Shown: in pieces, positions 1-64,000 of the stretch | Layout: every line of letters starts with the position of its first letter | Numbering within the stretch: the stretch's first letter is position 1 | Source: Leclercia adecarboxylata | GTDB lineage: Bacteria > Pseudomonadota > Gammaproteobacteria > Enterobacterales > Enterobacteriaceae | Direction of reading: 5' to 3' | Assembly (NCBI RefSeq): GCF_006874705.1 | Contig: NZ_CP035382.1 | Span: 3,720,001 to 3,784,000 of the forward strand | DNA length: 64,000 bases | Notes under the pieces: generated by a model | What the model was told of the DNA's origin: nothing | Database searches by the model: none | The model's input: only the letters and a program-made list of their open reading frames with translations | Made by a program: the position numbers and the translations under genes

Positions 1-1
1 T

Positions 2-55
2 GGCAAGCTGCCCGACAAAAAACGTTGCGTTTGCGCAGGATGTCACAGGATTCAT
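2..55 (-). CDS. possible start of a gene cut by the window edge
   Basis: An ATG on the minus strand overlaps the ynjD stop codon (ATGA) and stays open for 18 codons to the window edge. The encoded residues start MNPVTSCANATFF. They do not look like the YnjE rhodanese start that follows ynjD in E. coli. The stop/start overlap is typical of coupled genes in this operon, but 18 codons can be chance. I cannot assign a product. Confidence 0.25.
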   Translation of the reverse strand, partial: MNPVTSCANATFFVGQLA

Positions 56-684
56 TGCCAGCCTGCCATCGGCAGCACCTGCCCGTTCGGGGGAATATCG
101 TCGTCATCGTGCGTCACCTGCACCACCGGGATCTGCCGGGTATGCACTTCGGCGAACACCCAGCGGCGAAACTGGTCGCGCAGATTTTTATCCAGACGGC
201 TAAAAGGCTCGTCGAGCAGCAGCGCCTGGGGTTGAGCCAGCAGGGCGCGGAGCAGGCTCACCCGGGCGCGCTGGCCGCCGGAGAGCGTGGCGGGATCGCG
301 ACGAAAGAAGCCGCTCAATTCCGCGGCGTCCAGCGCGTCGTTAACCTGCTGTATGCGCGCCTCGCCTTTGACCGCCGCCGGGAGCGCCAGCAGCAGATTC
401 TGCCCGACGCTGAAGTGATCGAAGAGCAACGCATCCTGAAACAGCAGCCCGAGCCCCCGCAGCTCGGTGGGCAGGGCGTCGCAGCGCCGGGAATTGATCC
501 ACAGCTCTCCGGCAGCGCGAAAATCGCCGGGCAGAGCCCCCACCATCCAGGCAAACAGCGACGATTTCCCGCTGCCGGAAGGGCCCATCAGGGTAAGTAT
601 TTCGCCAGGCGGCACCTCGAAACTGACGTTGTGCAGCAGCGTCGTCTGGCGCAGCGAGAGCGAAACATCCTTAACCATCAGCAT
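52..684 (-). CDS. ynjD: ABC transporter ATP-binding protein YnjD
   Basis: ATPase subunit of a predicted importer, acting on the cytoplasmic side of the inner membrane with YnjC. The 210 residues show Walker A GPSGSGKS (34-41), the signature LSGGQR (134-139), Walker B ending LLLDEP (155-160) and the switch histidine at 192. I chose the ATG at 684 (MLMVKD) rather than the longer frame: it overlaps the ynjC stop as TAATG and matches the E. coli start. The tail ends at MAGWQ, a few residues shorter than I recall for E. coli, after an acidic HDDDD run where E. coli has HDLQD. The substrate is unknown. Confidence 0.9.
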   Translation of the reverse strand: MLMVKDVSLSLRQTTLLHNVSFEVPPGEILTLMGPSGSGKSSLFAWMVGALPGDFRAAGELWINSRRCDALPTELRGLGLLFQDALLFDHFSVGQNLLLALPAAVKGEARIQQVNDALDAAELSGFFRRDPATLSGGQRARVSLLRALLAQPQALLLDEPFSRLDKNLRDQFRRWVFAEVHTRQIPVVQVTHDDDDIPPNGQVLPMAGWQ

Positions 685-2219
685 TAACGTAACCCCTGTC
701 GAAAGCGGCCCACCAGCCGGGAAAGCAGGATGCAGGCGGCAAAGACCAGCATCGGTAGCAGCAGCTGCCACAGCGCCTGGGCCGCCAGCACGGCGCTACT
801 GCCGCCGCTGCTGAGCGCCACGGCGTCGGTGGTCAGCGTGGCGTACCGGCCGCTGCCCAGCCACAGGGTGGGCAGATACTGCGCCATACTGACGGAAAAT
901 CCGACCGCAAAAGCGGTGAGCGCCGGACGGATCATCTGCGGGCATTTGACCAGCCAGAATATTTTAAGCAATCCCCAGCCGAGGGTGCGGGCGATCAGGA
1001 TCAGGCGCGGATCGAGTCGGCGCCAGGCCGGCTGCATCACCAGCAGCATCCACGGCAGCACCCACAGTAAATGACCCCACAGCACGGCAATCCACTCTCC
1101 GTCGAGCTGCATCAGCAGCGCCAGCTGATACTGTCCGGCCACCAGCGGCAGGGCGGGGAGCGCCAGCGGTAGCCAGACCCAGAAGCCCCCGCGCTGCGGG
1201 CCCCACTCCAGCCAGAGCAGGATCATTCCCAGCGCAAGCGCCGCCGAACAGAGACCCAGCGACAGGCTCACCGCCGCCGCGTCGCGGGAGACGCGGGCAT
1301 CGCCCGCCACCAGCACAAGGATCGCCACGCTGACGAGGCCCGCCAGGGGCAGCAGCAGGGCGCAGGCGCGTCCCACCCGCAGCGGGCGCGGCGTCGGGCG
1401 ATCCCCGGAGACGTCCGGGATAGTGCGTTTCCAGCGTCGCCAGCAGAGAAACAGCGCGACGGCGATCGGCTCCAGGATGATCAGCAGGATCGCACAGACC
1501 AGCATCCCTTTGGCCTGCTGTTGTGTATCCCCCTGTGAAAGCCACTGCCAGGCCAGCACGGCGAGGGTAGGAGGGTTTCCCGGTCCGAGGATCAGGGCCA
1601 CATCCACCACCGACAGCGTCCAGGCGATCGTCGCCAGCATCACCGCCCCCAGCGCGGGGGCAATGGCGGGCAGGATCAGCCAGCGCAGCGCCTGCCAGCG
1701 GCCATAGCCCAGCGAACGCAGCACGGTCACTTTTTGCGCCAGATCTTTTTCCGGCAGCGAGGCGTAAATCGCCCAGAGAACAAACGCGCTCTCCTTGATG
1801 GCGAGGGTCAGGCCAAGGCCAATTCCGTAGCGATCCAGCACCGGGGAGCAGAACGAACAGAGGCGGTAGAGCTCGCCGCCTTCGGCAAAAATCAGCAGCA
1901 CGCTGACCGCAAACGCCACGTGGGGGATCGCCAGCAGCCAGGGCAGGTGGTTGCACAGCCGTCGCCAACGGCTGCCGGGCCACAGCGCGGCCACCACCGC
2001 CAGCGCCAGCAGTAGCGCCCCGACGGCGGCAATCAGGGTGGACACCAGGGTGGCGATCAGCGCCTGCGGCAGCTGCGGATCTGCTGCCAGCGCCCGCCAG
2101 TTCTCCAGGGAGAAGATCGGCGGTAACAGCAGGGCAACGGCGGGCAGCAGCGGCAGATACACCGCCGCCATCAGCAGCCAGGCGAGCCCGCTTAGTGGGT
2201 GCCGTAGCGACGCAGCCAT
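684..2219 (-). CDS. ynjC: ABC transporter permease YnjC
   Basis: Inner-membrane permease of the YnjBCD importer. The 511 residues form a fused double permease: two halves with several hydrophobic helices each, the usual layout for the thiamine/iron-type permease family, and the same length as E. coli YnjC. The start lies inside the end of ynjB (28-base overlap) and the stop overlaps the ynjD start, so translation is probably coupled. The substrate has not been established for the family as far as I know. Confidence 0.92.
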   Translation of the reverse strand: MAASLRHPLSGLAWLLMAAVYLPLLPAVALLLPPIFSLENWRALAADPQLPQALIATLVSTLIAAVGALLLALAVVAALWPGSRWRRLCNHLPWLLAIPHVAFAVSVLLIFAEGGELYRLCSFCSPVLDRYGIGLGLTLAIKESAFVLWAIYASLPEKDLAQKVTVLRSLGYGRWQALRWLILPAIAPALGAVMLATIAWTLSVVDVALILGPGNPPTLAVLAWQWLSQGDTQQQAKGMLVCAILLIILEPIAVALFLCWRRWKRTIPDVSGDRPTPRPLRVGRACALLLPLAGLVSVAILVLVAGDARVSRDAAAVSLSLGLCSAALALGMILLWLEWGPQRGGFWVWLPLALPALPLVAGQYQLALLMQLDGEWIAVLWGHLLWVLPWMLLVMQPAWRRLDPRLILIARTLGWGLLKIFWLVKCPQMIRPALTAFAVGFSVSMAQYLPTLWLGSGRYATLTTDAVALSSGGSSAVLAAQALWQLLLPMLVFAACILLSRLVGRFRQGLR

Positions 2220-3364
2220 TCCTGCTCCAGCGCGTTAACCCAGGCGGCGTGCGGTTCCGCGAGCGTGGCCGGGAGTCCTGCCGGGATAAACTGACGCAAC
2301 GCTGCGGCCTCAGCGGCAGGCAAGGTCTGTGGATCCAGCACGCTCGGATCGCCCCAGTTGGCGGGATCCGCCTTGCGGATCTGCGCCTGCGGGGAGAGTA
2401 AAAAGTTAGCCACGACCTTCGCGCCCGCGCTGGCAGAGGCATTGGCCGGGATCGTCACAAAGTGCACGTTGCCGATCATCCCCTGTTGAAAACCAAAGCT
2501 GTAGCTGTCAGCGGGCAGCTCGTTGCTGTTCACTTTTTGCCGCGCGTGGGCCGGGTTAAAGGTGATCGATAGCCCTAAATTGCCACTTGCCAGCAGGGCA
2601 TCCATCCGCGCCGGTGACGGCGGGAAATCTTTACCCTCGCGCCACAGATGGGGATGCAGCTTATCCAGATACGCCCACAGCGGGGCAGTGACCGCAGCGA
2701 AACTGGCGTTGTCCGGCGGCTGCTTCAGCGCCTCCGGCAGGGTGGTTTGCGTCAGCAGGAGCTGTTCCAGAAACGCGGTGCCGGTAAAGTCGGGCGGGCG
2801 CGGGTAGGTGACGGTACCGGGATGTTGGGTGGCGTACGCCAGCAGCGCCTGCGGGTCCGACAGCGGTTGCGGCAGGGTCTTGCGGCTGGCGATAAAGGTG
2901 AGCTGGGCGCTGCCCCATGGCGACTCAGCCCCCTCGGTCGGGATGGCGAAATCTTCCGTCACCGGTTTAGTCGTATCCACATAGCGCCAGTTGGGCAGGC
3001 TTTGTGCCCATCCGGTCTGCAGCAGCCCGGCGGTTTTCAGGGTGCGGAAGTTCTCGCCGTTGACCCACAGCAGGTCGACCGAACCGTTGGTTTTACGCCC
3101 GGCGCTGGCCTCGGTCTGGATGCGTTTTACCGCGTCGGCGGCATCCGCCAGACGGACAATCTTCAGGGTAATGGCGTAGTGGGTTTTCATCTCGCCGCTC
3201 ACCCAGTCCAGATAGCGGTTTACCGCCTCATCGCCGCCCCAGGCGTTAAACCAGACGGTCTGGCCCCGGGCATCCTCTTTAGTTTTCTGCCAGCCGTCAT
3301 CGGCCAGCGCCGGCCCTGCCATCAGCAGGCCGGTTAACAACATGCAAAAACGCGCACGGCGCAT
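2192..3364 (-). CDS. ynjB: periplasmic substrate-binding protein YnjB
   Basis: Periplasmic solute-binding component of the YnjBCD importer. The protein has 390 residues and opens with a typical Sec signal peptide (MRRARFCMLLTGLLMAGPALA, cleavage after ALA, about residue 21-22). The mature part resembles family 1 extracellular binding proteins, with a TVWFNAWGGDEAVNRYLDW stretch near its start. Eleven bases separate it from the upstream membrane-protein gene and it overlaps ynjC. It is consistently linked to ynjC and ynjD; the ligand is unknown. Confidence 0.92.
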   Translation of the reverse strand: MRRARFCMLLTGLLMAGPALADDGWQKTKEDARGQTVWFNAWGGDEAVNRYLDWVSGEMKTHYAITLKIVRLADAADAVKRIQTEASAGRKTNGSVDLLWVNGENFRTLKTAGLLQTGWAQSLPNWRYVDTTKPVTEDFAIPTEGAESPWGSAQLTFIASRKTLPQPLSDPQALLAYATQHPGTVTYPRPPDFTGTAFLEQLLLTQTTLPEALKQPPDNASFAAVTAPLWAYLDKLHPHLWREGKDFPPSPARMDALLASGNLGLSITFNPAHARQKVNSNELPADSYSFGFQQGMIGNVHFVTIPANASASAGAKVVANFLLSPQAQIRKADPANWGDPSVLDPQTLPAAEAAALRQFIPAGLPATLAEPHAAWVNALEQEWLRRYGTH

Positions 3365-3375
3365 GATGCCCCCTG

Positions 3376-4062
3376 TTATGGAGAAGTGCGGGAAAAGCGG
3401 GCAAACAGCCAGCGGGTAATCAGCGGCAGCAGTCCCAGTAGCGTAAAGGCGAAAACCACGCCCGGCGAGAGGATATCACGCAGCGAGGCGATCTGCCCTA
3501 ACTGGTGGCCGGCATTGAGAAAAACCACCGCACCGGGCAGCATCCCGAGCTGGCTGACCCACCAGTAGCGCCGTACCCCGAGGGTCGTCACCCCGGCCAG
3601 CAGGTTGACCATAAAGAAAGGAAACAGCGGCATCAGGCGCAGGGCAAACAGATAAAAGGCCCCGTCGCGGGCAACCCCGTCATTCACGGTGCGCATCGGC
3701 CCGGCAAAGCGGCGCTGCACCCAGTCGCGCAGCAGATAGCGGCTGACCAGCATCGCCAGGGTTGCGCCTAGCGTGGCGGCGAAGGAGACCAGCAAAATCC
3801 CCGGCCAGAGGCCGAACAGCGCCCCGCCGAGCAGGGTCAGCAGCGCAGCCCCCGGCAGCGACAGGGTGGTGACCAGCACATAGAGAATGAAAAAGAGCGC
3901 GGCGCTCTGCAGTGGCGCCTGCTGGCAGTAATGCAGCAGCGCCTGATGCCGGGCCTGAAGATTTTCCAGCGTCAGGACGCCGGGAGGCAGTTGCGTATAA
4001 ATAACAACAAATGCGCCCAGAAGGGCGCACAGAAGAGTGATTTTACGAACGTTTGCCGCCAT
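3376..4062 (-). CDS. ydjZ: TVP38/TMEM64 family inner membrane protein (YdjZ-like)
   Basis: Polytopic inner-membrane protein of the DedA-like TVP38/TMEM64 (VTT) family, 228 residues. Visible marks are an N-terminal helix, the conserved GGALFG motif about one third in, and a second amphipathic region with FALRLMPLFPF. E. coli has two such genes between xthA and ynjB (ydjX and ydjZ, with ydjY and ynjA between and after them); only one remains here. Its position next to ynjB fits ydjZ. Its ATG directly follows the xthA stop with no spacer. Family members elsewhere act as lipid scramblases; the role here is inferred only. Confidence 0.8.
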   Translation of the reverse strand: MAANVRKITLLCALLGAFVVIYTQLPPGVLTLENLQARHQALLHYCQQAPLQSAALFFILYVLVTTLSLPGAALLTLLGGALFGLWPGILLVSFAATLGATLAMLVSRYLLRDWVQRRFAGPMRTVNDGVARDGAFYLFALRLMPLFPFFMVNLLAGVTTLGVRRYWWVSQLGMLPGAVVFLNAGHQLGQIASLRDILSPGVVFAFTLLGLLPLITRWLFARFSRTSP

Positions 4063-4872
4063 TCATTTTACGTCGAATGTCGCCCATACCGGGGCGTGGT
4101 CGGACGGTTTTTCCATGCTGCGGATCTCGTAATCGATCCCGGTTTCAATGCAGCGCTCTGCCAGCGGCGCGCTTGCCAGCAGCAGGTCGATGCGCAGGCC
4201 GCGGTTATCGTCAAAGCCTCTGGAGCGGTAATCAAACCATGAGAAGCGATCCTGGGTCTCCGGGTTGGCGTGGCGGAAGGTATCCACCAGACCCCAGTCC
4301 ATCAGACGCGCCATCCACTCGCGCTCTTCCGGCAGGAAGGAGCACTTCCCGGCGCGGAGCCAGCGTTTGCGGCTGTCTTCGCCGATGCCGATATCCAGAT
4401 CGGTATGGCTGATATTCATGTCACCCATGATCAGCACCGGATTCTCTTTGTTCAGCTCGGTTTCGAGGAAGGACTGCAGATCCTGGTAGAACTTCTCTTT
4501 GGCCGGGAATTTCAGCGGATGGTCGCGGCTCTCGCCCTGCGGGAAGTAGCCATTGATCACGGTGATGTTGCCAAGCGGCGAGGGAATTTCCGCCATGATG
4601 ATGCGGCGCTGGGAATCTTCACCGTCCCCCGGGAAGCCGCGACGCACCGAGACGGGCGTCTCTTTGGTCAGCAGGGCCACACCGTAATGGCCTTTCTGGC
4701 CGTGATAAAAGACGTTGTAACCCAGTTTTGCCACCTCTTCCAGAGGGAACATATCGTCGTGGACTTTTGTCTCCTGCAGGCCGATAACGTCAGGCTGATG
4801 CTGCTCAACGATGGCTTGCAGTTGATGAGGACGGGCGCGCAGGCCGTTGATATTAAAAGAGACAAATTTCAT
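4063..4872 (-). CDS. xthA: exodeoxyribonuclease III
   Basis: Cytoplasmic Mg-dependent AP endonuclease and 3'-5' exonuclease of base excision repair. The protein has 269 residues, against 268 in E. coli. Family motifs are visible: [15 protein letters not shown] at the start (metal-binding Asn), [12 protein letters not shown] (catalytic Glu near 34), [21 protein letters not shown], and [13 protein letters not shown] at the end (catalytic Asp-His). An upstream in-frame extension to 5043 exists but lies outside the conserved domain, so I chose the ATG at 4872. The gene abuts the TVP38 gene and may be co-transcribed with ynjBCD, unlike a stand-alone xthA. Confidence 0.97.
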
Positions 4873-4992
4873 AGTCGCTGCCAGTGCAAGGTGAATAGTG
4901 CAAGGATGGTAGCAGAATTTCATTGGGCTGACTGCCGCCGCTGCGTATGTTCCAGCCATTTCTGCGATAGATCGTACTGACAGTGCAATTTT

Positions 4993-5009
4993 TGCACCGA
5001 TCTGGCGCG
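4993..5009 (+). promoter_or_regulatory. NtrC-like site 1 upstream of astC
   Basis: TGCACC-GATC-TGGCGCG fits the NtrC consensus TGCACC-N4-TGGTGCA with two mismatches. It lies about 235 bases upstream of the sigma-54 promoter, a usual enhancer distance. E. coli ast transcription is NtrC-dependent under nitrogen limitation, so site and gene agree. Confidence 0.75.
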
Positions 5010-5012
5010 TGA

Positions 5013-5029
5013 TGCCCTGCGATGGCGCG
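5013..5029 (+). promoter_or_regulatory. NtrC-like site 2 upstream of astC
   Basis: TGCCCT-GCGA-TGGCGCG is a weaker match to the NtrC consensus. Its centre is 20 bases from that of site 1, two helical turns, which would place two NtrC dimers on the same DNA face for cooperative oligomerisation. Confidence 0.6.
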
Positions 5030-5126
5030 TAAATGGACCACAAATTTCGCGAGCGATCACAATTCCAGAATTATATTTGGCTTCTGCATAAAACAGCTGT
5101 TTTTCATCCGGCAAAGCCGCGCTTGT

Positions 5127-5140
5127 TGTAAAAATATTCA
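5127..5140 (+). promoter_or_regulatory. possible ArgR half-operator upstream of astC
   Basis: TGTAAAAATATTCA matches the ARG-box core TGAAT-W4-ATTCA at 12 of 14 positions. It lies between the NtrC sites and the sigma-54 promoter. ArgR boosts ast expression in E. coli with arginine present. A clear second box at the usual 3-base spacing is not evident, so this is tentative. Confidence 0.35.
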
Positions 5141-5228
5141 CTTTATATGCAATAACAGTGAATAACTCCATATCGTAACCTGTTGATATTACGTTCCCCC
5201 ATCCAGTTTATGCATTTTTATCGCTGGC

Positions 5229-5244
5229 TGGCACGATCGCTGCA
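5229..5244 (+). promoter_or_regulatory. sigma-54 promoter of astCADBE
   Basis: TGGCAC (5229-5234) is followed by CTGCA, with exactly ten bases between the GG (-24) and the GC (-12) as RpoN requires. The start point would be near 5255, leaving a leader of about 60 bases before the astC ATG. Confidence 0.85.
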
Positions 5245-5286
5245 ATCTACATTTACAGCGCAAACACTAAAATATTTAACATTTAA

Positions 5287-10364
<5,078 letters not shown>

Positions 10365-10374
10365 AGGAGGCGTG

Positions 10375-11340
10375 ATGGACAACTTTCTGGCGCTGACGAT
10401 GGCCGATGAAATGCCTCCCCACCACGAAGGCAGAGGGGCATCGTTTCACTGGCGCTGGCTGGCACGCGGGGTGTTGGAGCTGACGCCGGAGGTCGCAAGC
10501 ACGGGCTCCCTGGTGCTCTCGGCCGGGATCCACGGCAATGAAACCGCGCCGGTGGAAATTGTCGACCTGCTGGTGCGGGCGCTGTTTCGCGGCGAACTGA
10601 CGCTGCGCTGCCGCCTGCTGGTCATCTACGGTAACCCCCCGGCGCTGAGGGCCGGCAAGCGCTATCTGACCTGCGATATCAATCGTCTGTTCAGCGGGCG
10701 CGGGGCGCAGTTTCCGACCTGCGACGAGACCGCGCGGGCGACCCTGCTGGAGGATCTGGTGACAGGATTTTACCAGCAGGCGGGGGACGATCGCTGGCAT
10801 CTGGATCTGCATACTGCCATCCGCGCCTCTTATCATGAGCGTTTCGGCGTGCTGCCCCAGCGCAGTCAACCCTGGGATGAAGCCTTTATTCAGTGGCTTG
10901 GAGATGCCGGGCTGGAGGCGCTGGTCTTTCATCAGGCGCCGGGCGGCACCTTCACCCATTTCAGCTGCGAACGTTTTGGTGCCCTGGCCTGTACCCTGGA
11001 GCTGGGCAAGGCGCTGCCTTTCGGCCATAACGATCTGACTCGCTTTGCCACTACCCATCAGGCGCTGTATGCCTTGCTGAGCGGCGAGGCGCCAGGGCAG
11101 CATGCTGATCCTGTCCAGCAGTATCGGGTGGTGCAGCAGATCACCCGCCGCAGCGAAGCTTTTGTGCTGCACATGGCGGCGCATACCCTGAACTTTACCC
11201 CGTTCCGCCAGGGCAGTTTGCTGGCAGAGGATGGCGAGGAACGCTATGAAGTACACCACTCGACGGAGTATGTTCTGTTCCCTAATCCTGCCGTGGCCTT
11301 CGGTTTACGAGCCGGGCTGATGCTGGAAAAAATTAACTGA
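10375..11340 (+). CDS. astE: succinylglutamate desuccinylase
   Basis: Last AST enzyme, a zinc hydrolase splitting N-succinylglutamate into glutamate and succinate. It has 321 residues. Zinc and catalytic motifs of the aspartoacylase/M14-like family are present: [21 protein letters not shown] and [16 protein letters not shown] at 10372 also fits the frame, but AGGAGG at 10365-10370 would sit only one base from it, against four for the ATG at 10375, and MDNFLALT is the conserved start. It is the end of the operon. Confidence 0.97.
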
Positions 11341-11350
11341 AACCCTCTGG

Positions 11351-11378
11351 CCCCATCAGCATAACGCGGTGGGGTTGT
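11351..11378 (+). terminator. weak terminator-like hairpin after astE
   Basis: CCCCA (11351-11355) can pair with TGGGG (11370-11374) around a 14-base loop, followed by TTGTTTATTTT. The stem is short, so termination here is only plausible. Confidence 0.4.
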
Positions 11379-11534
11379 TTATTTTCCCAGCCATTTCATT
11401 TAGCTGCCGTTTTATTACAGATTATTCCTGGCTGTTTGCTTTATTATTAATCTTTCTCCCGGTATACTCCTTCACAATCTCTTTAAAATCAGACAGATGA
11501 ATATTTTTGTTTCAACTCTCCACGCTTTATCCTT

Positions 11535-11552
11535 ATTTCCTCCATATTTGGC
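11535..11552 (+). promoter_or_regulatory. BaeR box of spy
   Basis: ATTTCCTCCATATTTGGC matches the BaeR consensus TTTTTCTCCATDATTGGC at 15 of 18 positions. It lies 125 bases before the spy ATG. spy is a known BaeR and CpxR target in E. coli. Confidence 0.75.
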
Positions 11553-11677
11553 GATAATTTGTTTTTTACACTTTCATTGTTTTACCCTTGCTCTGATTAA
11601 TTGACGATAAACCCCGTAAAGTGAATCTCGTCAACACGGCATAGCGCCGAAGAATAACTGAAAGGAAGGACAAAATT

Positions 11678-12166
11678 ATGCGTAAATTAACTGCACTGTT
11701 TGTTGCCTCTACCCTGGCTCTGGGCGCTACCAGCGCGGCGTTCGCCGCAGATACCGCCACCACGACGGCAGCACCGACCGAAAGCAAAATGATGCATCAC
11801 AAAGGTAAGCCGGGTATGCATCACGACATGATGTTTAAAGACCTGAACCTGACGGATGCGCAGAAAACGCAGATCCGCGACATCATGAAAAGCCAGCGTG
11901 ACCAGATGAAACGTCCGCCGGTAGAAGAGCGCCGCGCAATGCATGACATCATTGCCAGCGACAGCTTCGATAAAGCGAAAGCCCAGGCGCAGGTCGATAA
12001 GATGGCCGAGCAGAACAAAGCCCGCATGCTGGCGCATATGGAAACCCAGAACAAGATTTACAACATCCTGACCCCGGAACAGAAAAAACAGTTCGATGCG
12101 AATTTTGAGAAGCGTCTGACAGAACGTTCCGCGCCGGAAGGTAAAATGACCCCACCAGCCGAATAA
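11678..12166 (+). CDS. spy: periplasmic chaperone Spy
   Basis: ATP-independent periplasmic chaperone induced by envelope damage. It has 162 residues with a signal peptide ending AAFA (about residue 23). Two LTxxQ motifs, the mark of the Spy/CpxP family, are visible: LTDAQ and LTPEQ. The mature N-terminus is His/Met-rich (MMHHKGKPGMHHDMM), as in E. coli Spy. It stands alone between a BaeR box and a strong terminator. Confidence 0.97.
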   Translation: MRKLTALFVASTLALGATSAAFAADTATTTAAPTESKMMHHKGKPGMHHDMMFKDLNLTDAQKTQIRDIMKSQRDQMKRPPVEERRAMHDIIASDSFDKAKAQAQVDKMAEQNKARMLAHMETQNKIYNILTPEQKKQFDANFEKRLTERSAPEGKMTPPAE

Positions 12167-12184
12167 TCGGTTCAGCCATTCAAG

Positions 12185-12243
12185 ACCGCCGGAGTCCTGT
12201 TCACCCAAGCGAATACGCTGTGGACAGGTCCGGCGGTTTTTTC
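12185..12243 (+). terminator. spy terminator
   Basis: A perfect 9-base stem, ACCGCCGGA (12185-12193) with TCCGGCGGT (12229-12237), is extended inside by GTCC/GGAC and followed by six or more T. Confidence 0.85.
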
Positions 12244-12464
12244 TTTTCTCCCCCCTCTTGCCAGCCGCCGCCATCCCGGTATTCTCCTGTTATCGCTTTG
12301 CAGAATGTGATTGAAATTTCTGGCGTTACGGATTTTTTCGTCGTCATGCTAAGGCCGTTGTGCACATCTGCCGATACTACCCAGTGATGACCTAACGATA
12401 ACAATCAAAATGCGACCGCCCTGCGCGGGTTGCTCTGGCGCGTATTGCGCCATTCGGAGTGGTG

Positions 12465-13022
12465 ATGGAATTCTTTGATATCCGCAAAATGCCGATCAGC
12501 CTCTGGCGCAACGGGGCCGGTGAGACGCGCGAAATATGTTGTTTTCCCCCCGCAACCCGGGAATTTAACTGGCGTGCCAGTATTGCCTCCCTGGCCAGTA
12601 ACGGTGACTTTTCCGTCTCACCCGGCGTCGATCGGGTGATCACCCTGCTGGAGGGGGGAGAGGTCCATCTGGATGGCGGAAAGGCGTTTACTCACACGCT
12701 GCAGCGTCATCAGCCCTTCAGCTTTGCCGGCGACCTGCCGGTAAAGGCGCAGCTGCTGGAAGGACAGATGTCGATGGATTTCAACATCATGACCCGCCGG
12801 GATCGCTGTCGGGCAAAGGTGCGCGTGGCGGACCGCACCTTCACCACCTTTGCCTCACGCGGCGGGGTGGTGTTTGTGCTGAGCGGCGCCTGGCAGCTGG
12901 GGGAGAAGCTGCTCACCGCCGATCAGGGCGCATGGTGGCATGAGGGCGACCATACGCTGCGGCTGCTGAAGGAAGAGGGAACCCTGCTGTTCAGCGAGAT
13001 TTTCTGGCTTCCGGGACACTGA
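12465..13022 (+). CDS. ves: HutD/Ves family cupin protein
   Basis: The 185-residue cytoplasmic protein is similar along its length to E. coli Ves (191 residues), a cold- and stress-inducible HutD-family double cupin of unknown function. Characteristic stretches are [13 protein letters not shown] near the start, [25 protein letters not shown] and [14 protein letters not shown] at 12459 is in frame, but CGGAG at 12455-12459 serves the ATG at 12465 and MEFFD matches the family start. It overlaps the end of cho, convergent, by 32 bases. Confidence 0.9.
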
Positions 13023-13878
13023 GCGGAATGATCTCGTAGTTGCCGGTCAGCAAGGGCTTGCAGAGAATTTTATACCCATCCTGATCGAAACCTGCGGGCG
13101 TGCGCAGCAGGTCCGCCGCCTCGTCCAGACTGTCGACCGCTCCCAGCCAGAGCCAGTTATGGATGATATGGTAGTGGGTCATGTCCGGGCGCGACTCTTT
13201 CAGCGCCACGGCGCTGTCCCACGGCCAGCAGGTGACGCCAATCGCCTGCAATCCCTCGACTAAACGCTGCTGATGATCCTCAACGCTCTCTTTCCCGCAG
13301 CACGCTCCCGCGCAGCGCTTCAGAGCGGAACGGAAGCAGGCCCGCCCGCGGCTTAGCGACTCCAGCCCCAGCAGGCCGTAACAGAGCTGGCGCTCATCGG
13401 CCAGCGTCTGCAGGGTTTGCAGCGCCGCACGGCGGTTGGCGAAGAGGCCAAACAGATTCGGCGTGTGTGAAAAATCGACCTCACGGGCGTACACGATCTG
13501 CGGTTTACCCTCGGTGATTTGCAGGGAGCAGAGCTGGCGATTGCGGCGCAGCCGTTTATTGAACAGCGGTTGCTGCTCCTTAATCAAGCGCGCCTCAAGC
13601 AGCAGAGCGCCCAGCTCACCCGCGGTCTGGATCCAGGTGATACGTCGGGACTGGCGCAGCATGGCGGCCTCGTCCGGGGTACGCAGATGTGACAGCACCC
13701 GGCTGCGAATATTGACGCTTTTACCGATATAAAGGGGCATGGCATCGCTGTCGCCATGGAAGAAGTAGACGCCAGGCTGCTTGGGCAGTGCCTCAAGCCA
13801 CGGGCGCAGATGTTCGGGATATTCATAGATAGCTGCCGCTTCGAATTCAAGCCGCGGTGCCGATTGACGCCTGCTCAC
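12991..13878 (-). CDS. cho: excinuclease Cho (UvrC homologue)
   Basis: SOS-induced endonuclease that makes the 3' incision at bulky lesions in place of UvrC after UvrAB. It has 295 residues, as in E. coli. The N-terminal GIY-YIG nuclease domain is visible ([10 protein letters not shown], then [18 protein letters not shown]), followed by [21 protein letters not shown] and a Cys-rich [10 protein letters not shown] region. It starts with GTG at 13878 behind CAGGAG. A LexA box lies just upstream. Its 3' end overlaps ves. Confidence 0.95.
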
Positions 13879-13891
13879 AACTTACTCCTGA

Positions 13892-13911
13892 TACTGTTCA
13901 GGCATACAGTG
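13892..13911. promoter_or_regulatory. LexA box of cho
   Basis: TACTGT-TCAGGCAT-ACAGTG is a near-perfect SOS box (CTGT-N8-ACAG with TA flank) 14 bases upstream of the cho GTG. Confidence 0.92.
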
Positions 13912-13930
13912 TAGCAGCTGTGGTGTGGTT

Positions 13931-13954
13931 AAAAAAGAGGCGGCAGATGCCGCC
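13931..13954 (-). terminator. nadE terminator
   Basis: GGCGGC (13939-13944) and GCCGCC (13949-13954) enclose AGAT. On the minus strand the stem is followed by CTC and then a run of T (A at 13931-13936), just after the nadE stop. Confidence 0.8.
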
Positions 13955-13963
13955 CCGTCATAA

Positions 13964-14791
13964 TTATTGTTTCCAGAAGTCGTCGAATACCGTGATCGGC
14001 GGGCGACGTTTGTGTTCGGTCTTCAGATACCAGCCTTCAATAATACGGGCGGTGCCTTCATCCAGCGTCTTGCCTTCCAGATAATCGTCAATGTTTTCAT
14101 AGGTCACGCCCAGCGCGGCTTCATCCGGCAGGGAAGGGCGATCGTCTTCCAGATCCGCGGTAGGGGCTTTTTTGTAAAGATGCTCCGGGCAGCCCAGCGC
14201 GGCCAGCAGCTGTTTGCCCTGGCGCTTGTTGAGACGGAACAGCGGGTTAATGTCGGTGCCGCCGTCGCCATATTTGGTGAAGAAACCGGTCAGCGCTTCG
14301 GCCGCATGGTCAGTGCCCACCACCACGCCGCTGGTCATCCCGGCGATGCTGTATTGGGCTTTCATGCGCTCGCGGGCCTTTTCATTGCCGCGCACGAAGT
14401 CGCTCAGCTCAATACCCGCGTCGCGCAATGCCTTTTCGCTGGCCAGCACCGCTTCTTTAATGTTTACGGTCAGGACGCGATCCGCCTGAATGAATTCGAG
14501 GGCATCCTGGCAATCCTGCTCGTCAAACTGCACGCCGAAGGGCAGGCGCACCGCGATAAACTGCAGGGATTCATTACCCGTTTCGGCGCGCAGTTCGCTG
14601 ATCGCCATCTGGGCGAGCTTCCCGGCGAGGGTGGAGTCCTGACCGCCGCTGATGCCCAGCACCAGCGTCTTCAGAAACGGGAATCGGGTTAAATAGGATT
14701 TCAAAAAATCGACGCTACGGCGGATCTCTTCTTCCGCATTGATGGTGGGTTTGGCACCCAGCGCCTGGATAATTTCTTGTTGCAGAGCCAT
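13964..14791 (-). CDS. nadE: NH3-dependent NAD(+) synthetase
   Basis: Last step of NAD synthesis: ATP-dependent amidation of deamido-NAD using ammonia. It has 275 residues, as in E. coli. The N-type ATP pyrophosphatase P-loop [16 protein letters not shown] (about residues 46-61) is present, with [21 protein letters not shown] and a C-terminal [15 protein letters not shown]. There is no glutaminase domain, so it uses free ammonia. It stands as a single gene between cho and osmE. Confidence 0.97.
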
Positions 14792-15022
14792 TTAGCCCCT
14801 CCGTTACACAAATTTGCCTGATGAATGTTCTGTTAAAGCTAACTCGTCATGCGGAAAACGACAAGGATCACACATTTGAATTGGGCGAACCAGGCCGATT
14901 TAGCAGCTTATGCGTGCTTTACAGGAATTTTCCGAAAAAACTTTGCCGTCACGCTTAAGGTTGAAAAATGTGATTTTCTATTCCAGGCTTACATAACACG
15001 CTGATAAACAAGAGGACGGAAT

Positions 15023-15364
15023 ATGAACAAGAATTTAGCAGGAATGTTAGGCGCAGCGGCTGTAATGACTTTGCTGGCAGGGTGTACCGCGTATGACCGT
15101 ACGACGGACCAGTTTAAAGAGCCCGTCGTAAAAGACGTTAAAAAAGGGATGAGCCGTGCACAGGTACAGCAGCTTGCCGGTAAGCCGTCATCAGAGGTGA
15201 CGATGATCCACGCGCGTGGTACCTGCCAGACCTACATCCTGGGTCAACGTGATGGTAAAACAGAAACTTACTTTGTGGCCCTCGACGATACTGGCCACGT
15301 GATTAACTCCGGCTACCAGACCTGTGCGGAATACGATACCGATCCGCAGGCGCCTAAGGCCTGA
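15023..15364 (+). CDS. osmE: osmotically inducible lipoprotein OsmE
   Basis: Small outer-membrane lipoprotein of the SmpA/OmlA fold, 113 residues. The signal peptide ends in the lipobox LLAGC (Cys about residue 21). Then comes a single BamE-like domain with [22 protein letters not shown]. coli osmE is osmotically induced and RpoS-linked. The gene is divergent from nadE with 231 bases between, and is followed by a strong terminator. Confidence 0.95.
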
Positions 15365-15391
15365 TAACGCCTTTTCCTGAGCAAAGAGACA

Positions 15392-15417
15392 AACCGGCCG
15401 CATGGCCGGTTTTTTTA
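15392..15417 (+). terminator. osmE terminator
   Basis: AACCGGCC and GGCCGGTT form a perfect 8-base stem around GCAT, followed by T6. Confidence 0.9.
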
Positions 15418-15462
15418 CGTCTCTACACATCTTAATTCTCACCGCGAATTATTTACCTAAAA

Positions 15463-15478
15463 TGTGAAGGTGGTCATA
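15463..15478 (+). promoter_or_regulatory. CRP-like site of the chb promoter
   Basis: TGTGA-AGGTGG-TCATA matches one CRP half-site fully and the other at three of five positions, 160 bases before chbB. E. coli chb needs CRP and ChbR and is repressed by NagC. AT-rich GAATTAT motifs at 15446 and 15515 could belong to NagC sites, which I cannot define from memory. Confidence 0.55.
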
Positions 15479-15637
15479 ACGACAGGTCAAGGAGAGACAA
15501 TTGTAGTCTCTTTCGAATTATCCCTGGGAAATCAGTTGCCGTATACTCCATCCATCAGATACGCCAGCGAGGGAATCCGGTCGGTCAAGGCGGGGATATC
15601 GCGGCGAAAGCGGTGAGCATATAAGAGGGAAATTGCT

Positions 15638-15955
15638 ATGGAAAAGAAACATATCTATCTGTTTTGCTCGGCGGGCATGTCAACGTCACTGCTGGTGTCA
15701 AAGATGCGCGCGCAGGCAGAGAAGTACGAAGTACCGGTTGTGATTGAAGCCTTCCCGGAAACGCTGGCAGGCGAGAAAGGGACCCAGGCGGATGTGGTGC
15801 TGTTAGGGCCGCAAATTGCCTATATGTTGCCGGAGATTCAACGTCTGTTACCGAATAAACCGGTTGAAGTGATCGACTCTGCGCTGTACGGCAAAGTAGA
15901 TGGTTTGGGTGTTCTTAAAGCTGCTGTAGCAGCGATTAAAAAAGCTGCTAATTAA
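15638..15955 (+). CDS. chbB: chitobiose PTS component IIB
   Basis: Cytoplasmic EIIB of the lactose/cellobiose PTS family, which passes phosphate from ChbA to N,N'-diacetylchitobiose entering through ChbC. It has 105 residues. The phosphorylated Cys is Cys10 in [13 protein letters not shown], the P-loop of this fold. It is first in chbBCARFG, behind a 5' region with a CRP-like site. Confidence 0.97.
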
Positions 15956-15972
15956 TTTAATTTTTTATTTTC

Positions 15973-15990
15973 CCCGTCAAAGAGCAATTT
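15973..15990 (+). promoter_or_regulatory. ChiX small-RNA pairing site (chbB-chbC decoy)
   Basis: CCCGTCAAAGAG followed by CAATTT is complementary to the seed I recall for ChiX (CTCTTTGACGGG preceded by AAATTC), with one mismatch over 18 bases. In E. coli and Salmonella the chbBC spacer traps ChiX and thereby relieves repression of the chitoporin mRNA chiP. The site lies between chbB and chbC as expected. Confidence 0.85.
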
Positions 15991-16003
15991 CACACACACT
16001 TAC

Positions 16004-16022
16004 GCCGCAATATTATTGCGGC
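16004..16022 (+). other. hairpin before chbC
   Basis: GCCGCAAT-ATT-ATTGCGGC is a perfect 8-base stem 17 bases upstream of the chbC ATG and directly after the ChiX site. There is no T run, so it is more likely an mRNA structure than a terminator. Confidence 0.7.
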
Positions 16023-16039
16023 ATTTAAGGGCATTTTCT

Positions 16040-17398
16040 ATGAGTAGATTTATTGCTGCGCTTGAAAAGGTACTCCTTCCTTTTGCAGTTAAAATAGGAA
16101 AGCAACCGCATGTCAACGCCATTAAAAACGGCTTTATTAAAGTAATGCCGTTAACCCTGGCCGGGGCCATGTTCGTTTTAATTAACAACGTTTTTCTTAG
16201 CTTCGGTGATGGTTCATTTTTCTATTCATTAGGTGTTCGTTTAGATCCCTCAACTATTGAAACGTTAAATGGTTTCAAGGCCATCGGCGGCAATGTGTAC
16301 AACGGTACGCTGGGTATTATGTCGCTGATGGCGCCTTTCTTTATTGGGATGGCGTTGGCAGAAGAGCGTAAAGTCGACTCGCTGGCCGCCGGTTTATTAT
16401 CCGTCGCTGCCTTTATGACCGTGACCCCATACAGCGTCGGTGAAGCGTACGCGGTAGGGGCCAACTGGCTGGGCGGGGCAAACATCATTTCCGGTATCGT
16501 GATCGGCCTGGTCGTGGCGGAAATGTTTACCTTTATTATTCGTCGCAACTGGGTGATTCGTTTACCTGACAGCGTGCCGGCGTCGGTGTCCCGCTCCTTC
16601 TCGGCGCTGATCCCAGGCTTTATTATTCTCTCCATCATGGGGACCATCGCCTGGGCGCTCTCTCACTGGGGCACCAACTTCCACCAGATCATTATGGATA
16701 CCATCTCCACACCGCTGGCCTCTATGGGTGGTGTCGTGGGCTGGGCTTACGTGATTTTCACCTCCCTGCTGTGGTTCTTCGGTGTTCACGGCTCTCTGGC
16801 GCTGGCTGCGCTGGACAGCGGCATCATGACCCCATGGGCGCTGGAAAACGTGGCGCTTTATCAGCAGTACGGCTCCGTTGATGCGGCGCTGGCGGCGGGT
16901 AAAACCTTCCACGTGTGGGCCAAACCGATGCTCGACTCCTATATCTTCCTGGGCGGTACCGGGGCGACGCTGGGCCTGATCATCGCGGTCTTTATCACCT
17001 CCCGTCGTGCGGATCACCGTCAGGTGGCGAAGCTGGCACTGCCATCAGGCATCTTCCAGATTAACGAGCCTATCCTCTTCGGTCTGCCGATTATTATGAA
17101 CCCGGTGATGTTCATTCCGTTCATCCTGGTACAACCGCTGCTGGCCGCCATAACTCTGACTGCCTACTACCTGGGGATAATCCCGCCGGTAACCAACATT
17201 GCGCCATGGACTATGCCAGCGGGCCTGGGTGCCTTCTTTAACACCAACGGCAGCGTAGCGGCCTTCCTGCTGGCGATATTTAACCTTGGTGTGGCAACCC
17301 TGCTCTACATGCCGTTCGTCGCCATCGCCAATAAGGCTCAGACCACCATTGATGAAGAAGAGAGCGAAGAAGAGATCGCCCTCGCACTGAAATTCTGA
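16040..17398 (+). CDS. chbC: chitobiose PTS permease IIC
   Basis: Inner-membrane EIIC channel that imports and phosphorylates N,N'-diacetylchitobiose with ChbB and ChbA. The 452 residues match the E. coli length and carry about ten hydrophobic helices. The conserved [15 protein letters not shown] motif, containing the substrate-binding Glu of the family, is near residue 345. I chose the ATG at 16040 ([15 protein letters not shown]), with AAGG at 16027-16030. An upstream in-frame ATG at 16016 lies inside the hairpin and extends beyond the family start. Confidence 0.97.
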
Positions 17399-17444
17399 TG
17401 TCGTATGACGCGGGGCAACCCGCGTCAGTACAGGAGAACCCGAG

Positions 17445-17798
17445 ATGTTTGATTTAGAAAATGTTGTTGCAGAAGCAGAAGAAGTAGCAGAGAACGACCT
17501 TGAAGAAGTGGTGATGGGGCTTATCATCAACTCTGGTCAGGCGCGTAGCCTGGCGTACGGCGCACTGAAAAAAGCCAAGCAGGGCGATTTCGATACCGCC
17601 AAAGAGATGATGGCCCAGTCCCGCACCGCGCTGAATGAAGCGCACCTGGTGCAAACAAAACTGATCGAAAGCGATCAGGGTGAAGGTAAGATGAAGGTCA
17701 GCCTGGTGCTGGTACATGCCCAGGACCATCTGATGACCTCCATGCTGGCACGTGAGCTGGTGGCGGAACTCATCGAACTTCACGAGAAAATGCAGTAA
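17445..17798 (+). CDS. chbA: chitobiose PTS component IIA
   Basis: Cytoplasmic EIIA of the lactose/cellobiose family that takes phosphate from HPr. It is a 117-residue all-helical protein. The phospho-His is in VLVHAQDHLMT (His about residue 90). The acidic N-terminus (EAEEVAENDLEE) is also seen in E. coli ChbA. A good GGAG precedes the ATG. Confidence 0.97.
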   Translation: MFDLENVVAEAEEVAENDLEEVVMGLIINSGQARSLAYGALKKAKQGDFDTAKEMMAQSRTALNEAHLVQTKLIESDQGEGKMKVSLVLVHAQDHLMTSMLARELVAELIELHEKMQ

Positions 17799-17826
17799 GT
17801 CAGACTGATAGCAGGAGGTCAGCGCA

Positions 17827-18645
17827 ATGGAAATCACTACCGCCCGGGAACAGCAGCTGTTCAATGGTAAAAATTTTCATGTGTTTATCTACAACAAGGT
17901 GGAGAGCATCAGCGGTCTGCATCAGCATGACTACTATGAATTCACCATTGTGCTGACTGGCCGCTATTTCCAGGAGATCAACGGCAAGCGGGTGCTGCTG
18001 GAGCGTGGGGACTTCGTCTTTATCCCGATGGGGTCCCACCATCAGAGCTTTTACGACTTTGGCGCCACGCGTATTCTTAACGTCGGCATCAGTAAACGCT
18101 TCTTCGAAACCCACTACTCGCCGCTGCTGCCGTTCTGCTTTGTCGCTTCGCAGGTTTATCATGTAAAAAGTGAATTCCTGAACTGGATCGACACCGTTAT
18201 TGCCTCGCTTAACTTTCGTGACAATGAGTTCGATGAATTCATTGAAACGGTGACCTTCTACGTCGTCAACCGCTTACGCCACTATCGCGAAGAGCAGCAG
18301 GCGACGGACGATATCCCACAATGGCTGCGCACCACCGTAGAAATGATGCACGATAAACTGCGCTTTGGTGAAAATGCGCTGGAGAATATGGTGGCGCTGT
18401 CAGGTAAATCACAAGAATATCTGACCCGGGCGACCCAGCGTTATTATCAGAAAACCCCGGTGCAGATTATTAATGAAATACGGATCAATTTCGCCAGAAA
18501 ACAGCTGGAGATCACCAATTATTCGGTGACGGATATTGCTTACGAATCCGGTTACAGCAGTCCGAGTCTGTTTATTAAGACCTTTAAGAAATTGACCTCA
18601 TTTACACCTAACAGCTACCGGAAAAATCTTACGGTTATTAATTAA
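17827..18645 (+). CDS. chbR: AraC-family regulator ChbR
   Basis: Dual regulator of chbBCARFG: represses without sugar and activates with phosphorylated, deacetylated chitobiose. It has 272 residues. The N-terminal cupin sensor has [21 protein letters not shown]. The C-terminal part has two helix-turn-helix motifs, the second in [22 protein letters not shown], the AraC signature. It sits inside the operon it controls, as in E. coli. Confidence 0.96.
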
Positions 18646-18647
18646 CG

Positions 18648-18668
18648 TCCGGCGGGATCGCCGCCGGA
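18648..18668 (+). other. intercistronic hairpin chbR-chbF
   Basis: TCCGGCGG-GATCG-CCGCCGGA is a perfect 8-base stem just after the chbR stop and without a T run. It may mark an mRNA processing or stability boundary between the regulator and chbFG. Confidence 0.65.
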
Positions 18669-18748
18669 AATATCGACTTCAAAACTTGCCCAAATATATG
18701 GGACGGGATCGCTATACTTAAATGGCGCATCTCCCTGGGAGAAATATT

Positions 18749-20104
18749 ATGCAAAAGAAACTGAAAGTAGTGACCATCGGCGGCGGAAGCAGCTACACCC
18801 CGGAATTACTGGAAGGGTTCCTCAAGCGTTATCATGAACTGCCGGTCAGCGAACTGTGGCTGGTGGACGTGGCTGAAGGCCAGGAGAAGCTCGATATTAT
18901 TTTTGACCTGTGCCAGCGCATGGTGAAAAAAGCGGGCGTACCGATGACCGTGCATAAAACCCTCGACCGTCGCCAGGCGCTGAAAGACGCTGATTTCGTC
19001 ACCACCCAGCTGCGCGTCGGCCAGCTGAAGGCGCGCGAGCTGGATGAGCGTATCCCGCTGAGCTACGGCTATCTGGGTCAGGAAACCAACGGTGCCGGCG
19101 GTCTGTTCAAAGGGCTGCGTACCATTCCGGTGGTTTTCGACATCATTAAAGACGTGCAGGAGATCTGCCCGCAGGCGTGGGTGATCAACTTTACCAACCC
19201 GGCCGGGATGGTAACCGAAGCGGTCTACCGCCACACCGATTTCAAACGCTTCATTGGGGTCTGTAATATCCCTATCGGCATGAAGATGTTTATCCGCGAT
19301 GTGCTGGCGTTGACCGACAGCGACGAACTCTCCATCGACCTGTTCGGCCTGAACCACATGGTCTTTATCAAAGATGTGCTGGTCAACGGCGAGTCACGCT
19401 TTGCCGAACTGCTGGACGGCGTGGCATCTGGCACCCTGAAAGCCAGCTCGGTGAAAAATATCTTCGACCTGCCGTTCAGCGAAGGGCTGATTCGCTCGCT
19501 CAATCTGCTGCCGTGCTCCTATCTGCTCTACTACTTCAAGCTGAAAGAGATGCTGGCCATTGAGATGGGCGAATACTACAAAGGCGGCGCCCGGGCGCAG
19601 GTGGTGCAGAAGGTAGAAAAACAGCTCTTCGACCTGTACAAGGATCCGGATCTGAACGTGAAGCCAAAAGAGCTGGAGCAGCGCGGTGGGGCTTACTACT
19701 CCGACGCGGCCTGCGAAGTGATCAACGCCATCTACAACGACAAGCAGGCGGAACACTACGTCAACGTGCCGCACCACGGCCACATTGATAATATCCCGGC
19801 AGACTGGGCGGTGGAGATGACCTGCATCCTCGGCCGCGATGGCGCGAAACCGCATCCGCGTCTGACCCATTTCGATGACAAGGTGATGGGGCTGATCCAC
19901 ACCATCAAGGGCTTTGAAGTCGCAGCAAGTCAGGCGGCGATCAGCGGCGAGCTGAATGATGTGCTGCTGGCTCTGAACCTGAGCCCGCTGGTCCAGTCCG
20001 ATCGCGATGCCGAGAAGCTGGCGCGCGACCTGATTCTGGCCCATGAAAAATGGCTGCCGAACTTTGCCGGCGCTATTGATAAACTGAAAAGCGAGCAGCA
20101 CTAA
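18749..20104 (+). CDS. chbF: 6-phospho-chitobiose/cellobiose glucosidase ChbF
   Basis: Cytoplasmic glycoside hydrolase family 4 enzyme (NAD and Mn dependent) that splits the monodeacetylated chitobiose-6-phosphate. It has 451 residues. The Rossmann motif is at the start ([18 protein letters not shown]). Conserved family stretches are [31 protein letters not shown] and [12 protein letters not shown], the last two around the metal ligands. I chose the ATG at 18749 with GGGAGA seven bases upstream; the in-frame ATG at 18722 lacks similarity. Confidence 0.96.
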
Positions 20105-20115
20105 GAGGGATCGCT

Positions 20116-20874
20116 ATGGAATATCTGCTGATCGTCAATGCCGATGATTTTGGCCTCTCGAAAGGACAAAACTATGGCATCGTGGAAGCCTGTCGGCACG
20201 GCGTGGTGACCTCAACCACCGCGATGGTCAACGGCGATGCAATTGAGCACGCCGCTGAACTCAGCCGGGCGCTGCCGGAACTGGGAGTCGGGATGCACTT
20301 TGTTCTGACTCTCGGCATGCCGCTGACGCCGATGCCAGGGCTGACCCGCGAGGGGCAACTGGGGAAATGGATCTGGGAGATGGCGGAGCAGGGGACGTTG
20401 CCGCTGGAGGAGATTACCCGCGAGCTAGACTGTCAGTTCAATCGCTTTGTCGATCTTTTCGGCCGCGAGCCGACCCATATCGACAGCCATCACCATGTGC
20501 ATATGATCCCGGCCATCTTCCCGCTAGTGGCCGAGTTTGCCCGCCGCAAAGGAGTGGCGCTGCGTATGGATCGTCAGGTTGAAGGGCTTGGGGAGCTGAG
20601 TGCCGAACTGCCGCCGACCACCGACGGTTTCAGTAGCGCATTTTATGGCGATGAAATCAGTGAGGCGCTGTTCTTAAGCGTGCTGGATCATTCCGTGCAG
20701 CAGGGCGAACGCTCGCTGGAGGTGATGGCGCACCCGGCCTTTATTGATAACACCATTCGTAAAAGCGCCTACTGCTGGCCGCGCCTGACGGAGCTGGATG
20801 TGCTGACCTCGACGTCGCTGAAATACGCAATTGCCGAGTGCGGGTATCGTCTGGGGACGTTCAGGGATCTGTGA
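20116..20874 (+). CDS. chbG: chitooligosaccharide deacetylase ChbG
   Basis: YdjC-family metal-dependent deacetylase removing one acetyl group from chitobiose-6-phosphate, needed both for ChbF action and for making the ChbR inducer. It has 252 residues. Metal-binding motifs are VNADDFGLS near the start and [16 protein letters not shown] at mid-protein; the end has VMAHPAF. It lies 11 bases after chbF and ends the operon. Confidence 0.95.
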
Positions 20875-20880
20875 GGAAAT

Positions 20881-20908
20881 GCCGGGTGGCGGCTTCGCCT
20901 GACCCGGC
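20881..20908. repeat. REP element
   Basis: The palindrome GCCGGGTGGCGGC-ttcg-CC...CCCGGC has the sequence of enterobacterial REP units. It lies just after chbG. Confidence 0.85.
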
Positions 20909-20967
20909 CTATAAATTCAACGGAACCTTGCGCCGGGTTTTATCCGGTTAGCAAATTACACGGAACC

Positions 20968-21005
20968 GTAGGCCGGGTAAGCGCAAGCGCCACCCGGCTT
21001 TTTTT
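20968..21005. repeat. REP element with T run between chbG and katE
   Basis: A second REP palindrome (GGCCGGGTAAGCGC-aa-GCGCCACCCGGC) is followed by a T run at 20999-21005. With the first REP, 60 bases away, it forms a BIME-like pair between the convergent chbG and katE genes. It could end transcription from the chb side. Confidence 0.8.
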
Positions 21006-23262
21006 ACGCCGGTATGCTGGCGATTTTACTGCGACGCGACCAGACCCGGTGCGCCGCCATCTGCAACACCAGCTCATCCATAAACGCGCCTGCCGCGGTA
21101 TCGCCTTCGATAATCCCTTCTTCGCCCTGATCCGCCACCTTCAGCAGCGGTTTGAACTGCCGCGCATCGCCCGCAAGCGCAATCGGCTTGAGGTGCTTGT
21201 AGGCTTCCAGCAGATAATAGGCGGCATCCCCGTTATTGAGCAGGCTCTGGATATCGCCGCAGGGCACCACCACCGCATCAACGGTCAGCGACGGGGATCC
21301 GGCAAAGGTCGCCGCCACCGGTAGCACCGAGCCGTCATCAGCGGTTACTTCACCCATTCGCGAGTAGAGCAGCTTCGCGTGAACGCCTTTGGCCTTCAGC
21401 GCCCGCAGTACCGCCAGTACGTCGTTGGCTCGCGGGGTATCGTTGAGCAGTATCGCCACCACGCGGCCTTTGATATCGCCACCGGGAACGGCATACAGGC
21501 TGAGGGATGGATCCTTTTTCAGGCCGCTGACATCCTGCGGTGGAGCCAGATTACGTTGCTCCTCGGTAAGGGTAAGCCCCAGATTCTCAGCCACACCCTG
21601 GGCCAGGGTGATATCAATGCGCGCCAGCTGATCGACCACCCGCTCGCGGATATAGGTCCGCACCACTTTGCTCAGCTCAAAGCTGAAGGCACCGATGATA
21701 TGCTCCTGCTCGACAGGTGTCTGGCTCTGCCAGAACAGGCGCGGATGGGCGTAATACTCCGCGAAAGAGGGGCTGCGCTCGCGGATTTTACTGCCTTCCA
21801 CACGCTCCTGATAAGACTCAAACCCACCGCGTTTTGGCCCAGGGGGGGTCTCGCGCGGCCAGTTATCGTTGATCGAGTTCGGTTCGTAGTTGGCCGGGTT
21901 GGTGTCGATCTCCATCCGGTGCATGCCGTCACGCTGGAAGTTATGGTACGGACAGGTTGGCTTGTTGATGGGGATCTCGTGGAAGTTCGGCCCACCCAGA
22001 CGGCTGATTTGCGTATCGGTGTAGGAGAACAGCCGGCCCTGCAACAGCGGGTCGTTGGTAAAGTCCAGCCCGGGGACGATGTGCCCGGGGTGGAAGGCGG
22101 CCTGTTCGTTCTCGGCAAAAAAGTTGTCCGGGTTGCGGTTGAGCACCATTTTGCCCACCAGCTGAACCGGCACCAGCTCCTCGGGGATCAGCTTGGTTGG
22201 GTCGAGAAGGTCAAAATCAAATTTAAACTCGTCCTCTTCCGGGATCAGCTGGAAGCCGAGCTCATATTCCGGGAAGTCGCCCGCTTCGATGGCTTCCCAG
22301 AGATCGCGGCGATGGAAGTCCGGATCGCGCCCGGTGAGCTTCTGCGCCTCATCCCACACCAGCGAGGCTTTGCCAGCCACCGGCTTCCAGTGGAAGCGCA
22401 CAAAGGTGGCTTTGCCTTCGGCATTGATCAGCCGGAAGGTGTGGATGCCAAACCCCTCCATGGTGCGGTAGCTGCGGGGGATGCCGCGGTCGGACATCGC
22501 CCACATCACGTTATGCAGGGTTTCAGGCTGCAATGAAACGTAGTCCCAGAAGGTGTCGTGCGCGCTCTGGCCCTGCGGGATCGCCCAGTGAGGCTCCGGC
22601 TTCACCGCGTGGACAAAATCGGGGAACTTGTGGGCGTCCTGAATAAAGAAGATCGGCGTGTTGTTGCCCACCAGGTCAAAAATGCCCTCTTCGGTATAAA
22701 ACTTGGTGGCGAACCCGCGAACGTCCCGCACCGTGTCGGCGGAGCCTGCGCCGCCCTGCACCGTGGAGAAGCGGACAAACACCGGGGTGATTTTATCCGG
22801 GTCAGAGAGGAAGGCGGCTTTGGTGATGTCGCTCAGGTTCTTATAAGGCTGGAAATAGCCGTGCGCGGCCGAGCCGCGGGCGTGGACAATACGCTCCGGG
22901 ATACGCTCGTGGTCAAAATGGGTAATCTTCTCCCGCAGAATGAAATCTTCCAGCAGGGTCGGGCCGCGCGTCCCGGCACGCAGCGAGTTCTGATCGTCAG
23001 CGATGCGTACACCCTGGTTGGTGGTGAGCGGGAAGTTTTCGCCACCTTTACGCACCGCATCCAGCGCGTTCAGTTTTTCATTGCCGGTGTCCGGTGCCTT
23101 CAGGCTGCCGGGCGCGGTGGGTTCCTGTCCCGGCGGAGTAGGGACCGGACTGGCGCGGTGGGAACCATCGTCCGGGGCCAGGGAGTCCAGGCCGGGTTTC
23201 GCTTCATTTTCATCATGTACCGGGGATTGCTGCGGGTGGTGGGTCTTATCATTTTGCGACAT
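21004..23262 (-). CDS. katE: catalase HPII
   Basis: Large-subunit heme d catalase disproportionating H2O2 in stationary phase. It has 752 residues (753 in E. coli). Catalytic His is in [14 protein letters not shown] (about residue 127), Asn in [13 protein letters not shown] (about 200) and the proximal heme Tyr in [15 protein letters not shown] (about 414). A C-terminal flavodoxin-like domain follows from about residue 600. The Pro-rich 80-residue N-terminal arm is typical of HPII. RpoS control is expected from E. coli. Confidence 0.98.
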
Positions 23263-23475
23263 TGCACTCGTCTCCTGTTTTCATTGCTGAAACGCGGTCG
23301 TCTTTGCGTCAAAACTCATTAACTATAGAACAATGCCGACGGTGAGCCGGGTGAAAACCCGATTTCTGGCTACCACTTACGCTTGATGTGGCACGTGGGG
23401 CGCGACGCAGGAAGGGCAATCAGCTATCATAGGAATTTACTGATTTTTGAGTTTGCTTTAGTGAACCCGCTGCTT

Positions 23476-23715
23476 ATGAAACCTCTTCGCCAACAAAATC
23501 GTCCTGTTATCAGTTATCAGCCCCGCGTTGAACCCGCGCCGCCAGAACATGCCAACAAAATGGATGGCTTTCGTGACGTCTGGCTATTACGCGGCAAATA
23601 TGTGGCCTTTGTGCTGATTGGCGAGCGTTTTCGCCGTTCACCGGCGTTTAACGTTCCGGAATCTGCTCAGCGCTGGGCGGCACAGGTCCGCCAGGAAGAA
23701 GAGGTTGAGGATTAA
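23476..23715 (+). CDS. cedA: cell division modulator CedA
   Basis: Small DNA- and RNA-polymerase-associated protein reported to restore division after over-replication. It has 79 residues. The core RDVWLLRGKYVAFVLIGE and SPAFNVPESAQRWA match E. coli CedA. I chose the ATG at 23476 (MKPLRQQNR), which gives the family length; a longer frame from 23383 lacks similarity upstream. No strong ribosome site is visible. Confidence 0.92.
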   Translation: MKPLRQQNRPVISYQPRVEPAPPEHANKMDGFRDVWLLRGKYVAFVLIGERFRRSPAFNVPESAQRWAAQVRQEEEVED

Positions 23716-23728
23716 CAGATAATAAAAA

Positions 23729-23760
23729 AACCGCCTTCATTGCTGAAGGCGGTTTTTTTT
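23729..23760. terminator. bidirectional terminator cedA/tcyP
   Basis: AACCGCCTTCA-TTGC-TGAAGGCGGTT is a perfect 11-base stem flanked by A7 on the left and T8 on the right. It should terminate both convergent genes. Confidence 0.95.
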
Positions 23761-23774
23761 AGCGAGGGTGGCGC

Positions 23775-25166
23775 TTAACGGTGCGCCAGTTCCGCATGTT
23801 CATCGCTGTCCAGTACCGCTTTATCGGTCTGCTTCAGCCACTGGCTGGTGAGCGTACCGGCGGTCATGGAGCCGCTGACGTTCAGCGCGGTACGGCCCAT
23901 GTCGATCAGCGGTTCTACCGAGATCAGCAGTGCCACCAGCGTCACCGGCAGACCCAGCGCAGGCAGTACGATCAGCGCGGCAAAGGTCGCGCCGCCGCCC
24001 ACACCGGCCACACCGGCAGAGCTCACGGTCACAATCCCGACCAGGGTCGCAATCCAGACCGGATCCAGCGGGTTAATACCCACCGTCGGTGCCACCATTA
24101 CTGCCAGCATTGCCGGATAGAGACCTGCACAACCGTTCTGACCAATGGTCGCGCCAAAGGAGGCGGAGAAGCTGGCGATCGATTCCGGCACGCCCAGACG
24201 ACGGGTCTGCGCTTCCACGTTCAGTGGAATGGAGGCGGCGCTGGAGCGGCTGGTAAAGGCGAAGGTCAGCACCGGCCACACCTTACGGAAGTATTTCAGC
24301 GGGCTGACGCCGTTCACGCCGAGCAGAATGCCGTGGACCACAAACATGATGCCCAGACCGAGATAAGAGGCGACCACGAAGCTACCCAGCTTGATGATGT
24401 CCTGCAGGTTTGAGCCTGCCACCACTTTGGTCATCAGCGCCAGTACACCGTACGGGGTCAGCTGCATCACCAGACGCACCAGCTTCATCACCCAGCTCTG
24501 CAGGGTGTCGATGGCGGTCAGAACGCGCTGGCCTTTCGGGGCGTCATCTTTCAGCAGTTTCAGCGCGGCTACGCCGAGGAAGGCAGCGAAAATCACCACG
24601 CTGATGATCGACGTTGGGCTGGCCCCGGTGAGATCGGCAAACGGGTTTTTCGGGATAAAGGAGAGCAGCATCTGCGGTACGGTGAGATCCGCTACTTTAC
24701 CCGCATAGTTAGTCTCGATGGCGGTCAGGCGCGCGGTTTCTGCGGTACCCTGCACCAGGCCTTCTGCGGTCAGGCCAAACAGGTTGGTGACCAGCACGCC
24801 CACCAGAGCCGAGATCAGGGTGGTAAAGAGCAGCGTACCTATTGTCAGGACGCTGATTTTACCCAGCTGAGAGGCATTATGCAGACGGGCAACCGCGCTC
24901 AGAATAGAGGCAAACACCAGCGGCATAACAATCATCTGCAGCAGCTGGACGTAGCCGTTACCGACAACGTTGAACCACTGGATAGAGTCTTTCAGTACCG
25001 GGTTGCTGGCACCGTAAATGGCCTGCAGCGCCAGTCCAAAGACCACGCCCATCACCAGACCGACCAGTACTTTTTTGGCCAGGCTCCACTGTTTGTGACG
25101 CGACTGCGCCAGCAACAGCAGTAAGCCGACGAACACCACGATGTTCGCGATTAATGGAAAATTCAT
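23775..25166 (-). CDS. tcyP: L-cystine/sulfocysteine:cation symporter TcyP
   Basis: Inner-membrane transporter of the DAACS family that imports L-cystine and S-sulfocysteine with sodium or proton; formerly ydjN. The 463 residues match the E. coli length, with about eight helices plus re-entrant loops. The Ser-rich hairpin is seen in [19 protein letters not shown] and the substrate region in [22 protein letters not shown]. CysB control is known in E. coli; I see no defined site. CAGGAG precedes the ATG. Confidence 0.95.
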
Positions 25167-25295
25167 CCCGTTCTCCTGATTGAATAGCAGATCGGTATTA
25201 GGTCCGACCTTGTTGGCGCAAGATTATCAGAAGTGTGATCTGGTCGCTTATATCCAAATGGAATGGGTTATGCCAAAACGGCTGAATTCGTCCAG

Positions 25296-25886
25296 TTACT
25301 GCTCACTTTGATGGTGAATAAAGCGGTTGAACTGAAACTGCAGGGAATTAATCATGTGCGAGGACCAGCGCACGGCTCCGTTTTCCGGCAGCGTCTGCGG
25401 CATCCACACCGCCCAGGCAAACAGGGCCATGCACAGGGCGCGCTCCAGCTGGTTGCCTTTTTGCGGCCTGAGGATCGGCAGACGAAAACGCCAGCGGCAG
25501 GGCCACAGCAGAGGAACCCCCGCCGGGGTAAGCATGTCGGCCAGAATATGGCTCAGATAGCCCAGCACCATCCCCTGGATGGCATCCGCCGGGATCAGCC
25601 AGCTGTCCGGCACTTTTAAATAGAAGAGGGTAAGCGCGGCAAATACCGCCAGCAGGCTGTGTGTGAAGCCGCGATGGCCGCAGGCGCGGGCTATGGGTTT
25701 TGAGATCCACTTCAGCCGCTGCCCGAGCAGCGACTTTGGATGATCGATGTCAGGTAACAGGCAGGTCAAAACTGCCGATGGCACGATGTGCCACCAGTCA
25801 CCCTGCGCCAGCACTGGTGTAAGCTCAGCGTTTTTGGCAAACACTGCGCAGGCGAGAGAAAAGAGCAGATGACCTTCCGCCGTCAT
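25296..25886 (-). CDS. ydjM: SOS-associated inner-membrane protein YdjM
   Basis: Membrane-bound metal-dependent hydrolase family (YdjM/DUF457), 196 residues as in E. coli. Putative metal ligands are visible in LLPDIDHPKS and HRGFTHSLLA, with a later HILADMLTPAGVPLLWP. These resemble LexA-regulated hydrolases of unknown substrate. The in-frame GTG at 25898 would add four residues; the ATG at 25886 gives the family start MTAEGHLLFS. An SOS-like box lies 15 bases upstream. Confidence 0.92.
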   Translation of the reverse strand: MTAEGHLLFSLACAVFAKNAELTPVLAQGDWWHIVPSAVLTCLLPDIDHPKSLLGQRLKWISKPIARACGHRGFTHSLLAVFAALTLFYLKVPDSWLIPADAIQGMVLGYLSHILADMLTPAGVPLLWPCRWRFRLPILRPQKGNQLERALCMALFAWAVWMPQTLPENGAVRWSSHMINSLQFQFNRFIHHQSEQ

Positions 25887-25900
25887 GATAAAACCCACTA

Positions 25901-25920
25901 AACTGTCAATGCATCCAGTA
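25901..25920. promoter_or_regulatory. LexA-like box of ydjM
   Basis: AACTGT-CAATGCAT-CCAGTA fits CTGT-N8-ACAG with one mismatch. It lies immediately upstream of ydjM, which is LexA-controlled in E. coli. Confidence 0.7.
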
Positions 25921-25978
25921 TAGGGATTTTATACAGTATACGGAAGTAGTGACGGTGTAACTCTTTGTCACAAAGCTG

Positions 25979-26740
25979 TTAACGTGCGAGCCAGCCCCCA
26001 TCGACGGCGAGGGTGTAGCCGTTGACGTAGTCCGAGGCCGACGAGGCTAGGAATACCGCCGGGCCCTGGAGATCTTCCGGCTTACCCCAGCGACCCGCCG
26101 GAATACGGTCGAGGATCTCTTTGCTGCGCTGTTCGTCGTCGCGGAGTTGCTGGGTATTGTTGGTTGCCATATAGCCCGGCGCGATGGCGTTAACGTTTAT
26201 ACCATGGTGTGCCCACTCGTTGGCCAGCAGGCGGGTGATCCCGAGCACGCCGCTTTTCGACGCGGTATAAGAGGGAACGCGGATCCCGCCCTGGAACGAC
26301 AGCATGGAGGCAATGTTAATGATTTTGCCGCCTTGCCCCTGAGCGATGAACTGACGGGCCACGGCCTGCGACAGGAAAAAGACCGATTTCAGGTTGAGAT
26401 TCATCACATCATCCCAGTCCTTTTCGCTGAAGGTCAGAGCATCTTCCCGGCGAATGGTGCCGGCATTATTTACCAGAATATCAACGCGTCCCATGCCCGC
26501 CACCGTCTGCTCGACGATATCGTTAATAGCATCCTGCTTGCTGAGATCGGCCTGAATAGCCAGAAACCGGCGACCCAGCGCCTTCACGCCTGCAGCGGTC
26601 TCTTCCGGGATCCGGCGATTGACGCTCACGATGTCACAGCCTGCCTGCGCCAGACCCAGCGCCATGCCCTGGCCGAGTCCGGTATCACAGCCGGTAACGA
26701 TGGCAACTTTTCCTGAAAGATTAAAGGCATCCAGTATCAT
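25979..26740 (-). CDS. kduD: 2-dehydro-3-deoxy-D-gluconate 5-dehydrogenase (KduD-type)
   Basis: NAD-dependent short-chain dehydrogenase interconverting 2,5-diketo-3-deoxygluconate and 2-keto-3-deoxygluconate in uronate and pectin breakdown. It has 253 residues. SDR marks are TGCDTGLGQGMALGLAQAG (cofactor), LVNNAGTIRREDALTFSEKD, and the catalytic Ser-Tyr-Lys with SYTASKSGV. Similarity to E. coli KduD is strong to the last residues (NGYTLAVDGGWLAR). No kduI or other uronate gene is near, and K-12 has no gene at this position, so this copy looks inserted or a paralog. Confidence 0.88.
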   Translation of the reverse strand: MILDAFNLSGKVAIVTGCDTGLGQGMALGLAQAGCDIVSVNRRIPEETAAGVKALGRRFLAIQADLSKQDAINDIVEQTVAGMGRVDILVNNAGTIRREDALTFSEKDWDDVMNLNLKSVFFLSQAVARQFIAQGQGGKIINIASMLSFQGGIRVPSYTASKSGVLGITRLLANEWAHHGINVNAIAPGYMATNNTQQLRDDEQRSKEILDRIPAGRWGKPEDLQGPAVFLASSASDYVNGYTLAVDGGWLAR

Positions 26741-26855
26741 ACAGACCTCAGAAAGTAGGGGGGTATAGTTGTTCTGAGATAAGCATAGAAGCAGGGATAG
26801 GGAATATCAAATTAAAATGAAATGATGTTTTAAAAATTTTATGTGGATCATGTTT

Positions 26856-26878
26856 GCGGGCAACAGGACGTTGCCCGC
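26856..26878. other. hairpin downstream of hxpB
   Basis: GCGGGCAAC-AGGAC-GTTGCCCGC is a perfect 9-base stem ten bases after the hxpB stop. No T run follows on the minus strand, so its termination role is unsure. Confidence 0.6.
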
Positions 26879-26887
26879 CGTCGTTAA

Positions 26888-27556
26888 TCAGCCGCGCAGA
26901 TGTGCCACGGTGAGGTCCTGCAGCGAGGTCAGTTTAACGTCCGCCAGGGCGTAGCGGGCGTCATGCTGATTCTCTTCTGCGGGGACGACAATCGAGCGCA
27001 TTCGTGCCGCTTTGCTGGCGATCATGCCGTTAACGGAGTCTTCCAGCGCCACGCAGGTGGTCGGGTCGACGCCCAGCTTCGCGGCGCAGTCCATATAGAC
27101 CTGCGGGTGCGGCTTGCTGTAAGGCAGTTTTTCTGCCGAGGCCAGCGCATCAAAGCTGTCGCGCAGATCAAACATGATTAGCACTTTTTCCAGCATATGC
27201 AGCGGCGAGGCGGAGGCGAGGCCAACCTTCAACCCCTGCGCTCTGCACAGGGCGACAGCCTCACGGGCCCCTTTCAGCAGCGGGCGGTTCTCTTCCACCA
27301 GCGTAATGGCCCGGTTGATAATGCGGTCGGTGACCTCATCCCGGCCCGGCCCCACCCACGGCTGGTGGGCATACCAGAGTTCAACCACCATATCGATGCG
27401 CAGACCGAGGGTATCCGGCAGTTCGTGACGGCGGCTGATATCCACGCCCAGGCTGGCCATCACATCCAGTTCAGCACGATCCCAGAGCGGCTCGGAATCA
27501 ATCAGTAATCCATCCATATCAAAAATGGCTGCAAGAATTTGACGCGGAGTCGACAT
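26888..27556 (-). CDS. hxpB: hexitol/2-deoxyglucose-6-phosphate phosphatase HxpB (YniC)
   Basis: HAD-superfamily sugar-phosphate phosphatase, 222 residues as in E. coli YniC. Motif I is IFDMDGLLIDSEP (nucleophile Asp about 14), followed by GLASASPLHM (motif II) and ALEDSVNGMIASKAA (motif IV). E. coli HxpB dephosphorylates 2-deoxyglucose-6-phosphate and hexitol phosphates. AAGGAG stands upstream of the ATG. It is divergent from yniB. Confidence 0.94.
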   Translation of the reverse strand: MSTPRQILAAIFDMDGLLIDSEPLWDRAELDVMASLGVDISRRHELPDTLGLRIDMVVELWYAHQPWVGPGRDEVTDRIINRAITLVEENRPLLKGAREAVALCRAQGLKVGLASASPLHMLEKVLIMFDLRDSFDALASAEKLPYSKPHPQVYMDCAAKLGVDPTTCVALEDSVNGMIASKAARMRSIVVPAEENQHDARYALADVKLTSLQDLTVAHLRG

Positions 27557-27701
27557 GCAACTTCTCCTTTTGTGGGTGTTTATCAGGGGTAAAGGCTACC
27601 TAACCCTGGCAATTTACCATATCGCCTGCAAAGAACGGGCGAAAATGACAACCAGCAGGTAGACTTAGCCTCAAAGGATGTATTTTAAAAACGAGGAACC
27701 G

Positions 27702-28238
27702 ATGACATATCAACAAGCTGGACGTGTAGCGATACTGAAGATAATCGCCGGATGGGTAATTTTTATCCCGGCGGTGATCTCGACAATTATTTCCGTCCTG
27801 AAATTTATTTATGACCACAGCGAAAAGCAGGCCGGGATCAATGCCGTGATGCTGGATTTTGCCCATGTCATGATCGAGATGATGCGCTTTAACACGCCGT
27901 TTCTTAATTTCTTCTGGTACAACTCCCCGACGCCAGATTTCCGGCAGGGAATGAACATCGCGTTCTGGATTATCTTTGCTCTGATCTTTATTGCTCTGGC
28001 ACTACAGGCTTCCGGAGCGCGGATGCGCCGGCAGACCCGCCTCATTCGCGAAGGGCTGGAAGCCCAGCTGATTCTGGAGAAGGCAAAAGAAGAAGAGGGA
28101 TTAACGCGCGAACAGATCGAAGCGCGCATTGTGGTACCGAATCACACCATTTTCCTGCAAATTTTTACCCTCTATGTACTTCCGGTGCTGATGATCGTTG
28201 CCGGGTACTTCCTGTTCTCCCTGCTCGGCCTGTTATAA
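27702..28238 (+). CDS. yniB: inner membrane protein YniB
   Basis: Uncharacterised inner-membrane protein of 178 residues, as in E. coli. Hydrophobic helices are visible near residues 15-35, 85-105 and 155-175; a charged segment between the last two has LEKAKEEEGLTREQIEARIVVP. I chose the ATG at 27702 (MTYQQAGR) with GAGGA upstream. An earlier in-frame ATG at 27678 adds eight residues not seen in the E. coli protein. No function is known. Confidence 0.9.
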   Translation: MTYQQAGRVAILKIIAGWVIFIPAVISTIISVLKFIYDHSEKQAGINAVMLDFAHVMIEMMRFNTPFLNFFWYNSPTPDFRQGMNIAFWIIFALIFIALALQASGARMRRQTRLIREGLEAQLILEKAKEEEGLTREQIEARIVVPNHTIFLQIFTLYVLPVLMIVAGYFLFSLLGLL

Positions 28239-28245
28239 GCGTTCG

Positions 28246-28269
28246 CTGCCGGGCAGTGCTGCCCGGCAG
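28246..28269. terminator. inverted repeat between convergent yniB and yniA
   Basis: CTGCCGGGCAG and CTGCCCGGCAG form a perfect 11-base inverted repeat with a two-base centre. The T content after it is low (TCTGTCC), so it may be a transcription barrier or a REP-related unit rather than a classic terminator. Confidence 0.55.
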
Positions 28270-28277
28270 TCTGTCCG

Positions 28278-29138
28278 CTACGCTGCCAGCACCCGCTCCA
28301 TCGCCTTCTGCGCAATCACCAGATGCTCGCCGCCAAACAGAATGGCGCGGTTCATCAGGGTATAGAGCTGATAGACCGGCTGCCTTTGCAGAAAACCGGC
28401 CGGCAACGGCGAGACTGACTGATAGCCGTCGTAGATCTGCGGCAGCTGTTCAGGATGCAGCGGCAGCATCGCGAGGTCGCACTCCCTGTCTCCCCAGTAG
28501 CAGGCCGGATCGAAGATATAGGGGCCGTTCGGACCCAGCGCACAGTTGCCCGACCACAGATCGCCGTGCAGCAGCGAAGGCTGCGGCTGGTGCGAGGCCA
28601 GGCGCTGCTGAATATGATCGACAATGGCGTCAATGTTGCCGAACTCCAGCCCTTTTTCCGCCGCCAGTTCCAGCTGCCAGCCGATCCGTTGTTCGGCAAA
28701 GAAGGTCGACCAGCGGCGTTGCCAGGCGTTGGGTTGCGGGGTGGTTGAGAGGTCGTTGTCGAAATCGAGACCGAACTGCGGCTGCTCACTCCACAGATGG
28801 AGGCGGGCAATTTGTTGCCCCAGGATAAAGGCGTTATGCGCATCGAGCGGACGGGCAGGGAGGTACTCCATCACCAGAAAGCTGTAGTCACGATCGCTTC
28901 CGACGGCCCACACCTGGGGTACGGAGACGGTTTTGCTGCGGGAGAGCAGTTCCAGCTGGTCAGCTTCCGCGGTAAAGATGGGTAACAGCTCGCGTTCATC
29001 ACATTTTACGAAGAGGTCGCGTCCTGCATAGCGCAGATGCCATGCGGCGTGGATCTCGCCCCCTGGCAGCTCGTTACGCAGTTCAATTTCACCTTCGCCC
29101 AGTTGTTCACTTAAAAGATGACTGATAGCCTGCCACAT
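28278..29138 (-). CDS. yniA: fructosamine kinase family protein YniA
   Basis: Cytoplasmic kinase-like protein of the fructosamine-3-kinase family, 286 residues as in E. coli. Kinase-fold motifs are FVKCDERELLPIFTAEA (ATP-binding Lys), LVMEYLPARPL (hinge), LLHGDLWSGN (catalytic loop) and FDPACYWGDRECDLAM (metal loop). Related enzymes repair glycated amines; the true E. coli substrate is not settled. Confidence 0.93.
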   Translation of the reverse strand: MWQAISHLLSEQLGEGEIELRNELPGGEIHAAWHLRYAGRDLFVKCDERELLPIFTAEADQLELLSRSKTVSVPQVWAVGSDRDYSFLVMEYLPARPLDAHNAFILGQQIARLHLWSEQPQFGLDFDNDLSTTPQPNAWQRRWSTFFAEQRIGWQLELAAEKGLEFGNIDAIVDHIQQRLASHQPQPSLLHGDLWSGNCALGPNGPYIFDPACYWGDRECDLAMLPLHPEQLPQIYDGYQSVSPLPAGFLQRQPVYQLYTLMNRAILFGGEHLVIAQKAMERVLAA

Positions 29139-29243
29139 GATCGCTCTCCCATGTTGTCTGCCAGATCATAAAGTTAGCGTGAAACTATGGTCAAAAAACA
29201 CGAACTAACGCACATCTACACCGTTTGGTTGACCCTGTGGCAC

Positions 29244-29540
29244 TTATTGTTGCTGTTTTTGCCAGTTTTCCCAGCTCGTGACTTCAACCTGCGGTTCTTT
29301 CCCGGTGGCGCTCTCCACCAGACCTGTGGCCAGCGCCTTCACTTCGTCTTCACTCAGGGTACTGACCAGACCGTAGGTATGGGTACCCAGCTCATGCAGA
29401 TTGCCGTCGCCGTCGCCGTCGGTCATGGTTAGCAAAAAACCGCCGCGGGTAAGATGGTTGTTGATTTCATTGAGTTCTGTCAGCGAGTCTTCATGAACTT
29501 TTACGGTTACCACGTAGCGAGCGATCTCTCCACTGCTCAT
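29244..29540 (-). CDS. ydiZ: YdiZ, small protein resembling the GhoS/DUF2622 fold
   Basis: Cytoplasmic 98-residue protein at the E. coli ydiZ position between yniA and pfkB. The pattern of RYVVTVKV, a GGFLLTMTDGDG turn, HELGTHTYGLVST and a C-terminal VEVTSWENW resembles the layout of the type V antitoxin endoribonuclease GhoS, judged by eye. No GhoT-like toxin gene is near. It follows pfkB with 88 bases between. The function is unknown. Confidence 0.8.
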   Translation of the reverse strand: MSSGEIARYVVTVKVHEDSLTELNEINNHLTRGGFLLTMTDGDGDGNLHELGTHTYGLVSTLSEDEVKALATGLVESATGKEPQVEVTSWENWQKQQQ

Positions 29541-29628
29541 AATTCACCTCGTTGTTATCACGAAATTTTTTTAGCATAGACGATTCATGCCATTTGTCGC
29601 CCTCGCCGGGTCACCGGGAGGGCAAGGG

Positions 29629-30561
29629 TTACGCATTTGTCAGGTATGTGAAGATTTTCTGCGTGTCATCAAGGGAGCACAGCCGGGTTCCGTGATTAAT
29701 GGTTGCCGCGCTGCCTGCCGCCACGCCGTATTGAGTCATCTCCCGTAAAGACGCCCCTTGTGCCAGCTTCAGGGTCATGGCACCCACCATGCTGTCCCCC
29801 GCGCCGACGGTACTCTGGCTTTTCATCGGCGGCGGCACGACATGCACCGATCCGGTTTCATCCACGCCCAGCGCACCCTGTGGGCCCAGGGACACCACTA
29901 CCCGCCGGGCTTTACCGCTTTTCACCAGTTCTTCTGCGGCGTTACGCACATCATCCGGCTGGCTGAGATCGCGATTGACCAGCGCGCTTAGCTCTTTCTG
30001 ATTGGGTTTCACCAGCTCGATGTTGCCAAGGGTCAGTGCGGCGCTGAGGGCCTCTCCGGAGCTGTCAACGATGCAGCGGATGCCGTTCTGTTGCGCTGCG
30101 CGAATAAGCTGGGTCAGGCGCTCGGTTTTGACCCCGGGTGGCAGGCTGCCGCTGATGACCAGCAGCGCGCCGCTCTCGATGGCCAGCACTTTCTCTTCCA
30201 GCTGGCGAAATTCATCTTCGCTCAGCGTCGCGCCAGGCATCACAAAGCGATACTGCTCGTGGGTGGATTCAACATGCACGTGCAGGTTTTGCCGGGTCCA
30301 GTCATGAGCATCGACCGTATCCACGGCGACCTGCTCATCAGCCAGAAGCGAGACAAGGTGTTCACCCGTCGCGCCGCCCGCAGGAAAGATGGCGGTAGCT
30401 TTTCCGCCGAGGTGAACAATGGCGCGCGCCACGTTAATCCCACCGCCGCCGGGTTCGAAAACCGGCGCGCTGCAGCGAAGTTTACCTTCAGGATAGAGTT
30501 GAGCCGTCAGGGTTGCGCTGTCCAGAGAAGGGGAGAGCGTCAACGTAAAGATACGATCCAT
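29629..30561 (-). CDS. pfkB: 6-phosphofructokinase II
   Basis: Minor phosphofructokinase of the ribokinase/PfkB family: fructose-6-phosphate + ATP to fructose-1,6-bisphosphate. It has 310 residues (309 in E. coli). PfkB signatures are visible: GGGGINVARAIVHLGG near residue 37 and the C-terminal STVGAGDSMVGAMTLKLA with catalytic Asp about 256. LVKPNQKELS lies between. AAAGGAG precedes the ATG. It is divergent from ydiY. Confidence 0.97.
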   Translation of the reverse strand: MDRIFTLTLSPSLDSATLTAQLYPEGKLRCSAPVFEPGGGGINVARAIVHLGGKATAIFPAGGATGEHLVSLLADEQVAVDTVDAHDWTRQNLHVHVESTHEQYRFVMPGATLSEDEFRQLEEKVLAIESGALLVISGSLPPGVKTERLTQLIRAAQQNGIRCIVDSSGEALSAALTLGNIELVKPNQKELSALVNRDLSQPDDVRNAAEELVKSGKARRVVVSLGPQGALGVDETGSVHVVPPPMKSQSTVGAGDSMVGAMTLKLAQGASLREMTQYGVAAGSAATINHGTRLCSLDDTQKIFTYLTNA

Positions 30562-30810
30562 GCTGATCTCCTTTGAATGAGGATAGCCTTAAGCCTGGCA
30601 CCTAACCCGCGGAAGGGAAAGTAAATAACAATATGATTTTAAATATGAATATCGTTACGTACCCTGACGTTTATTTATAAATAACCGGCTGGTTTAAGAT
30701 CGTTCTTATTCCAAAAATGAAACAAGAAATCATTGCTATGTTATTTGAGCCTTTTTATAATTTGTTACCTTTCGTGGGATCTCATGGCATTGATCCGCAA
30801 GAAAGTTTCC

Positions 30811-30834
30811 GGGACCGTAATGGTCTCTTTTTTT
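30811..30834 (+). terminator. intrinsic-terminator-like hairpin in the ydiY leader
   Basis: GGGACC-GTAAT-GGTCTC can form a 6-base stem (one G-T pair) followed by T7. It ends 20 bases before the ydiY ATG, so it would stop transcripts before ydiY. It could be an attenuator or the end of an upstream small RNA. Confidence 0.65.
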
Positions 30835-30854
30835 GTTGTACGGACTCTTTATAA

Positions 30855-31613
30855 ATGAAGCTTTTAAAGACAGTACCCGCTGCAATGATGGTAGCGGGAG
30901 GCCTGTTTGCGTCAATGCATGCAACAGCCGATGATTCCGTTTTTACTGTCATGGACGATCCCTCCACTGCACAGAAACCTTTTGAAGGCAACCTGAACGC
31001 AGGTTATCTGGCGCAATCAGGCAATACCAAAAGCTCCTCCCTGACCGCTGACACCACTATGACCTGGTACGGCACCAGCACCGCCTGGTCGCTGTGGGGT
31101 AACGCCAGCAATACCTCATCTAACGATGAGCGCTCTTCCGAGAAATATGCGGTGGGTGGGCGTAGCCGTTACAACATGACTGACGTTGACTACCTCTTCG
31201 GCCAGGCAAGCTGGTTGACCGACCGCTACAACGGCTATCGTCAGCGTGATGTAGCAACGGCCGGTTATGGTCGTCAGTTCCTGAACGGTCCGGTACACAG
31301 CTTCCGCTTTGAATTTGGTCCGGGTGTGCGTTACGACGAATATACTGACGGCGACACCGAAACCCAGCCGCTGGGCTATGCGTCCGGGACCTATGCCTGG
31401 CAGATGACCGATAACGCCAAATTTACCCAGGGCGTCTCTGTCTTTGGCGCTGACGACACTACCGTCAACTCTGAGACTGCGCTGAACGTGGCGATTAACG
31501 CCCATTTCGGGCTGAAGGTTGCCTACAATGTGACCTGGAACTCTGAGCCACCAGCCTCTGCACCGGAACATACCGATCGCAGAACTACCGTCTCTCTGGG
31601 CTACAAGATGTAA
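30855..31613 (+). CDS. ydiY: YdiY, DUF481 outer-membrane-like protein
   Basis: Predicted exported beta-barrel of the DUF481 family, 252 residues as in E. coli. A signal peptide ends about residue 25 (SMHATADDS). The mature chain has alternating beta-strand patterns such as GNLNAGYLAQSGNTKSSSL and ends TTVSLGYKM, a typical outer-membrane C-terminus with aromatic Tyr. Acid induction has been reported in E. coli. The ribosome site is weak (CGGA). A terminator-like hairpin precedes it and a strong terminator follows. Confidence 0.93.
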   Translation: MKLLKTVPAAMMVAGGLFASMHATADDSVFTVMDDPSTAQKPFEGNLNAGYLAQSGNTKSSSLTADTTMTWYGTSTAWSLWGNASNTSSNDERSSEKYAVGGRSRYNMTDVDYLFGQASWLTDRYNGYRQRDVATAGYGRQFLNGPVHSFRFEFGPGVRYDEYTDGDTETQPLGYASGTYAWQMTDNAKFTQGVSVFGADDTTVNSETALNVAINAHFGLKVAYNVTWNSEPPASAPEHTDRRTTVSLGYKM

Positions 31614-31619
31614 TCGCAG

Positions 31620-31648
31620 CGGGCCAATAATATATTGGCCCGTTTTTA
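31620..31648 (+). terminator. ydiY terminator
   Basis: CGGGCCAATA and TATTGGCCCG form a 10-base perfect stem with a three-base loop, followed by T5. Confidence 0.92.
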
Positions 31649-31787
31649 ATTTTTGTGCTGATAAATAATAAACAGTGTTTTAAAATATGGCCGCAGCCGA
31701 TATCTCCATATTTTCTCCATAATTTCCCGCTTTGTTAACATTCAATTTATTTGACACGAATTGATAAATATTTTGACTATGCAAAAG

Positions 31788-31803
31788 TGTGATCCAGATC
31801 TAA
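31788..31803 (+). promoter_or_regulatory. possible CRP-like site before the 77-residue gene
   Basis: TGTGA-TCCAGA-TCTAA has one full CRP half-site and a poor second half. It lies 66 bases before the start codon; weak evidence. Confidence 0.3.
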
Positions 31804-31868
31804 ACTATGAGGACAAGTTAGATATTGCTCTAAGTTGGTCTGTATTAATTCAGTAAGAGAAAAACATC

Positions 31869-32102
31869 ATGAATAAAATCACAACTGCTTCTGCAGCAAT
31901 AGTGCTTTCTGGACTGTCGTTCGGCGCATTTGCCGCTGATTCTGCATATAACTCTGCCAGTGACACGTCTACACAAATTGGCATCACGAAAGCCTCTGAT
32001 GTAGAAGCCGGATCGAACATCGCCCCGGGCTCGCAATCTACCGGGCAATCCATGGATGACGCGTTCGACGTGCATAAACTGGTTGCCGGTGAATGGTCCT
32101 GA
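31869..32102 (+). CDS. small exported protein of unknown function
   Basis: A 77-residue protein with a clear signal peptide (MNKITTASAAIVLSGLSFGAFA, cleavage after AFA about residue 22). The mature 55 residues are polar, rich in Ser, Asp, Ala and Thr, have no Cys and look flexible. It has its own AT-rich upstream region and its own terminator, so it is probably a real monocistronic gene. I do not recognise it, and K-12 has nothing I know of at this spot. The style (short periplasmic, stress-type) is like DUF1471 proteins, but no such domain is visible. Confidence 0.75.
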   Translation: MNKITTASAAIVLSGLSFGAFAADSAYNSASDTSTQIGITKASDVEAGSNIAPGSQSTGQSMDDAFDVHKLVAGEWS

Positions 32103-32155
32103 TTGATTCGTCAAACACGATAAATTCATTTGCTGGCTGTTATTACCGCTAAAAA

Positions 32156-32184
32156 AAACCGGATTCTGATGTACCGGTTTTTTT
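32156..32184 (+). terminator. terminator of the 77-residue gene
   Basis: AAACCGG (32156-32162) pairs with CCGGTTT (32174-32180), followed by more T. The A run on the left makes it possibly bidirectional, serving yniD as well. Confidence 0.75.
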
Positions 32185-32287
32185 ATTTCTGCCGTTTGTG
32201 TAAAGATATTTAAAACGTAAGTTTATATTCGTTGGGTTTTGCAAACAAAAGCGAATACAACTACGCGACAGTACAGGGAAGATACGA

Positions 32288-32395
32288 TTAACCCCAAAGC
32301 ATCGCCGCCCAGCGTAATAACAGCAGGGCAGCATAAAGGGTGATTAACACAATCACCATCTTCCAGTATTTTTTTGAAAAGCGTTTCGTCGGCAT
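32288..32395 (-). CDS. yniD: small membrane protein YniD
   Basis: A 35-residue protein: basic start (MPTKRFSKKYWK), one hydrophobic helix, and end LLLLRWAAMLWG. It matches E. coli YniD (35 residues, MPTKRF...RWAAMIWG) as I recall it, and lies in the same region near thrS. AAGGA stands seven bases before the ATG. Probably a single-pass inner-membrane protein; function unknown. Confidence 0.93.
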   Translation of the reverse strand: MPTKRFSKKYWKMVIVLITLYAALLLLRWAAMLWG

Positions 32396-32504
32396 CACAT
32401 CATCCTTGTTCTTTGGTCGTGGTCGACTGCTAAGTCTACCAAAGAGCAAAAATAATTGCGCTTCACCGGGAAGTTATAGCGTCAGGCGCTGGCAACAGCG
32501 AGCT

Positions 32505-32597
32505 TTAAAACCAGTGAAACTTATCCGCCAGAATCACGAGTAACGCGGTGGCAGAAAGAATGTTCAGGATAACGACTGTTCTGCTGGATACGTTCAT
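32505..32597 (-). CDS. YncL-like small membrane protein
   Basis: A 30-residue open frame on the minus strand with a GGGG six bases before the ATG. It starts MNVSSRTVVILN, continues as one hydrophobic helix and ends DKFHWF. The first nine residues are identical to E. coli YncL as I recall it (MNVSSRTVVLIN..., 31 residues), though yncL lies elsewhere in K-12. It is 109 bases upstream of yniD on the same strand, so the two may share a transcript. Predicted single-pass membrane peptide of unknown role. Confidence 0.8.
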   Translation of the reverse strand: MNVSSRTVVILNILSATALLVILADKFHWF

Positions 32598-32924
32598 ACT
32601 ATGCCCCAAAGTGTGTTGTAAGGACCTGTTCAAGAATAGCTCAGCCACCCGGTATTGCGAGAAGCTGTTTGAAATTCCACGTTAAACTCATGCGAAAGTG
32701 CTAACGCGTTCAATCTGCCCGTAAGGGTGTTTTCACCCTGGCGTTAGTGTTACCATCAACAGGCTGATCGTAAATTGCCATTTTTCTGATTTCGATCCTG
32801 TGCATGATTGCGGGCCAATTTGACGATTGTTGGTCAGATGGTTTTGCAATTCACTGTAAATTAAAGATTATTTTCTTTGCATATGCTCTTATGTGTGGGG
32901 CATCACTGCAAATAAGGACATAAA
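32598..32924. promoter_or_regulatory. thrS upstream region
   Basis: A 327-base gap between the divergent YncL-like gene and thrS. CTAACGC (32701-32707) pairs with GCGTTAG (32741-32747), with AGGGTG-TTTT-CACCCT nested at 32724-32739, giving a long branched hairpin. In E. coli the thrS leader folds into tRNA-like arms that ThrS binds to repress its own translation; I expect that within about 160 bases of the ATG but cannot delimit it. No extra gene is evident. Confidence 0.5.
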
Positions 32925-34853
32925 ATGCCTGTAATTACTCTTCCTGATGGCAGCCAACGCCATTTTGACCGCGCCGTCAGCCCAATGGATGTTGCGCTGG
33001 ATATCGGCCCGGGTCTGGCGAAAGCCACTATTGCTGGCCGCGTAAACGGTACGCTGGTTGATGCTTCCGATTTAATTGAAAACGATGCGAAGCTGTCGAT
33101 CATCACCGCGAAAGACGAAGAAGGTCTGGAGATCATTCGTCACTCGTGCGCTCACCTGCTCGGTCATGCGATCAAGCAGCTGTGGCCTAATACCAAAATG
33201 GCTATCGGCCCGGTTATCGACAACGGTTTCTACTATGATGTCGATCTTGACCACACGCTGACCCAGGAAGATATCGAAGCCCTCGAAAAGCGTATGCACG
33301 AGCTGGCTGAGAGCAACTACGACGTCATCAAGAAGACCGTGAGCTGGCACGAAGCGCGTGAAACCTTCGTGAAGCGTGGTGAAAACTACAAAGTCACTAT
33401 TCTTGACGAGAACATTGCTCATGATGACAAGCCTGGCTTGTATCATCACGAAGAATACATCGACATGTGCCGTGGACCGCACGTGCCGAACATGCGCTTC
33501 TGCCATCACTTCAAACTGATGAAAACTGCGGGCGCTTACTGGCGTGGCGACAGCAACAATAAGATGTTGCAGCGCATCTACGGTACCGCCTGGGCTGACA
33601 AAAAAGCCCTGAACGCGTATCTGCAGCGTCTGGAAGAAGCGGCGAAGCGTGACCACCGTAAAATCGGTAAACAGCTCGACCTGTATCATATGCAGGAAGA
33701 GGCGCCGGGTATGGTCTTCTGGCACAACGACGGCTGGACTATCTTCCGCGAGTTGGAAACTTTCGTGCGTTCCAAACTGAAAGCGTACCAGTATCAGGAA
33801 GTAAAAGGCCCGTTCATGATGGACCGTGTGCTGTGGGAAAAAACCGGCCACTGGGACAACTACAAAGATGCGATGTTCACCACCTCTTCTGAGAACCGTG
33901 AATACTGCATTAAGCCAATGAACTGCCCGGGCCACGTTCAGATCTTTAACCAGGGTCTGAAATCCTACCGCGATCTGCCGCTGCGTATGGCGGAGTTCGG
34001 TAGTTGCCACCGTAACGAGCCATCAGGTGCGCTGCACGGTCTGATGCGCGTTCGTGGCTTTACGCAGGATGATGCGCATATCTTCTGTACTGAAGATCAG
34101 GTACGTGATGAAGTTAACGCCTGTATTCGTATGGTCTACGATATGTACAGTACCTTTGGCTTCGAGAAGATCGTCGTCAAACTCTCAACGCGTCCGGAAA
34201 AACGTATCGGTAGCGATGAGACCTGGGATCGTGCTGAGGCGGATCTCGCCGTGGCGCTGGAAGAAAACGGTATCCCGTTCGAATACCAGCTGGGCGAGGG
34301 TGCATTCTACGGTCCGAAAATTGAATTTACCCTGTATGACTGTCTCGATCGTGCATGGCAGTGCGGTACTGTACAGCTGGACTTCTCCCTGCCGCAGCGT
34401 TTAAGCGCCTCTTACGTTGGCGAAGATAACGAGCGTCAGGTGCCGGTAATGATTCACCGTGCTATCCTCGGTTCACTGGAGCGCTTCATCGGCATCCTGA
34501 CCGAAGAGTTCGCGGGCTTCTTCCCAACCTGGCTTGCGCCAGTGCAGGTAGTCGTGATGAACATTACTGATTCTCAGGCTGATTACGTTAAAGAATTGAC
34601 GCAGAAACTACAAAATGCGGGCATTCGCGTAAAAGCAGACTTGAGAAATGAGAAGATTGGCTTTAAAATCCGCGAGCACACTTTACGTCGTGTCCCGTAT
34701 ATGTTGGTCTGTGGTGATAAAGAGGTGGAAGCAGGCAAAGTTGCCGTTCGCACCCGCCGTGGTAAAGACCTGGGCAGCCTGGACGTAAATGAAGTGATTG
34801 AGAAGCTGCAACAAGAGATTCGCAGCCGCAGTCTTCAACAACTGGAGGAATAA
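32925..34853 (+). CDS. thrS: threonyl-tRNA synthetase
   Basis: Class II synthetase charging tRNA-Thr, 642 residues as in E. coli. Order: TGS domain (1-62), editing domain with HxxxH at His73/His77 ([10 protein letters not shown]), catalytic core with zinc-binding Cys in [10 protein letters not shown] (about 334), motif 2 with FRNEPSG-like [12 protein letters not shown], and a C-terminal anticodon-binding domain. It is the first gene of the thrS-infC-rpmI-rplT-pheMST-ihfA cluster. The stop is three bases before the infC AUU. Confidence 0.99.
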
Positions 34854-35399
<546 letters not shown>

Positions 35400-35429
35400 G
35401 CCTTCAAGTAGCAATTCCTGTGGAGCCAA

Positions 35430-35693
<264 letters not shown>

Positions 35694-35719
35694 GCCGTTA
35701 ACGTTTAATTTTTTACTAA

Positions 35720-36100
<381 letters not shown>

Positions 36101-36107
36101 GCCAGTT

Positions 36108-36135
36108 GAAAGAGGGAGCTCTGCTCCCTCTTTTC
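36108..36135 (+). terminator. rplT terminator
   Basis: GAAAGAGGGAGC and GCTCCCTCTTTTC form a long stem around TCT, ending in TTTTCGTTT. It separates rplT from the pheM promoter. Confidence 0.85.
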
Positions 36136-36222
36136 GTTTCAACAGCATCAAAACGTTGACAATTTTCCGCCGACCCTTTTCAATAAGGCGTTAGGTCTCT
36201 TACCACACAAGGTAATGCAAGC

Positions 36223-36267
36223 ATGAATGCTGCTATTTTCCGCTTCTTCTTTTACTTTAGCACCTGA
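36223..36267 (+). CDS. pheM: pheST leader peptide PheM
   Basis: A 14-residue attenuation peptide, [14 protein letters not shown], with five Phe codons near the stop. Ribosome stalling on these codons at low charged tRNA-Phe favours the antiterminator and raises pheST transcription. AAGGTAATGC lies upstream. Identical in plan to E. coli pheM. Confidence 0.97.
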
Positions 36268-36270
36268 CAT

Positions 36271-37365
<1,095 letters not shown>

Positions 37366-37380
37366 GGGCAGGACAGAACA

Positions 37381-39768
37381 ATGAAATTCAGTGAACTGTG
37401 GTTACGCGAATGGGTGAACACCGAGCTCGACAGCGAGGCGCTCTCTAACCAGATCACCATGGCCGGCCTGGAAGTGGACGGCGTTGAGCCGGTTGCTGGT
37501 GCCTTTAACGGCGTGGTTATTGGTGAAGTGGTGGAGTGCGGTCAGCACCCGAACGCAGACAAACTGCGTGTCACCAAAGTTAACGTGGGCGGCGAACGTC
37601 TGCTGGATATCGTCTGCGGCGCGGCGAACTGCCGTCAGGGCCTGAAAGTGGCCGTGGCGACCGTTGGCGCGGTGCTGCCGGGCGATTTCAAAATCAAAGC
37701 GGCAAAACTGCGCGGCGAGCCTTCTGAAGGCATGCTGTGCTCGTTCTCCGAGCTGGGTATTTCCGACGATCACTCTGGCATTATTGAGCTGCCAGCGGAT
37801 GCGCCGATTGGCACCGACCTGCGCGACTACCTCAAGCTCGATGACAACACTATCGAGATCAGCGTCACCCCGAACCGTGCCGACTGTTTAGGTATCATCG
37901 GCGTGGCCCGCGACGTGGCGGTCCTGAACCAGACCGAACTGAACGCGCCAGAAATCGCGCCAGTTGCCGTGACCATCAGCGACACGCTGCCGATTCAGGT
38001 TGAAGCCGCAGACGCCTGTCCGCGCTACCTGGGCCGTGTGGTGAAGGGGATCAACGTCAAGGCGCCAACCCCGCTGTGGATGAAAGAGAAGCTGCGTCGC
38101 TGCGGCATCCGTTCTATCGATGCGGTGGTTGACGTGACCAACTACGTCCTGCTGGAGCTGGGTCAGCCGATGCACGCGTTCGATAAAGATCGTATCGAAG
38201 GCGGGATCGTGGTGCGCATGGCGAAAGAGGGCGAAACCCTGGTCCTGCTGGACGGCAGCGAAGCCAAACTGAACGCCGACACGCTGGTGATTGCCGACCA
38301 CGGCAAAGCGCTGGCGATGGGCGGCATCTTTGGCGGCGAACACTCAGGCGTGAATGACGAAACGCAAAACGTGCTGCTGGAGTGTGCTTTCTTCAGCCCG
38401 CTGTCCATTACCGGTCGTGCCCGTCGTCATGGTCTGCATACCGATGCGTCTCACCGCTATGAGCGCGGCGTGGATCCGGCCCTGCAGTACAAAGCGATGG
38501 AGCGCGCAACCCGTCTGCTGATCGACATCTGCGGCGGCGAAGCCGGTCCGGTGATTGATGTCACCAGCGACGCGCATCTGCCGAAGCCTGCGAATATCAC
38601 CCTGCGTCGCGGCAAGCTGGATCGCCTGATTGGTCATCACATTGCCGATGCGCAGGTGAGCGACATTCTGCGCCGTCTGGGCTGTGAAGTGGCCGAAGGT
38701 CAGGACGAGTGGACTGCCGTAGCGCCGAGCTGGCGTTTCGATATGGAGATCGAAGAAGATCTGGTGGAAGAAGTGGCCCGTGTTTACGGCTACAACAACA
38801 TTCCTGATGAGCCGGTGCAGGCTGGCCTGGTGATGGGCTCCCATCGCGAAGCCGACCTCTCTCTGAAGCGTGTGAAAACCATGCTGAACGACAAAGGTTA
38901 CCAGGAAGTGATCACCTACAGTTTCGTTGACCCGAAAGTGCAGCAGCTGATCCACCCGGGCCAGGAAGCATTGATTCTGCCAAGCCCAATCTCCAGCGAA
39001 ATGTCCGCCATGCGTCTGTCGCTGCTGACTGGCCTGCTGAGCACCATCGTTTACAACCAGAACCGTCAGCAGAGCCGTGTGCGCATCTTCGAAACCGGTC
39101 TGCGCTTTGTGCCGGATACCCAGGCTAACCTCGGCATCCGTCAGGATCTGATGCTGGCGGGCGCTATCTGCGGCAACCGCTATGAAGAGCACTGGGATCT
39201 GAGTAAAAACAGCGTTGATTTTTACGACCTGAAGGGCGATCTGGAATCGGTGCTGGATCTGACCGGTAAATTGTCTGAAATTGAGTTCCGTGCTGAAGCC
39301 ATTCCAGCCCTGCATCCGGGCCAGAGCGCCGCGATTTATCTGAAAGGTGAACGCGTTGGTTTCATTGGTGTTGTGCACCCGGAGCTGGAACGCAAGCTGG
39401 ATCTTAATGGCCGCACGCTGGCGTTTGAACTGGAGTGGAACAAGGTCGCAGACCGCGTCATTCCTCAGGCTCAGGACGTTTCCCGCTTCCCTGCAAACCG
39501 TCGTGATATTGCAGTTGTGGTGGCCGAAAATGTGCCTGCCGCAGATATTTTGGCCGAATGTAAGAAAGTTGGCGTAAATCAGGTAGTTGGCGTAAACTTA
39601 TTTGACGTGTACCGCGGTAAGGGCGTAGCAGAGGGCTTTAAGAGCCTGGCTATCAGCCTGATCCTTCAGGATACCAGCCGTACACTCGAAGAAGAGGAGA
39701 TTGCCGCTACCGTCGCCAAATGTGTAGAGGCATTAAAAGAGCGATTCCAGGCATCATTGAGGGATTGA
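37381..39768 (+). CDS. pheT: phenylalanyl-tRNA synthetase beta subunit
   Basis: Large PheRS subunit, 795 residues as in E. coli. Order: [15 protein letters not shown] start, EMAP-type tRNA-binding domain (about 40-150), B3/B4 editing domain (about 210-390, with [17 protein letters not shown] and [16 protein letters not shown]), B5, catalytic-like core and the C-terminal anticodon-binding FDX-ACB domain ([14 protein letters not shown]). It lies 15 bases after pheS and four before ihfA. Confidence 0.99.
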
Positions 39769-39772
39769 ACCT

Positions 39773-40072
39773 ATGGCGCTTACAAAAGCTGAAATGTCCG
39801 AATATCTGTTTGATAAGCTTGGGCTTAGCAAACGGGATGCCAAAGAGCTGGTTGAGCTGTTTTTCGAAGAGATCCGTCGCGCTCTGGAAAATGGTGAGCA
39901 GGTAAAACTCTCCGGCTTTGGTAACTTTGATTTGCGCGACAAAAATCAACGTCCGGGCCGTAACCCGAAGACGGGTGAGGATATTCCCATTACAGCTCGC
40001 CGCGTGGTGACCTTCAGACCCGGCCAGAAGTTAAAAAGCCGTGTCGAAAACGCTTCACCCAAAGCAGAGTGA
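39773..40072 (+). CDS. ihfA: integration host factor alpha
   Basis: DNA-bending nucleoid protein, partner of IhfB, 99 residues as in E. coli. The DNABII signature is present in [20 protein letters not shown], with the minor-groove Pro in RPGRNP. The ATG is four bases after the pheT stop, whose last codons carry the ribosome site (TTGAGG). A terminator follows. Confidence 0.99.
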
Positions 40073-40084
40073 TATGATCTAACC

Positions 40085-40111
40085 AAAAAGGCCGCTGATG
40101 CGGCCTTTTTT
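40085..40111 (+). terminator. pheST-ihfA terminator
   Basis: AAAAAGGCCGC-TGAT-GCGGCCTTTTT is an 11-base perfect stem ending in a T run. Confidence 0.95.
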
Positions 40112-40173
40112 CTTTGCGCTGCTGTAAACCCACCGTAAAATCAGTTACATCATTCACCCGCATAATGACTCCG

Positions 40174-41154
40174 ATGCCCGAACTTGCCCGTCAGCAGTAC
40201 CGCGCCGATCTGCGTAAATTGCTCTTTCTGTTACTGGCGCTGGTTATCGCGCTGGGATTGAGCCTGTGCGCCGGCGATCGGTGGATTGGTCCTGAAGCGT
40301 GGTTCACTCCCCGTGGGGAGCTGTTTATCTGGCAAATCCGCCTGCCGCGTACGCTGGCCGTGGTGCTGGTGGGGGCAGCGCTGGCGCTCAGCGGAACGAT
40401 CATGCAGGCGCTGTTCGACAACCCGCTGGCGGAGCCTGGATTATTGGGCGTATCGAACGGGGCCGGGGTAGGGCTGATTGCCGCCGTGATGCTCGGCGGC
40501 GGGGTGTTATCGGGCTGGAGCTTAAGCCTCTGCGCCATCGCCGGGGCGCTGATCATCACCCTCATCTTGCTGCGTTTCGCCCGTCGCCACCTCTCCGTGA
40601 GCCGCCTGCTGCTGGCCGGGGTGGCGCTGGGTATCATCTGTAGCGCCCTGATGACCTGGGCCGTCTATTTTTCCACCGCCTTCGACCTGCGCCAGCTGAT
40701 GTACTGGATGATGGGCGGTTTCGGCGGCGTGGACTGGGGGCAGGGCTGGCTGATGCTCCTGCTGGCGCCCGCCATCGTCTGGTCCTGCTTTCAGGCGCCG
40801 CCGCTGAACATTCTGGCGCTGGGGGAGATTTCGGCCCGTCAGCTCGGCCTGCCGCTCACCTTCTGGCGCAACACGCTGGTGGTCGCCATCGGCTGGATGG
40901 TGGGCGTGAGCGTAGCCCTGGCCGGCGCTATCGGCTTTATCGGTCTTGTCATTCCCCATATGCTGCGTTTGTGCGGTATTACCGATCACCGGCTGTTATT
41001 GCCCGCTGCGGCAGTGACGGGCGGCGCAACGCTGCTTTTCGCGGATATCATCGCGCGCCTGGCGCTCAACGCCGCGGAGCTGCCCATTGGGGTGGTGACT
41101 GCGACACTGGGCGCACCCGTGTTTATCTGGCTACTCTTAAAAGCCGGACGTTAA
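40174..41154 (+). CDS. btuC: vitamin B12 ABC transporter permease BtuC
   Basis: Inner-membrane permease of BtuCD-F, importing cobalamin from the periplasm. From the ATG at 40174 it has 326 residues, the E. coli length, with about ten helices. FecCD-family marks are [50 protein letters not shown] and the coupling-helix region [16 protein letters not shown]. An ATG at 40165 is also in frame; neither has a clear ribosome site, so the start rests on length. Confidence 0.96.
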
Positions 41155-41190
41155 GTACAGCCCATCTGAAACACAACCTGAGAGAATGCT

Positions 41191-41742
41191 ATGCCGAACG
41201 ATATTCTGAACACCGAAGTGACGACCATTGATGGCAAAACCACGACCCTTGCGGACTATAAAGGGAAGGTGCTGCTGGTGGTGAACGTGGCATCGAAATG
41301 CGGTCTGACGCCGCAGTATGAGCAGCTCGAAAATATCCACAAAGCATGGGAAAAGGACGGGTTTACCGTGCTCGGTTTCCCGTGCAACCAGTTCCTCGGC
41401 CAGGAGCCCGGTAGCGAAGAGGAGATCAAAACCTTCTGTAGCACTACCTATGGCATTACCTTCCCGATGTTCAGCAAAATCGATGTCAATGGCGAAGCCC
41501 GTCACCCGCTGTACCAAAAATTGATTGCCGCCGCCCCGGTGGCTGTCGCTCCTGAAAGCAGCGGTTTTTATGAGCGTCTGGCAAGCAAAGGCCGTGCGCC
41601 GCTCTATCCTGATGACATTTTATGGAATTTCGAAAAATTCCTGATTGGCCGCGATGGGGAAGTGGTCCAGCGTTTTGCGCCGGATATGACCCCTGAGGAT
41701 CCGATCCTGATGGAAGCGATCAAGCTGGCACTCGCGAAGTAA
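41191..41742 (+). CDS. btuE: thioredoxin/glutathione peroxidase BtuE
   Basis: Glutathione-peroxidase-family enzyme, 183 residues as in E. coli, reducing peroxides with thioredoxin or glutathione. The catalytic position is Cys, not selenocysteine, in [16 protein letters not shown]; the Gln partner is near 70 and [15 protein letters not shown] follows. Despite its place between btuC and btuD it is not needed for B12 uptake in E. coli. Its stop overlaps the btuD ATG (TAATG). Confidence 0.96.
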
Positions 41743-42497
41743 TGTCGATGCTGATGCAGCTCAATGGAGTGGCGGAAACAGGGCGTCTGCAAGCGATTTC
41801 CGCCCAGGTTAATGCGGGGGAGATCCTGCACCTGGTCGGCCCGAACGGGGCAGGTAAAAGCACATTGCTTGCGCGTATGGCCGGGTTGAGCACCGGGCCG
41901 GGCGAAATCCTGTTGCAGGGCGAGCCGCTCCCCCGGTGGTCCCCTGCGTCGCTGGCCTGCCGCAGGGCTTATCTGGCCCAGCAGCAAAGCGCGCCGTTCG
42001 CCATGCCGGTCTGGCACTATCTGACGCTGCATCAGTACGACAAACAGCAAAAAACGTTGTTAAGTGACGTGGCGGGGGCGCTGAGTATCGAGGATAAACT
42101 TTCTCGCCACGTCAGCCAGCTCTCCGGCGGGGAGTGGCAGCGCGTGCGGCTGGCTGCCGTGATCCTGCAAATCCACCCTGGCGGCAATCCGCACGGCCAG
42201 CTATTGTTGCTGGACGAGCCGATGAACAGTCTCGACGTCGCCCAGCAGGTGGCCCTCGACCGGCTGTTAAGCGCCCTGTCACGGCAGGGGATTGCGGTGG
42301 TTATGAGCAGCCACGATTTGAACCATACGCTGCGCCACGCCCATCGCGTCTGGCTGTTGAAGCGGGGGTTGCTTATCGCCAGCGGCGCGCGGGACAGCGT
42401 GCTGACGCCGCCGAATCTGGCTAAAGCCTACGATATGTCATTTCGCCGTCTGGACATCGAAGGTCACAGAATGATCATTTCGACGTCCCAGGAATAA
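41742..42497 (+). CDS. btuD: vitamin B12 ABC transporter ATPase BtuD
   Basis: ATPase of the BtuCD-F cobalamin importer, 251 residues (249 in E. coli). Walker [10 protein letters not shown] (about 34-42), Q-loop LAQQQSAPF, signature LSGGEWQRV, Walker [13 protein letters not shown] and switch His in SSHDLNHT are all visible. Translation is coupled to btuE by the TAATG overlap. Confidence 0.97.
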
Positions 42498-42568
42498 CCG
42501 CTTGTTGCACAGCGACATATTCACAGGCTAAATTACGGAAAGCACAAAAATCAGAGGATTCGTCTGGA

Positions 42569-43033
42569 ATGCGATTCTGTTTTCTTCTTGTGGCCGCGCT
42601 ATTTCTTGCAGGATGCAGCAGCCATCGCGCACCGCCTCCGAACGCGCGGCTGTCCGATTCTATTGCCGTGATTGCCGGTCTGAACGATCAGCTGCATCAC
42701 TGGAGCGGCACCCCTTATCGCTATGGCGGCATGACGCGTGGCGGGATTGATTGTTCAGGATTTGTGCTCCTGACCTTCCGCGACCAGTTTGCGCTACAGC
42801 TGCCGCGTGAAACGCGCCAGCAGGCCACCATTGGCACCGAAATTGACAAAGATGAGCTGCTTCCGGGCGATCTGGTGTTTTTCAAAACCGGCTCCGGCGA
42901 AAGCGGGCTACACGTCGGGATATATGACACCGACAATCAATTTATTCATGCCTCTACCAGTCGTGGTGTGATGCGCTCTTCCCTCAATAACGTCTACTGG
43001 CGTAAAAATTTCTGGCAAGCCCGACGTATTTAA
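42569..43033 (+). CDS. nlpC: lipoprotein NlpC, NlpC/P60 peptidase
   Basis: Outer-membrane-anchored NlpC/P60 cysteine peptidase, probably a murein endopeptidase, 154 residues as in E. coli. Lipobox LAGC gives lipid-Cys16. The catalytic Cys is in GGIDCSGFVLL and His in SGLHVGIYDTD, with a later His in QFIHASTSRG. It lies 71 bases after btuD and may be read with it. Confidence 0.96.
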   Translation: MRFCFLLVAALFLAGCSSHRAPPPNARLSDSIAVIAGLNDQLHHWSGTPYRYGGMTRGGIDCSGFVLLTFRDQFALQLPRETRQQATIGTEIDKDELLPGDLVFFKTGSGESGLHVGIYDTDNQFIHASTSRGVMRSSLNNVYWRKNFWQARRI

Positions 43034-43037
43034 CCCT

Positions 43038-43057
43038 GTCGCGCCGCGCGGCGCGAC
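43038..43057. other. 20-base perfect palindrome after nlpC
   Basis: GTCGCGCC-GCGC-GGCGCGAC, four bases after the nlpC stop. It is a strong hairpin but is followed by ATTCTCTTTC rather than a clean T run, so a terminator is possible but not certain. Confidence 0.6.
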
Positions 43058-43321
43058 ATTCTCTTTCATCCGTAAATGTTATTCGTTAGTGAGCTTTAAT
43101 TGTGGAGAATTGCTTAGCTGCTGAATTAATTTGAAGCAATTCTGTTAGTTAGCGACAACTGGCTATTAAGCACTATCCAGGATAAGATTATTTCAGGACT
43201 AAGGAAAATCCGAATATTTAATGGAACGAATGAAATTAATCTTATTAAAATCCATAAAGTTGAATTGCTTCAGCATATGTTTCAGGATGTCTTGTATCGT
43301 TTTTAAACCGGGTCGGACGCC

Positions 43322-44035
43322 ATGATTGTGATGCTGGATATTGCTTATCAGTCTGAATTGTTATTACTGCCTGCGCGGAATGACTCAGGATCGCTGACAG
43401 GCCTTGAAATAGTCGTGAACTTTGTTGGTGTGGATAACCAGGTCCGCATTCCGACCGAACTGGTGCGCCCGTATCTCTCCCCTGAGCAAGAGCTGATGCT
43501 GTTTCAGGAACAGCTGGCGATGCCCGACAGCTGCAAACTCTTTTTTATTCAGCAGCAGCTGACAGCATGGATAAATATCTCTCCGGCCATCGTTGAATAC
43601 CTGTTAACAGAAGAAAACGGTGCTGCAATAAGTGAGCAACATCCGTGGCTGGAGTTCTGCATTAATGAGAATTATCCCGATCTGAATAAAGGCAATATGA
43701 ATACGGCCCTGATGGACTTTGCCCTGCGTTTTCCGCTGGTGCTTGGCAATTTCGGCGCCGGGGATGCCTCCACCAAAGCCATTTTTGATGGCATGTTTAA
43801 ACGCGTGGCGCTGGATAAAAATTTCATTCAACAGCATTTAACAGATAATACATTCGAACTGTTATTAAAGGCGATCATGACTCAGGTCTCGCCCTACTGT
43901 CAGTCATTGATGGTGGCGGGCGTGGACGACGACCTTACCCTGCAGCGGCTGTCGGCATTAGGCTTCAGCGCCATGCAGGGCGGCTTGTGGCCTGCCGTTC
44001 CCCTTGAGCGCATTACCACCCTGGTGCAGGGATAA
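43322..44035 (+). CDS. rflP: anti-FlhDC factor RflP (YdiV)
   Basis: Degenerate EAL-domain protein that binds FlhD4C2, blocks it and helps ClpXP degrade it, repressing flagellar genes. It has 237 residues as in E. coli YdiV. The EAL motif is absent (GLEIVVNF at that place), so no c-di-GMP phosphodiesterase activity is expected. Conserved parts are [26 protein letters not shown] and [23 protein letters not shown] content falls in and before this gene. The ribosome site is poor and a 34-codon frame overlaps the start. Confidence 0.92.
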
Positions 44036-44096
44036 CCCTTACCTTACCCGGTGTTTAACCTCTGATAAACCCACTACACTAAAAGCAGGAGGACCT

Positions 44097-45539
44097 ATGA
44101 CCCTGTCTTTTACCGCGCACTGGCATGATGAATTACCCGGCTTTTATACGGCTCTGAAACCCACTCCACTCAATAATGCCCGCCTGATCTGGCATAACAC
44201 GGCGCTGGCCACCGAGCTGGCGATCCCGGAGTCGCTGTTTAGCCCCGAACAGGGCGCTAGCGTGTTTGGCGGCGAAATCCTGCTGCCGGGCATGCAGCCG
44301 CTGGCCCAGGTTTACAGCGGCCATCAGTTCGGCGTCTGGGCCGGGCAGCTGGGGGACGGGCGGGGGATCCTGCTCGGCGAACAGCAACTCGCCAACGGGC
44401 AAACGATGGACTGGCACCTGAAAGGCGCCGGGCTCACCCCTTATTCACGTATGGGCGACGGGCGCGCCGTGCTGCGTTCGACCATCCGTGAAAGCCTGGC
44501 CTCGGAAGCGATGCACGCCCTCGGGATCCCCACCACCCGCGCGCTGTCGATCGTCACCAGCGACACGCCTGTGGCACGTGAGACCATGGAGCAGGGGGCA
44601 ATGCTGATCCGCGTGGCTCAAAGTCACGCCCGCTTCGGTCATTTCGAACACTTCTACTATCGCCGCGAGCCAGAGAAAGTTCGCCAGCTGGCGGATTTTG
44701 TCATCAAGCATCACTGGCCGCAGTTGCAGGACGATGCCGATAAATACATCCTCTGGTTCCGCGATGTGGTGACGCGGACTGCCGCGCTGATCGCCAGCTG
44801 GCAGACGGTGGGCTTTGCCCACGGGGTGATGAACACCGATAACATGTCGATCCTCGGTCTGACCATCGACTACGGCCCGTACGGCTTCCTCGACGACTAT
44901 CAGCCGGGCTATATCTGTAACCACTCCGACTATCAGGGGCGCTACCGCTTTGATAACCAGCCGGCGGTGGGGCTGTGGAACCTGCAGCGGCTGGCACAGT
45001 CCCTGTCGCCGTTTATCGATGTTGACGCCCTCAACGACGCGCTGGATGGCTATCAGGAGGTGCTCCTGCAGCAGTATGGCAAGCTGATGCGCCGTAAGCT
45101 GGGGCTGATGACCCAGGAGCGGGGCGACAACGACATCCTGAATAACCTGTTTGCGCTGATGGCGCGGGAAGGCAGCGACTACACCCGCACCTTCCGCATG
45201 CTGGGCCAAACCGAGCAGCACAGCGCCGCCTCGCCGCTTCGCGACGAATTTATCGACCGACAGGCCTTCGATGACTGGTTCGCGACCTACCGCGAACGTC
45301 TCCAGCGGGAGAATATCGCGGATGACGAGCGTCAGACACAGATGAATGCCGTTAACCCGGCGATGGTGCTGCGCAACTGGCTGGCGCAGCGGGCGATCGA
45401 GCAGGCGGAGAAAGGCGATTACGCCGAACTGCACCGGCTGCACGAGGCGCTGCGTACGCCGTTTGCCGACCGCAACGATGACTACATCAGCCGCCCGCCC
45501 GACTGGGGTAAGCGGCTGGAAGTAAGTTGCTCAAGCTAA
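44097..45539 (+). CDS. selO: protein adenylyltransferase SelO (YdiU)
   Basis: Pseudokinase-fold enzyme that AMPylates protein Ser/Thr/Tyr, linked to redox stress in E. coli. It has 480 residues (478 in E. coli). Signature parts are [43 protein letters not shown]-like [15 protein letters not shown] and [12 protein letters not shown] (catalytic Asp and metal Asn). AGGAGG lies six bases before the ATG at 44097. The stop overlaps the convergent hmuV stop by four bases, with no terminator between. Confidence 0.96.
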
Positions 45540-46315
45540 GAGACGAGAAAAACCTGGGGAGTAGCGTTCAACGGATGCAGGCCCACATGTACCTGCGCGC
45601 CATACCAGCGCGCAAGGTCATCGGCCTTTAGCACCGACGGGGGCGTTCCCTGGGAGACAATCCTCCCCTCGTGCAGGAGCACGATCCGGTCGGCCCATAA
45701 GGCGGCCAGATTGAGATCGTGCAGCACTACGCAGACGTGCAAATTCCCGTCCGCAGTCAGCGTTTTCAACAGCCGCAGCAGATGCTGCTGGTGGTAAAGA
45801 TCCAGCGCCGAGGTGGGCTCATCGAGGAACAGCCAGCCGCGCGGCGCGGCGTCGCACCACAGCTGCGCCAGTGCCCGGGCCAGCTGTACCCGCTGCTGCT
45901 CCCCGCCCGACAGGGCCGCATACTGACGACCCGCCAGCGGCTGACAGCCGGTGAGCTGCATCACCTCGCTGACGATCTGCGCTTCAGGCTGCGGCGTCCA
46001 GGGCGAACGTCCCATCCCGATCACCGCCTCCACCGGCCAGTCAAAGCCCAGCTGAGTTTGCTGGCGCATCACCGCCCGCTGACGCGATAACGCCTGGGTA
46101 CCCCACGCCGCCAGGGCTTTTCCGTCCAGCAGACAGCGTCCGGTATCCGGCCGGAGAAAACCGGTTAACAGACGCAGCAGGGTTGATTTCCCCGCGCCGT
46201 TGGGGCCGATCAGCGCCACCAGTTCGCCCTGTGCGAGCGACAGCGAAACATCGCGTACCACCGCCCGGCCTGCCACGCTATAAGACAGGCCTTCAGCCAG
46301 TAAGGGTTCAGCCAT
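45536..46315 (-). CDS. hmuV: hemin ABC transporter ATPase HmuV
   Basis: ATPase of the HmuTUV hemin importer, 259 residues. Walker [10 protein letters not shown], signature [12 protein letters not shown], Walker [13 protein letters not shown] and switch His in [12 protein letters not shown] are visible. I chose the ATG at 46315, which has GGAGG five bases upstream and overlaps hmuU by eight bases, over an in-frame GTG at 46327. It ends the hmu operon and overlaps selO. Confidence 0.94.
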
Positions 46316-47300
46316 GCTGACCTCCACGCCGGAAAATAAGCCACAGGAACCAGGGCGCGCCGAGAATGCTGGTCAGCAACCCCACCGGCATCTCCGCCGG
46401 GGCGACCAGCGTGCGTGCGGCGGTATCGGCAATCAGCAGCAGAAAGGCCCCCGCCAGCACCGAGCCGGGGATCACCGCCCGGTGATCCGATCCCAGCCAC
46501 ATGCGCATCAGGTGCGGCACCACCAGACCGATAAAACCGATCACTCCGCTCACCGCCACCGCGGCGGCCACCAGCAGGGCGCTGCACAGGAGTAAAACCC
46601 GCTGAACGAGCCGCACGTCGACGCCCAGATAGTGCGCCTCCTCCTCACCCAGCTGCAGCAGGTTCAGGGCTGCAGCCAGCCGCCAGATCACCAGCACGGT
46701 GGGGATCATCAGCGAGGTCACCGCCAGCAGGGTGGACCACTGCGCCTGGCCGAGACTGCCCATCCCCCACAGTGAGAGCTGGCGCAGCTGGGCATCGTTA
46801 CTGACCCAGGAGAGGACGCCCACCGCCGCCCCGCACAGGGCGTTGATGGCGATCCCCACCAGCAGCAGACGCGAAAGCGAACTCTCCCGCTGCTGGCTGA
46901 GGAGAAAAATCACTACGGTCGCCGCCAGCGCGCCGAGAAAGGCCGCCAGCATCGGGGCGTAGAGCATCAGCAGAGTGGGGAGGGAGATGGGCAACACCAC
47001 CCACAGGGCGACGGCGCAGGCGGCACCGCTGCTGATCCCGAGCAAACCCGGATCGGCGAGGGGGTTGCGAAACAGCCCCTGCATCACGCAGCCCGCCAGC
47101 GCGAGCGAGCCGCCAATCACCAGCGCCAGCAGCACCCGCGGCAGGCGAATAGTGAGCCAGATCTGACGCAGGGCTTCGTCACTGCCGCTCCACAGCAGGG
47201 ACACCGGCAGGCGCAACGCGCCAAAACCGGTGGCCAGCAGCGTCATCACCGCCAGCGCCATTGCCAGTCCCCACAGGGAATAACCGATCCGGCGAGGCAT
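46308..47300 (-). CDS. hmuU: hemin ABC transporter permease HmuU
   Basis: FecCD-family inner-membrane permease for hemin, 330 residues, about nine to ten helices. Family marks are LTIRLPRVLLALVIGGSLALAG, NPLADPGLLGISSGAA and GVIGFIGLVVPHLMRM (coupling to HmuV). It shares one base with hmuT and eight with hmuV. Its likeness to btuC in the same window reflects family, not recent duplication. Confidence 0.95.
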   Translation of the reverse strand: MPRRIGYSLWGLAMALAVMTLLATGFGALRLPVSLLWSGSDEALRQIWLTIRLPRVLLALVIGGSLALAGCVMQGLFRNPLADPGLLGISSGAACAVALWVVLPISLPTLLMLYAPMLAAFLGALAATVVIFLLSQQRESSLSRLLLVGIAINALCGAAVGVLSWVSNDAQLRQLSLWGMGSLGQAQWSTLLAVTSLMIPTVLVIWRLAAALNLLQLGEEEAHYLGVDVRLVQRVLLLCSALLVAAAVAVSGVIGFIGLVVPHLMRMWLGSDHRAVIPGSVLAGAFLLLIADTAARTLVAPAEMPVGLLTSILGAPWFLWLIFRRGGQHG

Positions 47301-48121
47301 CAGGGAAGTTGCTCGGCTTTGCTGCGCAGCTGTCCGATGGCCTGCGGGGTACGCACGCTAAACCCGAGCAGTGCCATATCATCAATCTGCAATACCTGTT
47401 TATGACGTCCCGCCGGGGTTTGCGCCAGACCTGGCAACTTCCACAGATTGGCTTCTCCACCCATCGCTTTTACGCCCTCCTGCGAAATCACCACCAGATC
47501 GGGCTGGCTGGCGATCACACCTTCCTGAGAGAGTGGCTGATAGCGGGAGAACCCCTGCATAGCGTTATGCAGACCGGCCGCGCGGATCGCCGCATCGGCC
47601 CCGGTCTCCTGCCCGGCGGCCATGGCAGTCATCCCGCCGTGGTTGAGGATAAACAGCACCCGCTTATCGATCGGCGAGGCGGGCAGCGCAGCCAGCTCCT
47701 GCCGCAGGCGCTTACGCAGGGTTTCCCCTTCGACAATGCGGTGCGTCGCCAGGGCCACCACCCGCACTTTCTCGTCGATGACGCTGAGGGCATTACTGCC
47801 CGGGACCGTCACCACGCTGACGTTACTCTGCCCGACCTGTTTCAGCGCCAGCGAAGGCTGCGCCTGGGCGCTGGCTAACACCAGCGTCGGGCGCATCGCC
47901 AGGATCCCCTCGGCATTGAGCTGGCGCAGGTAGCCCACGTCCGGCAGCGAGGTGGCCTGCTCCGGCCACTGGCTGGTGCTGTCGCGCGCCACCAGCGAGC
48001 CTTCGGCCCCCAGAGCGTAGATAATCTCCGTCACGTCGCCGCCGAGGGCGACGATCCTCTCCTGTACCGCGCCGATGGCGGCCAGCGGTAGGGCGACAAG
48101 CAGGGCGAGCAGTTTTCTCAT
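47300..48121 (-). CDS. hmuT: periplasmic hemin-binding protein HmuT
   Basis: Periplasmic binding protein delivering hemin from the outer-membrane receptor to HmuUV, 273 residues. The signal peptide is [18 protein letters not shown]. The mature start [20 protein letters not shown] and [20 protein letters not shown] are typical of the class III cluster. A heme-ligand Tyr is expected by family, but I could not place it securely by eye. Confidence 0.95.
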
Positions 48122-49146
48122 GCGGCCAGCCCTTTTACCGTCAGGGCGTCAATCTGTGAACGCCACTGGCTCTGCTCGGGCTCGCCTTCCGTGCGCTGAC
48201 CGTACAGCTGGGCGATCTGCGTCCCGTCGGCGGCAAAGAGTTCGAGGCTGGTGACATGCCCGTCGGCGGTCGGTTTGCGGGTTACCCAGCTTTCGGCGAT
48301 GGTCTCTTCCAGCAGATGCAGGGTAAAGGCCGGGTTGAAGATGTTCAGCCAGCCCTTCATCGGAACCACTTTTTCCACCGCGCCGGTGAAGATCTGCACG
48401 CAGCCGCGGTTGCCAACGAAAATCATGATCTCGTTGCCGTCCTGATTGGCGCTATTCAGCAGCTGCACCAGGGCACTGTTATCCACCTGACAGGCGAGGT
48501 CGTCCCCCACCAGACGGAACGCCTGTTGCCGGGTCAGACTGTGGCGCTTCAGCAGGCCAAAGAACTGGTGGACGTCGGTCATGGCGCGCCACTCGCTGTC
48601 CACCGTCGCAGCGTCGGCATTCGCCACGTTAACTGCCGGGTCGGCGGCTTTCAGCGCCAGCGGCGGGTTATCGGCGAAGATAAAGCGGGACAGCAGGTCG
48701 CCCCAGGCAGCCATGTCTGTGTTGTCGGTGGCATAGACCTTCAGCAGCGCATCGCCCTGATGGTCGAAAAACTGAATGCTCTGGCGTTCGCCGCGGGGAG
48801 TGGTTTCGGTGATATGAAACGCGCTGGCCCACTGGTGGAGGAACAGGCGCAGATCCAGCGCGCGCGGGTTGAGCACCAGTCCGGCATGGCCGTTCAGGTG
48901 TTGGTTAGTGAAGGTGCCCACCTGCTCATGAACCGCATACTCGTTGCGGCAGATGCACTTGGTTTCGCCTGCCGCTTCCAGCGCGCTGAGGATCTCGCGA
49001 ATTTCACCGTGCAGACGCCACGCGTCATGTCCTACCCGGGCCCAGGTCAGTTCGGCTTCGCTGATGTTCATCAGGGCAGCGATGTCCCGCGCGTATTTTC
49101 CCGGGTTTTCTTGTTTGAGTTCAAGCCAGCGTGTGTAGTGATTCAT
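48118..49146 (-). CDS. hmuS: hemin-degrading/transfer factor HmuS
   Basis: Cytoplasmic HemS/ChuS-family heme-handling protein, 342 residues, made of two similar halves (family repeats near residues 1-165 and 180-340). Members bind heme and either transfer it or break it down to free iron. Recognisable parts are [36 protein letters not shown] and [20 protein letters not shown] with a family His. The stop overlaps the hmuT start (ATGA). Confidence 0.95.
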
Positions 49147-49194
49147 TGTCTCTTCCTTCCGGATAAATACCCCGGCAGCGCCGGGGCAGGGTAA

Positions 49195-51180
49195 TTACCA
49201 CTGATAACTCACGAAAATCTTGCCGTTGCGGCCATCCTGCGGGATGCCCTGCGGGGACCAGTACTCTTTGTCAAAGGCGTTACCAAGCACCAGGGTGGTG
49301 GTCACGCCTTTCAGCGCCTGTTGCCCCTGATAGCTGACGTAGAAATCATTCACCGCGTAGCCCGGCTGGTGGCTGTAGCTGCTGCTCACATGGGTGGAGC
49401 GATCGGCAAAGGTGCCGATCCAGCCGACGCTAAAGCCGCTCTGCGCCAGGGGGACATCCAGCTTGCTGGAGACGGTGTCCGGGCTGATGCTGGAGATATA
49501 CTCGCCGGTGTCGGTGTCTTTGCCCCGGGTGCGGTTGTAGGCAACATCGAGGTTGAACAGGCTGGCGGAGTATTTCGCCATCACGTCCCAGCCCCAGATT
49601 TTGGCGTTCGGCACGTTGTACGACATGGTTGTCGCGGCGGCAAAATCGACGGTGGTGGAGATGTAATCTTTAGCATGGGTATCAAAGTAGCTGGCTTTGA
49701 ACTCCAGCGCATCGTCAGCCAACAGCAGATCGTCAAAGCGCAGACCGAACCCGTACTCCTGGGTTTCGTTGGTTTCCGGGCGCAGATTCGGGTTCGGCAC
49801 CCAGTAGTTGGTGTAGAACCGGCCAATGGAGAAGTGTTTCGCGTCGTTATACATTTCCCCCATCGTCGGGGCGCGGAAGGCCTGGGCATAAGAGCCGAAC
49901 AGCATCAGCCAGTCCGCGGGGGACAGGGTAATCCCGGCGCGGGAGGACCATTTATCGGCATCCACATCCTCATAGCCGTCGCTGCTGCCGCTGTAGTTAT
50001 CGTAGCGGGTACCGCCCAGCAGGGTGATCGGCAGGTCGCGCAGGGTGATCTCATCCTGGATCCAGCCGGAGCTAAAGTCGATGCTCGCATCAGGGAAGCC
50101 GGTGGTGGCCCCGGACGGCTCCTGCTCCTGACGGTAGTACTCCCCGCCCCAGGTCAACAGATGCGAGGCGAAGGAGTCGGCGAACAGGCGGGTGCGGTTC
50201 TCTACTTTGCCGCCTTTGGTAGTCTGCTGGCGGAATTCGCCGGTGCCATCGATGTTCTGGGCATTGATACGTGCCTCGGACCAGTAAAGGCGGGCATCGG
50301 CGTTCAGCCAGTCGTTGCCTTCTGGGGCAATGTGATACCCCAGCTGGACGTCCCGCTGAATGGTGGAGCGGTCGGTCATCGGGTTGCTGCTGTCGTCCGC
50401 CTCGATGGTCTGCGGGTTTTTCGGCTCCTGCGCCGCATTATTGTAATAGCGCAGCGAGCCGCTCAGGGACTGGGCCCGATCCAGCTGCCAGCTGCCTTTC
50501 GCCAGCATGTTGTTGATCGATTCGTCATTCGGCGCGGTACCGCCGCCGCCCTGGCGAATATCGCCGCGATCCCGGCTCGACCAGGCCACCAGGCCGTCGA
50601 GGGTGTCGGTACGGCCAAAGGCGCTGGCACCCATGCCGAGGCTGTGATCGCCGGTGGCGGCGGTGCCAAACACGCGGTAGCCGCTGGTTTGTCCGGCCTG
50701 GAGCAGATCTTTCGCATCGGCGGTGTCATAGGCGATCACCCCGCCCATCGCGCCGCTGCCGTACAGCAGGGCGGACGGCCCGCGCACGATCTCGATACGC
50801 TTAATCAGGGCGGGATCGAGGAAGGTGCTGTTCAGGTGACCGGTATCGGTGCCCTGGCGCACGCCATCAACCAGCACCAGCACGCCGCGGCGATCGTACC
50901 CGCGCAGATTAACGTCCTGGCCGTTGGTGCGCCCGGTGCCGTCGAGGGTCAGGCCGGGCACGTGGCGCAGCAGATCGGCGGCGGAACTGGCGGTTTGATT
51001 TTCCGGGGCGGTGGCGTCAATGACGCTCACCATCATCGGTGCGTCAAAGGCGCTGCGGGCATTACCAGTGGCGGTAACGGTCATGTCGTCGGTGGCGGCA
51101 ACAGCCGCTCCCGGCAGGGCGCTGACGATCGCCAGCGCCAGCAGCGACGGGCGTAAAGACGCGGTATTCAGGTATGGCAT
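49195..51180 (-). CDS. hmuR: TonB-dependent hemin receptor HmuR
   Basis: Outer-membrane heme/hemoprotein receptor, 661 residues. Signal peptide ends GAAVAA (about residue 29). A plug domain follows, with MTVTATGNARSAFDAPMMVS (TonB-box region) and RGYDRRGVLVLVDGVRQGTD. The barrel carries the heme-receptor motifs FRAP (YAQAFRAPTMGEMY) and NPNL (VPNPNLRPETNETQEYG), with His between, and ends FVSYQW. It lies downstream of hemP in the same direction, 69 bases away. Confidence 0.96.
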   Translation of the reverse strand: MPYLNTASLRPSLLALAIVSALPGAAVAATDDMTVTATGNARSAFDAPMMVSVIDATAPENQTASSAADLLRHVPGLTLDGTGRTNGQDVNLRGYDRRGVLVLVDGVRQGTDTGHLNSTFLDPALIKRIEIVRGPSALLYGSGAMGGVIAYDTADAKDLLQAGQTSGYRVFGTAATGDHSLGMGASAFGRTDTLDGLVAWSSRDRGDIRQGGGGTAPNDESINNMLAKGSWQLDRAQSLSGSLRYYNNAAQEPKNPQTIEADDSSNPMTDRSTIQRDVQLGYHIAPEGNDWLNADARLYWSEARINAQNIDGTGEFRQQTTKGGKVENRTRLFADSFASHLLTWGGEYYRQEQEPSGATTGFPDASIDFSSGWIQDEITLRDLPITLLGGTRYDNYSGSSDGYEDVDADKWSSRAGITLSPADWLMLFGSYAQAFRAPTMGEMYNDAKHFSIGRFYTNYWVPNPNLRPETNETQEYGFGLRFDDLLLADDALEFKASYFDTHAKDYISTTVDFAAATTMSYNVPNAKIWGWDVMAKYSASLFNLDVAYNRTRGKDTDTGEYISSISPDTVSSKLDVPLAQSGFSVGWIGTFADRSTHVSSSYSHQPGYAVNDFYVSYQGQQALKGVTTTLVLGNAFDKEYWSPQGIPQDGRNGKIFVSYQW

Positions 51181-51249
51181 GAGCCACTCTCCATTTAAAA
51201 GTGAAAAGCGCTGGCTGCCTGGGGGGAACCTGGGTGGCTGGCGGGGGAC

Positions 51250-51444
51250 TTATTTTGTGAGGATTAATTTTCCGGCATGTGTCTGACGCAGCAGGTAGTG
51301 CTGGCCGTCATGCTCAATAATGACGCGGCCCTCTTCGCCCAACAGGTGTTTACTGTCGATTCGGCGATCGGTTGCGCCTGGGGCTGGCTGTGTTTTGTCT
51401 TCAGGACGAGTGAGCGTTGCAGCAGTGTTATCCATACGTGACAT
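51250..51444 (-). CDS. hemP: hemin uptake protein HemP (YdiE)
   Basis: Small HemP-family protein, 64 residues, with conserved C-terminal block [13 protein letters not shown] and [16 protein letters not shown]-12 keeps only this gene (ydiE) between ydiU and aroH. I chose the ATG at 51444 (MSRMDNTAA); 51435 is an alternative, and neither has a strong ribosome site. A Fur box lies 27 bases upstream. In some bacteria HemP activates the heme receptor gene. Confidence 0.9.
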
Positions 51445-51471
51445 AATGTTTTTCAAAATAGCAATCAATGT

Positions 51472-51490
51472 AACAATGATAATCATTATC
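51472..51490. promoter_or_regulatory. Fur box of the hemP-hmu operon
   Basis: AACAATGATAATCATTATC matches the 19-base Fur consensus at 17 positions. It lies just upstream of hemP and should repress hemP-hmuRSTUV when iron is plentiful. Confidence 0.93.
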
Positions 51491-51563
51491 AACAAATCGA
51501 TTTTGACGGCAAGCGTTTTATGAAAAAACAGTGAGGTGTGTGAAAGAGGGGGATGCAAAAAAA

Positions 51564-51592
51564 GCCGGGTGGCGGCTGCGCCTTACCCGGCC
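51564..51592. repeat. REP element
   Basis: A GCCGGGTGGCGGC...CTTACCCGGCC palindrome between aroH and hemP; same type as the units after chbG. Confidence 0.88.
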
Positions 51593-51608
51593 TACGTATC
51601 GCTTTTCC

Positions 51609-51638
51609 AGGCCCGGTAAGGCGAAGCCGCCACCGGGC
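51609..51638. repeat. REP element, opposite orientation
   Basis: A second unit (GGCCCGGTAAGGC...GCCGCCACCGGGC) in inverse orientation, making a two-unit BIME with the previous one. It lies eight bases downstream of the aroH stop. Confidence 0.88.
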
Positions 51639-51645
51639 AGGGATT

Positions 51646-52692
51646 TTAAAAACGACTGTTAACTGCTGAGGCAAGTTTATCCAGCAGGAGCTCGGTATCT
51701 TCCCAGCTCAGGCAAGGGTCGGTGATCGACTGGCCATAGGTGATGGGCTGACCGACCACTACTTTCTGCGTTCCTTCGCGCAGGAAGCTTTCAGCCATGA
51801 TCCCGGCGATAGCGGTGGAGCCGTTGCGGATCTGCTGGCAAATCTCATCGCAAACGTCCAGCTGACGGCGGTGCTGTTTCTGGCAGTTGCCGTGGCTGAA
51901 ATCCACCACCAGCTGCTCGGGCAGGTCGAATTCACGCAGGGTATCGCAGGCTTCCGCAATATCCTGGGGGTGATAATTCGGCTGTTTGCCGCCGCGCATG
52001 ATGATGTGGCCATATGGGTTGCCGCTGGTCTGATAGATGGTCATCTGACCGTTCTTGTCCGGCGACAGGAACATATGGCTGGCGCGGGCGGCGCGGATAG
52101 CGTCTACCGCGATGCGGGTATTACCGTCAGTACCGTTTTTAAAGCCCACCGGGCAGGAGAGCGCCGAAGCCATTTCACGGTGGATCTGGCTTTCGGTGGT
52201 GCGGGCGCCGATAGCCCCCCAGCTAATCAGATCGGCGATAAACTGTCCGGTCACCATATCGAGGAATTCGGTGGCGGTGGGAACGCCCAGCTCGTTGACC
52301 TGCAACAGCAGCTTGCGCGCCAGCTGAATGCCGTGGTTCACCCGGTAGCTGCCGTTCAAATCGGGATCGGAGATCAGCCCTTTCCAGCCCACCACGGTGC
52401 GTGGTTTCTCGAAGTAGGTGCGCATCACGATTTCCAGACGTGCATGGTGTTTATCCCGCAATCCCTTCAGGCGCTGGGCATAGTCCATCGCGGCATCAAG
52501 GTCGTGAATAGAACAGGGGCCAACAATCACCAGCAGCCGGCGATCTTCACCGTTTAGAATTTTTTCAATACGTTTACGTGACGTTGTCACGTTTTCTGCC
52601 ACTGCCGCAGAAACAGGGTACCGCTGGGCCAGTTCAGCTGGCGTCACCAGACTATCGATACGCGCTGTGCGGAGTTCATCGGTTTTATTCAT
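51646..52692 (-). CDS. aroH: Trp-sensitive DAHP synthase
   Basis: 3-deoxy-D-arabino-heptulosonate-7-phosphate synthase, first step of the shikimate pathway from PEP and erythrose-4-phosphate. It has 348 residues as in E. coli AroH. Class I DAHPS motifs are VGPCSIHDLDAAMDYA, KPRTVVGWKGLISDPDL, GARTTESQIHREMAS and VDFSHGNCQKQH (metal and substrate ligands). The TrpR operator upstream identifies it as the tryptophan-regulated isoenzyme rather than AroG or AroF. I chose the ATG at 52692 (MNKTDELRT). Confidence 0.96.
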   Translation of the reverse strand: MNKTDELRTARIDSLVTPAELAQRYPVSAAVAENVTTSRKRIEKILNGEDRRLLVIVGPCSIHDLDAAMDYAQRLKGLRDKHHARLEIVMRTYFEKPRTVVGWKGLISDPDLNGSYRVNHGIQLARKLLLQVNELGVPTATEFLDMVTGQFIADLISWGAIGARTTESQIHREMASALSCPVGFKNGTDGNTRIAVDAIRAARASHMFLSPDKNGQMTIYQTSGNPYGHIIMRGGKQPNYHPQDIAEACDTLREFDLPEQLVVDFSHGNCQKQHRRQLDVCDEICQQIRNGSTAIAGIMAESFLREGTQKVVVGQPITYGQSITDPCLSWEDTELLLDKLASAVNSRF

Positions 52693-52834
52693 GGTATTTC
52701 TCAGAATGTAGTGCTTCAACGGTAACTTACCGGGAAGTGATGGGCATCACCTTAAACCAATCCCCGCTGAATTCAAGTGCAGGGCACAAGCGGTGCCCTG
52801 TTGTGGGGTGGGAGTATAAAGGAATATGGACTGA

Positions 52835-52854
52835 TGTACTAGTCTATTAGTACA
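52835..52854. promoter_or_regulatory. TrpR operator of aroH
   Basis: TGTACTAGTCTATTAGTACA has exact 7-base inverted arms TGTACTA/TAGTACA containing the TrpR CTAG core. It lies upstream of a possible -10 (TATACT, 52818-52813 on the minus strand) and overlaps the ppsR stop codon, so the operator is partly inside coding DNA. Confidence 0.9.
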
Positions 52855-53680
52855 TACGGCGATTGAGGCCCATAATGTCGAGGATTTTGGTGGCGATCTC
52901 TTCTACCGAATAGTTGGTACTGTTCAGCCACGGAATGTTGTTTTTACGATACAGGGCTTCAACTTCGGCTACCTCCAGCCGGCACTGGCGCATCGAGGCG
53001 TAGCGGCTGTTCTCCCGGCGCTCTTCGCGGATCGCCGCCAGCCGTTCCGGGTTAATGGTCAGACCAAAGAGCTTATGCTGCAGGGGTTTGAGCGCTGCCG
53101 GAAGGACGAGGTTGTCCATATCGTCGGCAATAAAGGGGTAGTTTGCCGCGCGGATCCCGAACTGCAACGCCAGATAGAGGCTGGTAGGGGTTTTCCCGCA
53201 GCGCGAGACGCCGAGCAGAATAACCTGGGCCTGATCGAGGTTACGCATCGAGATGCCGTCATCATGGGCGAGGGTGTAGTCAATGGCGGCGATACGGGCA
53301 TCATACTTGATGATATTCGCCGGGTTCAGGCCGTGGGTACGGTGCGCCACCGGGGTCGGATCCAGCTTTAACTCCTGCTGCAGCGGGGCCACCAGCGCCT
53401 GCACAATGTCCTGACAGAAGCCTTCACTTTGCAGAATGATATTGCGAATTTCCGGGATCACAATCGAGTAGAACACCAGAGGCCGCTCACCGGTCTGCTG
53501 GAAAATGGCGTCGATTTGATCTTTTACCGCTCGGGCACGGCTTTCGTTTTCCACGAACGGCAGCGTGATGCTATTGATGGAAACCGGGAATTGCGACATC
53601 ACCGCATGGCCCAACACTTCGGCGGTGATCGCCGTACCATCGGAAATATAAAAAACGTGGCGATCGACAGCATTATCCAT
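52847..53680 (-). CDS. ppsR: PEP synthetase regulatory protein PpsR
   Basis: Bifunctional DUF299 enzyme that inactivates PEP synthetase by ADP-dependent Thr phosphorylation and reactivates it by Pi-dependent pyrophosphorolysis. It has 277 residues as in E. coli YdiA. The P-loop-like [15 protein letters not shown] (about residues 153-167) is the family mark. I chose the ATG at 53680 ([17 protein letters not shown]). It is divergent from its target gene ppsA. Confidence 0.96.
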
Positions 53681-54018
53681 TTTGCACACTCTGTATATCA
53701 GATGTAATTGACTGAAAGCATAAATTAAAAAAGTAAAATACAACAGTCAACGCGGGAGGGAAATTAAAAATGAAACGCTATTTTTATTTTTAATGAAAGG
53801 GGTGTTTCATTTTTCAAAATCACCCTAAAGTCTGAGTTTTTTTGTGGGAATCCATACGAATCATTAGGTTAGCATTTAAGCGGGAACAGTCTGAAAAGCT
53901 AAAAAATAAAAGTGCTTACACGATTCACCGTTTTTTTAGCGCGAATAAATATGACAGTATAAATACGCAGTAAGGAGTTTCTTAAAACCCGTTCATATAT
54001 CACAAAAGGATTGTTTCG
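53681..54018. promoter_or_regulatory. ppsR/ppsA divergent control region
   Basis: A 338-base AT-rich region. It contains TGAAACGCTATT (53771-53782, partial Cra half-site), the inverted repeat ATGAAA-N6-TTTCAT (53793-53810) and a Cra-like site at 53916. No gene is visible. Confidence 0.55.
53916..53927 (-). promoter_or_regulatory. candidate Cra (FruR) site of ppsA
   Basis: On the minus strand TGAATCGTGTAA matches TGAAWCGNTTYA at about nine of twelve positions. ppsA is activated by Cra in E. coli. The position, about 90 bases before the ATG, is plausible. Confidence 0.5.
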
Positions 54019-56397
54019 ATGTCCAACAATGGCTCGTCACCGCTGGTGCTTTGGTATAACCAACTCGGCATGAATGATGTAGACAGAGTTGGAGGCAAAA
54101 ATGCCTCCCTGGGTGAAATGATTACGAATCTGTCCAGTATGGGTGTCTCCGTACCGAATGGATTTGCGACTACCGCCGATGCGTTTAACTATTTTCTGGA
54201 CCAAAGCGGCGTAAACCAGCGCATTTACGAACTACTGGATAACACGGACATTGATGATGTCTCTGAGCTTGCCAAAGCCGGGACCCAGATCCGCCAGTGG
54301 ATCATCGATACACCTTTCCAGCCTGAACTGGAAAAAGCCATTCACGACGCCTACAACCAGCTCTCTGCTGATGATGCTCAGGCCTCCTTTGCCGTGCGCT
54401 CCTCTGCTACCGCAGAAGATATGCCGGACGCCTCGTTCGCCGGGCAGCAGGAGACCTTCCTCAACGTGCAGGGCTACGATGCCGTGCTGGTGGCGGTAAA
54501 ACATGTGTTTGCCTCCCTGTTTAACGACCGCGCCATCTCCTATCGCGTGCATCAGGGTTACGACCACCGCGGCGTTGCGCTGTCGGCGGGCGTGCAGCGC
54601 ATGGTACGTTCGGATCTGGCCTCGTCAGGCGTGATGTTCTCTATTGATACCGAATCGGGTTTCGATCAGGTGGTCTTTATCACCTCCGCCTGGGGTCTGG
54701 GCGAGATGGTGGTGCAGGGTGCCGTCAACCCGGACGAGTTCTACGTTCACAAACCGACCCTGGCCGCAGAACGCCCGGCGATCGTGCGTCGCACCATGGG
54801 CTCGAAAAAAATCCGCATGATCTACGCTCCGACCCAGGAGCATGGCAAACAGGTGCGGATTGAAGATGTGCCGCAGGAGCAGTGCGACCGCTTCTCCCTG
54901 ACCGATGCCGAAGTGCAGGAGCTGGCGAAGCAGGCGGTGCAGATCGAGAAACACTACGGTCGTCCGATGGATATCGAGTGGGCCAAAGATGGCAACACCG
55001 GCAAACTGTTTATCGTCCAGGCGCGTCCGGAAACCGTGCGCTCCCGCGGTCAGGTGATGGAGCGTTACACGCTGCATGCCCAGGGAAATATCATTGCTGA
55101 AGGCCGTGCCATCGGCCACCGCATCGGCGCGGGCCCGGTGAAAGTGATCCACGACATCAGCGAAATGAACCGCATCCAGCCGGGCGACGTGCTGGTGACC
55201 GACATGACCGACCCGGACTGGGAACCGATCATGAAAAAGGCGGCGGCCATTGTCACCAACCGTGGCGGTCGCACCTGTCACGCGGCAATCATCGCCCGTG
55301 AGCTGGGTATTCCGGCCGTGGTCGGCTGCGGTGACGCCACCGAGCGCATGAAGGACGACCAGAACGTCACGGTCTCCTGCGCAGAAGGCGATACCGGCTA
55401 CGTCTACGCCGAGATCCTCGACTTCAGCGTGAAGAGCTCCAGCGTCGACACCATGCCGGATCTGCCGCTCAAGATCATGATGAACGTCGGTAACCCGGAC
55501 CGCGCCTTTGACTTCGCCTGTCTGCCAAACGAAGGCGTTGGCCTGGCGCGTCTGGAATTCATCATCAACCGCATGATCGGGGTTCACCCGCGCGCGCTGC
55601 TGGAGTTTGACGACCAGGATCCGAAGCTGCAGAAAGAGATCCGCGAGATGATGAAAGGCTACGACTCGCCGAAAGAGTTCTACGTCGGCCGTCTGACCGA
55701 AGGGATTGCCACTCTGGGCGCGGCGTTCTTCCCGAAACGCGTCATTGTGCGTCTCTCTGACTTCAAATCTAACGAATATGCCAACCTGGTGGGCGGCGAG
55801 CGTTACGAGCCGGAAGAAGAGAACCCGATGCTGGGCTTCCGCGGCGCCGGTCGTTACGTCTCTGACAGCTTCCGTGACTGCTTTGCGCTGGAGTGCGAGG
55901 CGGTAAAACGCGTGCGTAACGAGATGGGGCTGACCAACGTCGAGATCATGGTGCCGTTCGTGCGTACCGTCGATCAGGCGAAAGCCGTCGTCGACGAGCT
56001 GGCCCGTCAGGGGCTGAAGCGCGGCGAGAACGGACTCAAAATCATCATGATGTGTGAGATCCCTTCCAACGCCCTGCTGGCAGAGCAGTTCCTGGAACAT
56101 TTCGACGGCTTCTCTATCGGCTCCAACGATATGACGCAGCTGGCGCTGGGTCTGGATCGCGACTCCGGCGTGGTCTCTGCGCTCTTTGATGAGCGTAACG
56201 AGGCGGTGAAAGCGCTGCTGTCGATGGCCATCCGCGCCGCGAAGAAACAGGGCAAATACGTCGGCATCTGCGGTCAGGGGCCTTCCGACCATGAAGACTT
56301 TGCTGCCTGGCTGATGGAAGAGGGGATCGACAGCCTGTCCCTTAACCCGGACACCGTGGTGCAAACCTGGCTGAGCCTGGCGGAACTGAATAAGTAA
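54019..56397 (+). CDS. ppsA: phosphoenolpyruvate synthase
   Basis: Makes PEP from pyruvate and ATP (giving AMP and Pi) for gluconeogenesis. It has 792 residues as in E. coli. Order: N-terminal ATP-binding domain (to about 350), swivelling phospho-His domain with [21 protein letters not shown] (His about 421) and C-terminal PEP/pyruvate domain ending near the catalytic Cys in [13 protein letters not shown] (about 755). The target Thr for PpsR should be the one two residues before the His, in RTCH. Two terminators follow. Confidence 0.98.
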
Positions 56398-56418
56398 CGC
56401 CACGCTTCTGCCACGAAT

Positions 56419-56448
56419 AAAGGCGAGGACTTTGGTCATCGCCTTTTT
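56419..56448 (+). terminator. ppsA terminator 1
   Basis: AAAGGCGA (56419-56426) and TCGCCTTT (56439-56446), with T5 in and after the stem. Confidence 0.85.
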
Positions 56449-56461
56449 ATTTAGAGCAACT

Positions 56462-56485
56462 AACCTGCTGTAATGGCAGGTTTTT
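56462..56485 (+). terminator. ppsA terminator 2
   Basis: AACCTGC-TGTAATG-GCAGGTT followed by TTTC, 15 bases after the first hairpin. A tandem backup terminator facing the oppositely oriented rprA. Confidence 0.75.
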
Positions 56486-56510
56486 CTTTATGGTTGCCAA
56501 ATTCTGGATA

Positions 56511-56618
56511 AAAAAAAGCCCATCGTGGGAGATGGGCAAAGACTACACACAGCAATTCGTTGTTTCACTCAGGGGATTTCCATGCTTATAAATCAAGGTG
56601 TTGTTGATTCATAACCGT
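56511..56618 (-). ncRNA. rprA: small regulatory RNA RprA
   Basis: About 108-nucleotide Hfq-dependent RNA on the minus strand. It matches E. coli RprA as I recall it: ACGGTTAT start, GATTTATAAGCATGGAAATC, a CCTGAGTGAAACAACG region, TGCTGTGTGTAGTC and the terminator stem GCCCATC-TCCCAC-GATGGGC with T7. RprA opens the rpoS leader to raise RpoS translation and represses csgD and ydaM. It lies downstream of ydiK, as in E. coli, but here directly beside ppsA. Confidence 0.95.
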
Positions 56619-56624
56619 GACCTA

Positions 56625-56667
56625 ATAGTAGGCATGGGGAATTTTTGCGTCGATCAGATTCGTCTCA
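56625..56667 (-). promoter_or_regulatory. rprA promoter with RcsB-type site
   Basis: On the minus strand TACTAT (56630-56625) is the -10, six bases before the RNA start. GAGACGAATCTGATCG (56667-56652) lies over the -35 area, where RcsB acts in E. coli. Confidence 0.65.
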
Positions 56668-56804
56668 ATAGTTTAAAGAAAGTGAAGATTTTATGAGAGT
56701 AATGAGGCAATTGCGGATAAAAACGGGTTTAGCTGCGCTTAAGGGAAATTGAAATGATAAGTGACGCTTAACATTCTGGTGGGCGAACCCACCAGAACCG
56801 GAAT

Positions 56805-57917
56805 TTACTTCTTCAGCTCTTCCGTCTCGTTCAGCGCTTCAAGCAGCGCGTCGGGATCGGTCGGCGGCAGCGGGACTTCGTGTACCCACGCGGAGAACAG
56901 TCGCCAGGAGACCGCCAGCAGCACCGGCCCGATAAACAGACCGATCATCCCGAAGGCAATCAACCCGCCGATAACGCCAGAGAGGATCAGGATTAACGGC
57001 AGGTCAGCGCCCATGCGAATCAGTATCGGACGAATAACGTTATCCATCGTGCCCACCACGCAGCTCCACACCAGCAGCACTGTGCCCCAGGTGGTATCAC
57101 CGCTCCAGTAGAGCCAGACAATTGCCGGGACCAGCACCAGCAGAGGCCCCAGCTGCATCAGACAGGTTAACAGCATCAGCACGGTAAAGAGAGTGGCATA
57201 AGGCACGCCGGAAATCGCCAGACCAATTCCGCCCAGCACCGACTGCACCAGCGCCGTCACCACCACGCCCAACGCAACCGCACGCACGGCCTGCGCCGCC
57301 AGCAGCATCGCCGCATCGCCGCGGGCGGAGGCCAGACGGGTCGCAAAATGACGAACCCCGAGCGCTACCTGCTCGCCGCGCCAGTAGAGCAGGGCGCTGA
57401 ACAGCAGCATCAACACGCAGTGGACAACAAAGCGGCCCAGGTGCGCGGCGGTACCGACAAACCAGGTGGTGGTCGCGCCAACATAAGGCCGCACCTTCGC
57501 CATGATGGCGCTGCCGCCCATATCCAGCAGGTTATGCCAGCCGGCATAGAGCTTATCGCCAATCAGCGGGATATCGTTCAGCCAATCCAGCGTCGGTAAG
57601 GTCATATCCCCGCTGGTGATGCTGGTGATGAGCGGGCCGCTGCCGTCCACCAGGCTATTCACCAGTAGGGCAACGGGGATGACAAACAGCAGCACCAGTA
57701 GCAGCGTCATCACCAGCACCGCCAGCGCGCGGCGACCAAACAGCAAGCGCTCTAAACGGAGAAACAGCGGCCAGGTGGCGATGACTACCGTCCCCGCCCA
57801 GGCAAAGCCAAGAATGAAGGGTTGAACAATCCACAGACACGCAATAATCATGATTGCCAGAAACAGCACCGACAGCAAAACTTGTGCAACGTCCCTGGGC
57901 TGGTGTCGATTGACCAT
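56805..57917 (-). CDS. ydiK: AI-2E family inner membrane transporter YdiK
   Basis: Polytopic membrane protein of the AI-2E/PerM family, 370 residues as in E. coli, with about seven to eight helices and a hydrophilic loop around residues 80-130. Typical parts are MLLTCLMQLGPLLVLVPAIVWLYWSG and VVGTMDNVIRPILIRMGADLPLILILSGVIGG near the C-terminus. E. coli ydiK belongs to the PurR regulon and a PurR box is seen upstream. Substrate not established. Confidence 0.93.
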   Translation of the reverse strand: MVNRHQPRDVAQVLLSVLFLAIMIIACLWIVQPFILGFAWAGTVVIATWPLFLRLERLLFGRRALAVLVMTLLLVLLFVIPVALLVNSLVDGSGPLITSITSGDMTLPTLDWLNDIPLIGDKLYAGWHNLLDMGGSAIMAKVRPYVGATTTWFVGTAAHLGRFVVHCVLMLLFSALLYWRGEQVALGVRHFATRLASARGDAAMLLAAQAVRAVALGVVVTALVQSVLGGIGLAISGVPYATLFTVLMLLTCLMQLGPLLVLVPAIVWLYWSGDTTWGTVLLVWSCVVGTMDNVIRPILIRMGADLPLILILSGVIGGLIAFGMIGLFIGPVLLAVSWRLFSAWVHEVPLPPTDPDALLEALNETEELKK

Positions 57918-58076
57918 AGTTGAAATTTACCTTTGAAGGACACCGGAAAGACCGGTGAGAACAGGAAACTGCATCACTCTAATCATTAGTGATTTCAGCG
58001 ATTTTTAACAGGCTGATTCTGCCTGTAATTCTGTCGGGCGCATATGAATAAAATGTGATACAAAATGTGAGATACA

Positions 58077-58092
58077 ACGCAAACGATTATCT
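58077..58092. promoter_or_regulatory. PurR box between ydiK and ydiJ
   Basis: ACGCAAACGATTATCT matches ANGCAANCGNTTNCNT at all but one specified position. It lies 160 bases from ydiK and 33 bases from ydiJ, so it could act on both divergent genes. Confidence 0.8.
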
Positions 58093-58124
58093 ACAACAAT
58101 TCAGATGGGGCAGGGTCGACAGTA

Positions 58125-61100
58125 ATGATCCCACAAATTTCTCAGGCACCCGGCGTCGTTCAGCTGGTGCTCAATTTTTTGCAGGCTTTGGAGCAACAGG
58201 GTTTTACCGGCGATACCGCCACACGTTATGCCGACAGGCTGACCATGGCGACCGACAACAGTATCTACCAGCTACTTCCCGATGCAGTCGTTTTTCCCCG
58301 TTCTACCGCTGATGTGGCCCTGCTGGCCCGTGTGGCATCCCAGGAGCGTTTCGCTTCGCTGATCTTTACCCCCCGCGGCGGCGGCACCGGCACCAACGGC
58401 CAGGCGCTGAACACCGGGATCGTTGTCGACATGTCCCGCTATATGAACCGCATCATTGAGATCAACCCGGAAGAGGGGTGGGTGCGGGTTGAAGCCGGGG
58501 TGATCAAGGATCAGCTTAACCAGTACCTGAAGCCCTACGGCTACTTTTTTGCCCCGGAGCTGTCGACCAGTAACCGTGCCACCCTCGGCGGGATGATCAA
58601 CACCGACGCCTCGGGCCAGGGCTCGCTGGTGTACGGCAAAACCTCCGATCACGTCCTCGGGGTGCGGGCGGTGCTGCTTGGCGGCGATATTCTTGATACC
58701 CAGCCCGTGCCGGTCGAACTGGCCGAGACGCTCGGGACGGACAACACCACTGCCGGGCGCATCTACCGCACCGTGCTGGACAGCTGTCGCGACAACCGCC
58801 AGCTGATTATCGATAAATTCCCGAAACTGAACCGCTTCCTGACCGGCTACGATCTGCGTCATGTCTTCAATGACGACCTGAGCCAGTTCGATTTGACCCG
58901 CATCCTGACCGGTTCAGAAGGCACGCTGGCCTTTATCACCGAGGCGCGTCTCGACATCACCCCGCTGCCAAAAGTGCGCCGGCTGGTGAACGTCAAGTAC
59001 AACTCATTTGACTCTGCGCTGCGTAATGCCCCCTTTATGGTGGATGCCCGCGCATTGTCGGTGGAAACCGTCGACTCCAAAGTGCTCAACCTGGCGCGGG
59101 AAGATATTGTCTGGCACTCGGTCAGCGAGCTGATCGCCGACGTGCCCGACAAAGAGATGCTGGGCCTGAACATCGTTGAGTTTGCCGGTGATGACGCCGA
59201 ACTCATCGAAAGTCAGGTCGCGGCTCTGTGCCAGCGGCTCGACGAGCTGATCGCCCGGGGCGAGGGCGGGGTAATTGGCTGGCAGCTGTGCAACGAGCTT
59301 GCCGGTATTGAGCGTATCTATGCGATGCGCAAAAAAGCGGTCGGCCTGTTGGGTAACGCCAAAGGGGCGGCCAAGCCGATCCCCTTTGCCGAAGATACCT
59401 GTGTCCCGCCGGAACACCTCGCCGACTATATTGTCGAATTCCGCGCCCTGCTCGACAGCCACGGCCTGAGCTACGGCATGTTCGGTCACGTCGATGCCGG
59501 GGTACTGCACGTTCGCCCTGCGCTGGACATGTGCGATCCGCAGCAGGAGATGCTGATGAAGCAGATCTCCGATGACGTGGTAGCCCTCACCGCGAAATAC
59601 GGTGGCCTGCTGTGGGGCGAGCACGGAAAAGGGTTCCGCGCGGAGTACAGCCCGGCCTTCTTTGGCGAGGCGCTGTTTGGCGAACTGCGCAAAATCAAAG
59701 CGGCCTTTGACCCGGACAACCGGCTCAACCCAGGTAAAATCTGCCCGCCAGCGGGCGTCGATGCCCCAATGATGCAGGTAGACGCGGTGAAACGCGGCAC
59801 CTTCGATCGCCAGATCCCGATTGCGGTGCGCGCTTCGTGGCGCGGCGCGATGGAGTGTAACGGCAACGGCCTGTGCTTTAACTTCGATGCCAAAAGCCCG
59901 ATGTGCCCGTCGATGAAGATCACCAGCAACCGCATCCACTCCCCGAAAGGGCGCGCCACTCTGGTGCGCGAGTGGCTGCGTCTGCTGGCCGACCGCGGCG
60001 TGGATCCGCTGGCGCTGGAGAAAGAGCTGCCGGAAAAACGCGCCAGCCTGCGCACTCTCGTTGAGCGCACCCGTAACAGCTGGCACGCGCGCAAAGGGGA
60101 GTACGATTTCTCCCACGAGGTGAAAGAGGCGATGTCCGGCTGCCTGGCCTGTAAAGCCTGCTCCACCCAGTGCCCGATTAAGATCGACGTGCCGGAGTTC
60201 CGTTCGCGCTTCCTGCAGCTCTACCACAGCCGTTACCTGCGCCCGATGCGCGATCATCTGGTGGCGACGGTTGAGAGCTATGCCCCGCTGATGGCCCGCG
60301 CGCCGCGCACCTTCAACTTCTTTATCAACCAGCCGCTGGTGCGCAAACTGTCCGAGAAGCATATCGGCATGATTGACCTGCCGCTGCTCTCCACGCCGTC
60401 GCTGCAGCGCCAGCTGGTGGGCCATCGCTCCGCCAACCTGACCCTTGAGCAGCTGGAGGCCCTGAGCCCGGAGCAGAAAGCGAAAACCGTGCTGGTGGTG
60501 CAGGACCCGTTCACAAGCTATTACGACGCGCAGGTAGTGGCCGACTTTATTCGTCTGGTGGAGCGACTGGGCTATCAGCCGGTACTGCTGCCGTTCTCGC
60601 CGAACGGGAAAGCCCAGCACATTAAAGGTTTCCTCAATCGTTTCGCCAAAACGGCGCAAAAGACCTCTGACTTCCTTAGCCGGGTGGCGTTGCTGGGGAT
60701 GCCGATGGTCGGCGTCGATCCGGCGCTGGTGCTTTGCTATCGCGATGAGTACAAGCAGACCCTCGGTGACAAGCGAGGCGACTTCCACGTGATGCTGGTA
60801 CATGAGTGGCTCCCGGCGATTGTCGACGGGCAAGCCGCCCGGGAGACCAGCGGCGAATCCTGGTACCTGTTCGGCCACTGTACCGAAGTCACCGCGCTGC
60901 CGGGCGCGCCTGCCCAGTGGGCTACGATCTTTGCCCGCTTTGGTGCGAAGCTTGAGAGCGTCAGCGTCGGCTGCTGCGGCATGGCCGGGACCTACGGCCA
61001 TGAGGTGGTGAACCACAAGAACTCGCTGGGGATCTATGAGCTCTCCTGGCATCAGGCGATGCAGCGTTTACCGCGTAATCGCTGTCTGGCGACCGGCTAC

Positions 61101-61181
61101 TCCTGCCGCAGCCAGGTGAAGCGCGTCGAGGGCAGCGGCGTACGCCATCCACTGCAGGCTTTACTGGAGATTATGGGATGA
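58125..61181 (+). CDS. ydiJ: D-2-hydroxyglutarate dehydrogenase-type FAD/Fe-S oxidoreductase YdiJ
   Basis: The 1018-residue fusion matches the E. coli length. The N-terminal FAD-binding type 4 domain has [20 protein letters not shown] (about 85-105) and [18 protein letters not shown]; the FAD-oxidase C-domain has [19 protein letters not shown]. Then follows a 4Fe-4S motif, [13 protein letters not shown] (about 670), and a C-terminal Cys-rich CCG-type domain ([14 protein letters not shown]). E. coli YdiJ has been assigned D-2-hydroxyglutarate dehydrogenase activity. It overlaps menI by four bases. Confidence 0.95.
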
Positions 61182-61588
61182 TCTGGAAACGTGCGGTCAC
61201 CCTGCAGGCGTTAAACGCCATGAGCGACGGGAACATGGTGGGGTTGCTGGACATTCAGTTTACCCGCATCGGCGAAGATGAACTGGAAGCGACCATGCCG
61301 GTGGACAGCCGCACTCATCAGCCGTTTGGCCTGCTGCACGGCGGCGCGTCGGTGGTGCTGGCCGAAACCCTGGGCTCGGTAGCGGGCTATCTCTGCACCG
61401 AAGGGGAGCAGAAGGTGGTGGGTCTGGAGGTCAATGCCAACCACATACGTTCCGTGCGCAGCGGGCGGGTGCGCGGCGTCTGTCGCGCTCTGCATACCGG
61501 CGGGCGACACCAGGTGTGGCAGATTGATATCTTCGATGAACAGCAGCGGTTGTGCTGCTCGTCGCGGTTGACGACCGCAGTCGTATAA
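61178..61588 (+). CDS. menI: 1,4-dihydroxy-2-naphthoyl-CoA hydrolase
   Basis: Hotdog-fold thioesterase of menaquinone synthesis (formerly ydiI), 136 residues as in E. coli. The family block [22 protein letters not shown] contains the catalytic Glu (about residue 63) and HGG. The start overlaps the ydiJ stop (ATGATC), so the two are co-translated. A strong terminator follows. Confidence 0.96.
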
Positions 61589-61593
61589 AAGTG

Positions 61594-61616
61594 AAGGCCG
61601 CGAAAGCGGCCTTTTT
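61594..61616 (+). terminator. ydiJ-menI terminator
   Basis: AAGGCCGC-GAAA-GCGGCCTT is a perfect 8-base stem with a GNRA loop, followed by TTT. Confidence 0.93.
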
Positions 61617-61703
61617 ACATTTTCATCTCATTGAAACAGCATTGATTTCTGACAGGTCGCAATTTATGTTAAATCCGACAGCATGAATCATGAGATTATT
61701 CTT

Positions 61704-61803
61704 ATGCTCCTTCAAGAGCTAAGCCATGATGAGTGCCGGAGATAAGCGCCGGATGGAGCAAGAAACCCTTAAGACTATTCCAGTAGTCTTAAGGGTTTTC
61801 TTT
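61704..61803 (+). ncRNA. small RNA candidate between menI and sufA (RydB position)
   Basis: A promoter-like pair, CCGACA (61675-61680) and TATTCT (61697-61702) at 16 bases, precedes a closed structure: TGCTCC (61705-61710) pairs with GGAGCA (61755-61760) and encloses a CCGG/CCGG arm. It is followed at once by a very strong terminator, AACCCTTAAGACTA (61764-61777) with TAGTCTTAAGGGTT (61784-61797), then TTTTCTTTTTT. There is no open frame. In E. coli the small RNA RydB lies between ydiH and sufA, so this is probably its counterpart, but I cannot confirm the sequence from memory. Confidence 0.7.
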
Positions 61804-61837
61804 TTTGCGCGGCCCATCTGCGGCCCTTTGTTTACCT

Positions 61838-61933
61838 TCAATAATCGTCTCTAAGATCCTGCATGGCCGACAGAATGACCAGGCCGGTAATGACCACGGC
61901 AAGGATGGCGGTTATCAACAGTGCAGTAAGCAT
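61838..61933 (-). CDS. 31-residue membrane peptide, unannotated type
   Basis: An ATG at 61933 with an ideal AGGAGG five to ten bases upstream opens a 31-residue frame: MLTALLITAILAVVITGLVILS (broken here as MLTALLITAI, LAVVITGLVILS), then AMQDLRDDY and TGA. It predicts one membrane helix and a short acidic tail, probably facing the periplasm or cytoplasm depending on insertion. I do not recognise it among the small E. coli proteins I know. It runs opposite to the nearby small-RNA candidate, whose hairpin could also stop this transcript. Confidence 0.75.
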   Translation of the reverse strand: MLTALLITAILAVVITGLVILSAMQDLRDDY

Positions 61934-62314
61934 ATCCCCTCCTGATGCTGGCCCCTTTACATCAAGGATAGCGTACCCACAGCCTGGCTATAGCCCACCC
62001 TGGGGCTCTTTCAGAATACGCTTACAGGTAAGATCAGCCGCATCGGCACACTTCCTATCCCAAAAATAGGCATTTTCTATACATATTTTGTATTTATCCC
62101 GTTCAGCCGCGAATTAATGGGAAATCCCTCCTCCGATCAACATGTTAAGTTAATGTGATCATCCCTGTTAACCTCCATAGCAGGGTCTATGCTTAATGAA
62201 AGTAGCCAAAAAGGGCGGTTAAGCCGAATGCCCCTGCAACTGAGGGGTTGAAGTGATAATCATTATCACTAACATGGTGTTATGCCCTGGGGGCGCAATA
62301 CAAGAGGTGGATTT
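61934..62314. promoter_or_regulatory. suf operon control region
   Basis: A 381-base stretch between the 31-residue peptide gene and sufA. It holds the Fur box and, by analogy with E. coli, should also contain OxyR, IHF and apo-IscR sites, which I cannot place with confidence. It is AT-rich around 62060-62160. Confidence 0.55.
62249..62269. promoter_or_regulatory. Fur box of the suf operon
   Basis: GTGATAAT-C-ATTATCAC (62253-62269) is a perfect inverted repeat. The 19-mer from 62249 matches the Fur consensus at 15 positions. It lies 45 bases before sufA, near the expected promoter. Confidence 0.9.
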
Positions 62315-62683
62315 ATGCAACAGCATTCAGAAACATTTGATCCGACGGAATTTGCGTGGCGTGGATTGTCGCTTACACCTGCCGCAGCGGCGCATATACG
62401 CGAGCTGGTAAGCAAGCAGGCGGGCATGCTGGGCGTGCGGTTAGGCGTTAAGACTACCGGCTGCGCCGGCTTTGGTTATGTGCTAGATACCGTCAGCGAA
62501 CCGGCCAAAGACGATCTACTTTTCGAGCAGGATGGCGCCAGACTGTATGTTCCCTTGCAAGCGATGCCGTTTATTGACGGCACGGAAGTGGATTACGTGC
62601 GCGAAGGCTTAAACCAGTTATTCAAATTCAATAACCCGAAAGCCCAGAACGAATGCGGCTGCGGCGAAAGTTTTGGGGTATAG
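62315..62683 (+). CDS. sufA: Fe-S cluster carrier SufA
   Basis: A-type Fe-S carrier of the stress-responsive SUF system, 122 residues as in E. coli. The three ligand Cys are in [10 protein letters not shown] (about 50) and [10 protein letters not shown] at the end (114 and 116). I chose the ATG at 62315 behind AGAGGTGG; the in-frame ATG at 62282 adds a non-conserved extension. First gene of sufABCDSE. Confidence 0.98.
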
Positions 62684-62691
62684 GCGGTATT

Positions 62692-64000
62692 ATGTCTCGA
62701 CATACTGAAGCAACTGACGACGTCAACACCTGGTCCGGCGGCCATATCAATTACAAAGAGGGCTTCTTCACCCAATTGCAGACCGATGAGCTGGCAAAAG
62801 GGATCAATGAAGAGGTGATCCGCGCCATTTCCGCCAAGCGCAACGAGCCAGACTGGATGCTGGAGTTCCGCCTGAATGCGTTCAAAGCCTGGCTGGAGAT
62901 GGAAGAGCCCCACTGGCTGAAGGCGCACTACGATAAGCTGAACTATCAGGATTACAGCTACTACTCTGCGCCGTCGTGCGGCAATTGCGACGACACCTGC
63001 GCCTCTGAGCCCGGCGCGGTACAGCAGACCGGGGCTAACGCCTTTTTAAGCAAAGAGGTGGAAGAGGCCTTCGAGCAGCTTGGCGTGCCGGTGCGGGAAG
63101 GACGCGAGGTGGCGGTGGACGCCATCTTCGACTCCGTCTCGGTCGCCACTACCTATCGGGAAAAGCTGGGTGAGCAAGGGATCATCTTCTGCTCCTTTGG
63201 CGAAGCCATCCACGATCATCCCGAGCTGGTGAAGAAGTACCTCGGCACGGTGGTGCCGTGCAACGACAACTTCTTTGCGGCGCTGAACGCGGCGGTGGCC
63301 TCCGACGGCACCTTTATCTACGTGCCGAAGGGCGTGCGCTGCCCGATGGAGCTATCGACCTATTTCCGCATCAACGCTGAGAAAACCGGCCAGTTTGAAC
63401 GCACCATTCTGGTGGCCGACGAGGGTAGCTACGTCAGCTATATCGAGGGCTGTTCCGCCCCGGTTCGCGACAGCTATCAGCTGCACGCCGCGGTGGTGGA
63501 GGTGATCATCCATAAAGACGCCGAAGTGAAATACTCCACGGTGCAGAACTGGTTCCCGGGGGATAACAACACCGGCGGCATTCTGAACTTCGTCACCAAG
63601 CGCGCATTGTGCGAAGGCGAAAACAGCAAGATGTCCTGGACCCAGTCCGAAACCGGCTCCGCCATCACCTGGAAGTACCCGAGCTGCATCCTGCGCGGAG
63701 ATAACTCCATCGGCGAGTTCTACTCGGTGGCGCTCACCAGCGGGCATCAGCAGGCCGATACCGGCACCAAGATGATCCACATCGGTAAGAACACCAAATC
63801 GACCATCATCTCGAAGGGGATCTCGGCGGGTAAAAGCCAGAACAGCTACCGCGGGCTGGTCAAAATCATGCCGACGGCTACCAACGCGCGCAACTTTACC
63901 CAGTGTGACTCGATGCTGATTGGCCCGGACTGCGGGGCACATACTTTCCCGTACGTCGAGTGCCGTAACAACAGCGCCCAGCTGGAGCACGAAGCTACCA
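62692..64000 (+). CDS. sufB: Fe-S scaffold component SufB, 3' end outside the window
   Basis: Scaffold subunit of SufBC2D, on which Fe-S clusters form under iron starvation or oxidative stress. The frame starts [20 protein letters not shown] eight bases after sufA and is open to the window edge (436 codons of about 495 expected). [36 protein letters not shown] and [18 protein letters not shown] match E. coli SufB almost fully. Cys in [11 protein letters not shown] is the one reported to take sulfur inside the beta-helix. Confidence 0.97.

Follow-up and report, generated by a model that had tools for sequence, protein, structure and literature searches.

What kind of gene, if any, is a frame of 31 codons lying between the rydB small RNA gene and sufA in Leclercia adecarboxylata, and does its place beside suf say anything about what it does? 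The frame was found on the minus strand of the window, that is, the whole 64,000-nt stretch of DNA that was analyzed (Table 1). The analysis below deals with the frame and the selection acting on it, the family to which its product belongs, the surroundings of the other copies, and the elements upstream of the start codon.

Table 1. Features of the window at and around the 31-codon frame
Feature	Positions	Strand	Basis or remark
RydB small RNA (neighbor, outside the peptide gene)	61706..61766	+	Rfam RF00118, 76.7 bits against a gathering score of 50
Hairpin common to the rydB terminator; the peptide mRNA may end here	61765..61796	-	
CDS of the 31-residue membrane peptide	61838..61933	-	translation; selection; predicted helix
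Shine-Dalgarno sequence AGGAGG	61938..61943	-	4 bases before ATG
Putative -10 element TATCCT with C at -13 and G at -14, sigma-S-like	61965..61970	-	consensus match
RcsAB-box-like site TAAGCGTATTCTGA	62011..62024	-	10/14 bases, all 5 key bases
Fur-box-like GATAATCATTATC in the sufA promoter (neighbor)	62255..62267		read in sequence
sufA (divergent neighbor)	62315..62683	+	

The 31-Codon Frame and Its Predicted Product

The frame starts with ATG and translates to MLTALLITAILAVVITGLVILSAMQDLRDDY. The first-pass annotation had described it as a membrane peptide with a perfect AGGAGG and one predicted helix, and both features stood up to analysis. Among the 284 ATG-initiated frames of 25–45 residues in the window, this frame is the only one preceded by AGGAGG. 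It is also the most hydrophobic of them, with a best 19-residue Kyte-Doolittle mean of 2.76 (three of the 284 exceeded 2.0). AlphaFold2, run with 14 aligned sequences, predicted a single helix over residues 2–30 (mean pLDDT 95), and the charges leave the membrane topology of the peptide ambiguous. A conserved ORF of no more than 50 codons with a Shine-Dalgarno sequence and a signature of selection places the peptide in the class of small single-pass membrane proteins, the one helix being a prediction from hydropathy and AlphaFold2. Two more small hydrophobic ATG frames were seen in the window, starting at 32395 (minus strand, 35 residues) and 32597 (minus strand, 30 residues).

The synonymous-substitution test that had been proposed for the frame was run, and the frame passed it. 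Among six Leclercia sequences, 24 columns vary, distributed as 5/5/14 over codon positions 1/2/3, and dS was 0.37 against a dN of 0.055 (Jukes-Cantor). In a simulation of random substitution that treats the sequences as independent, and thus overstates significance where changes are common to sequences, 24.4 amino-acid changes (sd 2.7) were expected for these six sequences; 10 were observed, a count as low being reached in none of 5000 runs. For ten prophage sequences, 69 changes were observed against 100 simulated, and again no run was as low. Three sequences of the sister clade, taken alone, gave 5 changes against 6.2 simulated, which was not significant (P 0.28). No indel or internal stop was found in any of the 21 sequences compared, all of which keep 31 codons; this set was drawn up without L075 (33 residues, with two extra codons) and without the more distant members. 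Judging by the substitution pattern, purifying selection is acting on the peptide frame, and the 31-residue peptide looks like the product of a real conserved gene of a kind easily skipped by gene callers.

A Sparse Family with a Conserved C-Terminal Tail

The members of the family have 30–34 residues, one hydrophobic stretch and a C-terminal S-x-x-x-D-x-x-x-D-Y. Residues S22, D26, D30 and Y31 (window numbering) are invariant across 25 aligned members; among members found later, alanine replaces the serine in L058 and L112, and L031 has one residue beyond the tyrosine. An alignment-based search at the level of the bacterial family gave matches with E ≤ 0.001 in 13 of 392 genomes (the window's own genome counted), which represent 8 of 154 genera and carry the gene at scattered loci. 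In the order-level draw of genomes, which overlaps the family-level draw, 4 of 394 genomes matched. The match in G312 (E 3e-4) is a putative one.

The peptide had been noted as belonging to no recognized family, and the database searches bear this out. The window peptide had nothing above the cut-off in Pfam, seven members had no score above the cut-off in NCBIfam, and five members had no convincing match in PADLOC, where the best E-value (0.059) was obtained by one member. The PHROGs gave weak matches only, the best (E 0.0015) being to a family of unknown function and another, at E 0.47, to a Sie-like one. When the peptide was compared with plasmids and phages by tblastn, nothing was found, a weak negative, as peptides of this kind may be hidden by the low-complexity filter. 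The DNA of one prophage copy matched no phage record and two plasmid records, over query bases 55–160 and 95–148, outside the peptide gene, which starts near query base 224; the one of these two records that was inspected is from Leclercia. The DNA of the window unit had no match among plasmids, and no paper on the peptide family was among the matches listed from the open-licence literature. A paper on Gifsy phage resistance was set aside, as it deals with a different protein (PMC12724215). No catalog entry was found, and the family appears to be undescribed, sparse and mobile.

Copies in Prophages and at Other Chromosomal Places

A strict DNA pattern retrieved 10 loci from IMG/VR and 6 from GTDB representatives. 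A second pattern, looser at most positions, returned the identical 10 IMG/VR loci, and two further patterns returned one each. Nine of the IMG/VR peptides have 31 residues and are 65–81% identical to the window peptide, and L075 has 33 residues. At nine of these ten loci a gene scoring as tail fiber or spike runs opposite to the peptide gene. It is the nearest long ORF at seven loci, where it ends within ∼300 bases, and it is separated from the peptide by one small ORF in L066 and L070. In L067, two transposase-like ORFs (identified by eye) take the place of the tail gene. Tail-scoring adjoining genes were also found in L028 (genome G011), L029 (Rahnella rivi), L109, L111 and L117, and the gene adjoining L115 scored only against phage families of unknown function; altogether, the adjoining gene scores as tail fiber or spike in 14 of the 15 cases tested. 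A UmuD-like gene lies upstream in both of the loci tested for it (L068 and L109), and at L117 the order is tail spike, peptide, cassette gene, integrase. Upstream of the peptide, beyond the LexA-like box described below, a UmuD-like or related cassette gene was seen in L066–L070, L074, L075, L109 and L117, in most of them by eye.

Several copies lie elsewhere. In E. coli, at least 2 of 5426 genomes carry a copy (PK5 and EC19) in a search restricted to close DNA; the PK5 copy lies near a phage head-binding-domain gene, with no annotated feature on its strand there. Other chromosomal copies are located near genes such as fliE, sodC, zinT, ruvB together with a ZnuB-like gene, and one for a TetR regulator. 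The copy found on the fliE side in G378 recurs, with its neighboring ORFs, in L118 on a contig called viral by IMG/VR, and G378 itself holds two diverged peptide copies (L043 and L110) ∼300 bases apart near fliE. Zinc-related genes were seen within a few genes of unrelated chromosomal copies, namely zinT (L026 and L107), a ZnuB-like gene (L114) and sodC (L030). No Zur-like site stood out in an uncontrolled comparison, with 12–14 of 23 bases matching a Zur consensus in the 11 copies scored, none of them a Silvania copy. In being accessory, patchily distributed and on the strand opposite to the adjoining structural gene, members of the family resemble morons; the window copy itself lies outside any prophage.

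The Interval Between rydB and suf

A search of the genus, which was a loose first look and may miss some copies, matched 11 of 61 genomes at E ≤ 1e-4, with 12 copies. The copy lies on the ydiI/rydB side of suf in nine genomes, and 52 have no copy there; the copies of G037 and G045 lie elsewhere, and G011 has, besides its suf-side copy, another next to a tail-fiber gene. Three Leclercia records have suf-side peptides identical to ones already named: one matches G055, one G011 and the window, and one G032. In a comparison of SufA over 60 genomes (without G447), the suf-side carriers proved to be the eight genomes with the closest SufA (93–100%) and G055, whose SufA match contains a stop. None of the 50 other genomes with a full SufA match (78–88%) has a suf-side copy, and G016 had no full SufA match. 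This distribution would fit a single gain in a common ancestor.

In the window, 381 bases separate the start codon of the peptide from that of sufA, and GATAATCATTATC before sufA is a putative Fur box. The peptide remains next to rydB in G036 and G053, with 8–10 kb of other genes before sufA; in G051 sufA is close. In G020 (L005), ydiI is followed by the peptide with no rydB between them. These arrangements argue that the peptide unit is independent of both neighbors. The 8–10 kb before sufA in G036 and G053 (L035 and L036) include a pair of related ORFs of regulator-like type and one resembling a fimbrial subunit (by eye). G033 has no peptide, and ∼50 bases separate its rydB terminator from the conserved suf control region, against ∼250 in the window; this near-empty site, known from G033 only, whose assembly is incomplete (79%), could reflect loss. 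Longer unrelated DNA occupies the rydB-suf interval of G028 and G045, and 17 other fetched stretches of this interval were searched for pieces only.

The first-pass annotation had also placed the frame opposite a small-RNA candidate. The opposite strand does carry a small RNA, identified as RydB by Rfam, but the two genes are convergent, with the RydB terminator hairpin between them. Antisense pairing with RydB was rejected, since there is no overlap.

Elements Upstream of the Frame and the Transcript End

The peptide frame is preceded by CATCAGGAGGGGAT. Of the 32 upstream regions, the 22 from closer copies were compared, the other ten being more distant. The leader type AGGCCAGCATCAGGAG is common to prophage and chromosomal copies, and all 22 have G at positions -9 and -6. 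Further upstream, GCTATNCTT lies 35–38 bases before ATG in all 11 chromosomal copies of the genus. The putative -10 element agrees with the sigma-S consensus at 8 of 11 positions, a score equalled by 24 of 500 random 45-base stretches of the window; as random stretches can reach it, conservation is what counts. The features -13C, -8C and -6T reported for sigma-S promoters (PMC4447067) are all matched by GCTATNCTT.

A second site resembles the RcsAB box, whose consensus is TaAGaatatTCcta (PMC4325325). All nine suf-side copies have a like site, TAAGNGNNTTC[CT]GA, at -89 to -91 with the five key bases, and it matches at 10–11 of 14 bases in eight of them and at 9 of 14 in L003; elsewhere, two Silvania-type copies score 8/14 and prophage copies 7–9/14. 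The score of the window site is equalled or bettered at 12 of ∼128,000 window positions, and the genome contains a single instance of TAAGNNTATTCYGA, a pattern modeled on that site. An RcsAB box is placed 59 bases before the transcription start of hmsC (PMC4325325), and the window site would be centered at about -60 from the start that the -10 element implies. Each taken singly, the -10-like and Rcs-like sites are near chance expectation. Elsewhere the upstream DNA differs between the two clades, and this divergence speaks for a function.

Upstream regions were also scored against a LexA consensus. A LexA-like box (15–19 of 20) lies 106–206 bases before ATG in 13 of the 17 copies in phage-like surroundings, divergent copies counted, and is absent from L029, L073, L082 and L111. 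Copies outside such surroundings score at most 13, and the maximum among 300 random 400-base stretches of the window was 14. LexA control of the window copy was not supported, its best site having 13 of 20 bases and no CTG-N10-CAG core and being equalled by 13 of the 300 random stretches. The E. coli locus L083 has a LexA-like box and a UmuD-like cassette without the peptide, so the box may serve only the neighboring gene.

By a rough criterion, a hairpin with a T-run follows soon after the stop codon in 9 of 21 copies, and in several of them it is the rydB hairpin. L003 has a clear, separate terminator-like hairpin immediately after the stop; in most prophage copies such a hairpin is poor or missing.

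Proposed Explanation and Alternatives

The frame, the selection on it, the family, its scattered places, its neighbors and the conserved upstream elements were all established by computation. The reading that we consider probable is that the frame is a genuine gene and belongs to a family, so far undescribed, that moves horizontally. It would encode a single-pass inner-membrane microprotein with a conserved acidic tail and occur both as a prophage moron and as a chromosomal unit. The peptide would pass once through the inner membrane, and the tail, S-x-x-x-D-x-x-x-D-Y followed directly by the stop, would bind and modulate a host membrane protein. Conservation of the tail beside a variable helix speaks for such binding, and the family's spread over several genera suggests that the partner is widespread among enterics. 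Prophages would carry the gene as a moron, an accessory gene at the end of the tail-fiber gene, and Leclercia and the sister clade would hold it as a small unit of its own (promoter, leader with Shine-Dalgarno sequence, and ORF) between rydB and the suf promoter. The gene may move as a unit of ∼250 bases. From the sigma-S-like and RcsB-like sites, expression would be expected in stationary phase or under envelope stress. A bolder scheme is offered as speculation only: a mobile one-helix family would shuttle between prophage and chromosome with its acidic tail docking on a widespread host membrane target, prophages would use it, near an SOS cassette, to remodel or guard the envelope of the lysogen, and hosts would have rewired their copy to sigma-S and Rcs control.

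Four other explanations were weighed. The peptide might be a phage-exclusion or envelope-protection moron, which would sit in the inner membrane of the lysogen and block DNA entry or damage by other phages, the chromosomal copies being kept for the same purpose. The patchy distribution, the position of prophage copies at the end of a tail gene on the opposite strand, and the closeness of L117 to an integrase agree with such a role; yet the PADLOC search of five members gave no match worth naming, the Sie-like PHROG match is very weak, and exclusion does not require the stress-type promoter elements of the chromosomal copies, so that we regard this explanation as unlikely.

A small TisB-like membrane toxin, which in prophages would be induced by the SOS response through the nearby LexA box and depolarize the membrane, appears more doubtful still. 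The box near 13 of the 17 phage-like copies, scoring above every random stretch, is what such a toxin would have, but it lies ∼50–150 bases upstream of the -10-like element, is missing from four of the 17 and from the scored copies outside phage-like surroundings, and occurs with its UmuD-like cassette in L083 without the peptide. The tail of the peptide is acidic, and Rfam at gathering score returned RydB only, with no cataloged antisense RNA overlapping the window copy; an uncataloged one may exist.

There is very little to recommend the view that the peptide specifically assists or regulates the Suf system, or acts together with RydB, and is kept for its position. Nine genomes keep the place, and G247 has an ORF that looks SufA-like by eye ∼1.1 kb away from its copy. 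The suf and small-RNA neighborhood, which had been put forward as a clue to function, is not supported as one: 52 of 61 genomes have no copy there, sufA is 8–10 kb away in G036 and G053, G020 lacks rydB between ydiI and the peptide, and most other members sit elsewhere. Spacing and mobility disfavor a functional link to suf. A non-coding RNA or DNA element that mimics a frame, for which the conserved leader might speak, is strongly disfavored by the synonymous bias of change, the 21 of 21 intact 31-codon frames and the amino-acid tail kept in distant members.

Comparison with Known Systems

Entero67K lists 67,297 intergenic microprotein clusters of Enterobacteriaceae, and the peptide is like these clusters in being intergenic, hydrophobic, under purifying selection and from Enterobacteriaceae; the main text makes no mention of Leclercia, prophage, tail fiber or LexA (PMC11188072). 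The peptide adds a small membrane protein family, missed by annotation, with a sharp C-terminal signature, through which a common host target could emerge. It offers a concrete case of a gene of ∼30 codons whose copies, some in prophages and others at fixed chromosomal sites, have a leader in common; stress-type control is apparently present at one chromosomal site.

MgrB, AcrZ, MgtS, CydX and KdpF are small single-pass enteric proteins that bind larger membrane proteins. The peptide shares with them a size class of 30–50 residues, a single helix and the ease with which it is missed, and it probably binds a partner as well; it differs from them in having no family match. We know of no MgrB-type protein with the S-x-x-x-D-x-x-x-D-Y tail and the scatter over prophages and chromosomes. 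TisB and DinQ are SOS-induced type I toxins, which the peptide resembles in size, in its hydrophobic helix and in the LexA box near most of the scored prophage copies; unlike them, it has a conserved acidic tail, no overlapping antisense RNA found in Rfam, and chromosomal copies in the genus that lack a LexA box. Accessory morons at the ends of prophage tail genes are a known kind, and like them the gene lies on the strand opposite to the tail gene, is patchily distributed and, in L117, is close to an integrase. Unlike them, it is also a stand-alone chromosomal gene kept across species.
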